Source of the DNA: a virus
Virus record (IMG/VR): IMGVR_UViG_3300036860_000057
Span: 1 to 64,000 of that record
Strand: one strand, 5' to 3'
Length of the DNA stretch: 64,000 nucleotides
The notes below the pieces were generated by a model. The model saw nothing but the letters and a program-made list of their open reading frames with translations, made no database searches and was not told the origin of the DNA. Of the stretch, positions 1-64,000 are shown one piece after another. Position 1 is the first letter of the stretch. Every line of letters begins with the position of its first letter. The translations under genes and the position numbers were made by a program.

Positions 1-166
1 ACAGCCCTTCCTCTCCTCGAACTCTATGCAGTCTAGCGCTTGGACGAAATTTGTGTTCCAGTGCTAGTTGATGAATTTTCCTATCTACTGATTCTTTAAC
101 AATAGAAGGACAGCCTGTCCAATCTTCTAAAAAGTTATGGTTTATTACGATGTCATGAAAGATCAT
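1..166 (-). CDS. Partial hypothetical protein, 3' end beyond the window
   Basis: An open frame runs from an ATG at 166 off the left edge with no stop, giving 55 visible residues. It begins MIFHDIVINHNF and contains a basic stretch near KFRPSARLH. It overlaps the last 14 bases of the methyltransferase-like gene upstream, as expected for a coupled phage operon, but no clear ribosome binding site is visible. I do not recognise the family. Confidence 0.5.
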   Translation of the reverse strand, partial: MIFHDIVINHNFLEDWTGCPSIVKESVDRKIHQLALEHKFRPSARLHRVRGEEGL

Positions 167-824
167 CCTGTTTAACATTCAACTCCTTTAACATTTGAAC
201 ATATGTAAGTGTCTCTTTCATTGTCTTACGAGCCTTGTCAGCCAAGATAGCATCCTTCATGTCTTCTTTCCACTGCTTCTTAGCTTCTTTTATAGAGCCA
301 AACATTACTTGAGCAGGTAAAATTCTCCACGTCAACCAGACGACAGGGAACTGAGCGCCATTTCCTCCCCATCCAAGATTAGGCATCTTAAAGTCTATCC
401 TAGCATCCAGCAACATCATCTCAAATCCATAATGTCCCAGCATATCTTGTACTTCTGATGATCCTATTGTCTCCAGTGGAACAAGTAAAGCAAATGGCTT
501 CCCTAGTTCGTAACATCTCTTGAGCCACTTCCTCTTAATCGAATAGGGTGGGTTAGTAACAATTGCATCCCAGTCACTAGGATCATAGGTAAAAAAGTTC
601 TGCCCTACTAAAATATCACTACACACCACACATCCTACTCCCCCTTCGAGAAGAGCCTTTACTAGAATTCCTTCTCCATCAGCAGGCTCCCAAATAGTAT
701 TAAACTTCTGCAAATAGGGCAGAAGTGGTTGTAGTGCGTAGGAAGGAGTCTGACAAGCATCATAGGTAGCTGCTTGCTTTGTGTCACCCTTTTGATTCTT
801 CTTTGGCTTCATTGACTGAGCCAT
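153..824 (-). CDS. DNA adenine methyltransferase-like protein
   Basis: A 223-residue protein with the N6-adenine methyltransferase catalytic motif NPPY at residues 91-94 and a cofactor-loop-like EPADGEG at 46-52. This suggests S-adenosylmethionine-dependent methylation of DNA. The start is set at the ATG at 824 because AAAGG lies seven bases upstream; a longer open frame to 893 has no binding site. It ends the visible replication operon, so it may modify phage DNA against host restriction. It is short, with no recognisable target-recognition domain, and could be an orphan or an inactive relative. Confidence 0.75.
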   Translation of the reverse strand: MAQSMKPKKNQKGDTKQAATYDACQTPSYALQPLLPYLQKFNTIWEPADGEGILVKALLEGGVGCVVCSDILVGQNFFTYDPSDWDAIVTNPPYSIKRKWLKRCYELGKPFALLVPLETIGSSEVQDMLGHYGFEMMLLDARIDFKMPNLGWGGNGAQFPVVWLTWRILPAQVMFGSIKEAKKQWKEDMKDAILADKARKTMKETLTYVQMLKELNVKQDDLS

Positions 825-1647
825 TGTTATGCCTTTCCAAGAAACCATGTTCCTTGATAGTTTGAATAACTTCCTCATCTGCCTTGATACCAAGACATCT
901 CATCAGATGTTTTATTGCATTGGTAACTAGTTCATTCTCTACCCATTCAGAGAAATCTAATCTACCTATTACGGCCTCCTGACCCATCTCCTGTGCTACT
1001 ATGACATCACCATAAAGCTTATACTGTAGTGAAGGATCAGGATCATCTGGCTTCTCTTTCCTGTAAATTTCATTCCTAATCTCTGTAACTGATACTCCTG
1101 AATCCATAAGCATTGACCATCGATCAGGACTCATTTGGTTGTTCTCCACAATAGAACGCATTAGTGTTAGTTTTGAGATAGGAATCTTCAAAGGGTCAAA
1201 CTCTACCTGCTCTCGAATCACCTCACCATCTTCTACAATTGCATTCTTATATCTATCTCTCTTGATAACTTCAACTGTTCCAAATGGCTTAACTTCTTTA
1301 ACAACGAAAGTTTCTACTGCGCGAAAGTAATTATCAAGTGTATTTGGTTGTACTGGTGTTTCTTTCACAACTAATACATTAAATTGATATTCGTACTCTC
1401 TTCTAAATGTGAGAGGCAACTCGTCCCAATTTGCTTTTAGGATATATAAGGTATACAACATACCTAATCCAAGACCCTCACCTGCACCCACAACAAATCT
1501 TAAAATGTCTAGGATTTCTTCAGCCCACTTGATGTCTTGTGGTTGAAACTTCTGCTTGACTTTCTCAATCTCCGCGAGTAGATTCCGTGTTAAAATATTT
1601 GCTTCTTTACTAACTACTTCTTTCGATAGATTAGACAGTGTTATCAT
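784..1647 (-). CDS. Hypothetical protein, replication operon
   Basis: A 287-residue protein with ATG at 1647 preceded by AAGGAT. The N-terminal 70 residues are rich in Lys and Glu and look helical, followed by a Gly/Leu segment (VVGAGEGLGLGML) and a charged C-terminus. It overlaps the clamp-like gene upstream by 17 bases and the methyltransferase-like gene downstream by 41. I do not recognise the family; its position between a clamp and a methyltransferase suggests DNA metabolism, which is inference only. Confidence 0.7.
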   Translation of the reverse strand: MITLSNLSKEVVSKEANILTRNLLAEIEKVKQKFQPQDIKWAEEILDILRFVVGAGEGLGLGMLYTLYILKANWDELPLTFRREYEYQFNVLVVKETPVQPNTLDNYFRAVETFVVKEVKPFGTVEVIKRDRYKNAIVEDGEVIREQVEFDPLKIPISKLTLMRSIVENNQMSPDRWSMLMDSGVSVTEIRNEIYRKEKPDDPDPSLQYKLYGDVIVAQEMGQEAVIGRLDFSEWVENELVTNAIKHLMRCLGIKADEEVIQTIKEHGFLERHNNGSVNEAKEESKG

Positions 1648-2407
1648 TCTGATCCTTATAGGGCTTTACGATTTGTGACAAAAGACCATACCACGCATCA
1701 TTCAGTGGGTCTGTAATACAGGTAGGAATCTTCTTTACTTCGCCTAGCGATAGTTTAACATGATCCGAGCAGAACGTCAATTGTTTTAGCAACTGTTCTG
1801 GATTAAATGACAGCAAAGTCCCGACAAATCCATCCTCAAAATCTCCTTCTACGCCTGTGAATGGAAATCTGTCAATCGAGCCTATCTCATTCTCTTGGAT
1901 CGATCCATAGATCACTCCAGTATCATCTACTGAAATATCAATCCAGCGTGATTCTCTGTAATCAGGAAACTCAAGAGATGCTTTACATAGGTCCCTTAGC
2001 TCTCCAGAGTCTAGTATGATATGATTATTATTCAATTTACCCTTCCATTCCTTTATCTTATCATACACTGGAATAGTATCAATGAGTGACAGAGAACTAC
2101 GAAATCCTTGCCCATCTGTAATAGACATCTTCTTTTCTACCTTAAGTGTTACTTCTTCCCCTCGTATCATCTTCAGTATGCCTATTAGTGAAAAGGTAAC
2201 ACAACATTCCCCACTCTCTCCTTCCAGAAGGGGTTGTTGAATAACAACAAGGCTAGTAGGAGTCCCTGCTATAAGAGTAAGGATTTCCTCTTCTGAGAAT
2301 AAAAGCAATCTACCATTGAGTGGATTATTCTTATCGTCCTTGTTCACTAATCCTGACAACAATCGTACATTGTTTCTTAATGTTGAAGTATCAAGTGTGA
2401 TCTTCAT
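1631..2407 (-). CDS. Short sliding-clamp-like protein
   Basis: A 258-residue protein whose start (MKITLDTSTLRNNVRLLS, ATG at 2407 after AAAGGATAAAA) and alternating strand/helix pattern resemble the first domains of a DNA polymerase III beta clamp. Bacterial clamps are about 370 residues in three domains, so this one is short and divergent. It lies directly after the DNA polymerase gene, where a processivity factor would fit. A second, full-length clamp-like gene is at 25270-26397. The assignment rests on pattern and context; another replication accessory protein is possible. Confidence 0.5.
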   Translation of the reverse strand: MKITLDTSTLRNNVRLLSGLVNKDDKNNPLNGRLLLFSEEEILTLIAGTPTSLVVIQQPLLEGESGECCVTFSLIGILKMIRGEEVTLKVEKKMSITDGQGFRSSLSLIDTIPVYDKIKEWKGKLNNNHIILDSGELRDLCKASLEFPDYRESRWIDISVDDTGVIYGSIQENEIGSIDRFPFTGVEGDFEDGFVGTLLSFNPEQLLKQLTFCSDHVKLSLGEVKKIPTCITDPLNDAWYGLLSQIVKPYKDQNDNTV

Positions 2408-2409
2408 TT

Positions 2410-4173
2410 TTATCCTTTCGTCCATCGCTTGTTCACATGTCCTTCTGCTCGTATCTGAACAGAAGGACAAATTTCGCTGGCAGCTAATTCCATAGCCGAC
2501 AGCACCTGATATTTAACTTCTTCTGCTTGATCATCTCTTACCCGAACCAATATCTCGTCATGTACAAACAGAACAATGGTAGCATCATAGTTATTCTCTT
2601 CAAGGACTCTATCTGCTAACACTCCCGCATATTTCGTCATATCGGCTGCTGTTCCTTGCACAGCGTAGTTAATAGAGGCACTATAATAAGAGCCTCTTCC
2701 ACCTCCATTTACTATCTCTGGGAAGTTTTGTCGTCTCCCCATAGCAGTAAGCGTAAATCCTCTTCTCTTTAGTAATCCTTCCTGTGCATCTGACCATCTT
2801 GCAGCTTTGGGAAAAGATCGTCTGACACGATTCTTAAATTCAGTGGCGACCTGTTCACTAATACTCATGTGTCGTGCTAGGGTTTGTATCCCTGCACCAT
2901 AAAGAGATGCTAATAATCCTGTCTTACAAGCAAATCTTTCTTGTTTACTAATCTCCTGTTTATTGTATACCGATTTAGCTACTTCTACATACATATCCTC
3001 ACTATTATAAGCAGTTATCATAACTTCATCACCAGACAGGTGTGCTACTATCCCTGGTTCCTGCTTTTCAAAGTCGCTGCAAGAAAAACTATTATAGTCC
3101 ATAGCTTTAGGCAAAAATATAAGCCTAAAATTAGGCTCCCCCTCTTTTAGTTTAAGAGGGGAAGGCACATTCTGTAAATTTGGCGAGTTCATAGACATGC
3201 GACCTGTCCTAGCCTGCAACTGGTTCACATTCGCATGAATATTCCCAGTGATAGGATTCACATACTCGTCAAATCTCCAAGTAGACCTCTTCTGCCACTC
3301 CTTATACTCCAACAGAACATCAATAAATTCTGTGAGTTCTTTACTTCCTTTATGAGAAAGTTCTTTCAGTGATTCTTCGGATGTGCTGTGTACTTCTACA
3401 CCATAGATACTCTTTATCAATTTCTGAAGTTGCTGAGTGCTTCCTAGGTTAGCATCAATTACAGACTCTCCGAATATATCCCATGTTCTGCCAAGACCCG
3501 CCAAATCAGCTAGCTTAGACTCTAGTTCTCTGACCTTCAGATATATCTGCTTCTGTTGTTGATCCCACAACTCGTGATCAAATCCTACACCTTCCAGCGT
3601 AGCCTTTACTAATACACTAACGAACTCATTCTCCAAAGATACAATACGCCCTAACTGCTGGTTGCTGACATCTTTAATCTGACTCTCTCGAAGATTGAGA
3701 AGATGGATCACATCAGCAGCAGCATAGTCCAACTGCTCCTTAGTCATAGGACCAGTATGGTTAGCAAATTGAGAACGAGTTTCTTTATTGAGTGTAACTC
3801 CTAGTCTCCGTGCAACAGTAGATGCTAAGTCATTATCTACCCCTGTCATTCCTGTGTTAATAACCCTCTCTACAATAAGAGAGTCATATATGTTCTTGGT
3901 TCTAGTTCCTATCGTGTGCTCCAAAAACTGTCCATCGAAATAATAGTTATGGCAGATTTTTTTAACATTAGGATTGGTCAGCACAGGAATTAGACAAGTA
4001 AAATTATTCTGAAGTATCCATACATCATTACCATCTGATACCTGAATCGAAATAATCCGATCTGTGTAAGGATCGGCTGTGTCTCTTTTCTTATTCTGCC
4101 ACGTCGTCTCAATATCAACACCCACTATTTCTGTCTCTAGTGTGGGCAAGTAGTCAACTATCTTGGTTGTCAT
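2410..4173 (-). CDS. Family A DNA polymerase with 3'-5' exonuclease domain
   Basis: A 587-residue phage-size polymerase. The proofreading exonuclease shows DIE at residues 20-22 and the later acidic motif in DYAAADVIHLL. The polymerase domain shows motif A (SCSDFEKQEPGI), motif B-like RFACKTGLLASLYGAG, and motif C HDE at 538-540. It lacks the 5' nuclease domain of bacterial Pol I, as is usual in phages. The start is the ATG at 4173; the frame upstream to 4212 overlaps the previous gene. It is the replicative polymerase of the operon, next to helicase, primase and clamp genes. Confidence 0.95.
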   Translation of the reverse strand: MTTKIVDYLPTLETEIVGVDIETTWQNKKRDTADPYTDRIISIQVSDGNDVWILQNNFTCLIPVLTNPNVKKICHNYYFDGQFLEHTIGTRTKNIYDSLIVERVINTGMTGVDNDLASTVARRLGVTLNKETRSQFANHTGPMTKEQLDYAAADVIHLLNLRESQIKDVSNQQLGRIVSLENEFVSVLVKATLEGVGFDHELWDQQQKQIYLKVRELESKLADLAGLGRTWDIFGESVIDANLGSTQQLQKLIKSIYGVEVHSTSEESLKELSHKGSKELTEFIDVLLEYKEWQKRSTWRFDEYVNPITGNIHANVNQLQARTGRMSMNSPNLQNVPSPLKLKEGEPNFRLIFLPKAMDYNSFSCSDFEKQEPGIVAHLSGDEVMITAYNSEDMYVEVAKSVYNKQEISKQERFACKTGLLASLYGAGIQTLARHMSISEQVATEFKNRVRRSFPKAARWSDAQEGLLKRRGFTLTAMGRRQNFPEIVNGGGRGSYYSASINYAVQGTAADMTKYAGVLADRVLEENNYDATIVLFVHDEILVRVRDDQAEEVKYQVLSAMELAASEICPSVQIRAEGHVNKRWTKG

Positions 4174-4585
4174 CTGTCTCTTCTTTCTCAGGATCGTAAT
4201 CCTTAGAAACAACTATCTGTCCTTCAAAACATTCATCACATCCATCACCATTACAATCAGGACAATCAATGCTCTTACTATCTTTATCCTTTAGTGCTGC
4301 ATAGTACCATACCTTGTTCCAGAGATTATCATATTCCTTCTTATAGCTTCTGCTCCAATACTCAGGAAGCATACCAGCAGGAAATTCATAATCTCCTGGT
4401 AGAACCTTGATGCTCATTGGATCAGTAAAATCAAGGTTCCACTCGCTGGCAGCATAAGCACGAGCCTTTCCACGAGTTTCAGCAAAGAATATGTTGATAA
4501 GTCTTCCTATGTACCATATAGGATAACCATCAATATAATCATCTACAATATGGTGCTCACCTGAATCAACTAAAAATGCTTTCAT
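4154..4585 (-). CDS. Zinc-ribbon hypothetical protein
   Basis: A 143-residue protein with a DnaJ-like zinc ribbon near the C-terminus: Cys108, Cys111, Cys116 and Cys119 in CPDCNGDGCDEC. The N-terminal half has no motif I recognise. Its ATG overlaps the helicase stop by one base and its own end overlaps the polymerase start by 20 bases, so it is translationally coupled between helicase and polymerase. The tail is very acidic. A role at the replication fork is suggested by position only. Confidence 0.7.
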   Translation of the reverse strand: MKAFLVDSGEHHIVDDYIDGYPIWYIGRLINIFFAETRGKARAYAASEWNLDFTDPMSIKVLPGDYEFPAGMLPEYWSRSYKKEYDNLWNKVWYYAALKDKDSKSIDCPDCNGDGCDECFEGQIVVSKDYDPEKEETDDNQDS

Positions 4586-6132
4586 CAGAATATCCCTTCC
4601 AATCCTGTAGACCAGTCACCATTACCATTAGTTCCCTGCACAACTGGCTCTACAGGCTTTATAATTTTCTCTTCTTCCTTTAAGAAGTGATCAAACAACA
4701 TAGTCTCTGATTTCCCAAAGGTTAAATTAGGATCAAGGACTCGCGTTGATTCCCCTTCCCAGAACATAGGTATTGGTTCTGGTGTGCCGAATCCACGAGT
4801 CTTCTCTACTAATATCCAGAAGTGACTATCATCAAGACTATCAGGAACTCGATAATCAATCCCCTTTCTTTTCATTTCAGGATAGTTCACTATTTCAAGA
4901 ACAATATCAGCAGCATGGCGGAGTCCCTGACTGTAGCGTAGACCACCAGCACCCGCTATCCGAGCTTTATGATCACCATCTACACCATAGGTTGACTGGC
5001 TGATTGTAACTACTGCTGCACCAGTCTCACGAGCAATCTGTAAGTGCTTGCGAATTACAGATGTAAGATTCTGTTCCTTGGAATCTCCATCATCATCAGA
5101 AAAGAGTTCTGTATAGTCACTTCCCAAAAATCTCACAGGGCCTCGATCACTGCTGTGAATACCATTCAGTCGATATTCCATTACAGTAGTCTTGATTAAG
5201 TTAGTAGGATCAACATAGATAGGTAGTGTTCCTATATACTCGATAGCCTTTAAGAACTCTTGATAGTCCTGTCCCTGTAGTGCTGGTTTTCCTTGATATA
5301 GTTTCTGTGTATTAAACCCAGACAGCATTGCTGCCATGTTCCTGATAACAACATTCGCTGGCGTTTCCAGAGAATTGATTGCCACACAACCAGAAATATT
5401 ATTCTTGCCAAGTCCTATGGCTGTTCCTAGTGCCATCTCCAACATCAAGCTCGTCTTACCACTGTTGGACATTCCATGTAATACTACCAAGTTCCCGTAT
5501 GGAATTAGATTAACTCTTGTCATTGAAGGTAGGCCAATAGGTAATAATAGAGAAACTTCTCCAGACCTTATCTGCTCTACTTCATCTATGGCTTCTGCTG
5601 CAATGTCTCCTGAGAACTGATACCCTTCTGGACCATTACTAACTGATCCCCTAAGTCCAGAGAGATAGGAATTAAGCCAACTATCCACATCTTCCACTCC
5701 ATCTACATACTGCTGAAGCTCAGATGGATTTTCTAAAAATCGTGTCAGTTCCTTTTCATAAGAAAGAGTCTGATAGATTACACCAGCCCGATCAATTAAC
5801 TCTGCTGTTCGTTTCAGAGAGTTAGAGTCAAGTGTATGAATTCGATAGTAACCAGATAATCTCTCAACTAGACTAATTAAATATGGCCTTATATCTCCAT
5901 ATTTAGTTCCCATTACATCAAGAACATTCGTAACATTAGGAGCCATTTTAGTAGCCATGCAGTATTCAATACTGCTGTAGATATGAGAATGATCTTTTCC
6001 TCCCAGCATACCAGTAGAGCTAAAGATCAACTTATCTGCACTGAGGCTAGGCCACACAATGCTGGCTGCTTCGTGCTCAAACTTAAGAATGCTCCCTAAC
6101 AGGATACATTCCCTTTCGAATAGAGTAAGCAT
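4585..6132 (-). CDS. Replicative DnaB-like helicase
   Basis: A 515-residue protein with an N-terminal DnaB-type helical domain (roughly 1-110) and a RecA-like motor. Walker A is in GMSNSGKTS at residues 220-228, and an acidic strand typical of Walker B precedes SDYTELFSDDD. The late basic and glycine-rich region (IAGAGGLRYSQGLRHAAD) fits the DNA-binding loop and arginine finger. It should unwind DNA ahead of the polymerase. It starts at an ATG overlapping the upstream stop, and its C-terminal codons (GIF-stop) contain the binding site of the next gene. Confidence 0.92.
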   Translation of the reverse strand: MLTLFERECILLGSILKFEHEAASIVWPSLSADKLIFSSTGMLGGKDHSHIYSSIEYCMATKMAPNVTNVLDVMGTKYGDIRPYLISLVERLSGYYRIHTLDSNSLKRTAELIDRAGVIYQTLSYEKELTRFLENPSELQQYVDGVEDVDSWLNSYLSGLRGSVSNGPEGYQFSGDIAAEAIDEVEQIRSGEVSLLLPIGLPSMTRVNLIPYGNLVVLHGMSNSGKTSLMLEMALGTAIGLGKNNISGCVAINSLETPANVVIRNMAAMLSGFNTQKLYQGKPALQGQDYQEFLKAIEYIGTLPIYVDPTNLIKTTVMEYRLNGIHSSDRGPVRFLGSDYTELFSDDDGDSKEQNLTSVIRKHLQIARETGAAVVTISQSTYGVDGDHKARIAGAGGLRYSQGLRHAADIVLEIVNYPEMKRKGIDYRVPDSLDDSHFWILVEKTRGFGTPEPIPMFWEGESTRVLDPNLTFGKSETMLFDHFLKEEEKIIKPVEPVVQGTNGNGDWSTGLEGIF

Positions 6133-6530
6133 CAGAACTCTCCAAATAAGGATAGCTGAGAATAGTCAGAAACTTCATATTGAAAATGCTCGTATACAGG
6201 CTTGCCCATTTTTCTTGCTGTATCAAGCGTGTGCTTACTTCCCTTACTCACCCCATCCCACAGAACAATAACTGCATCCGAATATTTTAACATTTCTATG
6301 TTACGAATCATGCCAGCAGATTTTCCATGCTCATTCCAATCAGGAATAAATAACCTAACAGGAATGTTGTAAGTTCTGGCATATATCTCTCCTGCAAGAT
6401 CAACACCCCTAGCTCCACCACTCACTACTTCTGTGATCTGGAATTTGGACTTCAACACTGCATCTGCTACCATGCCCATGAGTTTAAGATTACCATCGAA
6501 CGAGCGTGATCCAGCAATGATCACTTTCAT
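6132..6530 (-). CDS. SLOG-fold DUF2493-type protein
   Basis: A 132-residue protein beginning MKVIIAGSRSF, with a Rossmann-like glycine pattern (VSGGARGVDLAGE) and IPDWNEHGKSAGMIRN. These are hallmarks of the DUF2493/YspA family of SLOG nucleotide-binding proteins, common in phages and possibly sensing or processing nucleotide derivatives. The start at 6530 has AAGGAG nine bases upstream; a longer frame to 6566 overlaps the gene before. Its end (GEF-stop) encodes the binding site of the helicase gene. Confidence 0.85.
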   Translation of the reverse strand: MKVIIAGSRSFDGNLKLMGMVADAVLKSKFQITEVVSGGARGVDLAGEIYARTYNIPVRLFIPDWNEHGKSAGMIRNIEMLKYSDAVIVLWDGVSKGSKHTLDTARKMGKPVYEHFQYEVSDYSQLSLFGEF

Positions 6531-6531
6531 C

Positions 6532-6954
6532 TCAGAAGGCTCCTTGTTTGAAATGAAGTTTCCCATTGTCCAAATATATCAGAGTAGGAAAGACATCTTC
6601 CTCATACCTTATATATCCAAGAAACTCAATTGGATCGTAGTATTTCATATATGGATTCAACCAATCCAAGAATTTTTCAATCTCATCATGGTAATTTTTG
6701 ATATTGGTACGAACAGTTAGTCTCCATCCTATAAGTTCATGTACTTTTCTGATCATAGAATGAGTCTGTCCTACAAAATAGTAACTATCTGCATTGAGCA
6801 TAGGCCAAAGTTCGTATGAAAAGAATTCATGATCTGTTGGAATCTTAAGATCGTCTACCTTCTCTCCACACATATACTGAAGAATCTTAATCACATCTTC
6901 AGGAACATCATCTTTAAGTCTACATGCCATTACTAACTCAGTATACATACCCAT
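6532..6954 (-). CDS. Conserved phage hypothetical protein
   Basis: A 140-residue acidic protein beginning MGMYTELVMACRL, a start I associate with uncharacterised phage proteins. No catalytic motif is visible. The binding site AAGGAG sits in the last codons of the primase gene, and this gene also ends QGAF-stop over the next binding site, so it is tightly coupled between primase and the DUF2493 gene. Function unknown. Confidence 0.75.
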   Translation of the reverse strand: MGMYTELVMACRLKDDVPEDVIKILQYMCGEKVDDLKIPTDHEFFSYELWPMLNADSYYFVGQTHSMIRKVHELIGWRLTVRTNIKNYHDEIEKFLDWLNPYMKYYDPIEFLGYIRYEEDVFPTLIYLDNGKLHFKQGAF

Positions 6955-8210
6955 TAGAAAGCTCCTTGTTTCATGTCAGATTTTTCAGACCACCTACTAA
7001 TCACTGGCAGCATCTCCAGATAATTTCTACATTCATAGAACTCATTAGCCAACTCCAACCACTCTTCAGGTGTGAATGTTATGTTGGTAAATGGTTGTCT
7101 TTCACAAGCATATTGCAGCGCTCGATTCACCAGACTTGAGTTATATTTTTTCTCTGTCACAATTACCTGAAGGATTGTCAGCGCTCCTTCAGCATGTCCT
7201 ACAGAAATCTCATCCAGTATGTCGAAGACACGCTGGACATGATCAGTATCTACAAACCACAGGAACTCAGGCATTGCTAAAATTTCCTCCACAAATTGTT
7301 GTGCAGTGTTCCCTGCAAGGCGATAGTCATTATAATCTTTAGAACTTCCTTGTCCAAAGAACTTAACTTCTGCATCTAATATATCTGCTAACTTAAAGGC
7401 TGCTGACCACTCAGACTGAGTGTTATCAGGAACAATGATTTTTTTCTTAGTGTTAGCTAGCAGTCTCTTTAGTTCTTGAGTCTGTTCACTCTCAGGATCA
7501 CTAAATCCTTCGATTGCTGAGAGTGAAATAGCAGGCAACCCGTCCTGCTCCGCAGTGAGTTGGTCGATGCTTCCGAACAGGATAATTACCAGTTCTTTAT
7601 TGATCAGGTGTCGTCCTAGCACTGATGGACGATTGAACGATTTTTTGCCCCAGTAGCGCCTAGGATTCACTCCAACAGGCCATGTCTTGGTAGGTGATGC
7701 TCTATACTGAAATATATCCACTTCACTCTTGTCTGGATAGCCTCGATAAAAGGGTAATACATAGGCATCTTTTTCAAAATCATATCCTAGCATGTGACTG
7801 TCTATTGTTTCATCTGATAAAAGTCTGCTATGCAAATATTCTCTTTTATCTGGTGTTAGTTGACTGTGCCAGAAGGTGATCCAAATACTAGGAACTGGGC
7901 CTCTATATTCAGATGAAGAAGCTGTAACTACTTTCTCAGGAAGAATACCTTCCCGATCAGCAATCCATTTCACGGCCTGTAAGAATGATAAGTTCTCTTG
8001 TTTCGTTACATAAGAGAAAATATCTACATAGATTCCACAAGAGTAACACTTAGCTCCATCATTATAGACATGAAGACTTGGATTGTGGTCATTATGCCAC
8101 AAACATTTTACTTTGTTGTCTTGATTTATAGTCTCATAAAGGCTCACTATTTGAGACATTGAGACTCTGGACTTTATTTTCTTTGTGTCGTAAACCAGAT
8201 TGTCTCTCAT
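6954..8210 (-). CDS. DnaG-like primase
   Basis: A 418-residue protein with an N-terminal CHC2 zinc finger (Cys36, His39, Cys55, Cys58) followed by a TOPRIM-like region (about 205-300), including SIDQLTAEQDG and VPDNTQSEWSAAFKLA. It would make RNA primers for replication with the DnaB-like helicase. The first TOPRIM acidic residue, usually Glu before the Gly, appears as Phe-Gly (ILFGSIDQL), a possible divergence at a catalytic position. The N-terminal 25 codons overlap the tail of the HNH gene upstream. Confidence 0.85.
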   Translation of the reverse strand: MRDNLVYDTKKIKSRVSMSQIVSLYETINQDNKVKCLWHNDHNPSLHVYNDGAKCYSCGIYVDIFSYVTKQENLSFLQAVKWIADREGILPEKVVTASSSEYRGPVPSIWITFWHSQLTPDKREYLHSRLLSDETIDSHMLGYDFEKDAYVLPFYRGYPDKSEVDIFQYRASPTKTWPVGVNPRRYWGKKSFNRPSVLGRHLINKELVIILFGSIDQLTAEQDGLPAISLSAIEGFSDPESEQTQELKRLLANTKKKIIVPDNTQSEWSAAFKLADILDAEVKFFGQGSSKDYNDYRLAGNTAQQFVEEILAMPEFLWFVDTDHVQRVFDILDEISVGHAEGALTILQVIVTEKKYNSSLVNRALQYACERQPFTNITFTPEEWLELANEFYECRNYLEMLPVISRWSEKSDMKQGAF

Positions 8211-9114
8211 AATATTTCCTAAACAATTCAGCAGCTATTAATATCTTATATCCCGTATGACTATCTAATTCTTGTGGATATTTATCATTCTTTATTGAAT
8301 TACAACTTCTACACAACCTCACTGCATTGCCGGGCTTAAGCAGATAACCTTTAGAGAACGGATAAACATGATCCACACATAGCTTGTTGATAGAACCACA
8401 TACTACACAAGATTTCTGGAATTTCTTGAGTGCCCTGTCCATCTCAGGAGTCCATTCTATTTTGGACAACTCCCGTTTTTCATTTTTCAATCTACTATAT
8501 TCTTTTGTCTTGGAGAGTCCGTGTGTTGTCAGCATATTCTTTATTTTACATCCACAACTAGTAGTATCCCCACAAGCTAGACTATAGCCTGAGACTATTT
8601 TTTCATTTCCACAGTCACATTGGCACTTCCAAGTTGATTGTCTATTTTTAGTGCTTCCTTCTCTGGAGATTACTGTGAGTCTGCCAAAACGTTTCCCAGC
8701 TAAATTTTTAAGGCTACGTTCAGATACCCGCTCTTTATTGAGACATCCACAACTCTTAGTTTTTCCTGATACTAAACTAGAACGAAAAACAACTCTTTCA
8801 TTCCCACAATCACACAAACACTTCCAGTAGTTTGATCTATTACTGGCCTTCTGATTTATTTTTTCTGTTACAACTAGTCTTCCAAATCTTTGTCCAACAA
8901 GATTCTTAAAATTTCTTTTACTTAAACTTTCCTTATGATAACATCCACAACTTACAATCCTACCCGCAACTATATTTGTGCCAAGAATTACCTTTTCTAT
9001 GCCACAATCACACTGACATAACCACTTTACACTACCACGCCTATCCCTACCAGACTCTTCTATTATCGTCAATCTACCAAATCTTTGCCCCACTAATTCT
9101 AGTTTCTTACTCAT
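8134..9114 (-). CDS. HNH homing endonuclease with three zinc-ribbon repeats
   Basis: A 326-residue protein with three tandem modules near residues 7-65, 72-130 and 137-195. Each starts like GQRFGRLTI, carries a CxCxCG pair and ends in SCGC; they are likely DNA-binding zinc ribbons. The C-terminal HNH nuclease has CVVCG, a central DHVYPFSKGY and CRSCNSIKND. It resembles the gene at 44409-45176, so the element has spread within this genome. It sits between replication genes and overlaps the primase start by 77 bases, as expected for a free-standing mobile endonuclease. Confidence 0.9.
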   Translation of the reverse strand: MSKKLELVGQRFGRLTIIEESGRDRRGSVKWLCQCDCGIEKVILGTNIVAGRIVSCGCYHKESLSKRNFKNLVGQRFGRLVVTEKINQKASNRSNYWKCLCDCGNERVVFRSSLVSGKTKSCGCLNKERVSERSLKNLAGKRFGRLTVISREGSTKNRQSTWKCQCDCGNEKIVSGYSLACGDTTSCGCKIKNMLTTHGLSKTKEYSRLKNEKRELSKIEWTPEMDRALKKFQKSCVVCGSINKLCVDHVYPFSKGYLLKPGNAVRLCRSCNSIKNDKYPQELDSHTGYKILIAAELFRKYYERQSGLRHKENKVQSLNVSNSEPL

Positions 9115-9140
9115 TTCATTTTATCTTCCACTCTATAGCT

Positions 9141-9350
9141 TCAGTCCTCAGGCCAGAGCACTATTACTGTTTGTAGACTCCCTATAGGTATGTCTGAAAT
9201 TTCCACAATTTCACGATAAAGTCCATCCCACACCTCTTCACTATAATCTGCGAGAGGGCGAAATCCATTTCCTTCTGCATCTCTTGATAATATTACCTTA
9301 GTATCAGGAGGGTAAACTTTCAGTGAGTTTATTAACTGATCAATAGTCAT
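9141..9350 (-). CDS. Small conserved phage protein
   Basis: A 69-residue protein containing MTIDQLINSLKVYPPDTKVILSRDAEGN (shown in two parts: MTIDQLINSL and PPDTKVILSRDAEGN), a pattern seen in many phage and bacterial hypotheticals. It starts four bases inside the end of the upstream gene. No catalytic motif is visible. Function unknown. Confidence 0.75.
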   Translation of the reverse strand: MTIDQLINSLKVYPPDTKVILSRDAEGNGFRPLADYSEEVWDGLYREIVEISDIPIGSLQTVIVLWPED

Positions 9351-9709
9351 TTCATTTTCTCCGTTACTTGTTCAATCATCTCACCAACAAACTTAGTTGA
9401 GTATGTGTGATCAGATACCTGTGATGCATACTTTATCGCTCGTGCTACCAGTAGTGCATCATGTTTTTTTAACAATAGTTTCATGTTTCTAACTAGCACT
9501 GGATAAGGAAGATCAATATGACAGCCAAATTGCTTGACCTGCAAGGCTATCAGATAATTGGTCAGGCCCTTGGCTGTCAGACTTACTCTAGGATTGAAAT
9601 GACAACTGAGGGGGTTTCCCTCTATTAAGAGTGATAACCCCCCATTGTCTTCTACTTCCTCTGAGTAAGTGGTTCCTTTAGGTAATGTTCCCCGGTTCCA
9701 CAAGTTCAT
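9347..9709 (-). CDS. Hypothetical protein
   Basis: A 120-residue protein with no motif I recognise. It contains a short hydrophobic stretch around residues 45-60 and a basic segment (RNMKLLLKKHDALLVARAIK). It overlaps both neighbours in the replication operon, by four bases downstream and 32 bases upstream. Confidence 0.65.
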   Translation of the reverse strand: MNLWNRGTLPKGTTYSEEVEDNGGLSLLIEGNPLSCHFNPRVSLTAKGLTNYLIALQVKQFGCHIDLPYPVLVRNMKLLLKKHDALLVARAIKYASQVSDHTYSTKFVGEMIEQVTEKMK

Positions 9710-9932
9710 CTATACACCACCCATCTCTTTCACATACCATTCCAAGCAGAAAGGCAGCACCAATAGCTGATAATGTATTAATTTCCTGTCCCAATATATT
9801 ACCAATGGCTGTCTGCAATATCATTGTCTGTATCACAACGCCTGCTTGATTCATGAATGGTGTGTTTTCTCTACACATATCAACGAATCGCTGATCTTTA
9901 ATTACTTCATTAACTTCTTCTATGGATAACAC
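9678..9932 (-). CDS. Hypothetical protein, GTG start
   Basis: An 84-residue protein starting at a GTG that overlaps the TAG stop of the gene upstream. Its binding site GGGAG lies in the last codons of that gene. It has a hydrophobic middle (IQTMILQTAIGNILG and LSAIGAAFLLGMV), possibly amphipathic helices. Function not recognised. Confidence 0.65.
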   Translation of the reverse strand: MLSIEEVNEVIKDQRFVDMCRENTPFMNQAGVVIQTMILQTAIGNILGQEINTLSAIGAAFLLGMVCERDGWCIDELVEPGNIT

Positions 9933-11173
9933 TAGAAGCTCCCACTCTCAGTCAGTGCTTCATTAACAGACTTCTTTTCCTTACCAAACGTCTTGCGAAC
10001 CACACTATCCAAAGTGGCAAGTTCACCGCCAGACAGCTTACCTAAAACTCGCTTGCCCTCGAACAATGGTAATTTAGCACTATCCCAAAGACCAGCCAAG
10101 TTTTCCTTAGCCCAGCTTAATCCTTCAGGAGTCCAGTCCAGCAGGATCATGTTACTGTCTTTAGGCGTATCTACAAATGCCTTTACACCTACCTTCTCAG
10201 ACACTACTTCATCGAGAAGCTCAACCAATTCCACTAGCTGCCAAGGCTGAGATGATTCTTCCTGCTTGCGCTTATCCACGTCAACAACACTATTTACCTC
10301 AGACTGAACCCACTCTTTAATATCTACCTTTGGGTAGTTATCTTTCGTGTGAAAGAATGCTACAGCCAATCTCTTAGACTTCTGGGCTTCCCCCACAAAA
10401 ACAGCTAGGGGATTCTGAGTCTCATCTGTACCATAGGGACTCTTTTCAGGATCATTCGTCCATGCCCAATTACCTGTATCTGGATCAGTGTGTGGACAAT
10501 ACAGGCTGATGAATTTTGCAAATCTCTCAGCAACAACACTGGAAACTTCTCCCTCGAAAGGATTTACTATATTCATGAACAAAGTATATCCATTAAAAGG
10601 AGAAGGACGACCATACATGTCACCTACGATCTTGAACAAGAAGTATACAATACTCTGTGTGTAGGTTCCACCTCGCTTGCTGTTAAAAGTCTTTTCAATA
10701 AAACGAACTGGCTCACTTCCATCAATCGAAATGGCCTTTTCAAACTGCCAAGTATACATCTTATCTACATCAGGCAGACATCCCGTTACAGATTTTACCC
10801 AGCCTTTTCCACCCCTTACCTTAGCTGTCTGTACTTGTCCACCAGCATTGGCACGTTCTTGGGCAGCTAGAAGAAATCCTGTTGTGTCACCTTCAGGAAG
10901 CTCCTTCACATCACCACCAAATGCTTTCACCAAAAGAAGAAGCTGGTTGTGATCAGCCGACATAGCAGGTCCCTGCTTGCTACGATCAGCAAGACGTAGG
11001 TGGAATTTCGCTACAATATTTTCTCCCTGTGGAGAAAACACAGGGAGAGGAGGTGTACGTGAGTCATCAAGAGAAAAGAAATCTTCGATTCCATCAACCT
11101 TGTACTCACCATCATCATAAGTTTCAAAGTTATTCTCACGAATTGTACGATTGGAAAAAGGTGTTAGTCCCAT
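9932..11173 (-). CDS. Large conserved hypothetical protein, replication operon
   Basis: A 413-residue protein with no catalytic motif I can identify. The middle is rich in aromatic and Gly residues, the C-terminal third is Lys/Glu-rich, and it ends TESGSF. Size and place near the head of the replication operon would fit a DNA-binding or recombination protein, but nothing in the sequence proves this. ATG at 11173 is preceded by AAAGGACAC. Confidence 0.7.
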   Translation of the reverse strand: MGLTPFSNRTIRENNFETYDDGEYKVDGIEDFFSLDDSRTPPLPVFSPQGENIVAKFHLRLADRSKQGPAMSADHNQLLLLVKAFGGDVKELPEGDTTGFLLAAQERANAGGQVQTAKVRGGKGWVKSVTGCLPDVDKMYTWQFEKAISIDGSEPVRFIEKTFNSKRGGTYTQSIVYFLFKIVGDMYGRPSPFNGYTLFMNIVNPFEGEVSSVVAERFAKFISLYCPHTDPDTGNWAWTNDPEKSPYGTDETQNPLAVFVGEAQKSKRLAVAFFHTKDNYPKVDIKEWVQSEVNSVVDVDKRKQEESSQPWQLVELVELLDEVVSEKVGVKAFVDTPKDSNMILLDWTPEGLSWAKENLAGLWDSAKLPLFEGKRVLGKLSGGELATLDSVVRKTFGKEKKSVNEALTESGSF

Positions 11174-11190
11174 TATAAGTGTCCTTTATT

Positions 11191-11520
11191 TTAGAAAGAT
11201 TGAGTATCTTTAGGTTTTGAGAGTTCAGTAAGTTTCTGTAGTAAATCACGCTGTTGGATTTTTAGATCGATAAGCTGTTCTACGGTTAGAGTATTATAGA
11301 GTTGTTCTTCCTTTACGTCTTCCTTTCCTTTGAGAATGAAGGCTACTACTACTTCTTTACCAGCAGGTTCGATGAATGTCAGTCCACCTTGAGTATCATC
11401 TGATCCAATGCGAAAGGTGAGATCACCCCACATTTTCTGGACTCGCAGATAGCAGTATTTCTCTGTTACTGCTGGCAGAAGAGATGGTGCAGACATTTCA
11501 GTTATTAATTTATCTTCCAT
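11191..11520 (-). CDS. Hypothetical protein
   Basis: A 109-residue protein with a beta-rich N-terminal half and a C-terminal amphipathic helix (LIDLKIQQRDLLQKLTELSK). ATG at 11520 overlaps the stop of the zinc protein upstream, whose last codons hold the GGAG binding site. Not recognised. Confidence 0.65.
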   Translation of the reverse strand: MEDKLITEMSAPSLLPAVTEKYCYLRVQKMWGDLTFRIGSDDTQGGLTFIEPAGKEVVVAFILKGKEDVKEEQLYNTLTVEQLIDLKIQQRDLLQKLTELSKPKDTQSF

Positions 11521-11720
11521 TAGAACATCTCCTCTTTATATTCAGACCAAGCACTAAGTATGAATTTATTTCTGTGTTCTGCACAGCAGAAGTCATAATT
11601 ATATTCTTCTTGATTTCCACAGCAAGAACAAGTATCCACAATCTCTAAATTGTTCCAGCCTTCAGGAAAATAATCGTCTTCAACTTCTATCTTACATTCA
11701 CTGCACATAAACTTTTCCAT
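11520..11720 (-). CDS. Small zinc-ribbon protein
   Basis: A 66-residue protein with two Cys pairs (CSEC near residue 6 and CSCC near 32) and a later CCAEH, enough for one or two zinc sites. It is very acidic. It ends EEMF-stop, where GAGGAG serves as the binding site of the next gene. Function unknown; a small DNA- or protein-binding zinc ribbon is plausible. Confidence 0.65.
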   Translation of the reverse strand: MEKFMCSECKIEVEDDYFPEGWNNLEIVDTCSCCGNQEEYNYDFCCAEHRNKFILSAWSEYKEEMF

Positions 11721-12041
11721 CTAATTCCCTTTTACAAATGATAGTGCCACACTTGGATCACCATCAATCAACTTGATAAAAAACACTAGGGCTGCTCTCA
11801 TCGCTCTTATGTGCTGATAAAGAAGAGCATCGTCTTTCCTATGAAGTCCATTCTCGTCTGCAAAACGACTCAGTCCTCTTACATAATAACGATGTGCTGG
11901 CTCTTGAAGATAAGGAGGAAGATAAGGAACGGATTTTCCTACGAACTCAGCGAGTTCTGTAGTAGTTCCTTTCCATTCTGCTCCTTGTTCTTTTAGCATT
12001 CGTTCAAGATGGGAGTACCTTCTATCTAATTGCCAACTCAT
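11721..12041 (-). CDS. First gene of the replication operon, hypothetical
   Basis: A 106-residue basic protein, MSWQLDRRYSHLERMLKE at its start, with helical character (ALLYQHIRAMRAALVFFIKL). ATG at 12041 follows GAGGAAGGAAT. It is the first gene behind the strong promoter at 12078-12106. The fold is not recognised; a small regulator or replication accessory protein would fit the position. Confidence 0.65.
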   Translation of the reverse strand: MSWQLDRRYSHLERMLKEQGAEWKGTTTELAEFVGKSVPYLPPYLQEPAHRYYVRGLSRFADENGLHRKDDALLYQHIRAMRAALVFFIKLIDGDPSVALSFVKGN

Positions 12042-12077
12042 GGAGTATTCCTTCCTCGTTTCATGTTAATAATTACA

Positions 12078-12106
12078 ATTATACACCGAGAAGAGGTGTG
12101 CGTCAA
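12078..12106 (-). promoter_or_regulatory. Sigma-70-type promoter of the replication operon
   Basis: On the minus strand, TTGACG and TATAAT are 17 bases apart. The spacer holds the inverted pair CACC...GGTG, a possible operator. The first gene starts about 30 bases after the expected start site. Confidence 0.8.
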
Positions 12107-12125
12107 GATAATGTTCCTGTAAATA

Positions 12126-12160
12126 GTAAAGCCCCAACACGGATCAGTCAGGGCCTTTAC
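12126..12160 (-). terminator. Hairpin ending the ornate RNA transcript
   Basis: A 10-base-pair stem with one mismatch (GTAAAGGCCC against GGGGCTTTAC on the minus strand) and a 15-base loop, followed by TATTT. It lies between the non-coding region and the replication promoter. Confidence 0.55.
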
Positions 12161-12521
12161 TCTGGGTTTGGTTACTCATCCCACCACTACCAGAATGTGG
12201 ATCGTTCCATGATTGGACAATACAGATATGTTGTAGTTCCACATTTTACTAGCATTCCCATGTTTCCTAGCTGGCAAGTGGACAACCCATCAAAGTAGAT
12301 TAAAAGTGCCAGTTGACGGTAAAGGCTATAGGGACTGGCGGCTCCTTACATTCCACATGTTCAACGGTCAGTGGTCAACCTTCTGCCCTCTCACCACAAC
12401 GGCAGATCGTTCAAACCAGGAGACTGTGCTGTCTCTTGCTGCTGGGTCAGCCCCTCCTGCACATCGGAGGCACGTTTCCGTTTAGGTAAAACCTAATCGT
12501 GTTGGGCTAGTGAGTCGCCAG

Positions 12522-12586
12522 TTCTTCTGGAGAGGCTCGAACTCTCAACTGCCTTGCGGCATTTTGCCAATTAAACTACAGAAGAA
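12522..12586 (-). ncRNA. tRNA-like element without an anticodon loop
   Basis: A 65-nt minus-strand element with an acceptor stem (TCTTCTG/CAGAAGA), a normal D-arm (TAGTTTAATTGGCAAAAT) and a perfect T-arm (GAGAG-TTCGAGC-CTCTC). Where the 17-nt anticodon arm should be there is only TGCC-GCAA-GGCA, a four-pair stem with a GNRA tetraloop, so there is no anticodon. It may be a structural domain of the surrounding large RNA or a tRNA mimic. Confidence 0.7.
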
Positions 12587-12635
12587 ACCACTTCCACTGA
12601 TATATACAATGGGTTCGACAGTTGCCACTGTCTAG

Positions 12636-12708
12636 TGCCCCTACATGGATTTGAACCATGATCCATCGCTTAGAAGGCGATGGCACTTTCCGTTGTGCTA
12701 TAGAGACA
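12636..12708 (-). tRNA. tRNA-Arg (TCT)
   Basis: 73 nt. Acceptor TGTCTCT/AGGGGCA is seven pairs with G-U wobbles. The anticodon arm is ATCGC-CTTCTAA-GCGAT with anticodon TCT, which reads AGA, and the T-arm contains GGTTCAAATCC. No CCA is encoded. AGA-reading tRNAs are commonly carried by AT-rich phages. It sits inside the 1-kb structured transcript. Confidence 0.92.
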
Positions 12709-13119
12709 TAAGGTAATGGCAGGTTGGATTTGAGAACTCTGGCGGGTTGTTGCCTCTCTTACCAACAGTGCTAAATATACACTCTCTTCTACGCTTCACA
12801 GGCTATGTGCCTCCACTCCAAGAGTATATAGGGGATACGCACTTGATTTCCTCCAGTTTAGTCATAATTATTTAACGTCGCTAGTTCAACAACGACACTG
12901 CCATATGGTACAACCTGATCGACTTTCCCCACCAACCGTGAATACTGTCGCCAGCCGATCCTGACAGCCCCTAGCTTATGCTAGATAAAAAGAGTTACGC
13001 CTTTACGCAGCGACTACGGCTTGTTTACTTATAGTCTCTAAGCTGGAGACGTTGACCAGTCACAGGGGCAGGTGATGACTAACCAGAACTCAAGAATAAA
13101 ACTGCCCCTGCTTATTTAT

Positions 13120-13148
13120 AGAATACCATAGGAAAATATTATTGTCAA
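13120..13148 (-). promoter_or_regulatory. Strong promoter of the structured RNA
   Basis: On the minus strand TTGACA and TATTCT are separated by exactly 17 bases, predicting a start near 13113. The -35 box begins five bases after the stop of the gene at 13153, and it shares the extended form ACTTGACA with three other minus-strand promoters here. Confidence 0.8.
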
Positions 13149-13152
13149 GTAT

Positions 13153-13731
13153 TTAGTTTTCCAACAGACCAAGTTCCTGAGCACCATGCAGCCTTCCACA
13201 CCCTCGACTCATAGCAAACCAAACACTCTCGTCCCATAGATGAGTTCCTACTTTATTATATTCAGGAACATAGAACATATTCCCACCAGGAATAACCAAG
13301 AGATATGGTTGTGCTAGTCTGTCACCATCTCGATAACCAACCAACAGTTGTGCATTATTCAGGTTCGTTCCTACAAATCCACGATCTAAATTAGGAATGT
13401 CCCACAACGAGAAGTATTGATCACAGGAAGGTGCTTGTGTAGCAGTGATCTTCACTTCGATAGTAGGTTCAACTGTTCCTTCTTCAGTAGGATCATCAGA
13501 TTCCTCTGTAGGCTCAGATGTTGGATCATTGGCAACTTCCTCAGTAGGATCAGTGTTATCATCTGTAGGTTCCTCAGTAACGCAGTGTGGATTATCTGGA
13601 TGATCACCATGCTCACATTCGTGACCGGGTGTATCATCACAACTCTTTCCATGACACTCATCAGCGAATGCTATGCTGACTGATAATAAAAATAGAACAA
13701 CCAAGAATATTACGAACATTATCTTTTTCAT
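13153..13731 (-). CDS. Secreted acidic repeat protein
   Basis: A 192-residue protein with a clear signal peptide (MKKIMFVIFLVVLFLLSVS, cleavage likely after AFA). A Cys/His-rich segment and a Thr/Pro/Glu/Asp repeat stalk (EPTDDNTDPTEE, DPTSEPTEES) follow to about residue 95, then a folded C-terminal domain with several aromatic residues. ATG follows AAAGGAACTCA. It is the last gene of the secreted cassette and probably acts at or outside the host membrane. I do not recognise the C-terminal domain. Confidence 0.8.
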   Translation of the reverse strand: MKKIMFVIFLVVLFLLSVSIAFADECHGKSCDDTPGHECEHGDHPDNPHCVTEEPTDDNTDPTEEVANDPTSEPTEESDDPTEEGTVEPTIEVKITATQAPSCDQYFSLWDIPNLDRGFVGTNLNNAQLLVGYRDGDRLAQPYLLVIPGGNMFYVPEYNKVGTHLWDESVWFAMSRGCGRLHGAQELGLLEN

Positions 13732-13740
13732 TGAGTTCCT

Positions 13741-13860
13741 TTATTGTCTGCTAACTTCTGAGTAAGAGATAGAATCACTGATCTGATGATCAGGATGAGC
13801 CTTATCATAGGATGCTGCTACAATCATTGCTATGATGAAAGCGATGAGTATCTTGTCCAT
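13741..13860 (-). CDS. Small membrane or secreted protein
   Basis: A 39-residue open frame, MDKILIAFIIAMIVAAS followed by a polar tail rich in His, Asp and Ser. GAGG lies seven bases before the ATG, and the stop is nine bases before the next start. One hydrophobic helix, either a signal peptide or membrane anchor. Function unknown. Confidence 0.6.
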   Translation of the reverse strand: MDKILIAFIIAMIVAASYDKAHPDHQISDSISYSEVSRQ

Positions 13861-13883
13861 TGGTATGCCTCGAAACGATCTAA

Positions 13884-13932
13884 AAATATCCTAAACGTTA
13901 TAGCACTATGGTACTATAAGAATAGGATATTT
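13884..13932. repeat. Nested inverted repeat before the small secreted genes
   Basis: AAATATCCTA (13884-13893) pairs with TAGGATATTT (13923-13932), and inside it TTATAG pairs with CTATAA. The hairpin lies 24 bases upstream of the 39-residue gene and may act as an operator, a leader hairpin or an RNA-processing site. Confidence 0.6.
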
Positions 13933-13963
13933 ACAAATATTTTGAGGCTGTATAACAGAATTG

Positions 13964-14227
13964 TTAGTGACCTAAAAGTTTCGTGAAGATTTTCCTGAGA
14001 AATGATTTAGGTTTAGGAGGAGTTGGTTCATCAAGTCCTAATAATATGTCCACTGATCTGTATTGTCTATATCGCAGCATAACTTTTAGCTTGTGGCGAC
14101 ACTGATCATGCACCTTGAAAGGCACGCCCTTATAATTAAAGATCACTAATGATCTCAGTAGAGGCATGTCACAAACTGGACACTTGTCCAAAAATAAGTG
14201 AGGCCAAGTCATTACCATTCTCTTCAT
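13964..14227 (-). CDS. Small Cys/His zinc-type protein
   Basis: An 87-residue basic protein with CPVC at about residue 16 and a later HDQCRHK, enough for a zinc site, and a Pro/Lys-rich C-terminal tail (PTPPKPKSFLRK). Its ATG overlaps the TGA of the lipoprotein gene upstream. Not recognised. Confidence 0.65.
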   Translation of the reverse strand: MKRMVMTWPHLFLDKCPVCDMPLLRSLVIFNYKGVPFKVHDQCRHKLKVMLRYRQYRSVDILLGLDEPTPPKPKSFLRKIFTKLLGH

Positions 14228-14841
14228 CTCAACACCGGATCAGAATATACTGTTCCACCCAACTCTATAGCAAACCACGTTGTAGGTATGGTTGTCTCAC
14301 GCAAATAGCAATCTGCATCAGCACTTCCCCAGTACGTGTCAATAGCCCAATACCATAAACAATGTACTAGGATAGGAACTGTAGTTGTATATCTGTCGTG
14401 GAAACCACAGTCAGTGCTAGGACAATCACGAATTCTGAGTTGTGAGCGAGGCTGATAGTATTGGTAGGTGATGATTTTCACAGGATAGGACAGTTCACCT
14501 ATAGGTGTGGGTGTTAGGAATCCAGTAGCAGCAGGTGTCAATGTTGGTGTGGGTGTTAACGTCTGTGTTGATGTCGGCGTATTAGTCGGCGTGGATGGTG
14601 CTTGAGTCTCTGTAGGAACTTCTGTATCAGTGGCAGTTGGTAAGGCAGTGTTCTCTTGAGTTGGCTCATTGGTTGCTGTCTCAGTTGGTGTGAGTTCTGG
14701 TGTAAAGAAGGTAACTTGAACTGAAGGTTCCGAAGTAGGAACTGTAGCAGGAAGAGTAGGAAAGGTTCCTGTAGGTGTGGAGACACATCCAGTCCATGTC
14801 AATATGGTAATTAGAAATAAAACTCTCTTTAAGTTAACCAA
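14224..14841 (-). CDS. Lipoprotein with Thr/Pro stalk and SH3-like domain
   Basis: A 205-residue protein with a lipoprotein signal (MVNLKRVLFLITILTWTGC, lipobox before Cys19), a long Thr/Pro/Glu stalk to about residue 120 and a C-terminal domain with four Cys and a pattern like bacterial SH3 (SQLRIRDCPSTDC). It is expected to be membrane-anchored and exposed, a useful form for superinfection exclusion or wall binding. It overlaps genes on both sides. TPTPT-type stalks are common in Chloroflexota proteins, hinting at host origin. Confidence 0.8.
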   Translation of the reverse strand: MVNLKRVLFLITILTWTGCVSTPTGTFPTLPATVPTSEPSVQVTFFTPELTPTETATNEPTQENTALPTATDTEVPTETQAPSTPTNTPTSTQTLTPTPTLTPAATGFLTPTPIGELSYPVKIITYQYYQPRSQLRIRDCPSTDCGFHDRYTTTVPILVHCLWYWAIDTYWGSADADCYLRETTIPTTWFAIELGGTVYSDPVLR

Positions 14842-15986
14842 TCGTTAAACACCCACCCAGTAATATTTCCTGTCCTAATATATGACCAGTTATCCAGCAT
14901 ATTCTCTACTTCAACGACTGTACCATTCTGAAGAGTAGTCAACACAGGTGACTGGAAATCAGGATGTGTTCTGACATTCAGTACACGAGTTCCAGTGCTG
15001 ACTATCTTTTCATTAGGTGGACGATGAGTTTCCATGTAAACATTCAGGCATTCAAATACTCTTCCTCTTACATCCCACTGCTGCCATACAGGAGAGAGTG
15101 CTCCAAAACAAAAGATAGTAGCCCCTACCACATAATAGTCTCTATAGAGTTGACGATCTGCCCATTCCAACATCTTTTCATAATACAATGCACCGTCTAA
15201 CTGATGATCATGAGCAGCCCAGTATGCTTGGCACTGAGTCCAAGGCCCTACAGGATAGCCTACCAGCTTATCTATTACATCTGTGCCAGCCCTATCTAGA
15301 CCCAATTCAGTCAACACTATCTTGATACGTGTCCAGCCATTAGGCAGGATGTGAGTTCTCCAGACCTTTCTATAGCGTCCAAACAGCCAGCCCTCTTCAT
15401 AGGTTGGTGGCATTTCTATTCGCTGATTGGCTAGCATCTGTTCACGTTGATTAGGACCATAGAACATATCCATGTACAGCCCACCATATTCGTGTAATCC
15501 TAAGTAGTTACTATAGAGATCACATGCTTCCAGCGCAGGATAGAAATGTTCCCAAGGATCATTCGTATCAGGCTTGATAGGTGGGGAGCCAGTTGAGAAG
15601 TTGCCTATACATGCAGAGAATCCTTCCTCATGCATGATTCTCTGGCGTTCTGCTTCGAACTTTCCATACTGAAGCATCCAGTCCCAGTTGCTCATTTCGT
15701 TAAATGACTCCCACTTGGCCCAAGGAGTCAGTGTCATAGCAGGACGAAAGGCATCTACCCAATACTTAGCTGCACCTACTGGATCAGTGAGAATTCTTCC
15801 ACTCTCCCATCGAGCGAAGTCATCTGCCTGCCCAAAGTCTCTGGCAATATAAACTTTCGTATCGCCATAGACATCATGTATCTGCTTGAGTAGAGAAGGA
15901 GAACCTGTTTTTACTACACGTGCATGTGACAGAGCAGGAATGAGTCCTGTGAAGCTATCAATGATAAAGTAGCCAAGCTTGGTCAC
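14829..15986 (-). CDS. Glycoside-hydrolase-like protein with SH3b domain
   Basis: A 385-residue protein starting at GTG after a strong GGAGGAGAAGG. The N-terminal ~310 residues look like a TIM-barrel glycosidase of clan GH-A type: Asn96-Glu97 in WESFNEMSNWDW is a typical acid/base pair and Glu227 in VLTELGLD a typical nucleophile. The C-terminal ~65 residues form an SH3b domain (RVLNVRTHPD, ITGWVFNDWL). No signal peptide is visible. It could act as a wall- or glycan-degrading enzyme, perhaps a lysin. The exact family and substrate are not known to me. Confidence 0.75.
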   Translation of the reverse strand: MTKLGYFIIDSFTGLIPALSHARVVKTGSPSLLKQIHDVYGDTKVYIARDFGQADDFARWESGRILTDPVGAAKYWVDAFRPAMTLTPWAKWESFNEMSNWDWMLQYGKFEAERQRIMHEEGFSACIGNFSTGSPPIKPDTNDPWEHFYPALEACDLYSNYLGLHEYGGLYMDMFYGPNQREQMLANQRIEMPPTYEEGWLFGRYRKVWRTHILPNGWTRIKIVLTELGLDRAGTDVIDKLVGYPVGPWTQCQAYWAAHDHQLDGALYYEKMLEWADRQLYRDYYVVGATIFCFGALSPVWQQWDVRGRVFECLNVYMETHRPPNEKIVSTGTRVLNVRTHPDFQSPVLTTLQNGTVVEVENMLDNWSYIRTGNITGWVFNDWLT

Positions 15987-17243
15987 TTAACCTTCTCCTC
16001 CCGGTAGATACTTATCAGCAAACTTCTCAGTCCCTATCTGAATCACCGACCAAGTAGTAGAACTTGAGCAGGAAGATGTTGATCCCCAATATTCCCCACT
16101 CTTCTCTTCGGCTATGCAGAAAAATTTAACAATGTCGCCTACAGTATAGGTCAGACCTGTCAGGTTAGTGGCGATGTTGTAATCTCTGGAAGTCCTGATA
16201 TTCGTGACACGAGTATACTTATAGTATTCATCTGCATTATAAAACGCAGGAAACGATCCACTGGCAGGCGTAGGAGTCACTACTGATGTTGGTGTGGAAG
16301 TAGGTATAGGTGTAGAACTAGGAACACTTCCACCAGAACACACAACAGACAAGTCGTCTAGGTAATTATTATTGTTTCTGAAAGGCCATAGCCTTATATT
16401 ATCGTAGAAAATAGTAGTCTTAGTGCTAGTTGCTACGAAGTCATAAGACACTTTCGCCCAGCGATCATACACACCATCATCATAACCAAAGGCACGAGAT
16501 TTCAGCACACCGCCAGCAAAAGCATTCGTTCCGCCAGCAGTGTCTACTAGGATATAGAATGTGGCATTTGCCTTGTCATCTGTTGTAAATAAATGACTCT
16601 TGTGCGGATCAAGATCACCATCTGCACCAGACCATGCTTGAACATAGCCAGTTGCAGTACAGGATGATCCTGGAACAGTTGTTATTGTCTGATAAATTCC
16701 TCCTTCTATGGCACGATAGAAACCAAAGTATTCTACTGCATTCGTTCCACTATGAATTCTCAAGGCATCCTGATCTACAGCAGCAGGCTTATATTCTGGT
16801 CTGCCTAATTTTAATCCTGTAGGATTGCCAGTTCCTTGTCTGTAAGCAGGACATCCATCACAGTAAAATGCTGTCCAATCTCTTGGAACAATATGATAGA
16901 ATCCATCACTATGAAGTTTACTAATATATGGTCCTTCCAGTCCACCATCTTTGAACAAGTTAGTTCCCGTTATCTGAGTAGGAACAGCAGTAAGACTTGG
17001 CACTACTGTAGGTGTCTTAGTAGCTGAAGGTACAGCAGTGGGAGAGGGGTTTGGCGGGGTTGGGGTGAGGGTAGCGCTAGCGCTACTGGCAGGGGTAAGT
17101 GTTACTATCTTCTTGCAATAGATAGAACCTGATCCATCTGCATAGAGATCAGCTTTACAGTCAGAAGCATTGAACTCTGTGTGAGTAGCGCCTGCACAAG
17201 CAGTAAGTAAAATAAGTGCAATGAGGATGATGTATCTTTTCAT
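15987..17243 (-). CDS. Lipoprotein with Thr/Pro linkers and carbohydrate-binding-like domain
   Basis: A 418-residue protein with a lipoprotein signal (MKRYIILIALILLTAC, lipobox LTAC). A Thr/Pro/Ser linker follows at about 48-95, then a 200-residue beta-rich middle domain that resembles sugar-binding jelly rolls (LFKDGGLEGPY, VPRDWTAFYCDGC), a second linker (PTSTPTSVVTPTP) and a small C-terminal domain. It should be anchored on the outer face of the membrane. It is the first gene behind the promoter at 17426-17453. It could bind host or competitor surface glycans, which is inference. Confidence 0.75.
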   Translation of the reverse strand: MKRYIILIALILLTACAGATHTEFNASDCKADLYADGSGSIYCKKIVTLTPASSASATLTPTPPNPSPTAVPSATKTPTVVPSLTAVPTQITGTNLFKDGGLEGPYISKLHSDGFYHIVPRDWTAFYCDGCPAYRQGTGNPTGLKLGRPEYKPAAVDQDALRIHSGTNAVEYFGFYRAIEGGIYQTITTVPGSSCTATGYVQAWSGADGDLDPHKSHLFTTDDKANATFYILVDTAGGTNAFAGGVLKSRAFGYDDGVYDRWAKVSYDFVATSTKTTIFYDNIRLWPFRNNNNYLDDLSVVCSGGSVPSSTPIPTSTPTSVVTPTPASGSFPAFYNADEYYKYTRVTNIRTSRDYNIATNLTGLTYTVGDIVKFFCIAEEKSGEYWGSTSSCSSSTTWSVIQIGTEKFADKYLPGGEG

Positions 17244-17341
17244 GAGGCTATCTTACCATATTATGAGGATATGATGTAACTGTGAGGATTGTGAAAACTT
17301 GCACGCAACTAGTTTTATTATATTATATTCTGTAAAGAATC

Positions 17342-17383
17342 ATATAGTATAAAACTATATAGATTCATTGTATGATCTATATA
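17342..17383. repeat. Overlapping inverted repeats in the lipoprotein leader
   Basis: ATATAGT/ACTATAT (17342-17360) and TATATAGAT/ATCTATATA (17356-17383) share bases, so only one hairpin can form at a time. Both lie in the 5' leader of the lipoprotein operon. The rest of 17244-17425 is AT-rich with nothing else recognisable. Confidence 0.5.
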
Positions 17384-17425
17384 ATAATAGTCCTGCTACA
17401 CTATTCGTTCCGCAGTCCTATTATC

Positions 17426-17453
17426 ATTATACCTAGCAGCATAAAACTGTCAA
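17426..17453 (-). promoter_or_regulatory. Promoter of the secreted/lipoprotein operon
   Basis: On the minus strand TTGACA and TATAAT are 16 bases apart, with the extended upstream element AATCACTTGACA also seen at 24427-24438. It would drive 17243 to 13153 leftwards. Confidence 0.75.
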
Positions 17454-17552
17454 GTGATTCTAGGAAATTGGATGCTTAAAATATTGATTCTAAAATTCCG
17501 TGCCTAAATATATGACTTCTTAAATTTAGATGCATTCATATAATATGTGTGT

Positions 17553-17558
17553 TATAAT
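17553..17558 (+). promoter_or_regulatory. Likely -10 box for the rightward early genes
   Basis: A perfect TATAAT lies 20 bases before the first plus-strand gene, which has GGAGG as binding site. No good -35 box is visible, so a phage activator or an extended -10 element may be used. Confidence 0.45.
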
Positions 17559-17578
17559 ATTGTTATTCGGAGGATATT

Positions 17579-17830
17579 ATGGCAGTGTCTTATGAAAATT
17601 ATGATCAGGAAAAGTTAGTTCCATTCTCAACTTATAGTAGTCACATTCTCAGTGTGATGGGAACTGTGTTTTCTCTGCGAGTGATGCTCGAAGATACACT
17701 TCCTTATCTTCCAGAAGGGCATCGATTAGTTATTCAAGATTATATCAAGAAAACATCTGAAGAACTGAAGGAAATTGAATTTTATATGATGAAAATCGCA
17801 GAGAATGAGGCAGACAGTGAAATAAAATGA
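17579..17830 (+). CDS. Small hypothetical protein
   Basis: An 83-residue protein, mostly helical, with a C-terminal acidic helix (EELKEIEFYMMKIAENE). The binding site CGGAGG is clear. It is the first of five small rightward genes and overlaps the next by four bases. Not recognised. Confidence 0.7.
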   Translation: MAVSYENYDQEKLVPFSTYSSHILSVMGTVFSLRVMLEDTLPYLPEGHRLVIQDYIKKTSEELKEIEFYMMKIAENEADSEIK

Positions 17831-18057
17831 CAGAAAATTGTATTTCTTATAATCCCGATGATGACTCTCCAGTTGAACCAGAATGGGAAACGCTTGTTGG
17901 TCTGATGGCATATAAACTGATGCGAGACAACCAAATGATCCGACATCAGATGGCTTGTAAGGAAGAGAAGGCATTACTTTATATGAACTTTGCACATAGT
18001 ATTTTGCAGTCAGAGGGACTGCTGTTTGTGGATATGGCTGAGGATGATGAAGACTAG
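17827..18057 (+). CDS. Small hypothetical protein
   Basis: A 76-residue acidic protein, coupled to the previous gene by ATGA. It is predicted helical, with an acidic end (DMAEDDED). No motif recognised. Confidence 0.65.
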   Translation: MTENCISYNPDDDSPVEPEWETLVGLMAYKLMRDNQMIRHQMACKEEKALLYMNFAHSILQSEGLLFVDMAEDDED

Positions 18058-18078
18058 TTTAATGGGTGAGGGGATTAT

Positions 18079-18375
18079 ATGTCAGAAAAGAAAGGCGGGC
18101 GTTTAGCTGTAATTTTCGTTCCATTTGATGAAGTTCCTGGGTCTGGGTCTGATCCTCTCGAAGAAATCCTACGTCTATATGTGCGCTGCACAGGTGAAAT
18201 ACACTATAGATACGAACAAGAGAAAGCTAAGTATCTGGATAAGGTTACATCTCAGACTCAATCTGAGTTACTTCACATCCACCTGAAAGCCATGCATGAT
18301 ATAATTGACTTGGGCTATAGCCCGCAGGCTGCATCTGAGATGCTGGGCAGACCAACACTGGATCATTTTAAGTAA
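18079..18375 (+). CDS. Small hypothetical protein
   Basis: A 98-residue protein with GAGGGG upstream of the ATG. The N-terminal 25 residues form a beta-rich segment, followed by helices (RYEQEKAKYLDKVTSQTQ). It ends just before the promoter at 18376. Not recognised. Confidence 0.65.
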   Translation: MSEKKGGRLAVIFVPFDEVPGSGSDPLEEILRLYVRCTGEIHYRYEQEKAKYLDKVTSQTQSELLHIHLKAMHDIIDLGYSPQAASEMLGRPTLDHFK

Positions 18376-18404
18376 TTGACACTCAGGATGAAAAGGTGTA
18401 GAAT
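18376..18404 (+). promoter_or_regulatory. Sigma-70-type promoter
   Basis: TTGACA and TAGAAT are exactly 17 bases apart, starting one base after the stop of the upstream gene. It would drive the genes at 18435 and 18698. Confidence 0.75.
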
Positions 18405-18434
18405 TACATCTTAAAATTATATAAGGAAAGGCGA

Positions 18435-18683
18435 TTGTTTCAGATGAGATACTTTTTTAGTGTGAACACAGATCATTTCGTTACATTTTCTAAGAGTGAG
18501 TATGATCCAGACTTTACTGAGATACATTCTCAAAGTGATGTTGAGTCACTGTTCCTGTTTGCAGAACTACCTAACAGTAAAAAGATAGATGTTATCTTGC
18601 GGGGATTAGATGAAGCATACAGACATGACTATGAAAGCAATCGTATTTTAGAAGAAGCTCGTGATCTTAATATTATTGACTAG
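18435..18683 (+). CDS. Small hypothetical protein
   Basis: An 82-residue acidic protein. The start is a TTG at 18435 with AAGGAAAGG upstream; an ATG at 18444 is the alternative. Contains LFLFAELPNSKKIDVILRGL. Not recognised. Confidence 0.6.
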   Translation: MFQMRYFFSVNTDHFVTFSKSEYDPDFTEIHSQSDVESLFLFAELPNSKKIDVILRGLDEAYRHDYESNRILEEARDLNIID

Positions 18684-18697
18684 AAAGGGTGTATGAA

Positions 18698-19000
18698 ATG
18701 GAATGGTGGATGAAGTCTTTTCGAAGAACTAAAATGTTGCGTAGCATGTCTTTGTGGAAATCCCCTAGTGGTGAATGGAAAATTGAATGTCACCATAATA
18801 AATATCATGGTACTCCTCAAGAAATAATATTACCTTTTAGAACCTACAGAAATTTATCAGAAGATAAAGTCAATATGATAATTCGTGCAGCTTGTAATAG
18901 TGGAATAATTCCTCTTATCTTGGATGGTATCTTTGATAATAAGACTACTACGATTTCTTTACATAGATACCACAATAATCAGTTGTTGACCGAAAAGTAG
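18698..19000 (+). CDS. Small basic hypothetical protein
   Basis: A 100-residue basic protein beginning MEWWMKSFRRTK, ATG at 18698 about nine bases after AGAAAGG. A GTG nine bases upstream is possible. Its last codons contain the -35 box of the RNA gene that follows. Not recognised. Confidence 0.6.
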   Translation: MEWWMKSFRRTKMLRSMSLWKSPSGEWKIECHHNKYHGTPQEIILPFRTYRNLSEDKVNMIIRAACNSGIIPLILDGIFDNKTTTISLHRYHNNQLLTEK

Positions 19001-19014
19001 TATTATGATATACT
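18986..19014 (+). promoter_or_regulatory. Promoter of the kissing-loop RNA
   Basis: TTGACC and TATACT are 17 bases apart. The predicted start, 5-7 bases after the -10 box, falls at 19019-19021, the first bases of hairpin 1 of the RNA. This exact fit supports both calls. Confidence 0.75.
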
Positions 19015-19018
19015 TTAG

Positions 19019-19117
19019 GTAGTGTGTGGTAGCACTACATTGTAAGGCTATAGCTTGAAACTAAGAGGCTGGCTGATGACTACCACCATCAGTTGGCCTC
19101 TTAGTTTTGGGCTATAG
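19019..19117 (+). ncRNA. Compact RNA with two hairpins and perfectly complementary loops
   Basis: Hairpin 1 (19019-19038) has a six-pair stem GTAGTG/CACTAC and loop TGTGGTAG. Hairpin 2 (19048-19117) is an unbroken 31-pair stem with loop ACTACCAC at 19079-19086. GTGGTAG in loop 1 pairs perfectly with CTACCAC in loop 2, a seven-pair kissing interaction. Hairpin 2 contains six G-U pairs that exist only in plus-strand RNA, so selection acts on the RNA rather than on DNA symmetry. No U-run follows; it may be a small RNA or the structured 5' leader of the methyltransferase gene 37 bases downstream. I know no named family with this layout. Confidence 0.75.
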
Positions 19118-19153
19118 AAAGTTTATAATTACCATATCGTCATGGAGAATAGA

Positions 19154-20377
19154 ATGTCAGAAGAATACCAGTTAGTAGTAGTAAGCAATAATAAGAGTAT
19201 TGCAGAATCAGCTAATAGAAAAGTTAAATATACACCCACTGGACTAATTTTTAGTGGGGAAGAGCTTGTTGATGAAGAGCGGGATTATCTGCATAACGCT
19301 AATGAGATGTTTAGGGTAGGAATGCAGTGGTGTGAGGGTGATCTTCTTGTTGATGATGATAAGACTCCTTATGGTGAGATGTATAAAGAGCGAATGAAGT
19401 CTACAGGAAAGAAGTATGGCACACTGGCAAATTGGAAGTGGGTAGCCAAGTCAATTGAGTTTTCACGGCGTCGTGAAAACCTCTCTTGGAACCATCATTA
19501 TGAAGTAGTCCACTATGATCCAGAGACTCAAGATCGTCTCTTAGATTGGTGTGAGAAGGACCCACACACAGGACAGAAGCATTCTGTCAGAGATTTAAGA
19601 AATCTTATTAATGCAGCTAAACGAATGGAAGTTGATACTCCCGCTCCCTCTGCTGGGTTGTCAGAGTCAATCTATAGTGTATTTCGTGGTGATGTGTGGC
19701 AGTTGGGCAATCATCGGATCATGTGTGGAGATTCTTACAATCAAGATGATGTAGATAAACTACTGAGAGATGCTAAACCAACAGCACTAATCAGTGATCC
19801 ACCTTATGGAATTGACTACAAGCCTAACTGGAATAAGTGGGATGGATCAGCATCAGACTTTAATCCGGTAGAAGGTGATGATCAGGACTTCGATCCAACA
19901 CCTTTCCTAAACTACCTTATTGTCTGCCTATTTGGGGCTAATTATTACAGTCCTAAATTGCCTGTGGGCGGATGGTTGTGCTGGGATAAGAGGGCTGGGG
20001 ATGTAGTAAAGGATTCAATGTTGGGATCACCCTTCGAGTTAGCATGGTATCGATCTATCAGGACTACCAGAAAAGCTATCATGGTGCGTGTTCTACACGG
20101 TGGAGTAGTGAATGCTGATAGCTCAGAAGGCAACAATGAGAAGCGTCACCATCCTACTCAGAAACCTGTACAGGTTATGCGAGAAATACTAGAAAATCTT
20201 ACAACTAACTCTGATGTTGTATATGATCCTTTTGCTGGCTCAGGTTCTACGCTCTTGGCCTGTCAGGAAACTGGAAGAAGTTGCCTAGCAATGGAAATTG
20301 ATCCTGAGTATGTAGCGATTGTTTTACGGCGCTGGGAAAAAATGACAGGTGAAGTTCCTGTAAGATTGGAGTCTTAG
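19154..20377 (+). CDS. DNA methyltransferase (N4/N6, beta-type order)
   Basis: A 407-residue protein with the catalytic motif DPPY at 215-218, then HPTQKP and the cofactor loop DPFAGSGST at 358-366. That order, catalytic motif before cofactor motif, is typical of beta-class amino-methyltransferases. The first ~180 residues are an extra helical domain that could bind DNA. The start is taken at 19154, where GGAG lies six bases upstream; an ATG at 19142 would overlap that site. It follows the kissing-loop RNA and precedes a possible nuclease, so it may belong to a modification or restriction-modification unit. Target unknown. Confidence 0.9.
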   Translation: MSEEYQLVVVSNNKSIAESANRKVKYTPTGLIFSGEELVDEERDYLHNANEMFRVGMQWCEGDLLVDDDKTPYGEMYKERMKSTGKKYGTLANWKWVAKSIEFSRRRENLSWNHHYEVVHYDPETQDRLLDWCEKDPHTGQKHSVRDLRNLINAAKRMEVDTPAPSAGLSESIYSVFRGDVWQLGNHRIMCGDSYNQDDVDKLLRDAKPTALISDPPYGIDYKPNWNKWDGSASDFNPVEGDDQDFDPTPFLNYLIVCLFGANYYSPKLPVGGWLCWDKRAGDVVKDSMLGSPFELAWYRSIRTTRKAIMVRVLHGGVVNADSSEGNNEKRHHPTQKPVQVMREILENLTTNSDVVYDPFAGSGSTLLACQETGRSCLAMEIDPEYVAIVLRRWEKMTGEVPVRLES

Positions 20378-20378
20378 A

Positions 20379-20945
20379 ATGGCAGGGATTACTAGGATTC
20401 ATATTAAATCTGATTCAAAGTATCTGGAAGAGAGATTAAAAATAGCACACGACTTTGAAGAACAGGCTAATGATGTATATCGGAATTTATTTTATAATTT
20501 GGAGTTCCCTTTAGCAGATGGAGAAGAAGTTATAGAAGTACCTAAAGGTGACAGATTCGCAAGGTATGACTGGCAAGAAGGAATAGACATCATACTTGAG
20601 TTTAAGTATGGAGATGGTAAGGCTACACTACAGGAGAAGGTACTTACTTATGGGGAAAAGACTACTTTGACTGTAGAAGAAAATAAAGCTAGTGGTGCTA
20701 AAGGGGCATGGTATTACTGTACAGCACAGTATTATTCTGTGTTCTATGTAGTGGATAAAACTAAACCACAACTAGGATTTAGAGACTGGATAGTAGTCAA
20801 CTTTGCTGCATTGAAATTACGTAGATATGGTTGGCAAATCCAAGATGGAATAGAAAGAGGAGAAACTTTTAGATTTATAGACTTTTCTAAAATTAATTCA
20901 GATTGCATAATAGGAAGCAAATTCAAAGGTTCAGGAGCCTTCTAA
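20379..20945 (+). CDS. Possible PD-(D/E)XK-fold nuclease
   Basis: A 188-residue protein, one base after the methyltransferase stop. The segment EGIDIILEFKYGDG then KATLQEK (Asp70, Glu74, Gln85, Glu86, Lys87) resembles the D...(E/Q)xK core of restriction-type nucleases. KGAWYYCTAQYY follows, a pattern I associate with uncharacterised phage nuclease-like proteins. It ends GSGAF, whose codons carry the binding site of the next gene. A nuclease partner of the methyltransferase is attractive but unproven. Confidence 0.45.
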   Translation: MAGITRIHIKSDSKYLEERLKIAHDFEEQANDVYRNLFYNLEFPLADGEEVIEVPKGDRFARYDWQEGIDIILEFKYGDGKATLQEKVLTYGEKTTLTVEENKASGAKGAWYYCTAQYYSVFYVVDKTKPQLGFRDWIVVNFAALKLRRYGWQIQDGIERGETFRFIDFSKINSDCIIGSKFKGSGAF

Positions 20946-21166
20946 TGAACAAATCCAAAGTAACTCGTGAAGTCTACAAGAAAACTGTTTATCGCTGGTT
21001 CGCCAATCTTGGATGTGTAGCCCAAGCACTCACACCTAAGCAACACATTTATCTGATCTGGTACTTTCAGTCCAAGTGTGTGTGGTCAGTACATTGTAGA
21101 AAGACTGGTGATAGACGAGAATTTACAGACCTGGAGGACATGAAACGGCATCTTTCTAGCAAATAG
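20945..21166 (+). CDS. Small basic hypothetical protein
   Basis: A 73-residue Lys/Arg-rich protein starting MNKSKVTREVYKKT, with ATG overlapping the previous stop (TAATG) and GGAG seven bases upstream. Two or three aromatic-rich helices follow (HIYLIWYFQSKCVW). Not recognised; the charge suggests nucleic acid binding. Confidence 0.65.
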   Translation: MNKSKVTREVYKKTVYRWFANLGCVAQALTPKQHIYLIWYFQSKCVWSVHCRKTGDRREFTDLEDMKRHLSSK

Positions 21167-21188
21167 AAAATAACAAAGGAGAATACAA

Positions 21189-22283
21189 ATGACTGAAGCC
21201 AAACTTAGAAAAATAATTTTGTGGATTTCAAAGATTGCGATCTTAGTAATTTCTGCACCAGCTACGCTTGGTGTGGTTGATCAGGCTTATAGAGGTAAGG
21301 TTGTACAAATACTAGGACTAGACCTTCTCTGGTTGATCAAAATTGCTGTATTAGCAATGGTAGAAGGCGCATTTCTTTATTTCTGGCAACTAGTAGAAGA
21401 TAACAAAAGTCTACAAACAAAAGAAGAACAGGAACAAAATACTTATATCCTTGCGGCATGGAGTATGTATGGTGTTTTGTTATTTGTAGGTATTCTACAT
21501 GGAGAAGGCGCAGCTTCTTTAGTATTTCGTTTTGCTATGGGTCTTCTTATGTATGTAGCTACAAATGATAAACTGGCTGCAATGAGAAGAAAATATCAAA
21601 CAGAGCAAGCCTCTGGTAAAAGAAAATCAAGAAAGGTACGACAGGCAGAGGCTAAAGCAGAAGAAGAAATCTCTTTACATCTTATCTCTGCAAACAAAGG
21701 AAAACAAATTGCAGCTATAGACAGTCAAGAGAATCTGATGATAACAGTAAGTGAGGTTTCTGCTAAGAAAAGAATTTTGTTATTGAACAAAGTAGAAATT
21801 GTAGATGGTGAGGTGATAGAAATCAAATCACTACCAGCAGGACAACCTGTAACAAATACTGAAGAAGAGAATACAAACCAAGAAGAAAAGAAAGAAGAAA
21901 CCACAACAAAACCGGAACAAACAGAACAAGAAGTAATAGAAACTGATTGTTATGTGATTACTTCACAAGAAAATGGTTTTCTAGTCTCTTGTAAGTTGTG
22001 CTCTTATTCAGTTCTAAAAACAAATGTTCCAGGGAAAGATACCAAATTATCAGCTATTCGTGCAGCATCAAGACATTGTGGTATGCATAAAGAGAAGGAG
22101 GAGCCTAAACAACTTCCACCATCTGAATCGGTAGTGATAAGAACTCCTACTGAGGAGGAATTTGAAAAGGCTACACAAGAAGTGGTAGAACAATTTAAGG
22201 ATGGATTGAATTATCTAGCGGAGACACCAACTACTGATCCTGAGAGTAGGTTTCAGCAGCAATCTGGTGCAGGAGAGTTTTAG
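21189..22283 (+). CDS. Membrane protein with charged linker and C2H2-type zinc motif
   Basis: A 364-residue protein. Residues 1-130 hold three to four hydrophobic helices (KIAILVISAPATLGV, IKIAVLAMVEGAFLYF, AAWSMYGVLLFVGIL, ASLVFRFAMGLLMYV). A basic stretch (GKRKSRKVRQ) follows, then an acidic Glu/Thr-rich linker and a possible zinc finger (CKLCS...HCGMH). It has the layout of a membrane anchor with a cytoplasmic binding domain. ATG follows AAAGGAG. Not recognised. Confidence 0.7.
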   Translation: MTEAKLRKIILWISKIAILVISAPATLGVVDQAYRGKVVQILGLDLLWLIKIAVLAMVEGAFLYFWQLVEDNKSLQTKEEQEQNTYILAAWSMYGVLLFVGILHGEGAASLVFRFAMGLLMYVATNDKLAAMRRKYQTEQASGKRKSRKVRQAEAKAEEEISLHLISANKGKQIAAIDSQENLMITVSEVSAKKRILLLNKVEIVDGEVIEIKSLPAGQPVTNTEEENTNQEEKKEETTTKPEQTEQEVIETDCYVITSQENGFLVSCKLCSYSVLKTNVPGKDTKLSAIRAASRHCGMHKEKEEPKQLPPSESVVIRTPTEEEFEKATQEVVEQFKDGLNYLAETPTTDPESRFQQQSGAGEF

Positions 22284-22290
22284 AAACTAA

Positions 22291-22317
22291 AAGAGGCTAC
22301 TCAATAAGTAGCCTCTT
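22291..22317. terminator. Bidirectional terminator between converging genes
   Basis: A perfect 11-pair stem AAGAGGCTACT/AGTAGCCTCTT with a five-base loop, between the ends of two convergent operons; it works in either direction. Confidence 0.8.
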
Positions 22318-22336
22318 CTGTTATAGACTATAAAAC

Positions 22337-23434
22337 TTAGTTCTTAGATAATGCTACAGCCTGCTTGAATGCTCCATCCATTGCCTCACCACGATCACCA
22401 ATTAGAATATTAGTCATCTGCTTGGCTTTATCACCACGATATACATCACTGTGGTTGATCGTCTGAGTAATGGCTTGGAATCCACCATACACAGTGTCAG
22501 CAGCATAGCTGTACTCATTATTTAACTTCTGGAAATTACCACGAGCCTCTAGGCGAAGTTCACCAATGGTTGTATTCCTCTTGTCCATCCAATCCTGCTT
22601 ATCTTGTGCTACTACGCGAGTAGCATTAATCGCCTTGGAAGATGCACCTGCTGGAATGATACGAGCAAGCTCTAGTTCTCTAGGTTCTGCTACATAAGGA
22701 AAGGCAGACACCAGCAGTGAGTCAAGTCCATCTAAAGTCAATGGAGTTCTTAGCATCTGCTCGAATTGATGAAGTGCCTTGGTTCGTTCTTTCTCAGCAA
22801 TCACCATCAGATCACGCCTAAATTCTAGCTCACGATGAATGTCTCCATTGTGAGGAATTCGATGCATCTCACGAGCGCTGCTCATTGCCAGCATATATGT
22901 GTTATAGCACACTTCACGAACTGTAGTAATTCCCCAGAAGGCTGCACCAGGGCCAGAACGATCATCTGATACATGCAGATAGGTACGTGTCTTCTCAGTC
23001 TCAATTCCACCTACTTCATAGTCTTCCATGCGTAGAGTAATGAAGCTGATCTGCCAATCTTTCACCACTGCACAAGTCTCAACAGGATATTTCTCGGATA
23101 CTGGATCGAGGATTTTGCCAAGGTCCCTGTGTTGGATCATCTTGTAGCGATTGCCAATCCCACTGCGAACCAGTCTTGGTTCAGGGTCAGATGGAATAGG
23201 CTCACGCCACATATCGAAACGATTCTTCACAGGAATACGATGCACTTCTGTAGGCTTGCCATTCTCATCATAAGCCAGAGGATATTCTGAGTAAGCTGGA
23301 TGCAGAGAATACTCGAAGTTCATTCCTGCCCATTCCAGTGCTTCAGATGCAATCATAGGGGTGTTGAACACCGGCATTTTCTCGTGCCATGCCCCTGTCT
23401 CGTATCCAGCACCAATGTTGAAGTAATCAGGCAT
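22337..23434 (-). CDS. DUF932 family protein
   Basis: A 365-residue protein whose overall pattern fits the DUF932 / phage-plasmid-like protein family: an N-terminal segment naming Trp-rich motifs, NRYKMIQHRDL, YLHVSDDRSGPGAAFWGITTVREVCYNT and a helical C-terminus (longest quote here split at FWG). The family is common on plasmids and phages; its function is unproven. ATG follows AAAGGAAAGAAC. It has its own promoter at 23477-23505. Confidence 0.8.
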   Translation of the reverse strand: MPDYFNIGAGYETGAWHEKMPVFNTPMIASEALEWAGMNFEYSLHPAYSEYPLAYDENGKPTEVHRIPVKNRFDMWREPIPSDPEPRLVRSGIGNRYKMIQHRDLGKILDPVSEKYPVETCAVVKDWQISFITLRMEDYEVGGIETEKTRTYLHVSDDRSGPGAAFWGITTVREVCYNTYMLAMSSAREMHRIPHNGDIHRELEFRRDLMVIAEKERTKALHQFEQMLRTPLTLDGLDSLLVSAFPYVAEPRELELARIIPAGASSKAINATRVVAQDKQDWMDKRNTTIGELRLEARGNFQKLNNEYSYAADTVYGGFQAITQTINHSDVYRGDKAKQMTNILIGDRGEAMDGAFKQAVALSKN

Positions 23435-23476
23435 TGTTCTTTCCTTTCATATAAGTGTGTTTTATAGTCTAATTAT

Positions 23477-23505
23477 ATTATATTCCTATTTTATAGTGTT
23501 GTCAA
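23477..23505 (-). promoter_or_regulatory. Promoter of the DUF932 gene
   Basis: On the minus strand TTGACA and TATAAT are exactly 17 bases apart. The -35 box lies inside the last codons of the gene upstream. Confidence 0.8.
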
Positions 23506-23884
23506 CCAACTTCCCATCTCTGAACTCAACAATTTCTACATAATCAGCAGTTCCTACATCCCAGCGAGGATTGAAGTTAGGATCATTGAATGTATCAATA
23601 TAAAGACTCCAATCCTTACTATTTCCATATTGATTAGTGAGGTAATCATAGAAAAGAGATACAGGAGTCATAGTAACCAAACACGCCTCACATCCAAAGT
23701 CTGAAATTTCTCGTGCTCCATAGTGAATTAGATAAGCATGTTGGACGATACTTTCCTTGTCTTTATGAACCCAATGTCTGATGTATTCAGCTACATTTTT
23801 GGCATTAAATCCATTATCACCTGCAATAACCTTGCAGACTACTTCTCCATCTACTACTACTGAAACGAGTCCTTGTGTTGCCAT
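23486..23884 (-). CDS. Hypothetical protein
   Basis: A 132-residue acidic protein, MATQGLVSVVVDGEVVCKV at its start, predicted mixed alpha/beta. GAAAGGATC precedes the ATG. The leader carries an ATGCACG repeat and the ATCATAGTA/AATCACT repeat block. Not recognised. Confidence 0.65.
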   Translation of the reverse strand: MATQGLVSVVVDGEVVCKVIAGDNGFNAKNVAEYIRHWVHKDKESIVQHAYLIHYGAREISDFGCEACLVTMTPVSLFYDYLTNQYGNSKDWSLYIDTFNDPNFNPRWDVGTADYVEIVEFRDGKLVDNTIK

Positions 23885-23900
23885 TATTGATCCTTTCTAA

Positions 23901-23998
23901 ACATGCACGCCAATATTGAACTACTAAAATCATTAAAACATTCTCTGATTTTCCCAATCAAGTGATTTTACTGTTCCATACTATGATTTCTAATTACC
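23901..23998 (-). repeat. Leader repeat block, copy A
   Basis: Minus-strand leader with ATCATAGTA, AAAATCACTTGATTGG and AATCAGAGAATG, then CGTGCATGTTT before the gene. A near copy lies at 27480-27596 and a partial one at 24945-25040. Probably a shared promoter/operator element. TAATTACCATAT is also present on the plus strand. Confidence 0.55.
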
Positions 23999-24008
23999 AT
24001 ATTGATGT

Positions 24009-24074
24009 GGACCTGCTTGGAGTCGAACCAAGTTCTTGTCCCAACCTACGGGACAATCGATACCCATCAGGCCC
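24009..24074 (-). ncRNA. D-arm-reduced tRNA-like element, 66 nt
   Basis: Acceptor GGGCCTG/CAGGTCC is seven pairs and the T-arm CTTGG-TTCGACT-CCAAG is perfect. Between them are 11 unpaired bases and one long arm, TTGTCCC-GTAGGTT-GGGACAA, seven pairs with a seven-base loop. There is no proper D-arm. If the loop is an anticodon loop, T33 is present and the anticodon would be AGG (Pro), but T at position 37 is unusual. It is either a D-armless tRNA or a tRNA mimic. Same transcript as the 65-residue gene upstream. Confidence 0.65.
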
Positions 24075-24098
24075 ATTCTCATCTGCCCATATGATATT

Positions 24099-24296
24099 CT
24101 AGTTGTGTGCGTAGACGTAGGTTTCAGCAGAGTTACTAGCTCTGGCGAGTTCCCATGTCTTACTCTTCATCAGCAGCTTCTTCAGTCTGTCTGTCTTAGT
24201 TCCCAGAGGAAATTCCCGTAGGAATGGAAACTCTGTGAACCACATTTGACACACACCGGAACCATACAAGAACTGAATACGGAATAATTTTCTCAT
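24099..24296 (-). CDS. Small basic protein between two tRNA-like genes
   Basis: A 65-residue basic protein, MRKLFRIQFLYGSGVCQMW at its start. ATG at 24296 has GGAG five bases upstream; an ATG just before is too close to that site. It lies between the 47-nt and 66-nt tRNA-like elements on the same strand and probably on one transcript. Unknown family; binding one of those RNAs is a testable idea only. Confidence 0.6.
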   Translation of the reverse strand: MRKLFRIQFLYGSGVCQMWFTEFPFLREFPLGTKTDRLKKLLMKSKTWELARASNSAETYVYAHN

Positions 24297-24329
24297 CATA
24301 TCTCCTGTGAGTGTGGGCAGATGAGATAA

Positions 24330-24376
24330 TGGTGCAGCAGAGACTCGAACTCTGTGTAGGCCCACCTACCACACCA
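24330..24376 (-). ncRNA. 47-nt minimal tRNA-like element
   Basis: Acceptor TGGTGTG/TGCACCA has seven pairs and the T-arm CAGAG-TTCGAGT-CTCTG is perfect with a canonical T-loop. D and anticodon arms are replaced by one five-pair hairpin, GTAGG-TGGG-CCTAC. All but two bases are in these elements. It begins about 20 bases after a predicted transcription start, so it looks like a purposeful first product of the transcript rather than a chance remnant. Confidence 0.7.
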
Positions 24377-24402
24377 GAATATGCACGTCACTGTCTATCT
24401 TG

Positions 24403-24432
24403 ATTCTATAATCAGATCAGTGATTGTGTCAA
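24403..24432 (-). promoter_or_regulatory. Promoter of the tRNA-like/small-protein unit
   Basis: On the minus strand TTGACA is followed 16 bases later by TATAGA or 18 bases later by TAGAAT. It carries the extended AATCACTTGACA form. Confidence 0.65.
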
Positions 24433-24436
24433 GTGA

Positions 24437-24925
24437 TTAGTATTTGTTATGAAGGTGTTTCCAGACCTTTCCTAGTTTTATACGAGATATGGCAACTTCA
24501 CTTACATTGTATATCTTAGCTATTTTACTCTGCTTGATTTTATTGCTATTTAGTAATTTTATTATCTCTATTACTTGCTCTTCTGTTAATTTAGCACTAC
24601 CATGATTCTCTCCAATAGACTTAACAATCCTTCCTTTGGATTTACAGTCTTTCATATTGTCATCTTGTGTACCTAGTTTGAGGTGATTAGGATTAACACA
24701 AGAAGGATTATCACAGAGATGCATCACTAGTTTATTATCCGGTATGTCTCCATTTACTAACATCCACGACAATCTGTGTGCTCTGTATCTCTTGTGATCA
24801 ATAGCAATAATTCCATAATTATGATGATCTTTGTGCCCTAACCATTCCCAGCACTCACTATCTGATTTCTTGTTTATTTTGCTCCAAAAGTATTCAATTG
24901 GATTCATCTTTCCAAATTTGCTCAT
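24437..24925 (-). CDS. HNH homing endonuclease (HNH_3 type)
   Basis: A 162-residue protein with the HNH pattern CWEWLG, HRLSWMLVNGDIP, HLCDNPSCVNPNHLKLGT and DNMKDC, followed by a C-terminal helix-turn-helix (EEQVIEIIKLL, QSKIAKIYNVSEVAISRIK) for DNA recognition. The start at 24925 has AAGGA seven bases upstream. It is a free-standing mobile endonuclease of phage type, just upstream of the tRNA-like unit. Confidence 0.9.
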   Translation of the reverse strand: MSKFGKMNPIEYFWSKINKKSDSECWEWLGHKDHHNYGIIAIDHKRYRAHRLSWMLVNGDIPDNKLVMHLCDNPSCVNPNHLKLGTQDDNMKDCKSKGRIVKSIGENHGSAKLTEEQVIEIIKLLNSNKIKQSKIAKIYNVSEVAISRIKLGKVWKHLHNKY

Positions 24926-24944
24926 AATTTGTTCCTTCATTTAC

Positions 24945-25040
24945 ATGCACGTAGAAATATGCACGTCAGAATATGAGTATTGACTCAAGTGATTGATCTC
25001 TAGTGATCTTTTCTAGTGATTTTAGTCTCCCATACTATGG
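24945..25040 (-). repeat. Leader repeat block, copy C
   Basis: Two ATGCACGT copies (24945 and 24959) and, on the minus strand, CCATAGTATGG plus AAAATCACTAG, ATCACTAGAG and AATCACTTGA. It forms the leader of the HNH gene and partly matches the blocks at 23901 and 27480. Confidence 0.5.
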
Positions 25041-25204
25041 TTCGATAAGGACAGAGAAACGAAAAGTCCCCCAAAAAACACGCCAATAAGCATTGAAACA
25101 AACGTTTCGTCAATGGGCAATCCAGACCAATATCTTATTCCTGTTGATATAATCATCATCATGATAGTTATCAACGTTCCCCTACCAACCATTTTCCAGT
25201 TCAT
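25022..25204 (-). CDS. Small membrane protein
   Basis: A 60-residue protein with two predicted membrane helices (TLITIMMMIISTGI and MLIGVFFGGLFVSL). GAGGTGAGAT precedes the ATG. It lies downstream of the clamp gene and its terminator. Size would suit a small inner-membrane or holin-type protein, but nothing specific supports that. Confidence 0.6.
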   Translation of the reverse strand: MNWKMVGRGTLITIMMMIISTGIRYWSGLPIDETFVSMLIGVFFGGLFVSLSLSNHSMGD

Positions 25205-25229
25205 TATCTCACCTCACAACTAGAATAAT

Positions 25230-25255
25230 CCCTCTATAGGATGAACTATAGAGGG
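25230..25255 (-). terminator. Terminator after the clamp gene
   Basis: A perfect ten-pair stem CCCTCTATAG/CTATAGAGGG with a six-base loop, followed on the minus strand by ATTATTCT. Confidence 0.7.
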
Positions 25256-25269
25256 TGAATAGATTAGCA

Positions 25270-26397
25270 CTATAACATAGTAGGCATAATAATGTGCCAT
25301 GCAGCATACTCAGGTGTAAACTTGATCATGTATCCTATATTAGAAACATTCTTGAAATCAGCACGAATAGAATACCCATCGAACTTAGCAAGAGTTTCCA
25401 CCAATTGGCTGATCTTGTAGCCTGACTTGATCGACTCACCAATCACATAAGCATCGACTACGCTGTCTGTAGTACCCAGATCGCGACTAGTAGCACTCAC
25501 CCGAATGATCTGCTTATCCTTGTCAGACTCAAGTGATGTGAACTCAGAAAATACTTCAGAACGTTTTAGGACAATAGACAGACCATCAGGATCAACTCTC
25601 AGTGTATGCAGATCATTGGCAAAGAATATATGAGTGTAGTCAGGAAATTGGCCCTCTGTAAGATGCACGGCGAATTCAGCGTTTCCAGACACAATAAACA
25701 ACATTCCAGCATTGAAAATCAAGTCAATATCTTCCTCATACTTAATCTCATCAGCAAACAGTGACTTGAATTTCTCAATGGCTGATAGAGGCACGAGTCC
25801 CGATACTTTCCCATCGAATGATGGACTCCCAAACTCATATTCTCTGTGAGCCATGCGCTTAGTATCTGATGTTGTAACCTTGAGGGTGTTGGTATCATAC
25901 TCGAACCAGACACCACTCAGGGCAGGCAGAACATCATCCTTAGAGGCAGCATACAACACCTCATTCAAGAGCTTCAACAGCACAGCAGCATTGATCATAA
26001 TGCTAGGACTATCCTCAGCCTCATTATCTCTAGGCCAAGGAATTAAAGGGAATTCCTCACCGTCGATTCCCTTGAATGATGCTTTAGTCGCTCCGCAAAC
26101 AATATTCAATTCCATCGTTCTCTGTACTATGTCTAGCTCGACTCGCTCAGGGGAGAGACGATCTACGAACTTAGCGAACCTGGTATAGGGAACACAGATT
26201 GATCCGTCCTGATCGACTACTGCCCCAACACCTACACGCATATCAGTATCCAGATCAGAAGTCTCAAGATAAACACGCCCTGCATGAGTAGAAATTCTCA
26301 CTGATTCTAGTACAGGCAGTGTTGATTTCTTAGAGACTGTCTTACCAACACGCCTCAGACCATTGGTTAGATTGTCTTGCAACATTGATACTTTCAT
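25270..26397 (-). CDS. dnaN: DNA polymerase sliding clamp (beta subunit)
   Basis: A 375-residue protein of normal clamp length with three similar domains. The start (MKVSMLQDNLTNGLRRVGK), KSTLPVLESVRIST, TSDLDTDMRV and later LPALSGVWFEYD and TDSVVDAYVIG are typical of DnaN. It should encircle DNA and tether the polymerase. It is far from the polymerase operon and has its own terminator. A second, shorter clamp-like gene lies beside the polymerase (1631-2407). Confidence 0.88.
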   Translation of the reverse strand: MKVSMLQDNLTNGLRRVGKTVSKKSTLPVLESVRISTHAGRVYLETSDLDTDMRVGVGAVVDQDGSICVPYTRFAKFVDRLSPERVELDIVQRTMELNIVCGATKASFKGIDGEEFPLIPWPRDNEAEDSPSIMINAAVLLKLLNEVLYAASKDDVLPALSGVWFEYDTNTLKVTTSDTKRMAHREYEFGSPSFDGKVSGLVPLSAIEKFKSLFADEIKYEEDIDLIFNAGMLFIVSGNAEFAVHLTEGQFPDYTHIFFANDLHTLRVDPDGLSIVLKRSEVFSEFTSLESDKDKQIIRVSATSRDLGTTDSVVDAYVIGESIKSGYKISQLVETLAKFDGYSIRADFKNVSNIGYMIKFTPEYAAWHIIMPTML

Positions 26398-26432
26398 TAT
26401 GTTTATCCTTTTATTGTAACAGGCACGTCGAA

Positions 26433-26801
26433 TTAGATGTTACGTCTAAATGAGAATTGTGCAAGTGGTTTCCATGATTCCTTTTGTCTCCAATAGGCAA
26501 ATGTAGGAATCAATTTCTTATCCTCTACTAGATGACCAATGCGATCCAGTGTGCTGTTGCTAGCCGTACGCATCTTACCGATCATTAACTGAGGATCACG
26601 AGAAAACATTACTTGTGTCTCCCCTGTATTGAGAGTCACTACCAAGACTCTATATACTTGATTAACTGGTCCCTCATAAGCATCAGGCAACATAGCATAG
26701 CACGCTGAGCAATATCCATCTCCAGCGTCATTCTCCTCTGTAATTTCATTGGCACATACACGGCAAACAGGCACGTCAAATTCTTCATTCTCTTGTATCA
26801 T
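26433..26801 (-). CDS. Zinc-ribbon hypothetical protein
   Basis: A 122-residue protein with CRVC at about residue 13 and CSAC near 32, a four-Cys zinc ribbon, followed by a beta-rich domain ending in basic residues (FSFRRNI). Not recognised. A GGCACGTC copy of the leader motif lies both inside and just after the gene. Confidence 0.65.
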   Translation of the reverse strand: MIQENEEFDVPVCRVCANEITEENDAGDGYCSACYAMLPDAYEGPVNQVYRVLVVTLNTGETQVMFSRDPQLMIGKMRTASNSTLDRIGHLVEDKKLIPTFAYWRQKESWKPLAQFSFRRNI

Positions 26802-26842
26802 GATAGATATTCCTCTCTGTGTGATTATTAATAGCCTAATTC

Positions 26843-26870
26843 GAGTATCCTACAACTAAGTAAGATACTC
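26843..26870 (-). terminator. Likely terminator after the DUF7249-like gene
   Basis: Seven-pair stem GAGTATC/GATACTC with a 14-base loop, ten bases after the stop at 26880, with a T-rich region beyond. Confidence 0.45.
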
Positions 26871-26879
26871 TAGGTTAAG

Positions 26880-27380
26880 CTATAAAGTGTTTTCGTCCCA
26901 TCCAATAATGATATGTTTCAATCCAATTTCATTAGCTTCTGATACAATTTTATTGAATTGATCCCAGAATGAATCACCAATCACAATAAAACTCTCAATC
27001 AAGTTATCAGGCTCAACAGTGAGCCATTTACCTTTGTTCACAAACATATTGTATTCATATACCACATTTGGATCAATCTTGGTTGGGCCGGGATTATCTA
27101 ATCGATATTCTTCGATCCAATGCTCTGCAATCTCATCAAAGTTAACCTCAGAGATCGCAGCATTGATCAGATCAGAGAACATATTAGCTTGACCGCCCAG
27201 TGGGTTATCTTCCTCTATGTATTCCTTCAGAGCATCAGCCAGATCATACACGGCGTAATCAGAGTATGGATCAGAGATCATATCTCGAACCATATCATAG
27301 CTATCTTGCTCATTGGATAACCACAGACTGACTAACCATGTCTCATGGTTGTACCATCCGTTGTATTCTTTGTGTTCCAT
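26880..27380 (-). CDS. DUF7249-like phage protein
   Basis: A 166-residue acidic protein with the N-terminal signature YNGWYNHETWLVSLWLSN, which I know from uncharacterised phage and plasmid proteins (I believe DUF7249). ATG at 27380 follows AAGGAGTCAAACG; a longer frame to 27407 lacks a binding site. No enzymatic motif. It is behind the promoter at 27421-27449. Confidence 0.7.
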   Translation of the reverse strand: MEHKEYNGWYNHETWLVSLWLSNEQDSYDMVRDMISDPYSDYAVYDLADALKEYIEEDNPLGGQANMFSDLINAAISEVNFDEIAEHWIEEYRLDNPGPTKIDPNVVYEYNMFVNKGKWLTVEPDNLIESFIVIGDSFWDQFNKIVSEANEIGLKHIIIGWDENTL

Positions 27381-27420
27381 CGTTTGACTCCTTGTCAAAA
27401 TATGCACGTCTCTATTTATA

Positions 27421-27449
27421 ATTATATTCCTAGTTTATAACTAGGTCAA
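27421..27449 (-). promoter_or_regulatory. Promoter with palindromic spacer
   Basis: On the minus strand TTGACC and TATAAT are 17 bases apart. CTAGTTATAAACTAG, an inverted repeat overlapping the spacer, is a good candidate operator. Confidence 0.75.
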
Positions 27450-27479
27450 TACTTCATTACGATATGGTAATTAGAAATA

Positions 27480-27596
27480 CATGCACGTCTAAAACATGCA
27501 CGGAGAAATATCAGTATTGAATCTCTGCACTATGATTCTCTGATTCTTCCAACCTAGTGATTTAGTTCTACTTACTATGATTTCAGATTGTCCTAT
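27480..27596 (-). repeat. Leader repeat block, copy B
   Basis: Minus-strand ATCATAGTAAG, AAATCACTAGGTTGG and AATCAGAGAATCATAG closely follow copy A (23901-23998), plus two ATGCACG motifs at 27481 and 27495 and TAATTACCATATCG. It lies between two small genes. Confidence 0.55.
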
Positions 27597-27609
27597 TCTC
27601 TGCTCGACT

Positions 27610-27846
27610 CTAGTAGTGACCTAGTGTCAATTCAGCGCGTATCTGATTGAACCTATGTACAGATGAACGATAGGATCGACCTAAACGATCCTTATTGCTT
27701 CGAGATACGAAACTAAAGATAGCTAGTTTCCTAATCTCAGGATCAATGTTTTCTGATATACACTGGAAACGTATAAACCCTATGCCCAGTTTCCAATTAG
27801 CTCGAACTATATGGTAGGCTCGTTTATACTGCTGCTTAGTTGTCAT
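27610..27846 (-). CDS. Small basic hypothetical protein
   Basis: A 78-residue very basic protein (MTTKQQYKRAYHIVRANWK; SRSNKDRLGRSYRSSVHRF). GAGAGGATAATTATC precedes the ATG. Probably nucleic-acid binding by charge; not recognised. Confidence 0.6.
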   Translation of the reverse strand: MTTKQQYKRAYHIVRANWKLGIGFIRFQCISENIDPEIRKLAIFSFVSRSNKDRLGRSYRSSVHRFNQIRAELTLGHY

Positions 27847-27890
27847 GATAATTATCCTCTCACAATTGATTGATCATACTCTAATAGCAG

Positions 27891-27954
27891 AGCGCTAGAC
27901 TGCGCACAATGTCGCTAATTCTAGCGCTATGGTGATTAAGGTAGGATGCTACCT
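27891..27954 (-). terminator. Double hairpin after the 28-kb gene pair
   Basis: Nine-pair stem AGCGCTAGA/TCTAGCGCT (27891-27928) and six-pair AGGTAG-GATG-CTACCT (27939-27954), just after the stop at 27981 on the minus strand. Confidence 0.5.
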
Positions 27955-27980
27955 AGATCGCGGATTAGACGATTCTAGGG

Positions 27981-28577
27981 CTATTGTATCTTGTCTACTG
28001 ATTTATAGGTGTATGGCACACTTCCCACATAACCATAGACTGATCCATATTCACCCTCCAGTTCCTCAACAAATAACCCACCATATGCTGATAGGTCTTT
28101 GCCGATTGACTCCCCAATGGCTGTAATCTCTTGGCTATCAGTAATGAGAGTTAATCTAGGATCAATATCTTCTATTGTCTGGAACACATCAAAGTGAAAT
28201 CTCTTTATGTCCCACACGTTGACAAATCCCTGATCGCTTTCATATAAATAGACCGATCTGATTGACTCGTCTATCAATTCTGGAAACAGAACGTAATCAA
28301 CTAGATCAACATCATAGCGCCACACCATAGGCAAATCAGATGCATCTGCTAGATCATCACTGTCTAGTCCAAACTCGCCAGCATAGGCTAGTTCAGCCTC
28401 TGATGTTGCGTCAAAGTCTGGTGGATCACCCCATAGTTGGAGATTATCCCACATATAGGGAACGTATCGGGGATTAGATTCAAACTTCCCTAGGTTACTT
28501 ACTCTAATCTGATAATCCTCAAGATCGTACATATCAGATTCTAATAGATCATTCTCATCATAGAACTTGTTAATCAT
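27981..28577 (-). CDS. Acidic hypothetical protein
   Basis: A 198-residue strongly acidic protein, overlapping the next upstream gene by eight bases. AGAGGAGTCAGATA precedes the ATG. The many Asp/Glu residues and small size could suit a DNA-mimic protein such as anti-restriction factors, but I see no family signature. Not recognised. Confidence 0.65.
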   Translation of the reverse strand: MINKFYDENDLLESDMYDLEDYQIRVSNLGKFESNPRYVPYMWDNLQLWGDPPDFDATSEAELAYAGEFGLDSDDLADASDLPMVWRYDVDLVDYVLFPELIDESIRSVYLYESDQGFVNVWDIKRFHFDVFQTIEDIDPRLTLITDSQEITAIGESIGKDLSAYGGLFVEELEGEYGSVYGYVGSVPYTYKSVDKIQ

Positions 28578-29160
28578 TATCTGACTCCTCTAATAGTCCT
28601 AGACTTTCGCAAGCATCGCGAATATCTGACGAGTCAAAATACCCATCTTCAGAATACTTGTTATTATCGCCTAACCACGACCATACTTTACTGACATTCT
28701 CATCTAAGTTATCAATACTCAAATAACGTAATTCTTGATAGATACAATCACCCTCAGATTCATATTCTTTATTACTCCAGTGATCCTCATCTGCTACCGG
28801 ATATAGATTCAATTTGTCTAACCAACCTTTGATAGCTACAGCCGCAGCAGTAGGTAGACCACACTCATTGATCATACGGATCATAAGATTCTCAGTAGGC
28901 GTAAACCAGGATGAGAATCGCTCGATTGTGGTATCATCCGAGAAACGTTCGATCATATCTTCAGAGATAACTTCCCAGTTTGAATCCTCAAGTAAGTTAG
29001 ATACGTTAGGAGCATAGCTATACATGATTGCCCATGTATCCCCGATAGGTGTATCCCCATGATAGCCAAATCCACCCATAGATCGCCGTGAGATTTCACG
29101 AGGATCACTAGCATGGATATGCTTGGAACAATAGTCTAATAACTCGATGTCATAAATCAT
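28570..29160 (-). CDS. Acidic hypothetical protein
   Basis: A 196-residue strongly acidic protein, paired with the one downstream. AAAGGAGTCAAATC precedes the ATG. Contains ISRRSMGGFGYHGD and helical acidic segments ending ESDND. DNA mimicry is possible by charge only. Not recognised. Confidence 0.65.
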   Translation of the reverse strand: MIYDIELLDYCSKHIHASDPREISRRSMGGFGYHGDTPIGDTWAIMYSYAPNVSNLLEDSNWEVISEDMIERFSDDTTIERFSSWFTPTENLMIRMINECGLPTAAAVAIKGWLDKLNLYPVADEDHWSNKEYESEGDCIYQELRYLSIDNLDENVSKVWSWLGDNNKYSEDGYFDSSDIRDACESLGLLEESDND

Positions 29161-29172
29161 GATTTGACTCCT

Positions 29173-29367
29173 TTATAAATAGAATGGTTTATCTTTGATA
29201 TAGCTAACACACTTCTTAGTATCTTTGCATGGGGCAGCATAGATAGGAAAGTGCAAGGCAACATAGATCGCCATATGCTGATCAATGCTGGCGATCATAC
29301 TATCAACATCTGAGCTATCCGATAGATGAGATAACTCATTATCAAACTGCAGTAGAATACTAGTCAT
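29173..29367 (-). CDS. Small hypothetical protein
   Basis: A 64-residue protein with AAGGATCAATC before the ATG. Contains a Cys pair around residues 48-54 (CKDTKKC). Not recognised. Its leader has competing hairpins. Confidence 0.55.
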   Translation of the reverse strand: MTSILLQFDNELSHLSDSSDVDSMIASIDQHMAIYVALHFPIYAAPCKDTKKCVSYIKDKPFYL

Positions 29368-29382
29368 AGATTGATCCTTAAT

Positions 29383-29480
29383 GCGTCGTGTGAGACGCTA
29401 CAACAGCCCTAGATTTGATGATACAACAAATCCCCTAGACTAGCCTTGCACTAGTCAGCCGCGTCTAACGGATAGGGGAT
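29383..29480 (-). promoter_or_regulatory. Leader/terminator region with competing hairpins
   Basis: ATCCCCTA (29430-29437) pairs with TAGGGGAT (29473-29480), enclosing GACTAG/CTAGTC. GCGTC/GACGC (29383-29398) forms a second hairpin beside the binding site. AGACGC within the first can instead pair with GCGTCT of the second, a possible attenuator-like switch. Confidence 0.45.
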
Positions 29481-29487
29481 ATGATAG

Positions 29488-30114
29488 TTATTTTTTACCG
29501 TTACTTGTGAAGTGTTTGACTGTCCAGTCTACCATGTTATCAAATGGGTGACCCTTGCTATTCCACTTGGCTACAGTAGACTCCAGCCATTTGCACTCCT
29601 CATCATTAAGCATCCGATTCAGTTTGTCAGAATCACTCATTACGTTTCGTACTTGAATCCAATCGATCTTACCTGAGACGAACGATCCATTATCCTTTGA
29701 TTTGTTACCGTTAGACTTAGCCTTGCTATTCTCACCCTTTGGGGAATTCACATGCTTAGTCTTGCCGAGTACACTGCCCATCACATCATAGGCAATCTCA
29801 CGGATAGAATTATCAGGAACGATCTCAATATCAATTGGTGTATGCCCATTGGCTAAACCTTGAGACACTAGGTCAATGTTTCCTTCACTGTCCATCACAG
29901 GGACCAAATCCTTAGCGCCCTTAGTGAATCCGGGCAGCATCCCGATAGCGAGGTCATCATTGATCCGCTTAGTCTTGATCTTGCCATAGCGCAATTCGAT
30001 ATTCTCTGTTTCCAACTGGCGTACATACTTCTCAATATCGTCAGCATATGCTTCCCATTCTCTAACATATCCGGGAAACATAAAGTGAACTAACTTAACT
30101 GTGAATGTGTTCAT
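29488..30114 (-). CDS. Hypothetical protein
   Basis: A 208-residue protein, MNTFTVKLVHFMFPGYV at its start, with a coiled-coil-like stretch (VRQLETENIELRYGK), a Lys/Asn/Ser linker (GENSKAKSNGNKSKDNG) and a helical C-terminus. ATG at 30114 has GGAG nine bases upstream. Not recognised; a two-domain DNA- or protein-binding factor is plausible. Confidence 0.65.
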   Translation of the reverse strand: MNTFTVKLVHFMFPGYVREWEAYADDIEKYVRQLETENIELRYGKIKTKRINDDLAIGMLPGFTKGAKDLVPVMDSEGNIDLVSQGLANGHTPIDIEIVPDNSIREIAYDVMGSVLGKTKHVNSPKGENSKAKSNGNKSKDNGSFVSGKIDWIQVRNVMSDSDKLNRMLNDEECKWLESTVAKWNSKGHPFDNMVDWTVKHFTSNGKK

Positions 30115-30159
30115 GATATTTTTCTCCATATATCTCTAATTAGAATTCTAGCACGATAC

Positions 30160-30184
30160 TCTATAGGATGCAAGACCCTATAGA
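30160..30184 (-). terminator. Terminator hairpin
   Basis: Eight-pair stem TCTATAGG/CCTATAGA with a nine-base loop overlapping the stop at 30178. Confidence 0.55.
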
Positions 30185-30420
30185 ACGACCTTACGTAGTC
30201 TCAACGTTTCCCACTGTGACCACGTTCCATTGTTCTGCATATGGCGCACCACAACATACTTACGATAGTCTACTGTGATAAGACCATACTGCAAGCCAAT
30301 CGATGATCCTACACTGGCGATAGACTTTACCGCACGATAGACAACGTATCTAGTGGGGACTACTGATGCGGCATTGTAGTCCATTGTGACGGGCGATTTG
30401 ACGTTATGCTTAATGACCAT
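30178..30420 (-). CDS. Small basic hypothetical protein
   Basis: An 80-residue basic, beta-rich protein, MVIKHNVKSPVTMDYN at its start. ATG at 30420 follows AGGAGTCAGATC and overlaps the end of the peptidase-like gene. A longer frame to 30504 is ignored for lack of a binding site. Not recognised. Confidence 0.6.
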   Translation of the reverse strand: MVIKHNVKSPVTMDYNAASVVPTRYVVYRAVKSIASVGSSIGLQYGLITVDYRKYVVVRHMQNNGTWSQWETLRLRKVVL

Positions 30421-30898
30421 GATCTGACTCCTGTTTAGGTACTGACTTATAAAAGTATCCATAGACACATCGAGTCCCACCCCGTGTGCAATCATAGGTA
30501 TCATTCAATACCCCATCTATGACTGCTGCGGAATGCTTAGACACATTGACAACTAACCTACCCATAGGCAATTCACCGTCTCGAAGGTGTACAGTACATC
30601 CTTTGCCTATTTGCATAGTTGATACCCATGTCCAGCCAATCGACTCCATATAACGGCGGATAGTTGGCTTGTAGACTCCCGTTCTGGCGTTAGACTTGCC
30701 TTGCTTGTTCTTACTCTTGTGTTCTGTCTTAGCAAGGTTATTAATAGCCTTGTAGACTGTTTTGTAGTTTTGTTCGGTAGCTATTGCAATTGCTCTTACT
30801 ACACAATCTGCGGCTTGTCCTTTATAACCTGCTGCGGATCGCCCACCGTCATTATAATGAAAGGCCATTCCTACTACTGGGGGAAGGCTTGCTGTCAT
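30410..30898 (-). CDS. Papain-like cysteine peptidase-type phage protein
   Basis: A 162-residue protein. FHYNDGGRSAAGYKG, then DCVVRAIAIAT with a Cys in the helix start, later SKHSAAVIDG with His and NDTYD with Asp, give the order Cys-His-Asp of papain-like folds. I recognise this as a common uncharacterised phage family. AAGGAGTCAATC precedes the ATG. A protease, deamidase or transferase activity against a host target is possible, none proven. Confidence 0.65.
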   Translation of the reverse strand: MTASLPPVVGMAFHYNDGGRSAAGYKGQAADCVVRAIAIATEQNYKTVYKAINNLAKTEHKSKNKQGKSNARTGVYKPTIRRYMESIGWTWVSTMQIGKGCTVHLRDGELPMGRLVVNVSKHSAAVIDGVLNDTYDCTRGGTRCVYGYFYKSVPKQESDHGH

Positions 30899-30937
30899 GA
30901 TTGACTCCTTGAGTGTGATTAGATTTGTGCTCTCATG

Positions 30938-30969
30938 AATACTCGTTAAGCCCTACCCTAACGAGTATT
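30938..30969 (-). terminator. Terminator hairpin
   Basis: A perfect 11-pair stem AATACTCGTTA/TAACGAGTATT with a ten-base loop, between two small genes. Confidence 0.7.
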
Positions 30970-30986
30970 AGATCAGAGTACAAAAC

Positions 30987-31307
30987 TTACTGAGCGTTGT
31001 AGTAGTTACGATATAGCTCCATGCCCACAATGTAACCTTGTCCTGTCCATTGGATCACTGTTTCAGGGAAAGGCTTACCCATATCATACTCTATGCCTCG
31101 AACCGCATAGTGCTTAGTCCCTACTAGTGAGAGGCTAATAGTACGATAACGAGTAATCCCGTTCACTTGCCAATTATCCTGACAAGTTACACTGTCTGAG
31201 AATTGATCTACTGTATAGCTCATGTCCTCATATAATGTAACGAGTCGCCCTGGTTGACAATCTGAAGCATGAAACCCTATCAACAACGCGAGTAGTAATG
31301 CTGTCAT
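30987..31307 (-). CDS. Small probably secreted protein
   Basis: A 106-residue protein with a short signal-like start (MTALLLALLIGFHASDC), two Cys and a beta-rich body. AAAGGAGTCACAC precedes the ATG. It is probably exported or lipid-anchored at Cys17. Not recognised. Confidence 0.6.
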   Translation of the reverse strand: MTALLLALLIGFHASDCQPGRLVTLYEDMSYTVDQFSDSVTCQDNWQVNGITRYRTISLSLVGTKHYAVRGIEYDMGKPFPETVIQWTGQGYIVGMELYRNYYNAQ

Positions 31308-31356
31308 GTGTGACTCCTTTAAGTCTGGACTCTTCAGTGTAGCTAGTTAGCTACAG

Positions 31357-31375
31357 ACTGGGGACAAGCCCCAGT
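31357..31375 (-). terminator. Terminator with conserved flank
   Basis: Stem ACTGGGG/CCCCAGT, loop five, directly after the flank CTATAGGACGAAACT on the minus strand, which recurs at 31611-31640. Confidence 0.65.
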
Positions 31376-31381
31376 TTCGTC

Positions 31382-31564
31382 CTATAGCTCCCATCGGGGA
31401 GCATCACCTCGGCGCATCATCTCATCATTGACTAGTTCTAATTCCTTGCGTATCTGATCCTGGTATTCCTCAGTCTGATACAGATCAGGATCATCAAGAA
31501 TAATCAGTAAGTCTAGACGCTTCCAAGAGATTTGTTCGTCGTCTAACTTCTGTAGACTTCTCAT
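31382..31564 (-). CDS. Small acidic helical protein
   Basis: A 60-residue protein, MRSLQKLDDEQISWKRLDL at its start, mostly helical. ATG at 31564 follows AAGGAGTCACATA. Not recognised. Confidence 0.6.
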   Translation of the reverse strand: MRSLQKLDDEQISWKRLDLLIILDDPDLYQTEEYQDQIRKELELVNDEMMRRGDAPRWEL

Positions 31565-31610
31565 TATGTGACTCCTTGTTAGGCTCATCAGTACAGGCTA
31601 TTACCTGTAG

Positions 31611-31631
31611 ACTAGGGAAAGTATCCCTAGT
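31611..31631 (-). terminator. Terminator with conserved flank
   Basis: Perfect eight-pair stem ACTAGGGA/TCCCTAGT, loop five, preceded on the minus strand by the same CTATAGGACGAAACT flank as the hairpin at 31357. Confidence 0.65.
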
Positions 31632-31637
31632 TTCGTC

Positions 31638-31901
31638 CTATAGACCAAATCCGTTATCAATAAAGAAACGAGTAAACCCTATTTCAACAATTCCCCATAC
31701 AGTGGTCTTGATTAGACCCTCGTTGTTATTAAGAAAATATTGCTTACCCCAGTAAGGATCAATCTTGATTTGAATAACCGTGAAAGTGTGATTTTTCTGC
31801 ATATGGAATAACGTACCGTCAATCCTGACAACATCCCCTACTGACAACATAGGATCAGGATTAGTTTTAACTGGAACTAGAGGCATACGAAACTTAAGCA
31901 T
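31638..31901 (-). CDS. Small beta-rich hypothetical protein
   Basis: An 87-residue protein, MLKFRMPLVPVKTNPD at its start, with the strand pattern of a small SH3-like barrel (VGDVVRIDGTLFHM, FTVIQIKIDPYWG). ATG at 31901 follows AAGGAGTCTACCA; the longer frame to 31985 is rejected. Not recognised. Confidence 0.6.
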   Translation of the reverse strand: MLKFRMPLVPVKTNPDPMLSVGDVVRIDGTLFHMQKNHTFTVIQIKIDPYWGKQYFLNNNEGLIKTTVWGIVEIGFTRFFIDNGFGL

Positions 31902-31912
31902 TGGTAGACTCC

Positions 31913-32128
31913 TTATTTCACGAAAGTATAAATAGGGCGATTGTACTGTGCTGCTAATTTCATTAACTCTACTGCTACCGCCCATTCACAATTGTACTTA
32001 TTGCATATTGTTTCCACTACTGCTATCTGCTGAGGCGTTCCGCTTAGTCGCATCTTAGACTCTAGTGAATTAGAGTAAGAGGCTGTAAGTAGGTCGTCTG
32101 GGTTGTACTGGCTGATTACTGTGTTCAT
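31913..32128 (-). CDS. Small hypothetical protein, first gene of the minus array
   Basis: A 71-residue protein with a possible helix-turn-helix-like stretch (TPQQIAVVETICNKYNCEWAVAVELMK, quoted in parts: TPQQIAVVETICNK and CEWAVAVELMK). The promoter at 32181-32209 lies about 50 bases upstream. Binding site weak. Not recognised. Confidence 0.55.
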   Translation of the reverse strand: MNTVISQYNPDDLLTASYSNSLESKMRLSGTPQQIAVVETICNKYNCEWAVAVELMKLAAQYNRPIYTFVK

Positions 32129-32180
32129 CTGATTAGCTCTATGTTGTGTGTGTGTTTGCTTAATCTCGAACTATGACAAC

Positions 32181-32209
32181 ATCATAATCTATAATTATAA
32201 ACTTGTCAA
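32181..32209 (-). promoter_or_regulatory. Promoter of the minus-strand small-gene array
   Basis: On the minus strand TTGACA and TATGAT are 17 bases apart, with the ACTTGACA form. Confidence 0.75.
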
Positions 32210-32424
32210 GTATTTGATCCTTAAAGAATTCAGATTGGTAATTTGAGTACAATAATAGGGTTTGACTTATGGTTAGAGTTGTTACCATAAGTTAGGATGA
32301 TAACGTTATGTTGTTATTTATTTTAATGAGAGCATGAGTGTGCGCCTGCGTGCGTGTGCGTGTGTAATGGTATATTGCATCGACACACACGAGAACTCAT
32401 ACTTTCAACATTTTAATTATTCAC
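32210..32424. other. Divergent control region with hairpins
   Basis: A gene-free stretch between diverging operons. It holds a nine-pair inverted repeat ACTTATGGT/ACCATAAGT (32265-32292) and a GT-rich tract (32334-32365) whose CGTGTGT and ATGAGT can pair with ACACACG and ACTCAT at 32385-32400. Probably regulator binding sites or a leader RNA. Confidence 0.45.
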
Positions 32425-32453
32425 TTGCATGAACTAATATATTGATATATACT
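32425..32453 (+). promoter_or_regulatory. Rightward promoter
   Basis: TTGCAT and TATACT are 17 bases apart, 18 bases before the ATG of the regulator-like gene. Confidence 0.65.
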
Positions 32454-32471
32454 AGAGAATAGAGAGAAGTA

Positions 32472-32681
32472 ATGCCCTATATATTAAATGGAACCAAATG
32501 TTATTCATCGAAAGAAGCAGCAGAGAAAGCAGATGTATCACTCTCCTATATAGCTCGTATAGCTAAGAAACATCAGATTGATGCTATCTTATTTAGAGGT
32601 GTATATTTCTTTCCAGTAAAGTCTTTTGTTGAATGGCAGGCTAGAAGAAAGAAACCAGGAAGGCCAAGGAAAATAAAATGA
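32472..32681 (+). CDS. Small helix-turn-helix protein with AT-hook
   Basis: A 69-residue protein. SKEAAEKADVSLSYIARIAKK looks like an excisionase/MerR-type helix-turn-helix (quoted here as SKEAAEKADVSLSYIARIA), and the tail KKPGRPRKIK contains the GRP core of an AT-hook that binds the minor groove of AT-rich DNA. It is the first gene after the divergent control region, a good place for a regulator of both arms. Confidence 0.7.
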   Translation: MPYILNGTKCYSSKEAAEKADVSLSYIARIAKKHQIDAILFRGVYFFPVKSFVEWQARRKKPGRPRKIK

Positions 32682-33016
32682 ATGTATTTGTGATTTTATA
32701 TGGTGTTGTTGGTATAGTAATTATAGTTATAGGGGAGATTATTATACTAAGGAAGTCCATGAGTGATTCTGAATTTGATTGGCCTAAGCAAATGTTCTTA
32801 CCTTTGCTCGTTGCACTAAGCTGGCCTATTCTAACTATTCCAGTATTTAATTTCTTGCTTGAGTTCTTAGAAGACACAAACATCCGAGTTGCTATCAGAG
32901 AATATCTAAATTCCAGAAAGCCCGATACTGCGTATGAAGTGTTGAAAGGAATAGAATTGGATAATGAATTAACGAATGAGTATGCTGAGAAGAAGAATTG
33001 GAGCTATAGAAAATGA
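32678..33016 (+). CDS. Membrane protein
   Basis: A 112-residue protein with two hydrophobic helices (FVILYGVVGIVIIVIGEII and FLPLLVALSWPILTIPVF), then an acidic cytoplasmic tail. Coupled by ATGA to the regulator-like gene. Not recognised. Confidence 0.65.
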   Translation: MNVFVILYGVVGIVIIVIGEIIILRKSMSDSEFDWPKQMFLPLLVALSWPILTIPVFNFLLEFLEDTNIRVAIREYLNSRKPDTAYEVLKGIELDNELTNEYAEKKNWSYRK

Positions 33017-33417
33017 CCAAAGTATATGTAGTAACACAAGGTAGTTATTCAGACTATAGAATTACAGCGCTATTCTCTACTCGTGAATTGGCAGAGATGT
33101 TTATCTCAACCTTCTCTAAGCCTTATTCTGATTTTAATGATGTAGTGGGATATGACTTGGATCAATTTGAGGAACAGATTCGAGAAGGGCTTCAGCAGAT
33201 ATTTGTCATAATGAATGAGGATGGCACAACTACTCATACTTATGGGATGATTCCATCACAAGAAGATATAGTATGTGAAATTAAAAGAAGTGGTGATGGT
33301 ACACTATATCTGCACATTGTAACTTGGGCTAGAGACGAACAACATGCCATTAAGATTGCAAATGAGAGGCGCTCAGCCTTGATAGCGTCCAACCAATTTA
33401 AGGAAGGAAGGCTATGA
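33013..33417 (+). CDS. Hypothetical protein
   Basis: A 134-residue protein starting MTKVYVVTQGSYSDYRITAL, a pattern found in uncharacterised phage proteins. It overlaps its upstream neighbour by four bases. The body is alpha/beta with no catalytic motif seen. Confidence 0.65.
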   Translation: MTKVYVVTQGSYSDYRITALFSTRELAEMFISTFSKPYSDFNDVVGYDLDQFEEQIREGLQQIFVIMNEDGTTTHTYGMIPSQEDIVCEIKRSGDGTLYLHIVTWARDEQHAIKIANERRSALIASNQFKEGRL

Positions 33418-33504
33418 GTAAAGAAGACTGAAGAGACGTTAAAAGATCGACCTGATCTAAAAGAAAAACTAAAAAGTTTCAGAAAGATATTGGAGGATAA
33501 ATAA
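33414..33504 (+). pseudogene. Possible frameshifted small gene
   Basis: ATG at 33414 has GGAAGG upstream and overlaps the previous stop (ATGA), but the frame stops after five codons. One base out of frame, from 33418, 28 codons read VKKTEETLKDRPDLKEKL and on to a TAA overlapping the next ATG. The spacing and Lys/Glu-rich content look like a real small gene broken by one base. A sequencing error is possible. Confidence 0.4.
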
Positions 33505-33833
33505 TGAGCGGGGAGTTTGGTAGTTATCTAAATGGATATTTCTGGTATCAGATGAAAGTTGGAGCATTGGATTGTCTTGACGGCGATAAAGAGATTACTA
33601 AACTCTGGGGAGAGTTCTTGAATGATTTTTCAGAGATAGCCCATGCTATTGCGTGGTGTGAAGCAGGTGATTCAGGTGTAGACTATCCTATCCGTGCTAC
33701 AATGGCCGCACTTCCCAGACTCAAGATAAGACTGGCTGATATTGAAAAGTACCTGGAGCCATTTCAGAAAGTAGCAGAAGAAGCTGTGAAATTGGAATTG
33801 GAGAAAAAAGAAAAGGAAAGAGATAATTCTTGA
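33504..33833 (+). CDS. Hypothetical protein
   Basis: A 109-residue acidic protein with a Lys/Glu-rich C-terminal helix (KLELEKKEKERD). TTGGAGGATAAATA precedes the ATG. Not recognised. Confidence 0.65.
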   Translation: MSGEFGSYLNGYFWYQMKVGALDCLDGDKEITKLWGEFLNDFSEIAHAIAWCEAGDSGVDYPIRATMAALPRLKIRLADIEKYLEPFQKVAEEAVKLELEKKEKERDNS

Positions 33834-33858
33834 CGAGATTGGTTTTTGATCTTATACT
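33830..33858 (+). promoter_or_regulatory. Internal rightward promoter
   Basis: TTGACG and TATACT are 17 bases apart, just after the upstream stop, about 20 bases before the next GTG start. Confidence 0.65.
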
Positions 33859-33878
33859 ATAGATAAGGAGAATGGACA

Positions 33879-34094
33879 GTGTTTGCTGACTTTGTGTTGG
33901 TACTAAAAGAACTTGTAGAACTTGATCCTGATATGTTGATTTTCATGGATGGTGATGAAGTCAATATCTATTCAAAACATCATGGGTTAGTTGATCCTAG
34001 TAAACTATCCAAAGAAGCCTTACTAGCAATGGTGAGTCATGGTTGGCGATTTGCTAAGGATGATGAAGACTCAAATTATTATTTCGAACTATGA
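33879..34094 (+). CDS. Small acidic hypothetical protein, GTG start
   Basis: A 71-residue acidic protein with GTG at 33879 after AAGGAG. Contains DPDMLIFMDGDEVNIYSK. Not recognised. Confidence 0.6.
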   Translation: MFADFVLVLKELVELDPDMLIFMDGDEVNIYSKHHGLVDPSKLSKEALLAMVSHGWRFAKDDEDSNYYFEL

Positions 34095-34291
34095 CCATCA
34101 CTTTCCTTTCCATGCTATTCTTTATGGGGCTTGCGTTATATGCTTATGACCAAGCCTTCTTCTATTTATCAGAACATCTTCACTGGAAGGATAATGAGAA
34201 GCTGGCGGAGTCCATCATATTTTTATTTGGTGGGATCGCTGCCACTGTTTTTGCACTCTACTGCTTAGGAGAGTTACTAATTCATGTTTAA
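34091..34291 (+). CDS. Small membrane protein
   Basis: A 66-residue protein with two hydrophobic helices (FLSMLFFMGLALYAY and SIIFLFGGIAATVFALYCL). Start coupled by ATGA; it overlaps the next gene by eight bases. A small membrane effector; function unknown. Confidence 0.65.
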   Translation: MTITFLSMLFFMGLALYAYDQAFFYLSEHLHWKDNEKLAESIIFLFGGIAATVFALYCLGELLIHV

Positions 34292-34436
34292 CTATCGTAC
34301 CAATAAAATACTCCTGCTCATTGCTCGTGTTCTGTGGATTATGGCAGCAACTAACATCAAGGCTGGTAGCAAGCTAGAATCCAGACTCAGGGAGATTGGT
34401 GCTGAGATAGCACTGTTGCAAAAGGAGATGAAGTGA
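34284..34436 (+). CDS. Very small membrane-associated protein
   Basis: A 50-residue protein, MFNYRTNKILLLIARVLWIM then a charged helix (SKLESRLREIGAEIALLQKE). One hydrophobic helix plus a possible coiled coil. It overlaps both neighbours, which supports it being translated. Confidence 0.55.
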   Translation: MFNYRTNKILLLIARVLWIMAATNIKAGSKLESRLREIGAEIALLQKEMK

Positions 34437-34546
34437 AGCGTCATCTCCAAGTGCTTAACCAGATCATTGTTATCTTAGGTCGTATTGCAGGACAACTAAT
34501 GAAAATGGCAATCAAAATGGTAAGGAGAGATTATAGAGATGTTTGA
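34433..34546 (+). CDS. Very small basic protein, GTG start
   Basis: A 37-residue protein starting GTG at 34433 with AAAAGGAG upstream inside the previous gene. One helix with basic ends (VKRHLQVLNQIIVILGRIAG). It overlaps the next gene by eight bases. Confidence 0.5.
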   Translation: MKRHLQVLNQIIVILGRIAGQLMKMAIKMVRRDYRDV

Positions 34547-34877
34547 CTTAAGTAGACTGTTTGACAAGATTCGTGAACAGAACATGGTGAAGTCTTTGCC
34601 AAAGCCAAAGACTCGTCCTGAGACAGATGAAGAGTTTCAACGTCGAGCTTTTCATACTCCTATTTATTGTAAGGAGTGTGGGTCTGTTATATATCCTGAA
34701 TGGATACCTACTACATTTAGCCAAAGGACAGGAAAGCCTGAATATTGGGAAAATGTCCAGAAATGTCTAAAGTGTAATAAACTGACTATTGACTACAAGG
34801 TGTATTTATGGCAGGGAGAATATTCCTTTGGAGCACATTTCTCTATTTGTCGCGAGAGTGTAATTATTGATGAATGA
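34539..34877 (+). CDS. Zinc-ribbon hypothetical protein
   Basis: A 112-residue protein with CKEC (about residue 46) and CLKC (about 78), a four-Cys zinc ribbon. AAGGAGAG precedes the ATG. Not recognised. Confidence 0.65.
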   Translation: MFDLSRLFDKIREQNMVKSLPKPKTRPETDEEFQRRAFHTPIYCKECGSVIYPEWIPTTFSQRTGKPEYWENVQKCLKCNKLTIDYKVYLWQGEYSFGAHFSICRESVIIDE

Positions 34878-35028
34878 GAAAGCAACCACAGTTATCTGCC
34901 AGTGCGGATGCAGTGAGTCTTTTAGGTGTGTCTACAAAACTCGTAGGCCTAAGTATAAAGATGATTTTCACCGCTATGGCGGTTATATGAAGAATGGGAG
35001 GAAATATGGCAGGGTTGACGAGCGCTGA
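34870..35028 (+). CDS. Small Cys-rich protein
   Basis: A 52-residue protein with CQCGC near residue 10 and a basic C-terminal half (KTRRPKYKDDFHRYGGYMK). It overlaps both neighbours by 8 and 23 bases. An alternative frame from an ATG at 34874 is also open, but this one has better composition. Confidence 0.5.
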   Translation: MNEKATTVICQCGCSESFRCVYKTRRPKYKDDFHRYGGYMKNGRKYGRVDER

Positions 35029-35341
35029 TGTCCAACCATTCGTAGATTACCTCCAGCGTGAGCAGGACACTTGGTTTATCTGCAAGTATATTCCTACTAC
35101 ATATAACACAGCTAGAGGATTGCTGGGGCAGATGCATGAAGAAGTCCACAGTTGGGCTGATCTGTCTTCTACACCTTACCAGTATTTCTGGGAACCTGCT
35201 TGGGAACGATCTAAGACATTAATGACTATGAAAGATTGGAGTTATATTAGATGGACAGAGCGAGTGAAGGAAATAGCAATTTACAAGAAGGAATGGAATT
35301 GGGAACTGAACTGGGAGATACTTCCAGAGATTCCATTTTAG
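35006..35341 (+). CDS. Hypothetical protein
   Basis: A 111-residue Trp-rich protein. ATG at 35006 follows GGGAGGAAAT, preferred to an ATG 12 bases earlier. Helical, with many Trp (YIRWTERVKEI; WNWELNWEILPEIPF). Not recognised. Confidence 0.6.
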   Translation: MAGLTSADVQPFVDYLQREQDTWFICKYIPTTYNTARGLLGQMHEEVHSWADLSSTPYQYFWEPAWERSKTLMTMKDWSYIRWTERVKEIAIYKKEWNWELNWEILPEIPF

Positions 35342-35592
35342 ACTTACGATATACAATCATCTGCTACAATGAAGGGAAGATTATCTTCAAGCGCAACACA
35401 CGTAAGAGAGGTTCAGTACAGTATCACGCTAAAGACAAGGATTGGGATTCTGTTTACCTGAAAGTCAGGTATCTGCGTGATAATGATGATGTATATAATG
35501 AAGGAAAGTATCAATATTTCGCTGAATTTGAGAAGGCATTTCAAGCCTTCACTGAGCCTGAACTAATAGACTATCTTTTAGAGGCGAGTTGA
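35251..35592 (+). CDS. Hypothetical protein
   Basis: A 113-residue protein overlapping the previous gene by 91 bases; GGAG lies nine bases before the ATG at 35251. The long overlap makes the first 15 residues uncertain, with an internal ATG at 35293 as alternative. The C-terminal two thirds look like a small alpha/beta domain. Confidence 0.55.
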   Translation: MDRASEGNSNLQEGMELGTELGDTSRDSILDLRYTIICYNEGKIIFKRNTRKRGSVQYHAKDKDWDSVYLKVRYLRDNDDVYNEGKYQYFAEFEKAFQAFTEPELIDYLLEAS

Positions 35593-35792
35593 TGGAGAAG
35601 ATCATCGATCTAGTAAATGGTGGAGCCTATACTGTAGTTAAGCAGACAGATAAGAGAATTTATTACACTAGAAACGGGAAGTCTAAGTATTTTAGTAAGG
35701 TTGACGAAGGAAAGAAGTTTCAATTTATGATCAAGAATGTTTATGTGTTTTCTTCACTGGGCAATGACTGGAATAAGTTCGGGATGTTCTAA
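35592..35792 (+). CDS. Small basic hypothetical protein
   Basis: A 66-residue basic protein (MEKIIDLVNGGAYTVVKQTD) with ATG overlapping the previous stop. Ends KFGMF-stop overlapping the next ATG. Not recognised. Confidence 0.6.
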   Translation: MEKIIDLVNGGAYTVVKQTDKRIYYTRNGKSKYFSKVDEGKKFQFMIKNVYVFSSLGNDWNKFGMF

Positions 35793-35908
35793 TGAAAAAA
35801 TTTAAGATTCTTTCAAAATTAAGAAGATTTATTGTCAATTTTCTGGAAATGATAAACGATCTTTATGATTTTCCAGATAAAGAAAATTCCAATGATTGGG
35901 GATTCTAA
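35792..35908 (+). CDS. Very small basic/acidic protein
   Basis: A 38-residue protein with a basic amphipathic start (MKKFKILSKLRRFIVNFLEM) and an acidic end. Its ATG overlaps the upstream stop (TAATG). It could be membrane-active by shape; not recognised. Confidence 0.5.
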   Translation: MKKFKILSKLRRFIVNFLEMINDLYDFPDKENSNDWGF

Positions 35909-35916
35909 AGTATAAT

Positions 35917-36144
35917 ATGTATCATCTCAGCAGAATTCAAAACGGTTTTATTAGAGCACTAGGTAGTGCAGCCAACGAAGAGTCGGCAAAAAATTTGCTA
36001 TCTCACTATGAGCCTGCACACCCTGAATGGATTCAGCAGGACGACGGAACTTGGCTATCCAAGATTTCTGACTATTACTTCTATACTATTGAAGAGGATG
36101 GAAAATTCGGTGGTCATTATACTAGCAGAGGAAAGGGATCATAG
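35917..36144 (+). CDS. Small hypothetical protein
   Basis: A 75-residue protein, MYHLSRIQNGFIRALGSAAN at its start; the ATG at 35917 has no good binding site and a TTG at 35896 is the alternative. Contains WIQQDDGTWLSKISDYYF. Not recognised. Confidence 0.5.
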   Translation: MYHLSRIQNGFIRALGSAANEESAKNLLSHYEPAHPEWIQQDDGTWLSKISDYYFYTIEEDGKFGGHYTSRGKGS

Positions 36145-36304
36145 ATACTCAATTATTCAGGAGAAAGATGGCAATCAGAAAAAGGTAGATATTTGTGATC
36201 TAGTCACAGCAGAATCCCTAGCACTGGAAGCAGAAGAGCTAGGGATTGATGTTCAATGGAAATATTTGGAAGACGTTTTAGCACAAGTCATCAGAGATGT
36301 ATAA
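36098..36304 (+). CDS. Small acidic hypothetical protein
   Basis: A 68-residue protein overlapping the previous gene by 47 bases. ATG at 36098 follows GAAGAGG. Acidic helices (AESLALEAEELGIDVQW). Start uncertain: GTG codons follow at 36110. Confidence 0.5.
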   Translation: MENSVVIILAEERDHRYSIIQEKDGNQKKVDICDLVTAESLALEAEELGIDVQWKYLEDVLAQVIRDV

Positions 36305-36328
36305 TAGTGATGTGGAGGTAAATAACAT

Positions 36329-36778
36329 ATGCCCGATTTAGTGAATGACCCAGCATATCAAGCTGCTACGAAAGAGCCTGAGCCTACTGCTCTTGAAGTG
36401 ATTATTGCGACTGTGAAGAAATGGGCAGCAGTGCTGTCTGATCCTCGTACAGTGGCAAGTGTGATTACAGTTTATGGTACTTTTAAGATGATTGCACTTG
36501 CACTAGGCTATGCAGACTCTAAACTCTCTGATAAGGACATCACCGATCTTCTTCAGAGTTCTGCTGCACTTCTAGTTGCATTTGCAACATTTCTGACTGT
36601 GGTAGGTTCGATTGTAACAATTGTAGTCGTGTGGATTCGCAGTTGGACAGAGCGACCATCACGCGGTCTGTCTCCTTGGCTGAAGAAAGTTTTTCCTGTT
36701 GATGAGCCTAAGACAATTGTATCCACAGCCACCATTAGTACAACAACTGTCCCCCCAGATGATGGTGCTGTAGGCTAA
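36329..36778 (+). CDS. Membrane protein, possible holin
   Basis: A 149-residue protein with a good binding site (GGAGG). It has two to three hydrophobic segments (VASVITVYGTFKMIALALGY; AALLVAFATFLTVVGSIVTI), a basic segment after them (RSWTERPSRG) and a Thr/Pro tail. Size and topology fit a holin or other small phage membrane protein; no family signature seen. Confidence 0.6.
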   Translation: MPDLVNDPAYQAATKEPEPTALEVIIATVKKWAAVLSDPRTVASVITVYGTFKMIALALGYADSKLSDKDITDLLQSSAALLVAFATFLTVVGSIVTIVVVWIRSWTERPSRGLSPWLKKVFPVDEPKTIVSTATISTTTVPPDDGAVG

Positions 36779-36808
36779 CCTCTATATTCCCTCTCTTGTG
36801 TGTGTGTA

Positions 36809-36844
36809 AGAGGTCCCTGTTGCATCTCCGTAACAGGGACCTCT
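36809..36844 (+). terminator. Strong terminator closing the small-gene chain
   Basis: Perfect 13-pair stem AGAGGTCCCTGTT/AACAGGGACCTCT with a ten-base loop. It separates the small genes from the packaging/head operon. Confidence 0.8.
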
Positions 36845-36850
36845 GCTTGC

Positions 36851-36880
36851 TTGACAAGAATATAGAATAGGGTGTATGAT
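36851..36880 (+). promoter_or_regulatory. Promoter of the phosphoesterase/packaging region
   Basis: TTGACA and TATGAT are 18 bases apart, directly after the terminator and 36 bases before the next start codon. Confidence 0.75.
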
Positions 36881-36916
36881 CATATATAGGTATCATATTC
36901 AAATGGAGAATTCACA

Positions 36917-38242
36917 TTGTTAGTTCCTAAGAAAGCTATCGAAATATTTTCTGATGGTGGAACAGTAGCAGACGTAATTCGAGCAAATGTTTTGACAAAA
37001 CATGGAACACCAGTATCAATTCGTAGATGTCAAGAATGGAAACAGGCATACAGAAATGGGGAAGCAGAGCCTTATGAAGAATCAGATGAGATAGTTCTTA
37101 AGACAACTATTGTTGAATCTGGGGATAAAGCTACAGTACAGTTTACAACAGATCGTATTACTACACTTGATCAACTTCTCAAAGCCTGTGAAGTTGATTT
37201 AGATACATGGGAAGTTGAAAAGTGTGAAATCAATAAATATGAGATGGGTAGAAAGCATACTCTGAAGAGTTTAGAATTTAATGAAGGAAAGATTTCGGGG
37301 TATCTTGAAGATAGTGGAACATTAAGTATTCAGCCTATGGTGTCTGTGAAAGTTTGGTTGAAGCGTAGACCAGAAAAGATATTTGAAGAAGTAATTGAAC
37401 AGGCTATTGAAAGACTTAAAAACTATTCACCTGTTTATACATCTAGTTATGTGCCACAAACTAAACGTGGATTTTTGTTTTCTCCACAATTCTACGATCC
37501 ACATTTTAACAATTTAAGTGTGGATGAATCTCATACAGTAGTTAAGGCTGCTGATGAATTTAAGCATACTGTTGATTTAATGGTTAGTAAGGCACAGACA
37601 TTTGGAATGAATATAGATCGCGTGCTACTCCCTATTGGACATGATGCTTTACATTCAGATAATTTACAAGGAACAACAACAAAAGGAACCCAACAAGAAT
37701 TAGCAGGAAATCAACGAACAGCAGTAGATTATATGTGCCAAGCCTATGTACATTTAATTGAGAGGTTTGCTGAGATTGCACCAGTTGATGTAGAAATAGT
37801 ACCAGGAAATCATGATCGATTTGTTACTTATTTTCTAGGGAAATACCTGGAGGTATGGTTTAGACAACATTCAGATGTTTCAGTAGATTCTTCGCAAGGA
37901 TCAAGAAAATATTATCGTTATGGCAAGACTATGATTTGTATGGAACATGGAGATAGGATTTCACCTAGAGATATGATTGGTGTAATGGCAACTGAATCAC
38001 CAGAGTATTTCTCATCAACAACATGGCGAGAAGTCTGGAGGGGACATTTACACACAGACAAGACTTTATTTAGCCCAATTACAGAGCAATATGGTGTTAC
38101 TGTGAGATATATGCCAGCACTCGCAAAAACAAATGAATGGCATTCACTTATGGGCTATGTAGGTAATCATCGTGCAGCAGAAGGTATGTTTTATCATATA
38201 TCAGAAGGACCAGCAGGTATTTTTCCTATATTCTTAGATTAA
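36917..38242 (+). CDS. Calcineurin-like metallophosphoesterase with N-terminal DNA-binding-like domain
   Basis: A 441-residue protein, TTG start with GGAG eight bases upstream. The C-terminal half carries the metal-site motifs in order: DPH (194-196), GHD...H (241-246), GNHD (297-300), MEHGD and GHLH (376-379). The N-terminal ~55 residues resemble a helix-turn-helix. It should hydrolyse phosphodiester or phosphomonoester bonds, possibly in nucleic acid. The second motif reads GHD where GD/GN is usual. Its place before terminase suggests a DNA-processing role. Confidence 0.85.
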   Translation: MLVPKKAIEIFSDGGTVADVIRANVLTKHGTPVSIRRCQEWKQAYRNGEAEPYEESDEIVLKTTIVESGDKATVQFTTDRITTLDQLLKACEVDLDTWEVEKCEINKYEMGRKHTLKSLEFNEGKISGYLEDSGTLSIQPMVSVKVWLKRRPEKIFEEVIEQAIERLKNYSPVYTSSYVPQTKRGFLFSPQFYDPHFNNLSVDESHTVVKAADEFKHTVDLMVSKAQTFGMNIDRVLLPIGHDALHSDNLQGTTTKGTQQELAGNQRTAVDYMCQAYVHLIERFAEIAPVDVEIVPGNHDRFVTYFLGKYLEVWFRQHSDVSVDSSQGSRKYYRYGKTMICMEHGDRISPRDMIGVMATESPEYFSSTTWREVWRGHLHTDKTLFSPITEQYGVTVRYMPALAKTNEWHSLMGYVGNHRAAEGMFYHISEGPAGIFPIFLD

Positions 38243-38257
38243 ATAAAAGGAGATTAT

Positions 38258-38524
38258 ATGAACATCGAACCACAAGCACAGAATTGGGAGAGAGATTCTC
38301 GAAAAGTTGATCCCAGAGTAGACATCCCTATGGATAACTATGCTACTGTAGCTGAAGATAATCACTACTATGATATAGTTTGGCTCTGTAGAGTAGATGC
38401 AGAGAAATATCTTACAGATGAAGTCTATCACAACAAGAGGGCAGCAGATGTAACAGTGCAGACGAAGGAAGGTGTTGTTACAAGACGTGCTGCTATCGAT
38501 CAGTGCATAATTGGAAAGAACTAA
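38258..38524 (+). CDS. Small hypothetical protein
   Basis: An 88-residue acidic protein with AAAAGGAG before the ATG, closed by a classic terminator. Not recognised. Confidence 0.65.
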   Translation: MNIEPQAQNWERDSRKVDPRVDIPMDNYATVAEDNHYYDIVWLCRVDAEKYLTDEVYHNKRAADVTVQTKEGVVTRRAAIDQCIIGKN

Positions 38525-38527
38525 CTT

Positions 38528-38550
38528 AAAGGAGCCAACTGGCTCCTTTT
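38528..38550 (+). terminator. Rho-independent terminator
   Basis: AAAGGAGCC-AACT-GGCTCCTTTTT, a textbook stem, tetraloop and U-run. Confidence 0.9.
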
Positions 38551-38613
38551 TGATTCTTGATTTTAGTAAATTTTATTGTGGTATGATAATACACCTCATA
38601 GAGAGGTGTTTTT

Positions 38614-39381
38614 ATGACTTATGTATCTACATCTGAAAGACGTTTTATAGAGGGCAAAGGACAGAAGTATCTGAAAAATTCAGAAGTTCGTTGTCAGGCT
38701 GTCAGCAAAACCAAGTTGCGTCTAGCTCGTCTACAGCAAGGCAATCCTAGCCTTACTTCTGATGATGTATGGCCTGAAGCTCAGTGTACACATGCAGCAG
38801 AAGAAAACGCTTATTTATGTAAGTATCATGGAGGAAGAACCCCTTCTGTAAAGAGACGTGAAGTGTGGGAGTACATGCCTCCAGAACTTCAAGAAAAGTA
38901 TCTTTCTCTTCAAAATACTTCTGAGTTGATGAATCTCTCCAGAGAACTAAATGAACTAGACGCTAGAAAAGCTGAATTATATGAGTCTTTAGAGGAATTA
39001 GTATTGGGCCAGGAAGCATATGAAGTAGTATATGAGGCGAAGAAGGCTTTAGAAACTGGTAATGTAGTTAAAGCTGGTGCTTTATTACAAGTGATACTTA
39101 TGAATCCTCGGTCAGAGGTTTCTGTGCATAATGAAATCAAGGAAGTTATTAAACTAAAGGACAAGGTGACTAGTACCTACTTTAGTATGTTGAAAGATAT
39201 GAAGGAGATGGCAACCACTGATCAAGTTGCCTCGATGAAAGAAGAATTTTTTAACATTGTGAAAATTGCAATAGACAGAAATATTAAAGATGCTAACTTA
39301 GTATCTGCAATTTTCAATTCTATTTTTGAGTTGATGTCAAACAAGCACATTGATGTAAAAGCATTAAAAGATGTCGGATAG
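38614..39381 (+). CDS. Probable small terminase subunit
   Basis: A 255-residue protein overlapping the large terminase start by 11 bases. The N-terminal part has a zinc-like Cys/His pattern ending CKYHGG, seen in phage proteins next to terminases; the middle and end are long helices (ELNELDARKAELYESLEELV) fit for oligomerisation. Small terminases recognise phage DNA and feed it to the motor. The call rests on position, helical content and the HGG pattern. Confidence 0.6.
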   Translation: MTYVSTSERRFIEGKGQKYLKNSEVRCQAVSKTKLRLARLQQGNPSLTSDDVWPEAQCTHAAEENAYLCKYHGGRTPSVKRREVWEYMPPELQEKYLSLQNTSELMNLSRELNELDARKAELYESLEELVLGQEAYEVVYEAKKALETGNVVKAGALLQVILMNPRSEVSVHNEIKEVIKLKDKVTSTYFSMLKDMKEMATTDQVASMKEEFFNIVKIAIDRNIKDANLVSAIFNSIFELMSNKHIDVKALKDVG

Positions 39382-41134
39382 TAACCTTTCATTAATAGAT
39401 TCTGGTTGGCAGGAACTTGCTGAAAAGTTCAAGCAGACTTCAGATGAGATAGTTGAACTTCCTACAGACTGGATGGAGAAGTATTTTATTATCCCAGAGC
39501 CTAGGGAACCTCTAACAGGCGAGATTCTTCCTATTGGTCCAATTCAGTTTGTTGATCACCAGAAGAGAATACTTAATGAGGCTCTGTCTAAGAAGCCAAG
39601 TGGAAAGTTCAAATATGCAAATGTGATTTACTCTGCTCCAAAAAAATCTGGGAAATCAACAACTGCAAGTGCTGTAGGACTATATCTAGCAGCTAAGACT
39701 CCTTATGCTAGGATTTATGCTATAGCAAATGATGAGAAGCAATCTGATGCTAGGCTATTTCTTCCTATTTCTATCTGTCTACAAGAGCATAAAACTAAGA
39801 AGTTGAAGTTTAAGGATGCCAGAATTATTGAATCACAGGGAAAAGCCATATTATCTAATAATTCAATCATTGAAGCTATTCCTGTAGATTCTAAGGGCGA
39901 GGCTGGTTCGGAGCCAACTGCTGTTATCTTCTCAGAATTATGGGCGTATGACATCCCTGCCAAAAGAAAACTTTTTACTGAAATGACCATTCCTCCTACT
40001 AAATGGGGGAGGTCTATCCGGTGGATTGAAACTTATGCAGGCTATAAAGGTGAATCTGACCTGCTGTGGGAACTTTATCAAGAAGCAACAGTAAATGGTT
40101 ATCCACATCCAGACTTCCTTGATTTAATAGGAAGAGATGGGGAGCCTGTGGTTTGGGTGAATGATGAAGCTAGTATGTTTTGCTATTGGGATACTGCTCA
40201 TCGTATGCCTGATCAGATGGGGGAAGCAGGAGAGGCATACTATCGATCTGAAGCTAGGATGTTATCTGCCCTTGAGTTTGATCGCCTTCACTGGAATCAG
40301 TGGGTAGCTTCTGGAGGATCATTTATCCAACCTGAGTGGTGGGACGATTGTGCTGATCGTACTATTCCTAAACTAGAACATGGCTCAAAAGTTCCAATGG
40401 TGTTGGGAGTGGATGCTGCTTTAAGTGGAGACTGTGCAGCAATTGTGGGAGTTACCAGACACCATCTTCATCCAGAGACAGATGTAGCTGTGAGATATTG
40501 TAAGATAATTAAGCCTTCTCCTGGCAAGCCCATTAATCTTGAAAAGGATATAGGACTAACTGTTAGAGAACTAAGAGAGCATTACAATATTATATGTGTG
40601 GCTTATGACAGTTATCAGATGGAGTCCATTGCACAACGCTACAGAAGAGGAGAGATTGCTGTATCTGCTGAAGAAGTAGAAGGCATGGACGAGGCTGAAA
40701 AGAAAGTCTATACAGATAAACATAGCAGGCTGGCTCAGGCTTGGTGGTATAAATTCTCCCAACATCAGCCTCGTGCTGTTGCTGATAAGATGTTATATGA
40801 TATGATAGTGAACAAGCAGGTCCATTGGAATCCAGATGATATGGACTCTCAGATCGCTGAACGAGGATCAGAAGAAACTCTCACCAAGCATATTAAACAT
40901 GCTGGTGCTAAAGAAGATGGCAAGTCAAGAAGAATTGAGAAGCTGTCTAATGACGCTAAGGTGGATGCTGCTGTAGCATTATCAATGGCACTCAATCGGT
41001 GTATGACACTGGTGATTGATAACAGAGAGTGGGTACTGAATGATTTGATCAGGGACTACCAGTTGGGTAAAATATCTCACGAAGATTTCAATAAAAGAGC
41101 CGAAATGATAGCGACAGCACAAAGAGTTAAATAG
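39371..41134 (+). CDS. terL: Large terminase subunit
   Basis: A 587-residue packaging motor. Walker A is APKKSGKST (about 90-98), Walker B ends VIFSEL with Glu189. The nuclease domain shows LGVDAALSGD near 345 and DAAVALSMA near the end. It translocates DNA into proheads and cuts it. It is followed two bases later by a GIY-YIG endonuclease gene and then the portal gene. Confidence 0.95.
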   Translation: MSDSNLSLIDSGWQELAEKFKQTSDEIVELPTDWMEKYFIIPEPREPLTGEILPIGPIQFVDHQKRILNEALSKKPSGKFKYANVIYSAPKKSGKSTTASAVGLYLAAKTPYARIYAIANDEKQSDARLFLPISICLQEHKTKKLKFKDARIIESQGKAILSNNSIIEAIPVDSKGEAGSEPTAVIFSELWAYDIPAKRKLFTEMTIPPTKWGRSIRWIETYAGYKGESDLLWELYQEATVNGYPHPDFLDLIGRDGEPVVWVNDEASMFCYWDTAHRMPDQMGEAGEAYYRSEARMLSALEFDRLHWNQWVASGGSFIQPEWWDDCADRTIPKLEHGSKVPMVLGVDAALSGDCAAIVGVTRHHLHPETDVAVRYCKIIKPSPGKPINLEKDIGLTVRELREHYNIICVAYDSYQMESIAQRYRRGEIAVSAEEVEGMDEAEKKVYTDKHSRLAQAWWYKFSQHQPRAVADKMLYDMIVNKQVHWNPDDMDSQIAERGSEETLTKHIKHAGAKEDGKSRRIEKLSNDAKVDAAVALSMALNRCMTLVIDNREWVLNDLIRDYQLGKISHEDFNKRAEMIATAQRVK

Positions 41135-41135
41135 A

Positions 41136-41753
41136 ATGGATAAAGTATTTATTTACGGGCTAGTCGATCCTAGGACGAATCTGATCAGATATATTGGGTG
41201 GACGCCTAATGCTAAAATAAGATATGGAAAACACATAAATGAAAGCAAAAGAGAAACCAACCATAAGGCTAATTGGATCAAACAACTCTTATCTCTCAAT
41301 CTAAAACCAGCTTTAATCATTCTTGATGAAGTATCTGTTGAAGATTGGTCATTAGCTGAATCTGCTTGGATACTCTATGGGCTGGAACAAGATTGGCCTT
41401 TGACTAATATGACACTGGGAGGGGAAGGAACACTAGGTTGTATTCCCTCTAGGGAAACTCGAAATAAGATGAGAGAATCTGGCAAAAAGAAGATATTTTC
41501 TGACGAACATAGGGAAAATATGAGAAGGGCAGGTTTGGGGAAAATACTTTCAAAAGAAGCCAGAAGAAAAGTTAGTGAAGCAATGAAGGGAGAAAATAAT
41601 CATCAAGCCGCTCTTACTGAACAGTTAGTTATTGAAATAAGAGAACTTTATGACAGTGGCATGAAAGTGTGTGATATTGCCAAGAAATATGAGAAATCTT
41701 ATTATACAATCTATAATGTGGTTACAAGGCGCAATTGGAATCATATTTCTTAG
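41136..41753 (+). CDS. GIY-YIG homing endonuclease
   Basis: A 205-residue protein with an N-terminal GIY-YIG nuclease (IYGLVDP and IRYIGWT), catalytic Arg/Glu region (WSLAESAWI), a NUMOD3-like middle with repeated Ser-x-Glu-x-Arg motifs (SRETRNKMRESGKKK; SDEHRENMRRAGLGK; SKEARRKVSEAMKG) and a C-terminal helix-turn-helix (VCDIAKKYEKSYYTIYNVV). A mobile gene lodged between terminase and portal. Confidence 0.93.
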   Translation: MDKVFIYGLVDPRTNLIRYIGWTPNAKIRYGKHINESKRETNHKANWIKQLLSLNLKPALIILDEVSVEDWSLAESAWILYGLEQDWPLTNMTLGGEGTLGCIPSRETRNKMRESGKKKIFSDEHRENMRRAGLGKILSKEARRKVSEAMKGENNHQAALTEQLVIEIRELYDSGMKVCDIAKKYEKSYYTIYNVVTRRNWNHIS

Positions 41754-41762
41754 AGGACAGAC

Positions 41763-43814
41763 ATGGCAGATTTACAAAATAGTCTACAGATTGTGTCAGA
41801 AATAAAAGAAGTAAACCCAGCAACTATCAGTGATAGATCAGTTGTTGAGACTCCACGTGTTGATGAACGGATGAATCCGATCAGCCCTCTGGTAATGTTC
41901 ATAGCCAACAATGCAGATGGTATGATTCCCTGGGGCAAGGCACTTAAGGCCAGAGATGCTCAGCTTCGATCATTCTGGTTGGAAGAGTCTTTGTTATCCT
42001 CTGCTGTGTTTAGTATGTCAGCGAGAATGGCAGTCTTAGGCTATGAAATAGTCAACTCCGATCCTGATAAGCCTCGCCAGAAGAATACTATCATGGCAGT
42101 TGAAAGAATGCTTCGCAACTCAGATCGTGGTAAGGGTTGGCAGGTGTTTCTAGTTAAACTTCTGGTTGATCTCTACACTCAGGATAATGGTGCATTTATT
42201 GAACTGATCCGTAAAGAGAATCGTCCTGATTCACCTGTGATTAATATTGCTCACCTTGACTCTTACTCTTGTTATCGCACAGGTGATCCTCTCATTCCAG
42301 TGATCTATCGAGATCGTTTTGGCAATGATCACAAGATGCCTTGGTGGTCTATTCAGACTGTCGAGGAAATGCCTTCTCCTGTAGAAACAATGTATGGTGC
42401 TCAGATGTGTGCAGTGACACGATGTCTGATGGCTGCCCAGATCATTCGTGATGTGGCAATTTATAAAAAGGAAAAAATTTCAGGACAGTTTGCCAAGGCC
42501 CTACACTTTATATCTGGTATTGCTAAAGGCAACGTTGAGGATGGGATTCAATTGGCAAATGAGAATGCCATGAACCAGAATCTTACCCACTATATTCAGC
42601 CTCCTATCATCTCAACAATTGATCCAGATGCCTCACTAACCCATGTGCAGATTGATCTTGCATCACTGCCTGATGGGTTTAATGAAGACCTGACTTTACA
42701 ATGGTACGTCACACAACTGGCAGTAGCCTTTGGTGTTGACTACCAAGAGTTTGCCCCTCTAACAAGTGGAAGTATGGGATCAGGCCAGCAGTCTGAGACA
42801 CTGCATTTGAAGTCTCGTGGTAAGGGGCCTGCTCTGCTGATCAGTATGCTGGAGCATATTCTAAATGATACAGGTGTTCTTCCTTCCAATATAAAGTTTC
42901 AATTCTTGGTTACAGATGCACAGGCTGATGAAGCTCGTGCTAATGCTAGATTCCTACGTGGTAAGGATCGTGCTTTGCGTGTGTCTTCTGGTGAATTGGA
43001 TATTGAAGCTGCTCGTGAATTGGCAAAAGAAGACTCAGATATACCAGTATGGTTATTAGAGTCAATGAAGAATCGTCCTATTCCAACACCAGTGAATCAG
43101 CAGTTGAATGGTGGTGGAGGCTCTGCACCTGCTCCTAAGCAGAGAACTGCTATCGGGAATGAGAATGTGGAAGGTGGGTTGAACTCCAGGGCTACTAGAA
43201 AGTCCTATGAGAGTGATCTGGTTCGATCTGAGATAATAAAAAGGCTCCTTGAAAGAGGGGATATGAAGGAGATTGATCCTTCTGGATTTGTCTATCTTTG
43301 TTTAGAGAATGATCCACAAATTACCAGTATACTAAGAGATTATCAGCAACTTATGGATGATCCCAATATTGAATGGCAATCTGTTCCCACTTTTCATATT
43401 ACACTTGCTTATGCTCCAGAAGTAACTTATGCACAACTTCTTGAAGTATCTCAGTCTATTCACATGCCTCAGCCTATACCAGTTGATCTTGATCATATTC
43501 ATATGTTTGAAGCAGGGAATGATTCTTTTGCTCGTGCTCTAGTGATGCTAGTGAAGAAGAATGAATATCTAATTCAGTTGCAGAAACAAGTTGTAGACAT
43601 TTTTAATGGAATGGGAATTTTACTATCTCCCTACAGTAATCCTGATGTGTGGACTCCTCATATCACTATTGGGTATATTCCAAGTAGTGCGGATGTTCCA
43701 GAAGTTTTACCACCTATGTATCATAGAATAATAGCAGATAAGACGGTAGTAGGTAAAGGCGACTATGAAAAATTTGCAACTATCCAAGCCCCTAAAATGG
43801 GTGGTGTATATTAA
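41763..43814 (+). CDS. Portal protein fused to a 2H phosphoesterase-like domain
   Basis: A 683-residue protein. The first ~480 residues have the order and composition of HK97-type portals (SARMAVLGYEIV, FIELIRKEN, DYQEFAPLTSGSMGSGQQSE), forming the dodecameric DNA gate. After a Gly/Ala/Pro linker, residues ~500-683 hold two HxT motifs, His545-x-Thr547 and His633-x-Thr635, 88 residues apart, as in the 2H (LigT / 2',5' RNA ligase) superfamily. Such a fusion is unusual. GAGGACAG precedes the ATG. Confidence 0.85.
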   Translation: MADLQNSLQIVSEIKEVNPATISDRSVVETPRVDERMNPISPLVMFIANNADGMIPWGKALKARDAQLRSFWLEESLLSSAVFSMSARMAVLGYEIVNSDPDKPRQKNTIMAVERMLRNSDRGKGWQVFLVKLLVDLYTQDNGAFIELIRKENRPDSPVINIAHLDSYSCYRTGDPLIPVIYRDRFGNDHKMPWWSIQTVEEMPSPVETMYGAQMCAVTRCLMAAQIIRDVAIYKKEKISGQFAKALHFISGIAKGNVEDGIQLANENAMNQNLTHYIQPPIISTIDPDASLTHVQIDLASLPDGFNEDLTLQWYVTQLAVAFGVDYQEFAPLTSGSMGSGQQSETLHLKSRGKGPALLISMLEHILNDTGVLPSNIKFQFLVTDAQADEARANARFLRGKDRALRVSSGELDIEAARELAKEDSDIPVWLLESMKNRPIPTPVNQQLNGGGGSAPAPKQRTAIGNENVEGGLNSRATRKSYESDLVRSEIIKRLLERGDMKEIDPSGFVYLCLENDPQITSILRDYQQLMDDPNIEWQSVPTFHITLAYAPEVTYAQLLEVSQSIHMPQPIPVDLDHIHMFEAGNDSFARALVMLVKKNEYLIQLQKQVVDIFNGMGILLSPYSNPDVWTPHITIGYIPSSADVPEVLPPMYHRIIADKTVVGKGDYEKFATIQAPKMGGVY

Positions 43815-44389
43815 TGCCCCAATATGGCCCTACTGACGAACAGAATCAAGAATACACCGATCTTCAAGAAGAGATAGAGAATAAGTTCAAGGATATAGGA
43901 TCAGAATATAAAAATGGTAATCTCTCATCTGACGAGTTTGAGAAGAAGATGAGAGATGCCATTATTGACCATCTAACTGCTCTTGCCGTTTTAGGAAAGG
44001 GAGGAGAGTTAGATGAAGATGATATAGATGATCTTACTGATTTCACTGATGGAATTCTTGATCTCCTTGAAGAGTACGTCTTGTTTGTCAGGAACCCAGA
44101 TGAGTTCTCAGAAGATTACCTGAGATGGCGCTCTGGTCTGTATAGTAATGCTAGACAGGTTTTCATGAGATTTACCATGCCTCGTGATATATGGATTATT
44201 CTTCCTGAGATGCCAGGAGATAATTGTCTGGGGGATGGAAAATGTGGTTGCAGTTGGGACATTTCAGTATATGAAGATGGAACAATCGAGGCAACGTGGG
44301 TATTGGGTGACACATTTCACTGCGAAATATGCATTTCAAATAGCATTGAGTATAGTCCGTATGTAATATCTGCTGGTGATCAGGAGTGA
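43814..44389 (+). CDS. Putative head morphogenesis protein
   Basis: A 191-residue acidic protein starting at the last base of the portal stop. Helical N-terminal half; the C-terminal half has a Cys-rich block (DNCLGDGKCGCSWD ... TFHCEICISNS) like the C-terminal Cys/His segment of SPP1 gp7-type minor head proteins. Position after the portal gene fits. The full minor-head domain is not evident. Confidence 0.5.
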   Translation: MPQYGPTDEQNQEYTDLQEEIENKFKDIGSEYKNGNLSSDEFEKKMRDAIIDHLTALAVLGKGGELDEDDIDDLTDFTDGILDLLEEYVLFVRNPDEFSEDYLRWRSGLYSNARQVFMRFTMPRDIWIILPEMPGDNCLGDGKCGCSWDISVYEDGTIEATWVLGDTFHCEICISNSIEYSPYVISAGDQE

Positions 44390-44408
44390 TTTGTGGTATA
44401 GTATAAAT

Positions 44409-45176
44409 ATGGGATTTACAAAAGTTCTTGATTTAATTGGAAATAAATATGGGGATTTTGTAGTTACTAACAGGATCAAGGGAAGTAAAAACAAACCCGC
44501 AAAACAGGAACTTACTTGTTTGGTATGTGGAAATGTAAGAACACCTACTACTAACAATCTTAAAAGATATAAATGGAAGCATGAAGAGATTTGTAATAAT
44601 TGGTATCTTGAAGACTATGACAGAAATCTTATTGGTAAATCTTTTGGATACTTAGATGTGATGTATCGAACAAGAATAACACCAACTGGCGTTCCTTATT
44701 ATATGTGCAGGTGTAAATGTGGAAATACCAAAGAAGTTCGAGGAGTTCATATTAAAAGAGGAAAAACTTTAAGTTGTGGATGTTATAGAAAGAGTCTGTT
44801 AACAAAGCACGGACTTTATAAAACACCAGAATACAGAAGATGGTATGTAAACAAGAGGAGAGAAAGACACATCAAATATGATAGCTATTGGACTCCTCAA
44901 ATGGCTATTATGTTAAAGGAATCTCAGTCTAGTTGTGTGGTCTGTAAATCCCAAGATAGGCTTGAAATTGATCATGTAAATCCTTTATCTGAAGGATATG
45001 GATTGTATCCCGGAAACGCTATTATTTTATGTCGCCTGTGTAATAGAACAAAGAAAGTTAGTAGGTTAGATGATCTTCCCCCAGACTGGTCTGATAAGAT
45101 CATAGATGCTATGCTAGACTTCAAAATCCTCTGGCAAAGCAGACACAGTATTAAGCTAGAGACAGAGACTATATAG
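44409..45176 (+). CDS. HNH homing endonuclease with zinc-ribbon repeats
   Basis: A 255-residue protein with two zinc-ribbon-like modules (LIGNKYGDFVV...CLVCGN; LIGKSFGYLDV...CKCGN...SCGC) and a C-terminal HNH domain (CVVCKS, DHVNPLSEGY, CRLCNRTKK). It is clearly related to the gene at 8134-9114 but with one module less. ATG at 44409 has no good binding site. It interrupts the head gene cluster and ends inside a terminator hairpin. Confidence 0.9.
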   Translation: MGFTKVLDLIGNKYGDFVVTNRIKGSKNKPAKQELTCLVCGNVRTPTTNNLKRYKWKHEEICNNWYLEDYDRNLIGKSFGYLDVMYRTRITPTGVPYYMCRCKCGNTKEVRGVHIKRGKTLSCGCYRKSLLTKHGLYKTPEYRRWYVNKRRERHIKYDSYWTPQMAIMLKESQSSCVVCKSQDRLEIDHVNPLSEGYGLYPGNAIILCRLCNRTKKVSRLDDLPPDWSDKIIDAMLDFKILWQSRHSIKLETETI

Positions 45177-45185
45177 TCTCTGTCT
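45160..45185 (+). terminator. Terminator overlapping the HNH stop codon
   Basis: Perfect palindrome AGACAGAGACTA/TAGTCTCTGTCT followed by TTATTT. The HNH stop codon lies inside the stem, so the element brings its own transcription end. Confidence 0.85.
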
Positions 45186-45238
45186 TTATTTCCCCACAAA
45201 ATTTTAACAATGATAACCATTCTCATATAATTTCAAAT

Positions 45239-45757
45239 ATGGCAGTCCAGATAAAATTCATTCCCATTTCACCGGGACCTGACTTTCTAGCTAAGAAAGG
45301 AACAGCTACAATCCAAGCATTGGAAAGGGGAATGCAGGGACCTATTGCTAATCAATTAAAAGATGCGATGGAAAAACGTGTCAGTAATTGGCAGCATAAA
45401 CCAGGAATGGCAGTAGAATTTAGTTCCCTTGTTACTCGCCTTTCATTATTGGTGAAACCATCTGGTCCTGGACTGAAGCAGTGGAAGATAGTGTCTGGTG
45501 GTGCAAGATCACATACCATTACTCCTAAGAAAAAGAGTAGATTATTCATTCATGGTGGTATTGGTGGATACAAGTCCAAGACTGCACCGGGAAATGTATA
45601 TGGAAGATCATCAAGTTACAGTGGCAACTCCTTTTGGGCAAGTAGTGTACAACATCCCGGAGTCCAGCCCCGCAAGTTTGAAGAGAATGTAGTCAATGAT
45701 GAGAAGGCTAAGATTGAAGCCAGTCTACAGCGAATTGTAGATGGAGCAATAAAATGA
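45239..45757 (+). CDS. Head-tail joining / HK97 gp10-like protein
   Basis: A 172-residue basic protein; MEKRVSNWQHKPGM, a VSGG...HTI core and a C-terminal PRKFEENVV resemble HK97 gp10-like neck/tail proteins. TATAAT at 45224 precedes it. It is located before the protease gene, an uncommon order. Overlaps the next gene by four bases. Confidence 0.55.
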   Translation: MAVQIKFIPISPGPDFLAKKGTATIQALERGMQGPIANQLKDAMEKRVSNWQHKPGMAVEFSSLVTRLSLLVKPSGPGLKQWKIVSGGARSHTITPKKKSRLFIHGGIGGYKSKTAPGNVYGRSSSYSGNSFWASSVQHPGVQPRKFEENVVNDEKAKIEASLQRIVDGAIK

Positions 45758-47319
45758 GTGATGAGTTAGTTGATATGGTAGCAGAGAAGGCAGTGGAAGA
45801 TCAAGGCTTTCTGGAGAAAGTTTCTGAGAAAATAACCTCTGTTATCTTGAAGGCAGTTTGGTCAACGGCTTTTGTAAATGATCTTCCTGACAGTTCGTTC
45901 CTTCACATTCTCCCTGGTGGAAAGAAAGACTCAGAAGGAAAAACTACTCCCCGCGACCTTCGTATGTTCCCTTATAAGAATGCCAGTGGAGAGGTTGACC
46001 TTCCCCATCTTCGTAACGCCATTGCTAGAATTCCACAGAGTAACAGAATTGATGATGCTACCAAGAGTAGACTTCAAGCCAGAGCACGTAAACTTCTAGG
46101 TGGTCAGAAAGACTCCAGTGTAGGATTCTTCAAGGACACTAAAGGTGATTGGTGGTTTCTTGGTATCTACAGCAACAAGTTTGAAGATCGTGACGAAGAA
46201 ATCCTAAGTGAGAAGTCTCATCTTGAATATATTCAGTGGCTGAAGGATTCTGGATTCAAGCCAGTTATTACAGTTCTTCACCAGCCTAAGATGCCACAAG
46301 TTTTTTGGCCTGTGGTGTTTGATAAGTTTGAAGATAAACCAGACAAATTGAGTGCTATTGTAAAAGGAATTTATAAGGATTTTGGGTTTGCAGAAGCACA
46401 ACGAGTGATGTATGTCAATGGGTTTACTGTTGTAGCAGCTAAGGTTTTTGAAGATAAGAAACATATTGCAGAAACACTTTCTAAGGAATCTGACTTAGGA
46501 ATGTCTCACGGTTTTATCGTCAGAGATTTCTCTGATAATATTGTGAATAAATATCGTACCTTCGAAATGTCTGTATTAAAGAGGAAAAGAGCAGCGAATT
46601 TTATTACATTGTCGTTGTTCGCTGCAAAGGAAAAATTAGGTATGGCAGATTCTAAAGGATTCAGCGACGATGATCGTCAATTTCTAGCTGTTGCTTATGG
46701 AGAGGAAGTTGCAGATTCCATTGAGCAAGGAACTAAGAATATTGAAGAGATGCTTCGTGAGGCTGGTCTAAACTTCAAGGATTTTACAGAGGATGAACCA
46801 GTGAAGAGAGAAGAGAAGGAAATCGAGAAGGCTGTAAAGCCTGATATGATGGAAGAAGAGGATGAGGAAGACGAGGAAGATGCTTCCAAGAAGAAGGAAG
46901 TAGAAGAAGTAGCCGATGAGGTTACGGTTATCTCTCCTGAACTCGTTGCTGAAGTTGTCAAGGCTCTCAATCTCGAACAGCTTCAGGAAGTCCTTGGTGG
47001 ATTTGCTCAGGCTGTTAAGTCTCTTCAAGAAACAATTGAAGGTCAGGCTAAGGAAATTGAAGCTCTGAAGTCTGTTACTAAAGATATTCCTGAGATGAAG
47101 AAGTCAGAAGACGAGCGTATTTCTGCGCAGCTTACACCTTCTATCAACTGGTCACTTCTTGGTCTGGGCGTGTCCAAGTCTAAGGAAAATATTCTAGGTG
47201 AGGAAGAGAAAGAAGAATTACAGAAGAATGCCCCAGTAGGTGAAGAAGATGGACGTAAGGGCGATGCTATGTATGAGTTCTTTCTCAAAACTGCCACAAA
47301 TGGGAGTCAAGGAAAGTAA
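45754..47319 (+). CDS. Prohead protease fused to scaffold-like domain
   Basis: A 521-residue protein. N-terminal ~110 residues: a small domain (FVNDLPDSSFLHILPGGKKD; DLPHLRNAIARIPQ) found in phage proteases. Residues 120-300 resemble XkdF-like prohead protease, with His176 (LHQP) and Ser251-His252 (GMSHGF) as possible catalytic residues, then ANFITLS. The C-terminal ~200 residues are acidic coiled coil, typical of scaffold. Direct neighbour of the capsid gene supports it. Confidence 0.8.
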   Translation: MSDELVDMVAEKAVEDQGFLEKVSEKITSVILKAVWSTAFVNDLPDSSFLHILPGGKKDSEGKTTPRDLRMFPYKNASGEVDLPHLRNAIARIPQSNRIDDATKSRLQARARKLLGGQKDSSVGFFKDTKGDWWFLGIYSNKFEDRDEEILSEKSHLEYIQWLKDSGFKPVITVLHQPKMPQVFWPVVFDKFEDKPDKLSAIVKGIYKDFGFAEAQRVMYVNGFTVVAAKVFEDKKHIAETLSKESDLGMSHGFIVRDFSDNIVNKYRTFEMSVLKRKRAANFITLSLFAAKEKLGMADSKGFSDDDRQFLAVAYGEEVADSIEQGTKNIEEMLREAGLNFKDFTEDEPVKREEKEIEKAVKPDMMEEEDEEDEEDASKKKEVEEVADEVTVISPELVAEVVKALNLEQLQEVLGGFAQAVKSLQETIEGQAKEIEALKSVTKDIPEMKKSEDERISAQLTPSINWSLLGLGVSKSKENILGEEEKEELQKNAPVGEEDGRKGDAMYEFFLKTATNGSQGK

Positions 47320-48783
47320 ATGGGAATCCAAATTGATGTTAATGATTTAGTGCAAGCACTGAAGGTTGTGCAGTCACAGAAGGGAGGAACAGGTTACAAA
47401 CACGACCTTCCGACTCCCATCTCACCTACTACCAATCTTCTGCATGGTCCTAATGGTTTGTTTGGACAGGCTGGGATTGATCGTCAGGTCTTTTCCACTC
47501 GTGTCCAGCCCACAGGACTTTCGGCTGTAATTCCTGCCAGAGCATCCAATGATACTAATCCTATTGTTGGGTATATCACAGGTTTTACGGATGATGAGGA
47601 TGCTGCTGAGAAGTCTGCTGTCTGTGATGATCCCTTGCAGGCAGGTGTTTACAAGACATGCTTCCAAGGCAGTGCATTTGGACGTATTGAACGCAAGACT
47701 CAGACGCTTGAATTGAATGCTCTCGGAGCACGTACCAATCGTGGTGAATACAACGATCTCTTCCTAGTCAATGATCCATTTGGCGAGGGTGATTTTGGTA
47801 CACCCACAGTTGCTCGTGACTTCCAGAGTGTTCTCCAGAGTGAAGTTAATGCTCGTCTGGCCCTGCTGGGTGTGGCCTTCCAGAACAAAATTGGCACAAT
47901 GAACTGGACTGGCAACCCATCTAACAACACTTCTGGTGGTTATGCTGAATATCTTGGACTTGAGAGTTTGGTGACTGCTACTCATGTTGATGTCTTGAAC
48001 AACAACGTTAGCTGCCCTTCACTCGCATCTGATGTCAAGAACTTCAACTATCACTCTGTTGAAGGCAACAGCGCCGAACTGTTTTCAGTTCTGACAATGC
48101 TCTATCGTTTTGTTCGTCACAATGCTCGTACAATGGGCTTTGAGCCTGTTACTTGGGCCTTTGTGATGCGATCAGATGCCTTTCAGCAGATTACTGATGT
48201 GTGGCCCTGCGTTTACGCAACATATCGTTGTGCTGGATCAGCAGGCACACCAAACAACACTGATGCTCTTGTCATGCGCCAGATGTCAATTGACATGCAG
48301 AATGGTCAGTATCTCATGATTGATAATGTCAGAATTCCTGTAATTCTGGATGACTATCTGACTGAGTATACTAATACTACAAATGCCAATGTTCCTTCTG
48401 GTTCATTTGCATCGGATATTTATCTCCTGCCACTGACAGTGAAGGGCAACCTTCAGGTTCTCTTCTACGAATACTTTAACTTTGATGGTCCGAATGGTGC
48501 TATGCAGGCTGTTCGTGATGGCAGATTGGGGAATGAAGTCTATTCGAGCGATGGTGGGAAGTTCCTGTGGACACATGAGCGTACACTTTGGTGTGTTGAC
48601 TGGGCTGCAAAGATTGAGCCTCGCTTGAGACTGCTCACGCCTCATTTGGCTGGTCGTCTCCAGAACGTGATCTATGCTCCGTTGCAGCACGTCCGTGAGG
48701 CTGTTCCTGGTGCTCCATATTACGTCAACGGAGGCAACCAAACTGGATCATTCAGCCCATATGCTGTAGCTGATTTGACCTAA
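47320..48783 (+). CDS. Major capsid protein
   Basis: A 487-residue protein directly after the protease/scaffold. N-terminal helix (DVNDLVQALKVVQSQKGG), beta-rich core and a C-terminal set of strands (FLWTHERTLWCVDWAAKIEPR) fit an HK97-fold capsid. Codon use here is more GC-rich and regular than in neighbours, as often seen in the most highly expressed gene. A strong terminator follows. Call rests on position, size and this expression signature. Confidence 0.85.
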   Translation: MGIQIDVNDLVQALKVVQSQKGGTGYKHDLPTPISPTTNLLHGPNGLFGQAGIDRQVFSTRVQPTGLSAVIPARASNDTNPIVGYITGFTDDEDAAEKSAVCDDPLQAGVYKTCFQGSAFGRIERKTQTLELNALGARTNRGEYNDLFLVNDPFGEGDFGTPTVARDFQSVLQSEVNARLALLGVAFQNKIGTMNWTGNPSNNTSGGYAEYLGLESLVTATHVDVLNNNVSCPSLASDVKNFNYHSVEGNSAELFSVLTMLYRFVRHNARTMGFEPVTWAFVMRSDAFQQITDVWPCVYATYRCAGSAGTPNNTDALVMRQMSIDMQNGQYLMIDNVRIPVILDDYLTEYTNTTNANVPSGSFASDIYLLPLTVKGNLQVLFYEYFNFDGPNGAMQAVRDGRLGNEVYSSDGGKFLWTHERTLWCVDWAAKIEPRLRLLTPHLAGRLQNVIYAPLQHVREAVPGAPYYVNGGNQTGSFSPYAVADLT

Positions 48784-48805
48784 TCCTCAGACTTAACTAG
48801 ACAAT

Positions 48806-48835
48806 AAGGACAGTGAGATTGACTTCACTGTCCTT
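48806..48835 (+). terminator. Terminator after the capsid gene
   Basis: Perfect 11-pair stem AAGGACAGTGA/TCACTGTCCTT with an eight-base loop and TTTT. Confidence 0.9.
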
Positions 48836-48869
48836 TTGATTTATAATAAAGATAAGAAAGGAAGATTAC

Positions 48870-49115
48870 ATGACCCACTCTACTCTTACATGGTTCAGTG
48901 GTGTAATTAAGCCAAGCCAATCAGAAGATCAGATTCTAATTGCAATGCCAACTCTAAATGGTGACAAGATAGAAGTAATACCAGATTTATTTAGGTACAA
49001 CAAGAAACAAGATGTATTTACTTCTCGCGCCATTCCAGGACATGTAGATAGGAAAGATGTTAGATATTGGGCCTATGTGCCACTCTATTTGGAAGATCAC
49101 GAAGGAAAAGGTTGA
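48870..49115 (+). CDS. Small hypothetical protein
   Basis: An 81-residue protein, AAGGAAG before the ATG. Beta-rich (ILIAMPTLNGDKIEVIP). Its last codons contain the -35 box of the tRNA promoter. Not recognised. Confidence 0.65.
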   Translation: MTHSTLTWFSGVIKPSQSEDQILIAMPTLNGDKIEVIPDLFRYNKKQDVFTSRAIPGHVDRKDVRYWAYVPLYLEDHEGKG

Positions 49116-49140
49116 CAAGTGTTGAAAATTGTGCTATCAT
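49112..49140 (+). promoter_or_regulatory. Promoter of the tRNA cluster
   Basis: TTGACA and TATCAT are exactly 17 bases apart, 112 bases before the first tRNA. Confidence 0.8.
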
Positions 49141-49200
49141 GAAATTAGATGTACCTCTATGTGTGTAGTGTGTTCGACTCCTTTTATTGTGTAAGTGTAG

Positions 49201-49250
49201 ATGTGGTTCGGGGATAACCACATAAAACACCTCCGTTCTTTAACAATTTA
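49201..49250 (+). promoter_or_regulatory. boxB/boxA-like antitermination leader
   Basis: An eight-pair hairpin ATGTGGTT/AACCACAT (49201-49223) is followed by GTTCTTTAACAATTTA (49235-49250). The latter matches the rRNA-operon boxA, as I recall the E. coli sequence GCTCTTTAACAATTTA, at all but one position. The order hairpin then boxA is that of rRNA leaders, where NusB/NusE bind boxA RNA and make RNA polymerase ignore terminators. Confidence 0.75.
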
Positions 49251-49252
49251 AT

Positions 49253-49324
49253 GCGTGTGTGGTGTTAATGGTAGCATCACACTCTTCCAAAGTGAAGGTT
49301 AGGGTTCGAGTCCCTACACACGCA
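49253..49324 (+). tRNA. tRNA-Gly (TCC)
   Basis: 72 nt. Acceptor GCGTGTG/CACACGC, loop CTTCCAA with anticodon TCC (reads GGA), T-arm TAGGG-TTCGAGT-CCCTA, discriminator A, no encoded CCA. Starts two bases after boxA. Confidence 0.93.
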
Positions 49325-49361
49325 CAAGCTGGGGTGTTCCCAGCATAGCAAGGAGACACTT

Positions 49362-49442
49362 ATGTACTTCGTGCCGCTTCTCTCGTCTACAGGTCAAATC
49401 CTCCCCGATTGGCTTAGGCAAAAGAAGCTATCGTCACCGTAG
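49362..49442 (+). CDS. Possible 26-residue peptide
   Basis: AAGGAG lies seven bases before an ATG that opens 26 codons (MYFVPLLSSTGQ at start). It lies between two tRNAs. Could be chance; no similarity known. Confidence 0.3.
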   Translation: MYFVPLLSSTGQILPDWLRQKKLSSP

Positions 49443-49465
49443 TAAAGTGTAACTTCCGGCTATAA

Positions 49466-49490
49466 GGGAGGGTGAAAGTCCCTCCCACCA
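49466..49490 (+). other. GC-rich minihelix ending in ACCA
   Basis: GGGAGGG-TGAAAGT-CCCTCCC, seven pairs with a seven-base loop, followed directly by ACCA one base before tRNA-Trp. It resembles an acceptor-stem minihelix, but could be a processing or pausing hairpin. Confidence 0.45.
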
Positions 49491-49491
49491 T

Positions 49492-49562
49492 ACATCTGTG
49501 ATCTAATGGTAAGAGCACAATCTCCAAAATTGTGAATCCTCGTCCGAATCGAGGCAGATGTG
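49492..49562 (+). tRNA. tRNA-Trp (CCA)
   Basis: 71 nt. Acceptor ACATCTG/CAGATGT with G discriminator as in most Trp tRNAs, anticodon arm ACAAT-CTCCAAA-ATTGT with anticodon CCA, T-arm CCTCG-TCCGAAT-CGAGG. The T-loop has C at its second position, a small deviation. Confidence 0.9.
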
Positions 49563-49596
49563 CTGACCAGTTATCATCATTCCAAAGGAGGAATAA

Positions 49597-49752
49597 ATGT
49601 TCAACTGGGGCCGTATAAGAACGGTGCTATTGGGGTTGCTTCTTATTGCAGCAGGACTAATTCTGGCGTTCAATCTGAACTTCACCAACATGAATTATGT
49701 CCTTGCTGTACTGGCAATCTTCGATGGCGTTCTATGGATTATATTTCCATAG
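49597..49752 (+). CDS. Small membrane protein inside the tRNA cluster
   Basis: A 51-residue protein with an excellent binding site (AAAGGAGG). MFNWGRIRTVLLGLLLIAAG begins it; two hydrophobic helices follow (TVLLGLLLIAAGLILAF; VLAVLAIFDGVLWIIF). Its place within a tRNA operon is odd. Function unknown. Confidence 0.7.
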   Translation: MFNWGRIRTVLLGLLLIAAGLILAFNLNFTNMNYVLAVLAIFDGVLWIIFP

Positions 49753-49758
49753 AAAAAT

Positions 49759-49803
49759 GGAAGGTCTGATACTGGAGTAAGATGTTCGAACCATCAGCCT
49801 TCC
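49759..49803 (+). ncRNA. Possible T-arm/acceptor tRNA-like hairpin
   Basis: GGAAGGT/GCCTTCC form a seven-pair acceptor and GATG-TTCGAAC-CATC a four-pair T-arm; no other arm exists (45 nt). However, CTGAT can pair with ATCAG instead, giving a longer simple hairpin, so the tRNA-like reading is uncertain. Confidence 0.4.
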
Positions 49804-49834
49804 AGTTGCCCATGAGGGCATTTTCCTGCGGATT

Positions 49835-49868
49835 GAGGGGAGTGAACTGAAGGCACTCCCCTCTTTAT
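49835..49868 (+). terminator. Terminator-like hairpin inside the tRNA cluster
   Basis: Perfect ten-pair stem GAGGGGAGTG/CACTCCCCTC, loop nine, followed by TTTATT, one base before tRNA-Thr. Readthrough would need antitermination, which the boxA leader could supply. Confidence 0.75.
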
Positions 49869-49869
49869 T

Positions 49870-49941
49870 GCCAACATAGCACAATGGTAGTGCAAATCTT
49901 TTGTAAAGATTAGGCTGAGAGTTCGAATCCCTCTGTTGGCT
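49870..49941 (+). tRNA. tRNA-Thr (TGT)
   Basis: 72 nt. Acceptor GCCAACA/TGTTGGC, anticodon arm AATCT-TTTGTAA-AGATT with anticodon TGT (reads ACA), T-arm GAGAG-TTCGAAT-CCCTC with one A-C mismatch, discriminator T, no encoded CCA. Confidence 0.92.
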
Positions 49942-50009
49942 CTTAGGGCAGTAAGTGTGGGGCAAGGCTTAGGCATAACCTTGAATATCTGTACTGCCCT
50001 ATATAAATT

Positions 50010-50120
50010 ATGAGAGACATATTATTTATTGTTGTATATGTAGCTGGTGAGTTAGTTGCAGTCCTGACAGATTGTGTAATTCTTGTTGGTGCAGTTCTGT
50101 ACGTCATATTGAAATGGTAA
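50010..50120 (+). CDS. Possible 36-residue membrane peptide
   Basis: ATG at 50010 opens 36 codons, nearly all hydrophobic (MRDILFIVVYVAGELVAVL...VILVGAVLYVILKW). No good binding site. Composition argues for a real membrane peptide. Confidence 0.45.
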   Translation: MRDILFIVVYVAGELVAVLTDCVILVGAVLYVILKW

Positions 50121-50128
50121 TTATAGAT

Positions 50129-50184
50129 GGGCCAATTATTCCGGTGAATGCTAGCTATGGCGGATTCGACTCCCGCTTGGTCCG
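50129..50184 (+). ncRNA. 56-nt minimal tRNA-like element
   Basis: Acceptor GGGCCAA/TTGGTCC (seven pairs) with G discriminator. The T-arm, directly adjacent as in tRNA, has loop TTCGACT and a stem of four pairs plus one A-C mismatch. Between them are only 24 bases with a four-pair hairpin ATTC-CGGT-GAAT. No anticodon arm. Closely parallels the 47-nt element at 24330. Confidence 0.65.
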
Positions 50185-50346
50185 CCGTAACCTGTACGGC
50201 GCAGAGGAGACGACACTCAATCAGTGCCAATGTTGAAGGTAAGATAGTTAAGCCCAGTAAATGTCTGGTATCCCAGAGGCCATGCTACTGAGAATATAAC
50301 TGGCTGTGAAACTGATTAGCCGCCTTATTCAAGAGGAACACAAGAA
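50185..50346 (+). other. Spacer after the tRNA cluster
   Basis: Contains GCCGTAACCTGTACGGC, a short hairpin just after the tRNA-like element. Otherwise no gene or clear structure seen. Confidence 0.4.
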
Positions 50347-50400
50347 ATAGATCGACGTACTTTCCTTCACTATTTAATCTTAGGATCAATAGCTGCTATC

Positions 50401-51003
50401 ATGCCAATTCATTTACAGACAGCACCTACCCCATCGTGGATAGTTGGCGTAGGCAATTCTATTACACGAGGATATAAAGCAACCAATTTGCGAGGATATG
50501 TGTATATGCTTGCAAAACGGCTAGAACTTCCCTCTGTTAACACCTCGAAAGGTGGAGCACTCAATCAGAATCTATATGGACAATCTGTACGAGCTAAATC
50601 AGTCTTAGACTCTAGTACATTAACTGGTGCAGGACTAGTTGTGTGTACTACTGGAATTAGAGAACTGCACTATACTATTCCTGATCAGATGGACACCACA
50701 CTTGATTATATTCTTGCTAATACTCAGGCAATTGCAAATTGGTGGGCAGACATGCGACCAGGAACAGTGATGGTGGTGTTGCCTCCTGTTGAGAATGGAT
50801 CGGGGCAGCAGGGAATGAGTCGTGTGGTTACAGAAGCATTTCTTAGTAAATTGATTTATCCTGCTGTAGCACTTGACTGGTATCAACAAGATAAGTTGCA
50901 TGATATAGGAACTCCCAATTCTTGGTGGTACAACTGGGATCACCCTAACACGACAGGTCATGTAGGTATGGCAGATGCAGTGATAAGTTATTTACAGCAA
51001 TAA
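50401..51003 (+). CDS. SGNH/GDSL-like hydrolase
   Basis: A 200-residue protein from the first ATG. VGVGNSITRG is a variant of the GDS block with catalytic Ser, CTTG-R and DHPNTTGHVGM give the DxxH-like block V (Asp-His-Pro then Gly-His). Likely an esterase or sugar deacetylase, fitting the nearby glycan genes. The open frame extends upstream without ATG to about 50320 and encodes DRRTFLHYLILGSIAAIMPI, a twin-arginine-like signal, so translation may begin earlier, for example at an ATA at 50347 after AGAGG. Confidence 0.7.
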   Translation: MPIHLQTAPTPSWIVGVGNSITRGYKATNLRGYVYMLAKRLELPSVNTSKGGALNQNLYGQSVRAKSVLDSSTLTGAGLVVCTTGIRELHYTIPDQMDTTLDYILANTQAIANWWADMRPGTVMVVLPPVENGSGQQGMSRVVTEAFLSKLIYPAVALDWYQQDKLHDIGTPNSWWYNWDHPNTTGHVGMADAVISYLQQ

Positions 51004-51050
51004 TAGTATTTTATATTCAGACCAAAATAATCTAGAATCATATTACACAG

Positions 51051-51087
51051 CCAGATTGGTGCTAATTTTCTCCCGGCACTGATCTGG
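51051..51087 (+). terminator. Terminator after the hydrolase gene
   Basis: Twelve-pair stem CCAGATTGGTGC/GCACTGATCTGG with two G-U pairs valid only on the plus strand, then TTGTTTATGTTTT. Confidence 0.75.
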
Positions 51088-51155
51088 TTGTTTATGTTTT
51101 AGGAACCTTCCTTATTAAACTATAATTGTCATAGTGGAAATAAGGAGATATTAAA

Positions 51156-51776
51156 ATGACAGTTGGAGAAATGGCAATAAGTGGAGAGGTATCAGCACGG
51201 CTAATTAAAGGTCATGTGCAAGCCCCTCTATCGTGGAAAATTCGTAATTCGCTTCGTCCTTCATTTATTTCAGGTTTACTTGGTTATAAAGCAGCCCAGA
51301 CACTCTCTAATCTGACAGGAATCCCTACTCTTGTAGCTGATCTCAGAGCAGTCAAGATTGATGGTAGGACTGGTCAGAGAATTGATTATGGCGTAGTTAG
51401 TAGAAAACTAGTAACTACAGCTTTTGTCAACTTCCTGGTGGATATGCTTCAGGTAGACACTACTGAGATTGGAGACTTCAAGTTTCATGACAGTGGTGTA
51501 GGAACAACTGCTGAGAATGCTGGTGATACAGGAATTGAGACAACTGATGGTGAGTCTCGTGCTACTGGTTCCCAGACAGAGGGTGCATCAGCTAATATTT
51601 ACAAGTCAGTTGGAACGATTGCTTATACGACTACTAAAGCAATCACTGAGCATGGTGTGTTTAGTCAATCCACTGGTGGAACGTTGATGGATCGTTCTGT
51701 GTTTACTGCTATCAATGTGGTCAACGGCGATCAAATTGAATTCACATATTCGCTGACTGCAAGTAGCGGTGGCTAA
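51156..51776 (+). CDS. Structural protein, probably tail or fibre related
   Basis: A 206-residue Thr/Gly/Ser-rich beta-type protein (FHDSGVGTTAENAGDTGIE; SQSTGGTLMDRSVF). ATAAGGAGATATT precedes the ATG. Such composition is typical of phage structural decoration or fibre proteins. Not recognised precisely. A LAGLIDADG gene on the other strand overlaps its last four bases. Confidence 0.6.
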   Translation: MTVGEMAISGEVSARLIKGHVQAPLSWKIRNSLRPSFISGLLGYKAAQTLSNLTGIPTLVADLRAVKIDGRTGQRIDYGVVSRKLVTTAFVNFLVDMLQVDTTEIGDFKFHDSGVGTTAENAGDTGIETTDGESRATGSQTEGASANIYKSVGTIAYTTTKAITEHGVFSQSTGGTLMDRSVFTAINVVNGDQIEFTYSLTASSGG

Positions 51777-52339
51777 GAGCCTCTCTTATTAAGTTGTTGC
51801 ATTAAATCATAAGATGCTCTTTGTTTTTCAATATCTAAATTATATTCAGGAATAGGTAATAGTTCTTGATGTGTAATGGCAATTAGAGCCTGCCTCTTCT
51901 TTCGTATGAGATAAGGCTCTATTTGTTTTAACAGTGTAAGGGCAGCATCAGAGTTTATTTGTATTTGGTATCTGGTTGTGTGTTTTCTATTTGATGGCTC
52001 CCACACAACTATAGAACCAACACCAATTTGATCAAGAATCCATTGCATTACAAAAATATTATTATTTGTAAATGCAACACGAATAGATATTTTGTTTCTG
52101 CTTTTATACATAAATATTGATCCATCAGCATCAATAAAGCCCGCAATGTAGGCCGATATAGTTGGAACTAATACGTTGCACTGTGATCCAGATCGGTATC
52201 GGGCTTCTCCAGAACATTTCCTTGAGCAAAACACTTGCTCATAGTCTGGATAGAATCTACTTGTTTGTCCAGGAGGACATACATCAAACTCTTCTTTACA
52301 AGAAGGGCAGATTTTCTTAATTGGAATTGTCTTTGCCAT
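51773..52339 (-). CDS. LAGLIDADG homing endonuclease with zinc ribbon
   Basis: A 188-residue protein. The N-terminal zinc ribbon has CPSC (about 12) and CSRKC (about 38); then AYIAGFIDADGSIF is the LAGLIDADG helix with catalytic Asp, followed by the expected strands (SIRVAFTNNN, RYQIQINS) and helix (ALTLLKQIEPYL). Single-motif enzymes act as dimers. It lies on the opposite strand between two structural genes; AAGGAG precedes the ATG. Confidence 0.9.
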   Translation of the reverse strand: MAKTIPIKKICPSCKEEFDVCPPGQTSRFYPDYEQVFCSRKCSGEARYRSGSQCNVLVPTISAYIAGFIDADGSIFMYKSRNKISIRVAFTNNNIFVMQWILDQIGVGSIVVWEPSNRKHTTRYQIQINSDAALTLLKQIEPYLIRKKRQALIAITHQELLPIPEYNLDIEKQRASYDLMQQLNKRGS

Positions 52340-52402
52340 GATTAATCTCCTTAATTATATTAATATTGTATTTACTTACAATACAACATTTGGAGAATAT
52401 CT

Positions 52403-54436
52403 GTGGCAATAACCTTCGTTAATGCTGGTGCTGAGGCTGCTGCTGGAAGTGGCAACATCACACTCAATGCGCCCGCCAGTCCTCAAACTAATGACATCTG
52501 GATAGCTGTGATTCACACGTCTGATCAGAATGCTATGACGATGGATGCTGCTTGGACACAGATATATCAAGGCAATGGTGGAAGCACTACTAGTAGATTA
52601 GCTGTATTTTGGTTCAGATATGCAGGAAGTAACCCAACACTTACTGTCACACACACAAGTGGACAAACTATTATTGGTGGAATAGCCTCCTTCAGAGGAT
52701 GTGTGACATCAGGAAGCCCGGTGGACACAACTGGTGCTGGTGGTTCTGGCACTGATGCTTCTATTGAACACACTACCATTACTCCTACTCATGATAACTG
52801 TATGCTGGTTGCCTGTAATGGTGCGGCTGATGATAATAATCGTTCTACTCTTCCTACTGGTTTTACAGCAGGGTTTGAAGATTCTTCTGGTGGTACACAA
52901 AATTGCTATCAAGATGCCACTGGTAATCCTGATGGAAGTGTAGCATGTCACTGGAAAGTTCACACTACAGGATCAGCAGGAACAGTTACAGATACAATGG
53001 CTGCTTCTGATCCTTGGGCCAGTGTTCTGACATCATTAAAGCCGTTTCTTGCTCAGTCAGTAGCAGGAACTCTTACTTCTTCTGGAGCAATAGCCAAGAA
53101 AGATAAGAAGACACTATCAGGAACACTAACATCTGCTGGTGCTATAGCTAAAAAAACACTCAATAATATACTTGCTGGAACACTTACCAGTTCAGGGATT
53201 ATAACTAAGAAGGACAAGAAGGTATTGGCTGGAACTCTTACCTCTTCTGGAACAGCCTTTGAGAAAATAAAGAAGGTATTGGCTGGAACTTTAACTAGCT
53301 CAGGTTCTTTAGTAAGAAAGACTAAGAAGGTTCTTAGTGGTGTATTGTCTTCTGCTGGATCACTTGCTACTCAATTTATTCCTGGTGGTAATTTATATAC
53401 AAAATCTATAGAGGGAACTCTAACCTCTGCTGGAACACTTGTCAAGAAAACCAGCAAGCAATTGTCAGGCACTTTAACATCTGCTGGAACCTTATCTAAG
53501 AAGGCTCTTAAGTCATTAGCTGGTACATTATCTTCTTCTGGAACTTTGTTTGAGAAGATCAAGAAAACTCTTGCAGGCACTCTAACTTCATCTGGTTCAG
53601 TGTCAAAGAAAACACTCAAGTCATTTAGTGGCACACTTAATGAGTCAGGTGTTGTGTTTAAGAAATCTATCAAGTTCTTTGCAGGCACTCTAACCAGTTC
53701 TGGAACAGTATTTGAGAAGATCAAGAAGTCTTTGGGTGGAACCCTAACATCAACAGGTACTCTATCACGCAAGACTCTCAAAGTTTTAAGCGGTATCTTA
53801 GCTACTGCTGGCGATCTCTCTACTCAGTTTATCTCTGGTTCTGGTGGATTCTTTACCAAATCAGTGAGTGGTGTCCTTACTACTTCTGGGACAATTTCTA
53901 AGAAGACATCTCACAAGTTATCTGGAACATTCACATCTTCTGGTGTTGTAATAAAGAAGAGCTATAAATCATTCTCTGGAGTGCTGACATCTTCTGGAAG
54001 TTTAATTCGTAAGACTAAGAAATCTCTGTCAGGAGTTATAACTAGCTCTGGTGCTCTGACTGTTAGAAGAATATTTTCTAAGACACTATCTGGTACATTA
54101 TCCTTTACTGGTAGTATTTCAAAGATTACTCATAAAAGATTATCTGGTGTATTATCTAGTACAGGAAATGTAACAAAACTTACTCGATACTTCCTGTCAA
54201 GGGCCATTAGTTTTTCTGGGTCATTAATAGGATTTATTCCACCGGATATAGGGTTTGGTGTAGTAACTGTCCTTCAAAAGAGGACAACGAGCGTATCTGT
54301 ATCACTGGATGAGTTCTATGAGATAGATGTGGAAGAAATCAGTGATCAGGTAGTGGCGGAAGATAATGAAATCTATGGAATATCTGTAGAACTGATTAAT
54401 GTCTTTGAAGTTGAAATTGAAGAATACTCTATATAG
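52403..54436 (+). CDS. 21-repeat structural protein
   Basis: A 677-residue protein, GTG start with GGAG seven bases upstream. Residues 1-220 form a Thr/Gly-rich beta domain. From about 222 to 613 there are 21 tandem units of about 18 residues, consensus LSGTLTSSGxLxKKxxKS. Units 6 and 14 carry an extra TQFI...TKS insert, so a larger period of eight units exists. A 64-residue acidic tail ends it. Probably a fibre, whisker or stalk protein. No signal peptide. Confidence 0.75.
   Translation: MAITFVNAGAEAAAGSGNITLNAPASPQTNDIWIAVIHTSDQNAMTMDAAWTQIYQGNGGSTTSRLAVFWFRYAGSNPTLTVTHTSGQTIIGGIASFRGCVTSGSPVDTTGAGGSGTDASIEHTTITPTHDNCMLVACNGAADDNNRSTLPTGFTAGFEDSSGGTQNCYQDATGNPDGSVACHWKVHTTGSAGTVTDTMAASDPWASVLTSLKPFLAQSVAGTLTSSGAIAKKDKKTLSGTLTSAGAIAKKTLNNILAGTLTSSGIITKKDKKVLAGTLTSSGTAFEKIKKVLAGTLTSSGSLVRKTKKVLSGVLSSAGSLATQFIPGGNLYTKSIEGTLTSAGTLVKKTSKQLSGTLTSAGTLSKKALKSLAGTLSSSGTLFEKIKKTLAGTLTSSGSVSKKTLKSFSGTLNESGVVFKKSIKFFAGTLTSSGTVFEKIKKSLGGTLTSTGTLSRKTLKVLSGILATAGDLSTQFISGSGGFFTKSVSGVLTTSGTISKKTSHKLSGTFTSSGVVIKKSYKSFSGVLTSSGSLIRKTKKSLSGVITSSGALTVRRIFSKTLSGTLSFTGSISKITHKRLSGVLSSTGNVTKLTRYFLSRAISFSGSLIGFIPPDIGFGVVTVLQKRTTSVSVSLDEFYEIDVEEISDQVVAEDNEIYGISVELINVFEVEIEEYSI
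53066..54230 (+). repeat. Tandem coding repeat, about 54-bp unit
   Basis: Twenty-one diverged copies of a ~54-bp unit within the previous gene, e.g. GCTGGAACTCTTACCTCTTC. The copies vary at silent positions, so the protein repeat is conserved more than the DNA. Confidence 0.85.
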
Positions 54437-54444
54437 GAAATAGA

Positions 54445-54741
54445 ATGGCTGCTAATACATATGTTATTGATAGTTCGTTTAAGTTGGAGGCTGAGTTTAC
54501 TAATGAGAGTGGAGTAGCTGATCCAACTACAGTGATATTCAAGATCAAGAAACCAGATGGAACAATCACTACTTATACTTATGGAGTAGATGCTGAAGTG
54601 ATTCGAGAAAGTCTGGGGGTGTATTATATGATCGTAACAGTAGATACCCCTGGCAACTGGTGGTATAAAATAATGGGAACAGAAGCATTGATAGCTGCCA
54701 CAGAAGGATCATTTGTAGGATTACAATCCAAATTCGATTAA
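54445..54741 (+). CDS. Small Ig-like/structural protein
   Basis: A 98-residue beta-rich protein (SSFKLEAEFTNESGVADPTT; GVYYMIVTVDTPGNWWYKI) with the pattern of small Ig-like or tail-accessory proteins in phages. Nine bases after the repeat protein. Likely part of the same structure. Confidence 0.6.
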   Translation: MAANTYVIDSSFKLEAEFTNESGVADPTTVIFKIKKPDGTITTYTYGVDAEVIRESLGVYYMIVTVDTPGNWWYKIMGTEALIAATEGSFVGLQSKFD

Positions 54742-54747
54742 ACAACA

Positions 54748-54765
54748 AGGCTCTGAAAAGAGCCT
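54748..54765 (+). terminator. Terminator closing the structural block
   Basis: AGGCTC-TGAAAA-GAGCCT followed by a T-rich run (CTTGCTTTTA). Confidence 0.75.
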
Positions 54766-54766
54766 C

Positions 54767-54795
54767 TTGCTTTTATAGAAGAGAAGGTGTAAAAT
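54767..54795 (+). promoter_or_regulatory. Promoter of the glycan cassette
   Basis: TTGCTT and TAAAAT are 17 bases apart, 25 bases before the first sugar gene. Confidence 0.55.
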
Positions 54796-54820
54796 ATTGT
54801 TAAAAGATTGAGAGAGTTAT

Positions 54821-55798
54821 ATGCAGTTAAAAGGCAGAATTTTTATTACAGGTGGTTCTGGATCACTTGGAACCGCCATTCTGGAACGTGCTGAAAGAGA
54901 AAAGTGGGATGCAGAGTTTACCATCTTAGCTCGTAATGAGACTAAGATGTCACAAACATTAAAGAGATTTCCTGGTGTAAGGGGTGAGATTGGTGACATT
55001 AGGGATTTGGCATGGTTGGGTACAATTTTCCCAGGACACGATCTAGTTATACACACTGCTGCTATTAAACAAGTACCTACAGCAGAGGTAAATGTCAGAG
55101 AAGCATTTCTGACAAATGTACAAGGGTCACAAAATGTGGCAATGGCGGCAGTAGAGTCTGGTGTTGGAAAAGTTATAGGAATTTCAACAGACAAAGCCTG
55201 CCAGCCCACAACCATTTATGGCTGTACAAAATATTTAATGGAAGGACTATTTAGAGAAGCCAATAAATGGGCTGACAATACTAGATTTAATTTGGTGCGA
55301 TATGGAAATGTACTAAGATCAAACGCCAGTGTAGTCCCCCTGTTTGAAAGACTCATCTCTGAAGACAAGCCATTTACTATAACTGATCTAAGGATGACAC
55401 GTTTCTGGCTTAGTATGAACGAAGCTATTGATTTGATTATTACGTCTGTATTGTGGCCTGATTGGGGAATTACTTTAGTTCCTAAGCCCCCAGCACTATC
55501 AATGATAGACTTAGCTCGCTATATGGATGGAAGTAGAAAAATTATTGAGGTTGGTATAAGACCAGGAGAAAAGGTACACGAACAACTGATAAATTCGAGT
55601 GAGTCATTACATACTATTGATACAGGAGATTTATTTGTGGTATTCCCTCCTACTGTAGAAGTTAATAGCAATCTTCCTCTTGGTTATGAATATGTGAGTA
55701 ATGATCCATCTTATTATTTAAGTAAAGAGAAATTATATAAAATGCTTGATGAATATAATCCATATGGTGGAAAACAATGGTTGCTGTCAGAAATTTAA
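54821..55798 (+). CDS. NDP-sugar epimerase/dehydratase (Polysacc_synt_2 type)
   Basis: A 325-residue short-chain dehydrogenase. NAD-binding loop TGGSGSLG (about 7-14), IHTAAIKQVP, catalytic STDKACQP then YGCTKYL (Tyr-x-x-x-Lys). This pattern fits UDP-GlcNAc 4,6-dehydratase/5-epimerase-like enzymes (CapD, PseB, FnlA). It would start making a modified sugar nucleotide. It overlaps the next gene by 22 bases. Confidence 0.88.
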   Translation: MQLKGRIFITGGSGSLGTAILERAEREKWDAEFTILARNETKMSQTLKRFPGVRGEIGDIRDLAWLGTIFPGHDLVIHTAAIKQVPTAEVNVREAFLTNVQGSQNVAMAAVESGVGKVIGISTDKACQPTTIYGCTKYLMEGLFREANKWADNTRFNLVRYGNVLRSNASVVPLFERLISEDKPFTITDLRMTRFWLSMNEAIDLIITSVLWPDWGITLVPKPPALSMIDLARYMDGSRKIIEVGIRPGEKVHEQLINSSESLHTIDTGDLFVVFPPTVEVNSNLPLGYEYVSNDPSYYLSKEKLYKMLDEYNPYGGKQWLLSEI

Positions 55799-56388
55799 TT
55801 GGGAAGAGAGGGAATCAAGTGTACTTCTCAGAAATCCTCAACTCAAGTAATCAGTATGCCTACACAGAAGAACTGGACTGGATTCGTGATTTTGCATCAG
55901 AAGTTGATATGAGTCCATCTGCACCAATCTACAATTATGTAATGTTAGGTGCTGGGCCTGGAGTGTTTGCTGTAGCACTTGCAGAAGGGAATAAACTTAT
56001 TCCAATTGAGATTGTTGATAACAATACAACTCACTGGGTTCAGCAACATCTAATGGCATTAAATTCATTCAATGAGATTCTTTATGTTATTAGTGATAGT
56101 GCTGTAAGGGGAAAGTCTTATCGTGGAAGACCTATAGACCTTCTAATTGTGGACGCCGCTCATGATGAAGTAAGTGTTACTAAGGATATTCAGGCATGGA
56201 CTCCTCACGTAAGAATAGGCGGTCATATATTTTTCCATGATTACCTAGAAAGAGAAGGTGGATTTAATGGACTAGGAAAATGGGAGCCTTATGGTGTTGC
56301 TCGTGCAGTATGGAAAAATCTAAATTTAGATTATTGGAAGTGGGTAGACGATGTAGGAATTAGTAGAATTTATAGAAAGGTCAAGTAG
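55777..56388 (+). CDS. SAM-dependent methyltransferase-like protein
   Basis: A 203-residue class I fold: YNYVMLGAGPGVFAVALAE is the cofactor loop (quoted in part), PIEIVDNN the acidic strand, LLIVDAAHDEVSVTKD and GGHIFFHDYLE match Methyltransf_24-type sugar or glycan methyltransferases. It probably modifies a sugar in the cassette. Starts within the upstream gene. Confidence 0.75.
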   Translation: MVAVRNLIGKRGNQVYFSEILNSSNQYAYTEELDWIRDFASEVDMSPSAPIYNYVMLGAGPGVFAVALAEGNKLIPIEIVDNNTTHWVQQHLMALNSFNEILYVISDSAVRGKSYRGRPIDLLIVDAAHDEVSVTKDIQAWTPHVRIGGHIFFHDYLEREGGFNGLGKWEPYGVARAVWKNLNLDYWKWVDDVGISRIYRKVK

Positions 56389-57077
56389 TGGAAGGATTTC
56401 CTCCTGTTTATATTTTATTAACTACCTATAAGCGTACTGACACAGCACTCAGAACTATTCGTAACATTAAAGAGAAACTAGTCTATCCTAACTACGGATG
56501 GTATATCTCAGATGATGGAAGTAGTGATGAGCATGTTGGTTCTGTGATGGAAGAGATAGGAACAGACTACCATCGCTATTTCTATAATTCTAACCGAAAA
56601 GGTGTTGGACACGGAATGAACTACTGCCTTCAACACTTGTGGAGCATGGGGATAGAACTGGTAGTTTCAATGGAAGATGACTGGGAACTCAACAACCCAC
56701 TTGATCTTGTTCCTTATGTAAAGACATTAATAGATCATCCTGAGAATGGTCTTATTCGTTTTGGATATTTGGCTGAAGGATTACTCGCTGAAAATGTGTT
56801 CCAAGAAGGACTGATGTATTGGAATCTAAAGAATAATGGATTTACCTATCGCTATGCTGGACATCCTCATTTGAAGCACAAGCGTTTTCATGACATATAT
56901 GGATACTATGATGAGGGTTGGCCTGCTGGGGTTACAGAGCTTTCTATGTGTGGGAAAACCAACTTGAAGCAAGAGGGACCAAATCTCCTTTATCCTGCTG
57001 ACTGCAAAGCCAATGGACTTTTCTCACATATTGGCACAGTGAGTCTAAAAGATATTAAACCGGGAGAATACGAATGA
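56388..57077 (+). CDS. GT-A glycosyltransferase
   Basis: A 229-residue protein, GTG start overlapping the previous stop (TAGTG). ILLTTYKRTDTALRTIRNI starts a GT2-like fold; ISDDGSSDEH and VVSMEDDWEL (DxD-like) bind nucleotide sugar and metal. Related to the gene at 58536. Confidence 0.8.
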   Translation: MEGFPPVYILLTTYKRTDTALRTIRNIKEKLVYPNYGWYISDDGSSDEHVGSVMEEIGTDYHRYFYNSNRKGVGHGMNYCLQHLWSMGIELVVSMEDDWELNNPLDLVPYVKTLIDHPENGLIRFGYLAEGLLAENVFQEGLMYWNLKNNGFTYRYAGHPHLKHKRFHDIYGYYDEGWPAGVTELSMCGKTNLKQEGPNLLYPADCKANGLFSHIGTVSLKDIKPGEYE

Positions 57078-57895
57078 TTCTTGTCCTAGGCCAAGGACTC
57101 TTAGGTTCGTGGATATGTGCTCGTTATCCTAAAGATACAATAGGATTATCTCACAGAGAGCTAGATGTAACAGACGAATTTTCTATTGAAAATGTTTTAT
57201 ATTATCACCATCCAGACGCGGTGATTAATGCTACGGGGATTGTGAAGAGTCGTACATCTGATGAAAAATTGATGAACTCAATTAATGGAGTAGCACCTAA
57301 TCATATTGCATCTGTGTGTGATGTTCTAGGAATTAGAATGATCCAAGCTTCCACTGATTGTGTATTTAGTGGAAACAGAGGAAACTATACTGAAGTAGAT
57401 GCTCCTGATTGTACAGATATTTATGGACAATCTAAGTTAAAAGGTGAAGTAACTAACTCACCACACCTTACTGTGAGAACATCTTTCATAGGCTGGCCTG
57501 ATACAAGTGGCAGAGGATTGTTAGCGAATTTTATACTAAGTCCAAAAACTAATTATCCAGGCTACAGGAACTCCTATTGGAATGGGTTTACTGTGCCTGT
57601 GCTGGCGGATTATTTGATTGAACTAGCATATGGTAGACAAACGGGATTGATGCACTTGTATGGACAGAAAGTATCTAAATATGAGGTACTGAATGCGTTC
57701 TACAGAGAATTTGAACTTTATAAACTAGGTTACAGAATTATTCCCACAAATTTAGAGAAAGGCTATGATCGATCACTGTCATCTGTTCGACACGATCATC
57801 CTATTATTGTAGGTGGAACTAATCTTGAAGAAGGGATGGGGTTAATGAAATCATGGGAGAAGAAATACCAGGAGTATCTGTCGTTGTTCCTGTAG
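57074..57895 (+). CDS. RmlD-like sugar nucleotide reductase
   Basis: A 273-residue short-chain dehydrogenase: MILVLGQGLLGSWI, ELDVTDEFSIENVL, PDAVINATGI, QASTDCVFSGNRGNYTE and YGQSKLKGE (Tyr-x-x-x-Lys) are typical of dTDP-4-dehydrorhamnose reductase relatives. It may finish a deoxysugar started by the dehydratase upstream. Overlaps the next gene by 43 bases. Confidence 0.85.
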   Translation: MILVLGQGLLGSWICARYPKDTIGLSHRELDVTDEFSIENVLYYHHPDAVINATGIVKSRTSDEKLMNSINGVAPNHIASVCDVLGIRMIQASTDCVFSGNRGNYTEVDAPDCTDIYGQSKLKGEVTNSPHLTVRTSFIGWPDTSGRGLLANFILSPKTNYPGYRNSYWNGFTVPVLADYLIELAYGRQTGLMHLYGQKVSKYEVLNAFYREFELYKLGYRIIPTNLEKGYDRSLSSVRHDHPIIVGGTNLEEGMGLMKSWEKKYQEYLSLFL

Positions 57896-58554
57896 GACCA
57901 CAGAAAGAATATCTTAATTATCTAAAAGAATGTGTTTATAGTATATCTGACCAAATGTTTCCACAAGATGAAATTGTTCTTGTTGATGATATGGCTAACC
58001 TTAATGAACATGTAGATATGTGGAGTGCTAGGTCAAAAGGGACAATTAGATATACTAGGAACGACTGGCTCCTAGGATGCGCGGATAGTTGGAATCGTGG
58101 TGTGGCACTTGCTAAGAATGATTTAGTATTGTTGATGGGAAGTGATGATGTTCTGCTCCCCGACGCTTTAGATGCACTGAGAGAAGCATATGTAGAGAAT
58201 AATGGCAACGCAGCATGGTATAATCTGACTATCCAAATAGATGAAGGACCAGATACAGGCACTCATACTGTGTTCAATAATGCAGCAGCAGTGACCAAAG
58301 AACTATGGAAACTAACAGGTGGGTTTCCTCCCAGTGCTTTTGCTGCTCCAGATGCACTATTGATTTCTATTATGATGGTGCATATGTCTGATAGACTAAT
58401 TCAAGTGAAGGAAGGAGCACCTCTGTATTGGTGTAGAGTGCATGATGCACAGGACACACAGAGAATGGCAGGCCCTTTCAATTGGGAAGTTATTCAAATT
58501 AGAAATGTAGAAACTGCCAGATGGAAGGAACCAACATGGACTGGCCTAACGTAG
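57853..58554 (+). CDS. GT2 family glycosyltransferase
   Basis: A 233-residue protein with VSVVVPVGPQKEYLNYLKE, IVLVDDMANL, GCADSWNRGVALAKNDLVL and LLMGSDDVLLPDAL (DxD). Classic GT2 order. Transfers sugars to an unknown acceptor. Confidence 0.88.
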   Translation: MGEEIPGVSVVVPVGPQKEYLNYLKECVYSISDQMFPQDEIVLVDDMANLNEHVDMWSARSKGTIRYTRNDWLLGCADSWNRGVALAKNDLVLLMGSDDVLLPDALDALREAYVENNGNAAWYNLTIQIDEGPDTGTHTVFNNAAAVTKELWKLTGGFPPSAFAAPDALLISIMMVHMSDRLIQVKEGAPLYWCRVHDAQDTQRMAGPFNWEVIQIRNVETARWKEPTWTGLT

Positions 58555-59258
58555 TGGTGATCATGACAACCTATTTTCCAGATGGAGAAGAGGGCAAACA
58601 GCGTTTACTTCATGCAACAATTCCCACATTTAACTCTTGGGAAGCGCACTTAAAATATTCAGCATATCCCGGAGGTGAAGGGATTCACGTGGTACAGGCT
58701 GATGATGGCACTAGTAAAGAAAACTATGTGACCTTTGGGTGGTTTAGAGGATATTTATGTACAAGCACTCTTCAAAAAAGAAAAGGTGTGGGCGCATCAT
58801 TAAATTCTGGATTTAGGCGTGCTTATGAAGTATTTGGTCCAGATACAATCGTCCTTTATGCAGTCGATGACTGGGCACTAACACAAGATTTTGACATCTC
58901 TCCTTGGGTGCAGTTATTACTTGAGCGAGAAGAAGTAGGAATGGTACGTCTAGGGCCTCCCCATCCCAATACATCTGGTGTTGTACAAGCATATACTGAG
59001 AATTGGCAAGGATGGGGGCTACATTTATATAGAACAGATTATGCTTTTGGACATCGACCAGCACTTTACCATAAACGTATGATTGACTACTATGGATGGT
59101 TTAAGGAAGATTGCAGTGCTTTGGAGTGTGAGAAAGATTATTCTGACAGATTTGTTGAGAAGGCTTTAGGACCAAATATTGTTCTGGCACTTCCTCATCC
59201 TTGGCAACATCTCGAAAGCATTGAGCTAGCATACATTGATCCCAAAGATGAAAACTAA
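58536..59258 (+). CDS. GT-A glycosyltransferase
   Basis: A 240-residue protein. ATG at 58536 follows GGAAGGAACC; an ATG at 58521 would overlap that site. VVIMTTYFPDGEEGKQR, VQADDGTSKEN and LYAVDDWAL (DxD-like) mark the fold; similar to the gene at 56388. Substrate unknown. Confidence 0.8.
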   Translation: MDWPNVVVIMTTYFPDGEEGKQRLLHATIPTFNSWEAHLKYSAYPGGEGIHVVQADDGTSKENYVTFGWFRGYLCTSTLQKRKGVGASLNSGFRRAYEVFGPDTIVLYAVDDWALTQDFDISPWVQLLLEREEVGMVRLGPPHPNTSGVVQAYTENWQGWGLHLYRTDYAFGHRPALYHKRMIDYYGWFKEDCSALECEKDYSDRFVEKALGPNIVLALPHPWQHLESIELAYIDPKDEN

Positions 59259-59343
59259 AATTACTTTATTATGTGTTCTATTGACAGTTGCAGCATTGTT
59301 TGTTAAGATATATAGACCTCGTGTATATTTGGAGTTGGGATAG
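59248..59343 (+). CDS. Very small membrane protein
   Basis: A 31-residue protein, MKTKITLLCVLLTVAALFVK then a short basic tail. It overlaps the upstream gene by 11 bases and its TAG overlaps the GTG of the lysin gene. It could be a signal-arrest or spanin/holin-like peptide, which the position beside a lysin makes reasonable but unproven. Confidence 0.55.
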   Translation: MKTKITLLCVLLTVAALFVKIYRPRVYLELG

Positions 59344-60032
59344 TGACACTTAGATTAAAATGGCCTGTAGACAGCAGCATCATCACACAACCTTTTGGAG
59401 CCAACCCACAGTATTATGGCCCACTACTAGGGAAGCTGGGCTGTGGGCATGAAGGAATTGATTTTCGTGCTGGACTTGGTGCGAATGTGTATGCTTGCGC
59501 TGATGGAGAGGTGTATGCAGTTTATTATGGTGGGGCATATGGCAACCAAGTCAGACTGTTACACACAGATGGCTATAGAACTATTTATGCACATCTTCAA
59601 CAGTCTAAGGTTAGAATTGGGGATAGGGTTTTAGCAGGGCAACTGATTGGCTTAGCTGATTCTACAGGCAACTCTACTGGAAGTCATTTGCACGTAACAT
59701 TGAAGAAAGATGGAGCTACTCTCAGAGGAGAGACTAAATATCCTAATGATATTATTGATATTACTCCATTCCTAACATTTCCTTTAGCAAATCTGCCTGC
59801 TATTATTCCTCCTGCTACAATGAGGTTGAGAACTAAAGCTAATTTGAATCTTCGAGCAGGCCCAGGGCTAAGCTATCAGATTCTAGCACTATTGAAGTTC
59901 ACTGCTGTTATAGAGTGCCTCGATCCTGTAGAGACAACTAGAGAGAAAATTGGCAGAGCTACTCAATGGATACATGTAAGACTTGGGATGTTGTCTGGAT
60001 GGGTGAATGCGTTATATGTTGAAGAAATCTAG
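59343..60032 (+). CDS. M23 peptidase with SH3b domain, probable endolysin
   Basis: A 229-residue protein, GTG start. The LytM/M23 domain has HEGID (His36, Asp40) and HLH (115-117) for zinc and catalysis; GAYGNQVRLLHTDG and YAHLQ are also typical. Residues ~162-229 are SH3b (LNLRAGPGLSYQILALLK). It should cut peptidoglycan cross-bridges, either as endolysin or virion lysin. No signal peptide. Confidence 0.9.
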   Translation: MTLRLKWPVDSSIITQPFGANPQYYGPLLGKLGCGHEGIDFRAGLGANVYACADGEVYAVYYGGAYGNQVRLLHTDGYRTIYAHLQQSKVRIGDRVLAGQLIGLADSTGNSTGSHLHVTLKKDGATLRGETKYPNDIIDITPFLTFPLANLPAIIPPATMRLRTKANLNLRAGPGLSYQILALLKFTAVIECLDPVETTREKIGRATQWIHVRLGMLSGWVNALYVEEI

Positions 60033-60285
60033 TTTAGGCAGCCCACGCACATATATTATATTTTCTCATAGTGAGACTCCAGGGACTTATTATGAAGAGA
60101 TAAGCGGTTTAGAATCTAAATTTAAGTTCTTCTGCCCAGTATGTGGATTATATTGGTACACTGATTCTTATCTCCCTATGATGGGAGATGAAATACCTCA
60201 TGAAATTCCATTTATCTGTCACTATGGAAGAAATGGCTGTGGGTTTAGAAACTTGATTGTGTTCGTAAGACCAGAAAGGATATAA
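60007..60285 (+). CDS. Zinc-ribbon hypothetical protein
   Basis: A 92-residue protein with CPVC (about 39) and a later CHYGRNGC, a zinc site. Overlaps the lysin end by 26 bases; start could be a few codons later. Not recognised. Confidence 0.6.
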   Translation: MRYMLKKSSLGSPRTYIIFSHSETPGTYYEEISGLESKFKFFCPVCGLYWYTDSYLPMMGDEIPHEIPFICHYGRNGCGFRNLIVFVRPERI

Positions 60286-60286
60286 A

Positions 60287-60538
60287 ATGGAGTTTGAAAT
60301 TTACTTGCCTCCTGCCTGTGCCTGTTGTGATGACAGAGGGGAAGAATATCTCTATGATAAACAACGAGGAATGGATGAAGTAATAGTCTGTCACATATGT
60401 AAAGGAAAGATTCTAGAAGTACAAAGACAAACAAATCAAAGTTGGATGCGTTGTATAGAAGCACTGAGAAATGGTGAATTAAGTGTAGCACAGGCTGTTA
60501 AATGGTTAGATAATCAATATTCAAAAAGGAGAAAATAA
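60287..60538 (+). CDS. Zinc-ribbon hypothetical protein
   Basis: An 83-residue protein with CACC (about 10) and CHIC (about 36), a four-Cys ribbon, then a helical tail (WMRCIEALRNGELSVAQAVK). AAAGGATAT precedes the ATG. Not recognised. Confidence 0.65.
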   Translation: MEFEIYLPPACACCDDRGEEYLYDKQRGMDEVIVCHICKGKILEVQRQTNQSWMRCIEALRNGELSVAQAVKWLDNQYSKRRK

Positions 60539-60539
60539 A

Positions 60540-60794
60540 ATGTCAGTAGTAGCGAAGTTCAAGTTGAATAGTTATGAGACTTTTGTTCAAATTAAATATC
60601 CTAATGGAAATCCAGAAGAAGTTCGTAATATGAAGCTTTCAGTTGTTACATCTGGGAGTGAAGAAAATAAGAAGTTCTTTGCTTCAACTCCTTCAGGAAA
60701 TATTCAGCTATCCACTGTTAGTCCTGAAGTCTGGGAAGAGTTCGAGTTGAATGAAGAATACTATGTCACATTTACTAAGGTTGATAAAGAGTAA
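60540..60794 (+). CDS. Small hypothetical protein
   Basis: An 84-residue beta-rich protein (MSVVAKFKLNSYETFVQIK at start) with AAAAAGGAG upstream. Not recognised. Confidence 0.65.
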   Translation: MSVVAKFKLNSYETFVQIKYPNGNPEEVRNMKLSVVTSGSEENKKFFASTPSGNIQLSTVSPEVWEEFELNEEYYVTFTKVDKE

Positions 60795-60836
60795 ATTCTT
60801 ACTTATGGTAATCCCGGTAGTAGAAAGTAAAGAGAG

Positions 60837-61073
60837 ATGAGCAGAGTGTATATTCCATGTCAACATAGCGAATATAGAGTTCTAAGAGATAAGAATAGAT
60901 TCGATCCTGATGATGCTTTTATCATACTTGATCCAGAAGAAAAAGAAGAGACAAGAATAGTTGTGTTATGTAGAGCATGTTATGACTCTTTATCTTATAG
61001 TGTGCTAACTAGATTTAATAGAGATAGTCAGAAAACACAGCCCTATACAACAGTAAATAAAGTTGGAAAGTAA
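60837..61073 (+). CDS. Small Cys-containing protein
   Basis: A 78-residue protein with CQHSEYRVLRD, then CRAC: two Cys/His pairs that could bind zinc. AAAGAGAG before the ATG. Not recognised. Confidence 0.6.
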   Translation: MSRVYIPCQHSEYRVLRDKNRFDPDDAFIILDPEEKEETRIVVLCRACYDSLSYSVLTRFNRDSQKTQPYTTVNKVGK

Positions 61074-61079
61074 ATATAA

Positions 61080-61388
61080 ATGAAACTTGTTAAGAACCCA
61101 GAAAAGACTCAGCGCTGTTTCTTTACAGTAAAAGAGAGTGATACAGGAACAGGTCATTATTGGGAAGGCTGGTGTGAGGGAGATAAAGATTCAGATCGAT
61201 TTGAGGATAATAAGCCTTTAGAACTTCTTCCAGAAAATTTTATTGGATCATCCATCATAGAAGTAGTACCAACTTGTCCTGATTGTGGACTTGGTGTGAT
61301 TTACAGAGATGGTGGGTGGTACTGTGAAGACTGCCTAGTTGTTGATCTTCACACATGGGAAGATGAAGGAGGAAGTAGTGGACTATAA
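61080..61388 (+). CDS. Zinc-ribbon acidic protein
   Basis: A 102-residue protein with CPDC (about 66) and CEDC (about 83), a C-terminal zinc ribbon (LGVIYRDGGWYCEDC). Acidic end overlaps the next gene. Not recognised. Confidence 0.6.
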   Translation: MKLVKNPEKTQRCFFTVKESDTGTGHYWEGWCEGDKDSDRFEDNKPLELLPENFIGSSIIEVVPTCPDCGLGVIYRDGGWYCEDCLVVDLHTWEDEGGSSGL

Positions 61389-61617
61389 ATTATATCCTAA
61401 AGACGACGCATTACATAATGGGACATGGAATCTATATGAGCACGATGGACTATTTAGTGTTATGTTCAAGGACACATTCGGTCATATCGGATCACTAACA
61501 GATCATCAGATTTCAGAGGATGGTATTGTGAGTCCTTCAGTAGTATGTCCTAAAGATGGGTGCTCTTATCACGAGCACATACGCCTTGAGGGGTGGGTCC
61601 CTGTAAATAGGGGTTGA
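61378..61617 (+). CDS. Small hypothetical protein, GTG start
   Basis: A 79-residue protein starting GTG at 61378 because AGGAGG lies five bases upstream; longer starts overlap that site. Contains CPKDGCSYHEHIRLEGW, a zinc-like site. Not recognised. Confidence 0.6.
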   Translation: MDYKLYPKDDALHNGTWNLYEHDGLFSVMFKDTFGHIGSLTDHQISEDGIVSPSVVCPKDGCSYHEHIRLEGWVPVNRG

Positions 61618-61618
61618 T

Positions 61619-61861
61619 ATGATTAGTGAAATTGAATTTGATAAGACATGGAGTGATTACGATCCTTTCTCCGATCATGATCATGGAAATGACATGTGTG
61701 CTGGTTGCTTTACGTATACTGTAACTTGTCATCACTGTCATATGGGACTAATGCACAGTAATTTCATAAGTGTTGATGATGAACAGATGATTGAGTTTTT
61801 GTGTGATCAGTGTGGAAAATATTTTGTAGATAACTACCAGCAGAAAAGGTATGTTGCTTGA
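61619..61861 (+). CDS. Zinc-binding hypothetical protein
   Basis: An 80-residue acidic protein with CAGC, CHHC and CDQC, enough for two zinc sites. Fifth in a row of small Cys-rich proteins. Not recognised. Confidence 0.6.
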   Translation: MISEIEFDKTWSDYDPFSDHDHGNDMCAGCFTYTVTCHHCHMGLMHSNFISVDDEQMIEFLCDQCGKYFVDNYQQKRYVA

Positions 61862-64000
61862 GAATCAAGATTTGGCCCGAAATAAATCCTGTAGATCATG
61901 GTGAAGGGGGAATACGTCGAGTCATTGAGGCTCAGTATAAATATCTTCCAGAACTTGGTATAGAAATTGTAGAGGACATTCACAAGGCTGATCTGGTGAA
62001 TGTCCATGCTGATTCACTTAAGACTGATCTTCCCATTGCAGCATCCTCACATGGATTATATTGGGCTGGATATGACTGGGATAACTGGTGTTACGAAGCC
62101 AATGCTAAACTCATCAATGTAATGAAGAGGGCTGCTGCTACATCTGCCCCTTCCAAGTGGGTAGCACATTCATTTCAACGAGGGATGTTACTTGATCCGT
62201 TCGTTCTTTATCATGGTGTAGACATAGATGAGTGGCAACCTAAAAAGAATCTAGGCTATGTGTTATGGGCTAAGAACAGAACAGACGCTATCTGTACACC
62301 AGAGCCATTGAATACACTGGCGATGCTTGCTCCAAGTGTTCCATTCCTAACTACCTTTGGTGTGCCAAGTGATAATGTAAAAGTATTAGGAGCAGTAAAT
62401 CATGAACAATCTAAGACTCTTATTCAGAACGCTGGAATCTATCTGGCAACCGTTTTGGAAACGGGTGGGATTACTTGCTTGGAAGCTATGGCTTCTGGTG
62501 TGCCATGTTTGGGATTTAATTGGGGAGCTAATTCGGAAATTATTGTCCACCAAGAAACAGGCTATTTGGTGGAGCCGGGTGACTACAACGGATTACTTGA
62601 AGGACTCCAATACTGTCTCGATCACAGAGATAGACTGGGCAGCGCAGCAAGAGAGCACATCATGGGAAATTATACTTGGGAAAGACGGATCAGAGATTAT
62701 ATACCTTTCTATGAACGGTCTTTACGAGTTGGGCAATCTGGAAAAACTGGGAAAGTAAGCGTCATCATCACAGCTTACAACTTGGAAGAATATCTTGCCA
62801 GTTCCATTGAGTCTGTGCTGAATCAGTCCTATAAAGACTTCGAATTAATCATTGTAGATGACAACTCACCAGATAATTGTGGGAGAATAGCAGACGAGTA
62901 TGCCACAAAAGATTCCCGAATTAAAGTTATCCATAATCCCTATAATGCCTATCTTGCAGAAGCTAGGAATATCGGTATATCACATTCAAATGGAGAGTAT
63001 ATTCTTCCGCTTGATGCTGATGATCGTCTTGCACCAGACAGCTTACTTAATATGGTTGGAGCACTGGAGAAAAACAAGAACATTGACACTTCGACTGGAA
63101 GCATGGAACTAGTTGAGCCAGATGGCAGAAGATGGACTTCTGGTTGGCCTACTGAGACTCCTTCCTATGATGGTCAGATCAAAAGTATGAACCAAGTTCC
63201 CTATGCCTCGATGTATCGCAGATGGGTATGGGAACGTACTGGTGGTTATCGTAGGAGAATGAAATCTGCTGAAGATGCAGAGTTTTGGACTAGGGCTTAT
63301 TCCTATGGCGCTGTACCAGCTAAAGTAACTGATAAGCCTACATTAATATATAGTAGTCGTCCTGAGTCCATGTCACATAAAATTCCTACACCTGATTACA
63401 ATAGGTGGTACACCTGGAGGAAATATCCTGAGTTCACTCCATTTGGCTGCTCAGGTACTCCTCCTTTCAATCGTCCTGCATGGCCCGTACAGATGTATGG
63501 TCCACCTAAGATTTCTGTGGTAATTCCTGTAGGGCCTGGACATGCAGATAAACTGCAAAATGCATTAGATAGTTTAGTTGCCCAAACTTACCAAGATTGG
63601 CGCTGTGTGATTGTGAATGATACGGGACAGAAGTGGATTGAAGGAGGGAAGTTAATTAACAGGCATTTGAAAGGCTGCCCCTTTGCAGAGATTGTAGATA
63701 GTGATGGAAGTAAACCAAGAGGCCCAGCTTGGTCAAGAAATAGAGGTATTGAAAAAGTTACTACCAAGTACATTTCATTTTTGGATGCTGATGATTGGTT
63801 TCAGCCATTAGCATTAGATGTTCTTTACAAGACTGTTAAAGAATTTGGAGGATATGCTTACGGAGATTTCTTTGATCACGAAGGAAACTATAAAGAGTCA
63901 TCAGACTGGGATTGTGACTCCCTCAAAGAAAAAATGCTAGGACCAGTTGTGTCTGGACTTTTTCTTACTTCTGATGTAAAATTAGTTAAAGGATTTGATG
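61858..64000 (+). CDS. Three-domain glycosyltransferase (GT4-GT2-GT2), partial
   Basis: An open frame from TTG at 61858 (AAAAGG eight bases upstream) to the window edge, at least 714 codons with no stop. Residues ~1-295 are GT4-like (GGIRRVIEAQYKYL; ATVLETGGITCLEAMASG; GYLVEPGDY). Residues ~300-520 are GT2 with VSVIITAYN and LPLDADDRL. Residues ~550 onward are a second GT2 with ISVVIPVGPG and FLDADDWF. It likely builds several linkages of one glycan. Domain borders are approximate. Confidence 0.88.
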   Translation, partial: MRIKIWPEINPVDHGEGGIRRVIEAQYKYLPELGIEIVEDIHKADLVNVHADSLKTDLPIAASSHGLYWAGYDWDNWCYEANAKLINVMKRAAATSAPSKWVAHSFQRGMLLDPFVLYHGVDIDEWQPKKNLGYVLWAKNRTDAICTPEPLNTLAMLAPSVPFLTTFGVPSDNVKVLGAVNHEQSKTLIQNAGIYLATVLETGGITCLEAMASGVPCLGFNWGANSEIIVHQETGYLVEPGDYNGLLEGLQYCLDHRDRLGSAAREHIMGNYTWERRIRDYIPFYERSLRVGQSGKTGKVSVIITAYNLEEYLASSIESVLNQSYKDFELIIVDDNSPDNCGRIADEYATKDSRIKVIHNPYNAYLAEARNIGISHSNGEYILPLDADDRLAPDSLLNMVGALEKNKNIDTSTGSMELVEPDGRRWTSGWPTETPSYDGQIKSMNQVPYASMYRRWVWERTGGYRRRMKSAEDAEFWTRAYSYGAVPAKVTDKPTLIYSSRPESMSHKIPTPDYNRWYTWRKYPEFTPFGCSGTPPFNRPAWPVQMYGPPKISVVIPVGPGHADKLQNALDSLVAQTYQDWRCVIVNDTGQKWIEGGKLINRHLKGCPFAEIVDSDGSKPRGPAWSRNRGIEKVTTKYISFLDADDWFQPLALDVLYKTVKEFGGYAYGDFFDHEGNYKESSDWDCDSLKEKMLGPVVSGLFLTSDVKLVKGFD

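Follow-up and report, generated by a model that had tools for sequence, protein, structure and literature searches.

A putative minimal tRNA-like element between viral genes and similar elements in actinophage operons

Small tRNA-like structures are known to be used for purposes other than decoding. Cleavage by RNase P at mascRNA makes the 3' end of MALAT1, and the tRNA-like domain of tmRNA has no anticodon arm and is built from an acceptor stem with G3:U70 and a T-arm. Punctuating tRNAs of mitochondria and the t-elements of plant mitochondria lie between genes, and their cleavage by RNase P and RNase Z sets the ends of mRNAs; the t-elements are often CCA-tailed and are not charged (PMC11658184, PMC8003010). 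Model hairpins of acceptor stem, T-stem and T-loop are cleaved by RNase P at the correct site (PMC11143913), one study of RNase P found a U at −1 to be favourable (PMC12710915), and the tRNA elbow is recognised by RNase P, RNase Z and the CCA enzyme (PMC4810234). Here we describe a tRNA-like element from the virus record G000 of IMG/VR (78,573 bases), whose bases 1–64000 make up the window, the whole stretch of DNA analysed.

Sequence and fold of the focal element

The element lies on the minus strand at 24331–24375 and is 45 nt long, with a U at position −1 (24376) and an A73-like discriminator at 24330; CCA is not encoded, the next bases being TTA. Read from 5' to 3', U−1 is followed by the acceptor strand GGUGUGG (24375–24369), a mini-hairpin of UAGG, UGGG and CCUA (24368–24357), the dinucleotide CA, the T-arm CAGAG-UUCGAGU-CUCUG (24354–24338) and the second acceptor strand CUGCACC (24337–24331), which ends at A73. 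The acceptor stem is fully paired (7/7, with two G-U pairs), the T-stem has five of five pairs and the T-loop is canonical. The tRNA-like build of 47 nt at 24330–24376 that a sequence-only reading had proposed, with an acceptor stem, a perfect T-arm and one hairpin, was thus seen on the minus strand. Its seven acceptor pairs hold as a 7/7 stem, the pair that it had placed outermost being U−1:A73. The mini-hairpin was also found, with four pairs instead of the proposed five, because the fifth (G..C) would need the acceptor base G7.

The same reading considered both the D arm and the anticodon arm to be gone. The anticodon arm is indeed absent: 45 nt leave no room for it, and the element is not called by ARAGORN. 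The D arm, in contrast, is probably reduced and not lost. Because a loop GG is what a D loop presents to the T-loop, we read the 4-bp mini-hairpin as a probable reduced D arm, whose GG resembles G18G19, and it is probably not an anticodon arm. The loops of the mini-hairpins in G000 are UGGG (24331), UGGA (element 49759) and CGGU (element 50129), and similar YGGN loops were found in unrelated phage mini elements, namely UGGA (L234, L254), CGGA (L173) and CGGG (L181). The acceptor pair 3:70 of the focal element is U3:A70 and not G3:U70. A U at −1 is common to all five tRNA-like elements and all four tRNAs of G000.

When the bare 47-mer was folded with RNAfold, whose energies contain no tertiary D/T-loop terms, an alternative fold reached −18.2 kcal/mol and the tRNA-like fold −15.6 kcal/mol, so that the latter was disfavoured by 2.6 kcal/mol. 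The sole Rfam match of 24331–24375 was mascRNA-menRNA, with the same ends, at 26.1 bits against a gathering score of 42.5. The Rfam tRNA model RF00005 (gathering cut-off 29 bits) gave no match for 24331 or for elements 24009, 49759 and 50129. An exact-sequence search with the focal element returned no match, and blastn of the element in phages a single short, chance-like one.

Sister elements and their setting in G000

A scan of the whole record (78.6 kb) gave five tRNA-like elements, at 12523, 24009 and 24331 on the minus strand and at 49759 and 50129 on the plus strand. Three of them, at 50129, 24009 and 12522, had already been pointed out in the sequence-only reading and were confirmed, whereas 49759 had been overlooked. 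Element 24009 (24009–24074, 66 nt) carries G3:U70 and A73, and its middle is a 7-bp hairpin with a 7-nt loop. Element 12523 (12523–12585, 63 nt) keeps its D arm, and GCC-GCAA-GGC replaces the anticodon arm; it alone among the five passes the Rfam tRNA cut-off (42.5 bits), and it also matches the Deinococcus Y RNA of Rfam at 26.5 bits, under the gathering score. On the plus strand, element 49759 (49759–49803, 45 nt) has the mini-hairpin UAC-UGGA-GUA and A73, and element 50129 (50129–50183, 55 nt) has G3:U70, the mini-hairpin AUUC-CGGU-GAAU and G73. All five acceptor stems are paired 7/7, and the T-stems of 49759 and 50129 are paired 4/5. Charging with alanine, for which G3:U70 is the determinant, is conceivable for 24009 and 50129, of which only 24009 has A73.

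Three elements (12523, 24009 and 24331) satisfy a strict definition with a T-stem of 5/5, an acceptor stem of 7/7 and a middle of 8–36 nt. The mean in 300 dinucleotide shuffles of G000 was 0.02, and none of the 300 reached three. A strict scan of 169 other phage loci (2.37 Mb) gave none outside tRNAs, the only match overlapping an annotated tRNA.

The focal element is followed on the minus strand by AGGAG (24302–24306) as a Shine-Dalgarno sequence, a small ORF of 66 aa (24099–24299), element 24009, which starts 24 nt after the stop of this ORF, and a 132-aa gene. Upstream there is a predicted sigma-70-type promoter, TTGACA-18-TAGAAT (24432–24403, minus strand). The earlier claim of a promoter just before the element holds as a consensus match of 11/12 positions, but shuffled versions of the region around 24331 contain sigma-70-like sites at least as often. 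As the element is so near the predicted promoter, cleavage would remove a short leader only.

ARAGORN found four ordinary tRNAs in the window, namely tRNA-Arg(TCT) at 12635–12707 on the minus strand, and tRNA-Gly(TCC) at 49253–49325, tRNA-Trp(CCA) at 49492–49563 and tRNA-Thr(TGT) at 49870–49942 on the plus strand. The plus-strand order is tRNA-Gly, a 26-codon ORF, tRNA-Trp, a 51-aa ORF (49597–49752), element 49759, tRNA-Thr, a short ORF and element 50129, the shortest ORFs of this region having been read by eye. Element 49759 lies 6 nt past the stop of the 51-aa ORF. Element 12523 shares a gap with tRNA-Arg, and this gap has no predicted genes. Elements are few in G000, and the majority of its gaps are empty.

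Other repeated sequences were noticed in the same record. A motif of the type ATTTCTAATTACCATATTGA occurs in either orientation at 14795, 19122, 23986, 27462 and 50095, in some cases adjoining a start codon, and is possibly a promoter or operator. On the minus strand, GACGTGCATA occurs between 24380 and 27489 in three exact copies and a fourth, near one; two of the four lie downstream of predicted promoters, and the total count of this sequence was not above chance. We also noticed, downstream of TerL, a 683-aa protein (41763–43814, plus strand) with a C-terminal 2'-5' RNA ligase/LigT-like domain.

Similar elements in other phages

Searches for relatives of G000 with its DUF932-like protein, TerL, exonuclease and DNA polymerase gave only distant matches of at most 35% identity, and its TerL was matched in none of 35 candidate records. 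Without a close relative by these four proteins, there were no homologues of the focal element for comparison. A DNA pattern based on elements 24009 and 50129 gave 21 viral loci, many of which are fully paired at pattern-free positions and have middles of only 10–37 nt; a second pattern, with the pair 3:70 left free, matched at least 120 loci. Sixteen short viral elements (acceptor 7/7, T-stem at least 4/5) overlap no ARAGORN tRNA, and some mini elements sit in loci without any such tRNA. G3:U70 was present in 11 of these 16 elements and in 12 of 27 full-length tRNAs from the same pattern search. We did not conclude that G3:U70 is a general alanine tag, since the letters are partly set by the search patterns and full-length tRNAs carry it too. 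The G3:U70 pattern also had 28 matches in cellular genomes, 4 of them strict; in three of these four, on contigs of cellular MAGs (L311, L319 and L324), the D arm is seemingly fused directly to the T-arm region. Two further loci (L180, 9346–9412, and L229, 9855–9923) have normal acceptor, D and T arms and an anticodon arm shrunk to a UUCG or triloop mini-arm; the L229 element is called tRNA-Ala by ARAGORN.

Covariation was examined in 26 elements from other phages, which had been chosen partly by pairing, so that the figures are inflated: 98.1% of cells were paired, compared with 69.3% in shuffles (none of 500 as high), there were 78 double changes compared with 20.8 in shuffles, and sliding the partners by one column lowered the pairing to 51–58%. 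Less biased than this set are two homologous pairs. In L190 and L191 the middle is identical, there are two compensatory changes in the T-stem and the neighbourhood is conserved; in L194 and L213 the element is kept while the flanks are unalignable.

Models of such elements were compared with G000. Model R2, trained without G000, found 24009 at 39.6 bits (E 2e-5) and 50129 at 31.1 bits (E 9e-4), the best score in a control set of 1.53 Mb being 25.1 bits; it did not find 24331 or 49759 in G000. Model R3 was trained mainly on actinophage elements, again leaving G000 out. Its top match in G000 was 24330–24375, with exact ends, although weak at 19.5 bits (E about 0.1) against a control-set best of 26 bits (E 0.072). 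We therefore group the focal element with the phage mini elements by architecture and company as read from the sequences, and not by proven descent.

Unannotated mini elements of 40–60 nt are present in many actinophages. BLAST with one of them matched unannotated places in 97 records of Mycobacterium (Konstantine, Oaker, Damien), Gordonia (MakoManhole, VanLee, Morgana) and Streptomyces (Endor1, Saftant) phages, and an Endor1-type query matched 448 places in 150 records; some of the records are duplicates, and ordinary T-arms may account for part of the short matches. Marshawn and Elezi were BLAST leads as well and were dropped as carriers, since model R3 finds nothing in either.

In VanLee, a pairing scan of both strands (49.6 kb) gave 17 matches, two of them outside operon gaps. 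In the leftward operon, whose boundaries were set after the first elements there had been seen, gaps of 40 nt or more number 17, and 15 of these hold an element, always on the gene strand and mostly no further than about 30 nt from the stop of the gene upstream. One of the two remaining gaps has a 5+7-bp variant visible by eye, and the other is a 362-nt gap at the upstream end of the operon. The scan scores a 7-bp acceptor, whereas several actinophage elements fit a 6+6 split. In Endor1 the model found seven elements, all seven in gaps, and variants were seen by eye in two further gaps. Downstream of several elements of VanLee and Endor1 there are a small hairpin and a sequence resembling a Shine-Dalgarno; in VanLee (L390, 36561–47727) a conserved GGCACCCAAC stands after the small hairpin, between several elements and the next Shine-Dalgarno. 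An annotated Ro-like RNA binding protein of VanLee (30455–32368) adjoins a tRNA-Arg; a Y RNA may therefore be present in this phage as well.

A possible role in mRNA processing

We put the probability that the focal element serves as tRNA punctuation between cistrons, where RNase P and RNase Z of the host would cut it, at roughly one half. It would be a minimal tRNA mimic, in which an acceptor/T-arm helix and a D-loop-like hairpin docking on the T-loop are combined without an anticodon arm, placed between genes of a co-directional transcript. Its 5' end would be made by host RNase P and its 3' end by RNase Z or exonucleases, and the excision would give the mRNAs of the neighbouring small ORFs defined ends. 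Everything found fits a non-decoding RNA that keeps only the features recognised by RNase P, RNase Z and the CCA enzyme, and the match of these features to the requirements of RNase P was counted in favour of punctuation. The same applies to the position. tRNA-like structures lie between co-directional genes in VanLee, Endor1, Konstantine and, in part, G000, where small ORFs are found among the elements and tRNAs. An operon in which nearly all gaps carry such a structure on the strand of the genes is arranged as tRNA punctuation is; from the sequences, the intercistronic position points first to mRNA processing instead of a decoy. That the focal element acts like those of the other phages is an inference, and so are its cleavage, the addition of CCA and the consequence for mRNA. 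Less in keeping with punctuation are the small number of elements in G000, the site of the focal one near a predicted promoter, the alternative fold preferred by the bare 47-mer and the faint match of the focal element to the models. More broadly, we tentatively suggest, at slightly below even odds, that tailed phages, chiefly actinophages, have a covarying class of anticodon-less elements of 40–60 nt that fills operon gaps and makes mRNA cutters of RNase P and RNase Z, the focal element included.

It seems rather unlikely that the element is a stand-alone non-decoding tRNA mimic, that is, a matured, CCA-tailed, stable and sometimes alanylated small RNA competing for tRNA-acting factors (defence or toxin enzymes that act on the acceptor, T-arm or CCA, trans-translation, or RNase P). 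Such an RNA would agree with the predicted promoter directly upstream of 24331 and with G3:U70 in 24009, 50129 and 11 of the 16 short strict viral elements, and it was suggested that the tRNA-like domain of YrlA might competitively inhibit an anticodon nuclease (PMC7790460). However, it leaves an element in nearly every gap of the VanLee operon unexplained, and the alanylated form does not suit 24331 with its U3:A70; the acceptor letters are partly set by the search patterns, full-length tRNAs show G3:U70 in 12 of 27 cases, and plant t-elements are CCA-tailed yet not aminoacylated (PMC11658184).

We think it unlikely that the elements are full phage tRNAs in decay, from which deletions have taken the anticodon arm and the larger part of the D arm, even though the G000 elements lie near real tRNAs, 12523 is still a tRNA match at 42.5 bits, and 49759 and 50129 have one T-stem mismatch each. 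Against such decay, all five acceptor stems are paired 7/7, the mini forms are conserved with compensatory changes in many phages, some at loci without an ARAGORN tRNA, and YGGN and GCAA loops would not be expected from random deletions. A recent deletion from a full tRNA, named beforehand as what would speak against the element, does not fit the same build in many phages with compensatory stem changes. Some actinophages use repeated intergenic inverted sequences as operators, and the T-arm contains the palindromic sequence GGTTCGANTCC; that this makes the elements sites acting at the DNA level (operator, stoperator or recombination site) is very improbable, given the compensatory stem letters, the constant loop and the gap elements of VanLee all standing on the gene strand.

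If tRNA punctuation is the right reading, long-sequenced phages such as Konstantine, Endor1 and VanLee carry a device best known from organelles, with tRNA mimics that are among the smallest in nature; many of the unannotated stretches between genes of phage operons would be explained, phage mRNA ends would become predictable, and minimal substrates of natural origin would be at hand for RNase P, RNase Z and CCA enzymes. Our literature search, which covered the field incompletely as many subscription papers lay outside it, found no description of such phage elements.

Several known RNAs resemble them in part. The tRNA-like domain of tmRNA shares with 24009 and 50129 the missing anticodon arm, the acceptor with G3:U70 and the T-arm, but the G000 elements have no mRNA-like domain or pseudoknots, and an ARAGORN search for tmRNA in G000 found none. 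The module of bacterial Y RNA (YrlA; RF01053) combines D- and T-arms with a GCAA-capped mini-arm, as does 12523, although 12523 scores under the gathering threshold and the lower-stem pairs are unsupported; TROVE/Ro (PF05731), the protein partner of Y RNA, is absent from the 78.6-kb record. The small non-decoding tRNA mimics mascRNA and menRNA (RF01684) were aligned by Rfam end to end with 24331–24375, but they are mammalian, longer and have a remnant of a third arm, and the focal element stays under their gathering score. The acceptor/T-arm hairpins used as RNase P models have the same minimal architecture and are cleaved at the canonical site (PMC11143913), being laboratory constructs where the phage sequences are natural. 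Mitochondrial punctuation and t-elements likewise place tRNA-like structures between genes; the mitochondrial ones are reported homologues of tRNA genes with a typical tRNA-like secondary structure, whereas the phage elements are 40–66 nt long, their anticodon arm is missing or much altered, and their processing is a proposal. The principle, tRNA punctuation and RNase P mimics, is already known; what appears to be new is how minimal the elements are and that they occur in phages.

Follow-up and report, generated by a model that had tools for sequence, protein, structure and literature searches.

The tRNA cluster and element E2

The window, a 64-kb stretch (64,000 nucleotides) of a 78.6-kb viral record, contains on its plus strand a cluster in the order tRNA-Gly, ORF26, tRNA-Trp, ORF51, element A, tRNA-Thr, ORF36, element E2, and on its minus strand two smaller groups (element B, ORF66, element D; and tRNA-Arg, element C). 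The five lettered elements are tRNA-like, lie outside the called genes, and have small ORFs and normal tRNAs near them. Each of the four small ORFs is flanked on both sides by a tRNA or a tRNA-like element, and none of the four matched a family in a Pfam search. The features are as follows.

Plus strand
49112–49140, promoter-like TTGACA-17-TATCAT with TG before the second hexamer (11 of 12 matches), upstream of the cluster
49253–49325, tRNA-Gly(UCC)
49362–49442, possible 26-aa ORF (ORF26) with AAGGAG upstream, between tRNA-Gly and tRNA-Trp
49492–49563, tRNA-Trp(CCA)
49597–49752, 51-aa hydrophobic ORF (ORF51) with AAAGGAGG upstream, between tRNA-Trp and element A
49759–49804, element A, 46 nt (acceptor 7/7, T-stem 4/5, A73; possible hairpin UAC-UGGA-GUA)
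49807–49820, terminator-like hairpin just after element A
49870–49942, tRNA-Thr(UGU)
50010–50120, possible 36-aa hydrophobic ORF (ORF36) without a clear ribosome-binding site, between tRNA-Thr and E2
50129–50184, E2, 56-nt tRNA-like element (sequence, descriptor scan, covariance model R1)
50129–50135/50177–50183, E2 acceptor stem, GGGCCAA/TTGGTCC
50138–50149, E2 mini-hairpin AUUC-CGGU-GAAU
50160–50176, E2 T-arm, GCGGA-TTCGACT-CCCGC
50184, E2 discriminator G (G73)

Minus strand
12522–12585, element C, 64 nt (acceptor 7/7, D-arm with GG, T-stem 5/5, A73)
12635–12707, tRNA-Arg(UCU), upstream of element C
24008–24074, element D, 67 nt (acceptor 7/7 with G3-U70, T-stem 5/5, A73)
24099–24299, possible 66-aa ORF (ORF66) with AGGAGA upstream, between elements B and D
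24330–24375, element B, 46 nt (acceptor 7/7, T-stem 5/5, hairpin UAGG-UGGG-CCUA, A73)
24432–24403, promoter-like TTGACA-18-TAGAAT, upstream of element B

An ORF on the same strand immediately precedes each of elements A and E2: A begins 7 nt downstream of the stop codon of ORF51, and E2 begins 9 bases downstream of that of ORF36. Promoter-like sites in the cluster region are no more numerous than in shuffles. Just after tRNA-Thr, an inverted repeat (AGGGCAGTA...TACTGCCCT, 49943–50003) encloses CAAGG...CCTTG and is possibly another structured RNA. Homing-endonuclease-like ORFs are located at 8134–9114, 24437–24940 (HNH_3), 41136–41753, 44376–45176, and 51773–52339, and some twenty copies of a short LAGTLTSSGTLxKK-like repeat make up most of a 677-aa ORF at 52403–54436.

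E2 reads GGGCCAA-TTATTCCGGTGAATGCTAGCTATG-GCGGA-TTCGACT-CCCGC-TTGGTCC-G at 50129–50184 on the plus strand. The first-pass annotation had placed a 56-nt minimal tRNA-like element in the tRNA cluster, and this is borne out by the sequence, the descriptor scan, and the nearby tRNA-Gly, tRNA-Trp, and tRNA-Thr genes. The tRNA-style junction of acceptor and T-arm, with a G discriminator, also holds: the acceptor forms 7/7 pairs (including one G-U at 3-70), the T-arm, with the T-loop TTCGACT, abuts the acceptor without a gap, and residue 73 is G, though the T-stem, with A53-C61 in place of the closing pair G53-C61, has only four of its five pairs. Within the 24-nt spacer, the sole clear hairpin has 4 bp and a 4-nt loop (ATTC-CGGT-GAAT in DNA), in agreement with the proposal that a four-pair hairpin stands in place of the D and anticodon arms; an anticodon arm with a 7-nt loop is absent. 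When E2 is folded freely, it has no extra stability relative to shuffles (z −0.16) and the T-arm is not chosen, the energies being −15.8 kcal/mol for free folding versus −15.0 kcal/mol with the tRNA-like fold imposed. The observation of E2 is confirmed, and its reading as a reduced tRNA-like element is supported.

Five elements in one phage

The descriptor calls for a 7-bp acceptor, a T-arm contiguous with it, and a short spacer; it finds five anticodon-less tRNA-like elements in the 78.6-kb record, all of them in the window; the last 14.6 kb of the record contain no such element. The earlier statement that the same reduced plan occurs at two distant loci on different strands stands with respect to repetition and falls short in number, which is five. 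The plan is shared in a loose sense, as the elements measure 46, 46, 56, 64, and 67 nt and C keeps a D-arm; the loss common to all five is the anticodon arm. Element C has GCC-GCAA-GGC in place of that arm and retains the full D-arm, element D consists of one long hairpin without a D-arm, and elements A, B, and E2 each have just one short hairpin with GG in its loop. A hairpin with a GG loop can be drawn in all six minimal elements tested (A, B, and E2, with three from other phages), the product of the shuffle probabilities being ~3e-4, a post hoc value. In A, B, and E2, this short hairpin is read as a remnant D-arm, the GG of which could still meet the T-loop.

A strict scan (T-loop TTCGANYC, acceptor 7/7, T-stem ≥4/5, spacer ≤32), evaluated against a first-order Markov null, predicts 0.01 matches per 64 kb; the window has four, and a fifth with a spacer of 35. 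In 2.08 Mb of other DNA, the same scan gives six matches of E2's grade (7/4), several of which adjoin tRNAs. With the looser loop TTCRANY, three matches of grade 7/5 are observed versus 0.043 expected, and two of grade 7/4 versus 0.36 expected. Acceptors with 5/7 or 6/7 pairs are not in excess in the window. The Markov expectation overall runs from ~0.01 (strict T-loop, four of the five elements counted) to 0.7, compared with five elements seen. The original argument that repetition speaks against chance is supported, and it is strengthened by the five elements here and by the same kind in many phages.

The covariance model R1 was built from 38 elements of other sources only, with none from the window, and it matches four of the five window elements: C (E 2.1e-12), B (E 2.8e-6), D in part (the T-arm half with a different 5′ boundary, 24008–24055, E 1.3e-4), and E2 (14.4 bits, E 0.0042 in 78.7 kb); A is not reported in the search of 78.7 kb. 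Since R1 also matches normal tRNA, these matches indicate tRNA-likeness and not absence of an anticodon, and loss of the arm is read separately. The class D-arm is GCTC/GAGC with a GG loop; C has a D-arm, and E2, A, and B have the short GG-loop hairpins only. ARAGORN and Rfam report only normal tRNAs in the window, with E2 unmatched even at E values up to 5 or 10 and no Rfam family called for the window elements.

Other readings of the E2 sequence were rejected. The tRNA-like domain of tmRNA likewise consists of an acceptor and a T-arm, and the G3-U70 pair occurs also in E2 and D; however, tmRNA has a tag frame and pseudoknots, E2 is 56 nt long with neither, and no tmRNA match is given by ARAGORN or Rfam. 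The idea of an alanine minihelix fails because G3-U70 is present only in E2 and D, and E2 has G73. Matches to the pattern GGGCC...GGTCC in IMG/VR are mostly unpaired and are attributable to chance, apart from normal tRNA-Ala.

Related elements in other viruses

Phage records and IMG/VR were searched at the DNA level and with the capsid-region, terminase, polymerase, and portal proteins, and no useful relatives of this phage emerged. The phage is an orphan in the collections searched, and therefore the kind of element was searched for instead. Long TPTPT/PTP linkers in the proteins encoded at 13153–17243 may hint at the host, as this linker style is common in Chloroflexota.

In the search pattern, the consensus sequences of D-arm and T-arm are set so near each other that an anticodon arm does not fit between them. 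The pattern occurs in at least 120 stretches in viral contigs of IMG/VR, and among the 80 matches listed, 46 have a perfect acceptor and T-stem. Within 857 kb of pattern loci, the combination of short spacer, perfect acceptor, and perfect T-stem is found 62 times, compared with 1.0 expected; most of the 62 are the pattern matches themselves, and the others, among them a 56-nt element in L027 and L090, are not. Linker lengths are bunched, and no viral match has fewer than 18 nt from GG to the T-arm. Anticodon-less tRNA-like genes are common in viral contigs. Most of the class is missed by tRNA finders, and similar genes are mostly unannotated. The corresponding scan of bacterial genomes was contaminated by masked runs of N, and N-free matches alone were used.

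Several members lie beside tRNAs. The 56-nt element of the two viral loci L027 and L090 adjoins a 65-nt element and tRNA-Gln, and a Lactobacillus xujianguonis scaffold that is also in IMG/VR contains 46-, 65-, and 59-nt elements among six normal tRNAs. This phage-like tRNA cluster (L107, 6700–8720; L245, 5080–7095) includes further T-arm-like stretches. Terminator-like hairpins are located just downstream of the elements in L051, L070, and L087. The Polaribacter phage Danklef_1 has a 58-nt anticodon-less element annotated as tRNA-OTHER.

One member is in Lactococcus phage bIL309:
bIL309 36732–36792 (= L135 3001–3061), 61-nt tRNA-like gene without an anticodon, preceded by an extended −10 promoter

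In bIL309, this 61-mer lies between the lysin gene and the attachment repeat. It or a relative is present in 44 phage records, nearly all without annotation of it, and an identical 61-mer with unrelated flanks occurs in Lactococcus phages of the P335 group. At the equivalent place, the relatives D6890 and 98101 have a 74-nt tRNA-Met(CAU), from which the 61-mer can be derived by deletion of 10 nt between TAAC repeats plus 3 nt. The full tRNA at this place in some relatives indicates that deletion within a genuine tRNA gene can give rise to an element of this kind.

Acceptor pairing is preserved as sequences change. In the pooled alignment, 97.5% of cells are paired, but the pooled covariation partly reflects different parent tRNAs, and weight was therefore placed on related pairs. 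Between L051 and L070, which have homologous flanks, the acceptor pair G2-C71 is replaced by A2-T71, and between L022 and L054, which have unrelated flanks, C4-G69 is replaced by G4-C69. The Danklef_1 element and one in an Oleispira MAG are identical in D-arm, linker, and T-arm, and five acceptor pairs differ, all of them paired in both. Badly broken acceptors in some pattern matches elsewhere indicate that decay also happens.

Possible origin and roles of the anticodon-less elements

We tentatively prefer, at somewhat short of even confidence, the reading that E2 is a tRNA-derived 'top-half' RNA that is excised by tRNA enzymes and punctuates a transcript of tRNAs and small ORFs. E2 would keep the acceptor, the T-arm, and a shrunken D-hairpin whose GG could dock on the T-loop, the decoding half being gone. 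The acceptor, T-arm, and GG hairpin form the part of tRNA that is bound by RNase P and RNase Z, and the CCA-adding enzyme and EF-Tu also bind the parts that are kept. E2 would most likely share an operon transcript with the tRNAs and small ORFs around it; host RNase P would cut at G1, and RNase Z or another 3′ tRNA nuclease would cut after the discriminator. Cuts at the tRNA or tRNA-like element on either side could then release each small ORF from the longer RNA, in the manner of t-elements.

Transcription, processing, and the punctuating role are what we infer; the observations in favour of the top-half reading are the five elements compared with ~0.01–0.7 by chance, their placement, the wider class, and the covariation. 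The alternation with small ORFs in the window favours processing sites. Against this reading are the mismatched closing pair of E2, its lack of special folding stability, and the behaviour of R1, which matches normal tRNA and does not report A, and against punctuation in particular is the status of ORF26, ORF36, and ORF66 as putative genes. In addition, members elsewhere look free-standing, given the bIL309 promoter and the terminators in L051, L070, and L087, and punctuation is not needed there.

For the elements as a whole, it is nearly an even proposition that a class of non-decoding RNA has gone unrecognised in phages infecting many different hosts, a tRNA minus precisely its anticodon arm and as short as 46 nt, which undergoes compensatory changes and may have a job outside translation, for example punctuation or the countering of tRNA-directed defences. 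The usual explanations for tRNA genes in phages, codon usage and replacement of cleaved host tRNAs, both fail for an RNA without an anticodon. If the class is common, phages would keep the top half of tRNA for its own sake, and tRNA genes may be reused in phages for a purpose other than making protein. The class is directly testable in Lactococcus phages such as bIL309, TP712, and ul36.

The strongest alternative, which we consider possible although on the unlikely side, is that the elements are decaying tRNA genes whose anticodon arm was lost by slipped-strand deletion and whose remainder has not yet been lost. The derivation of the Lactococcus 61-mer from tRNA-Met(CAU), the badly broken acceptors noted above, and the broken pair closing the E2 T-loop are consistent with decay. 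However, the acceptors are 7/7 in five of five window elements with no excess of 5/7 or 6/7 examples, homologous copies change compensatorily and not randomly, the bunched linkers have a lower limit of 18 nt among viral matches, and the Lactococcus element has persisted through replacement of its flanks.

Somewhat more doubtful is the alternative in which the mature anticodon-less RNA is itself the product and, as a decoy or sink, ties up host factors with affinity for the acceptor and T-arm; proposed targets include acceptor-end nucleases and toxins, modification or processing enzymes, and EF-Tu. In agreement with this, the bIL309 61-mer, located past the lysin gene and close to the attachment site, has an extended −10 promoter to itself, the 61-mer is identical among Lactococcus phages with unrelated flanks, and terminator-like hairpins follow the L051, L070, and L087 elements. 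Own promoters or terminators in Lactococcus and some other phages favour a free RNA there, perhaps a decoy for tRNA-directed defences, and an immune nuclease with acceptor and T-arm recognition, Cas12a3, does exist (PMC12851939). In the window, by contrast, A and E2 lie so directly behind ORFs that there is no room for a promoter. Moreover, the elements do not have an acceptor sequence or discriminator in common, which does not point to one particular aminoacyl-tRNA synthetase or tRNA-specific nuclease.

A chance match at E2 is highly improbable: that E2 alone folds no better than shuffles would fit chance, but the strict Markov expectation is 0.01, E2 lies inside a tRNA cluster, and the independent model R1 matches it (E 0.0042 in 78.7 kb). 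Least credible of all is that the elements are attachment sites or tRNA fragments from integration; the 3′ half of a tRNA gene is a frequent component of phage attP sites, but the elements here also have the 5′ acceptor strand, with 7/7 pairing, five different elements occur in one phage, the 29-bp end repeat of bIL309 (taken as the att core) is ~130 bp from the element, and the 78.6-kb record, which is possibly incomplete, has no tyrosine integrase or resolvase (PF00589, PF00239), which speaks against an attachment site. tRNA-dependent lysogeny has been described (PMC10865867).

The preferred top-half reading has parallels in known systems. The t-elements of archaea and mitochondria are processing sites (PMC4326828); those of plant mitochondria and Haloferax, like mitochondrial tRNA punctuation, are likewise tRNA-like, are under no requirement to decode, and flag the positions in long transcripts where RNase P and RNase Z cut. 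They come from organelles and archaea, and none is described in phage in the literature searched, whereas phage processing is proposed here. The mascRNA of MALAT1/MEN-beta (RF01684) is likewise tRNA-like, ~60 nt long, non-decoding, and freed by tRNA enzymes, but it is eukaryotic, and Rfam does not assign the window elements to RF01684. Arm-deficient mitochondrial tRNAs of nematodes and mites are likewise very short and have lost whole arms; they keep the anticodon arm and decode, whereas the phage elements lack that arm. The literature search found these arm-deficient tRNAs, t-elements, and tRNA-dependent lysogeny, and, in a library that excludes most subscription papers and bioRxiv, no description of anticodon-less phage tRNAs, an absence that is no proof. 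'Undetermined' phage tRNAs are listed by annotation software without interpretation; one of them, the 58-nt tRNA-OTHER of Danklef_1, is of the same kind, and the unspecified tRNA reported in prophage phiKW2 (PMC3757294) is a candidate.
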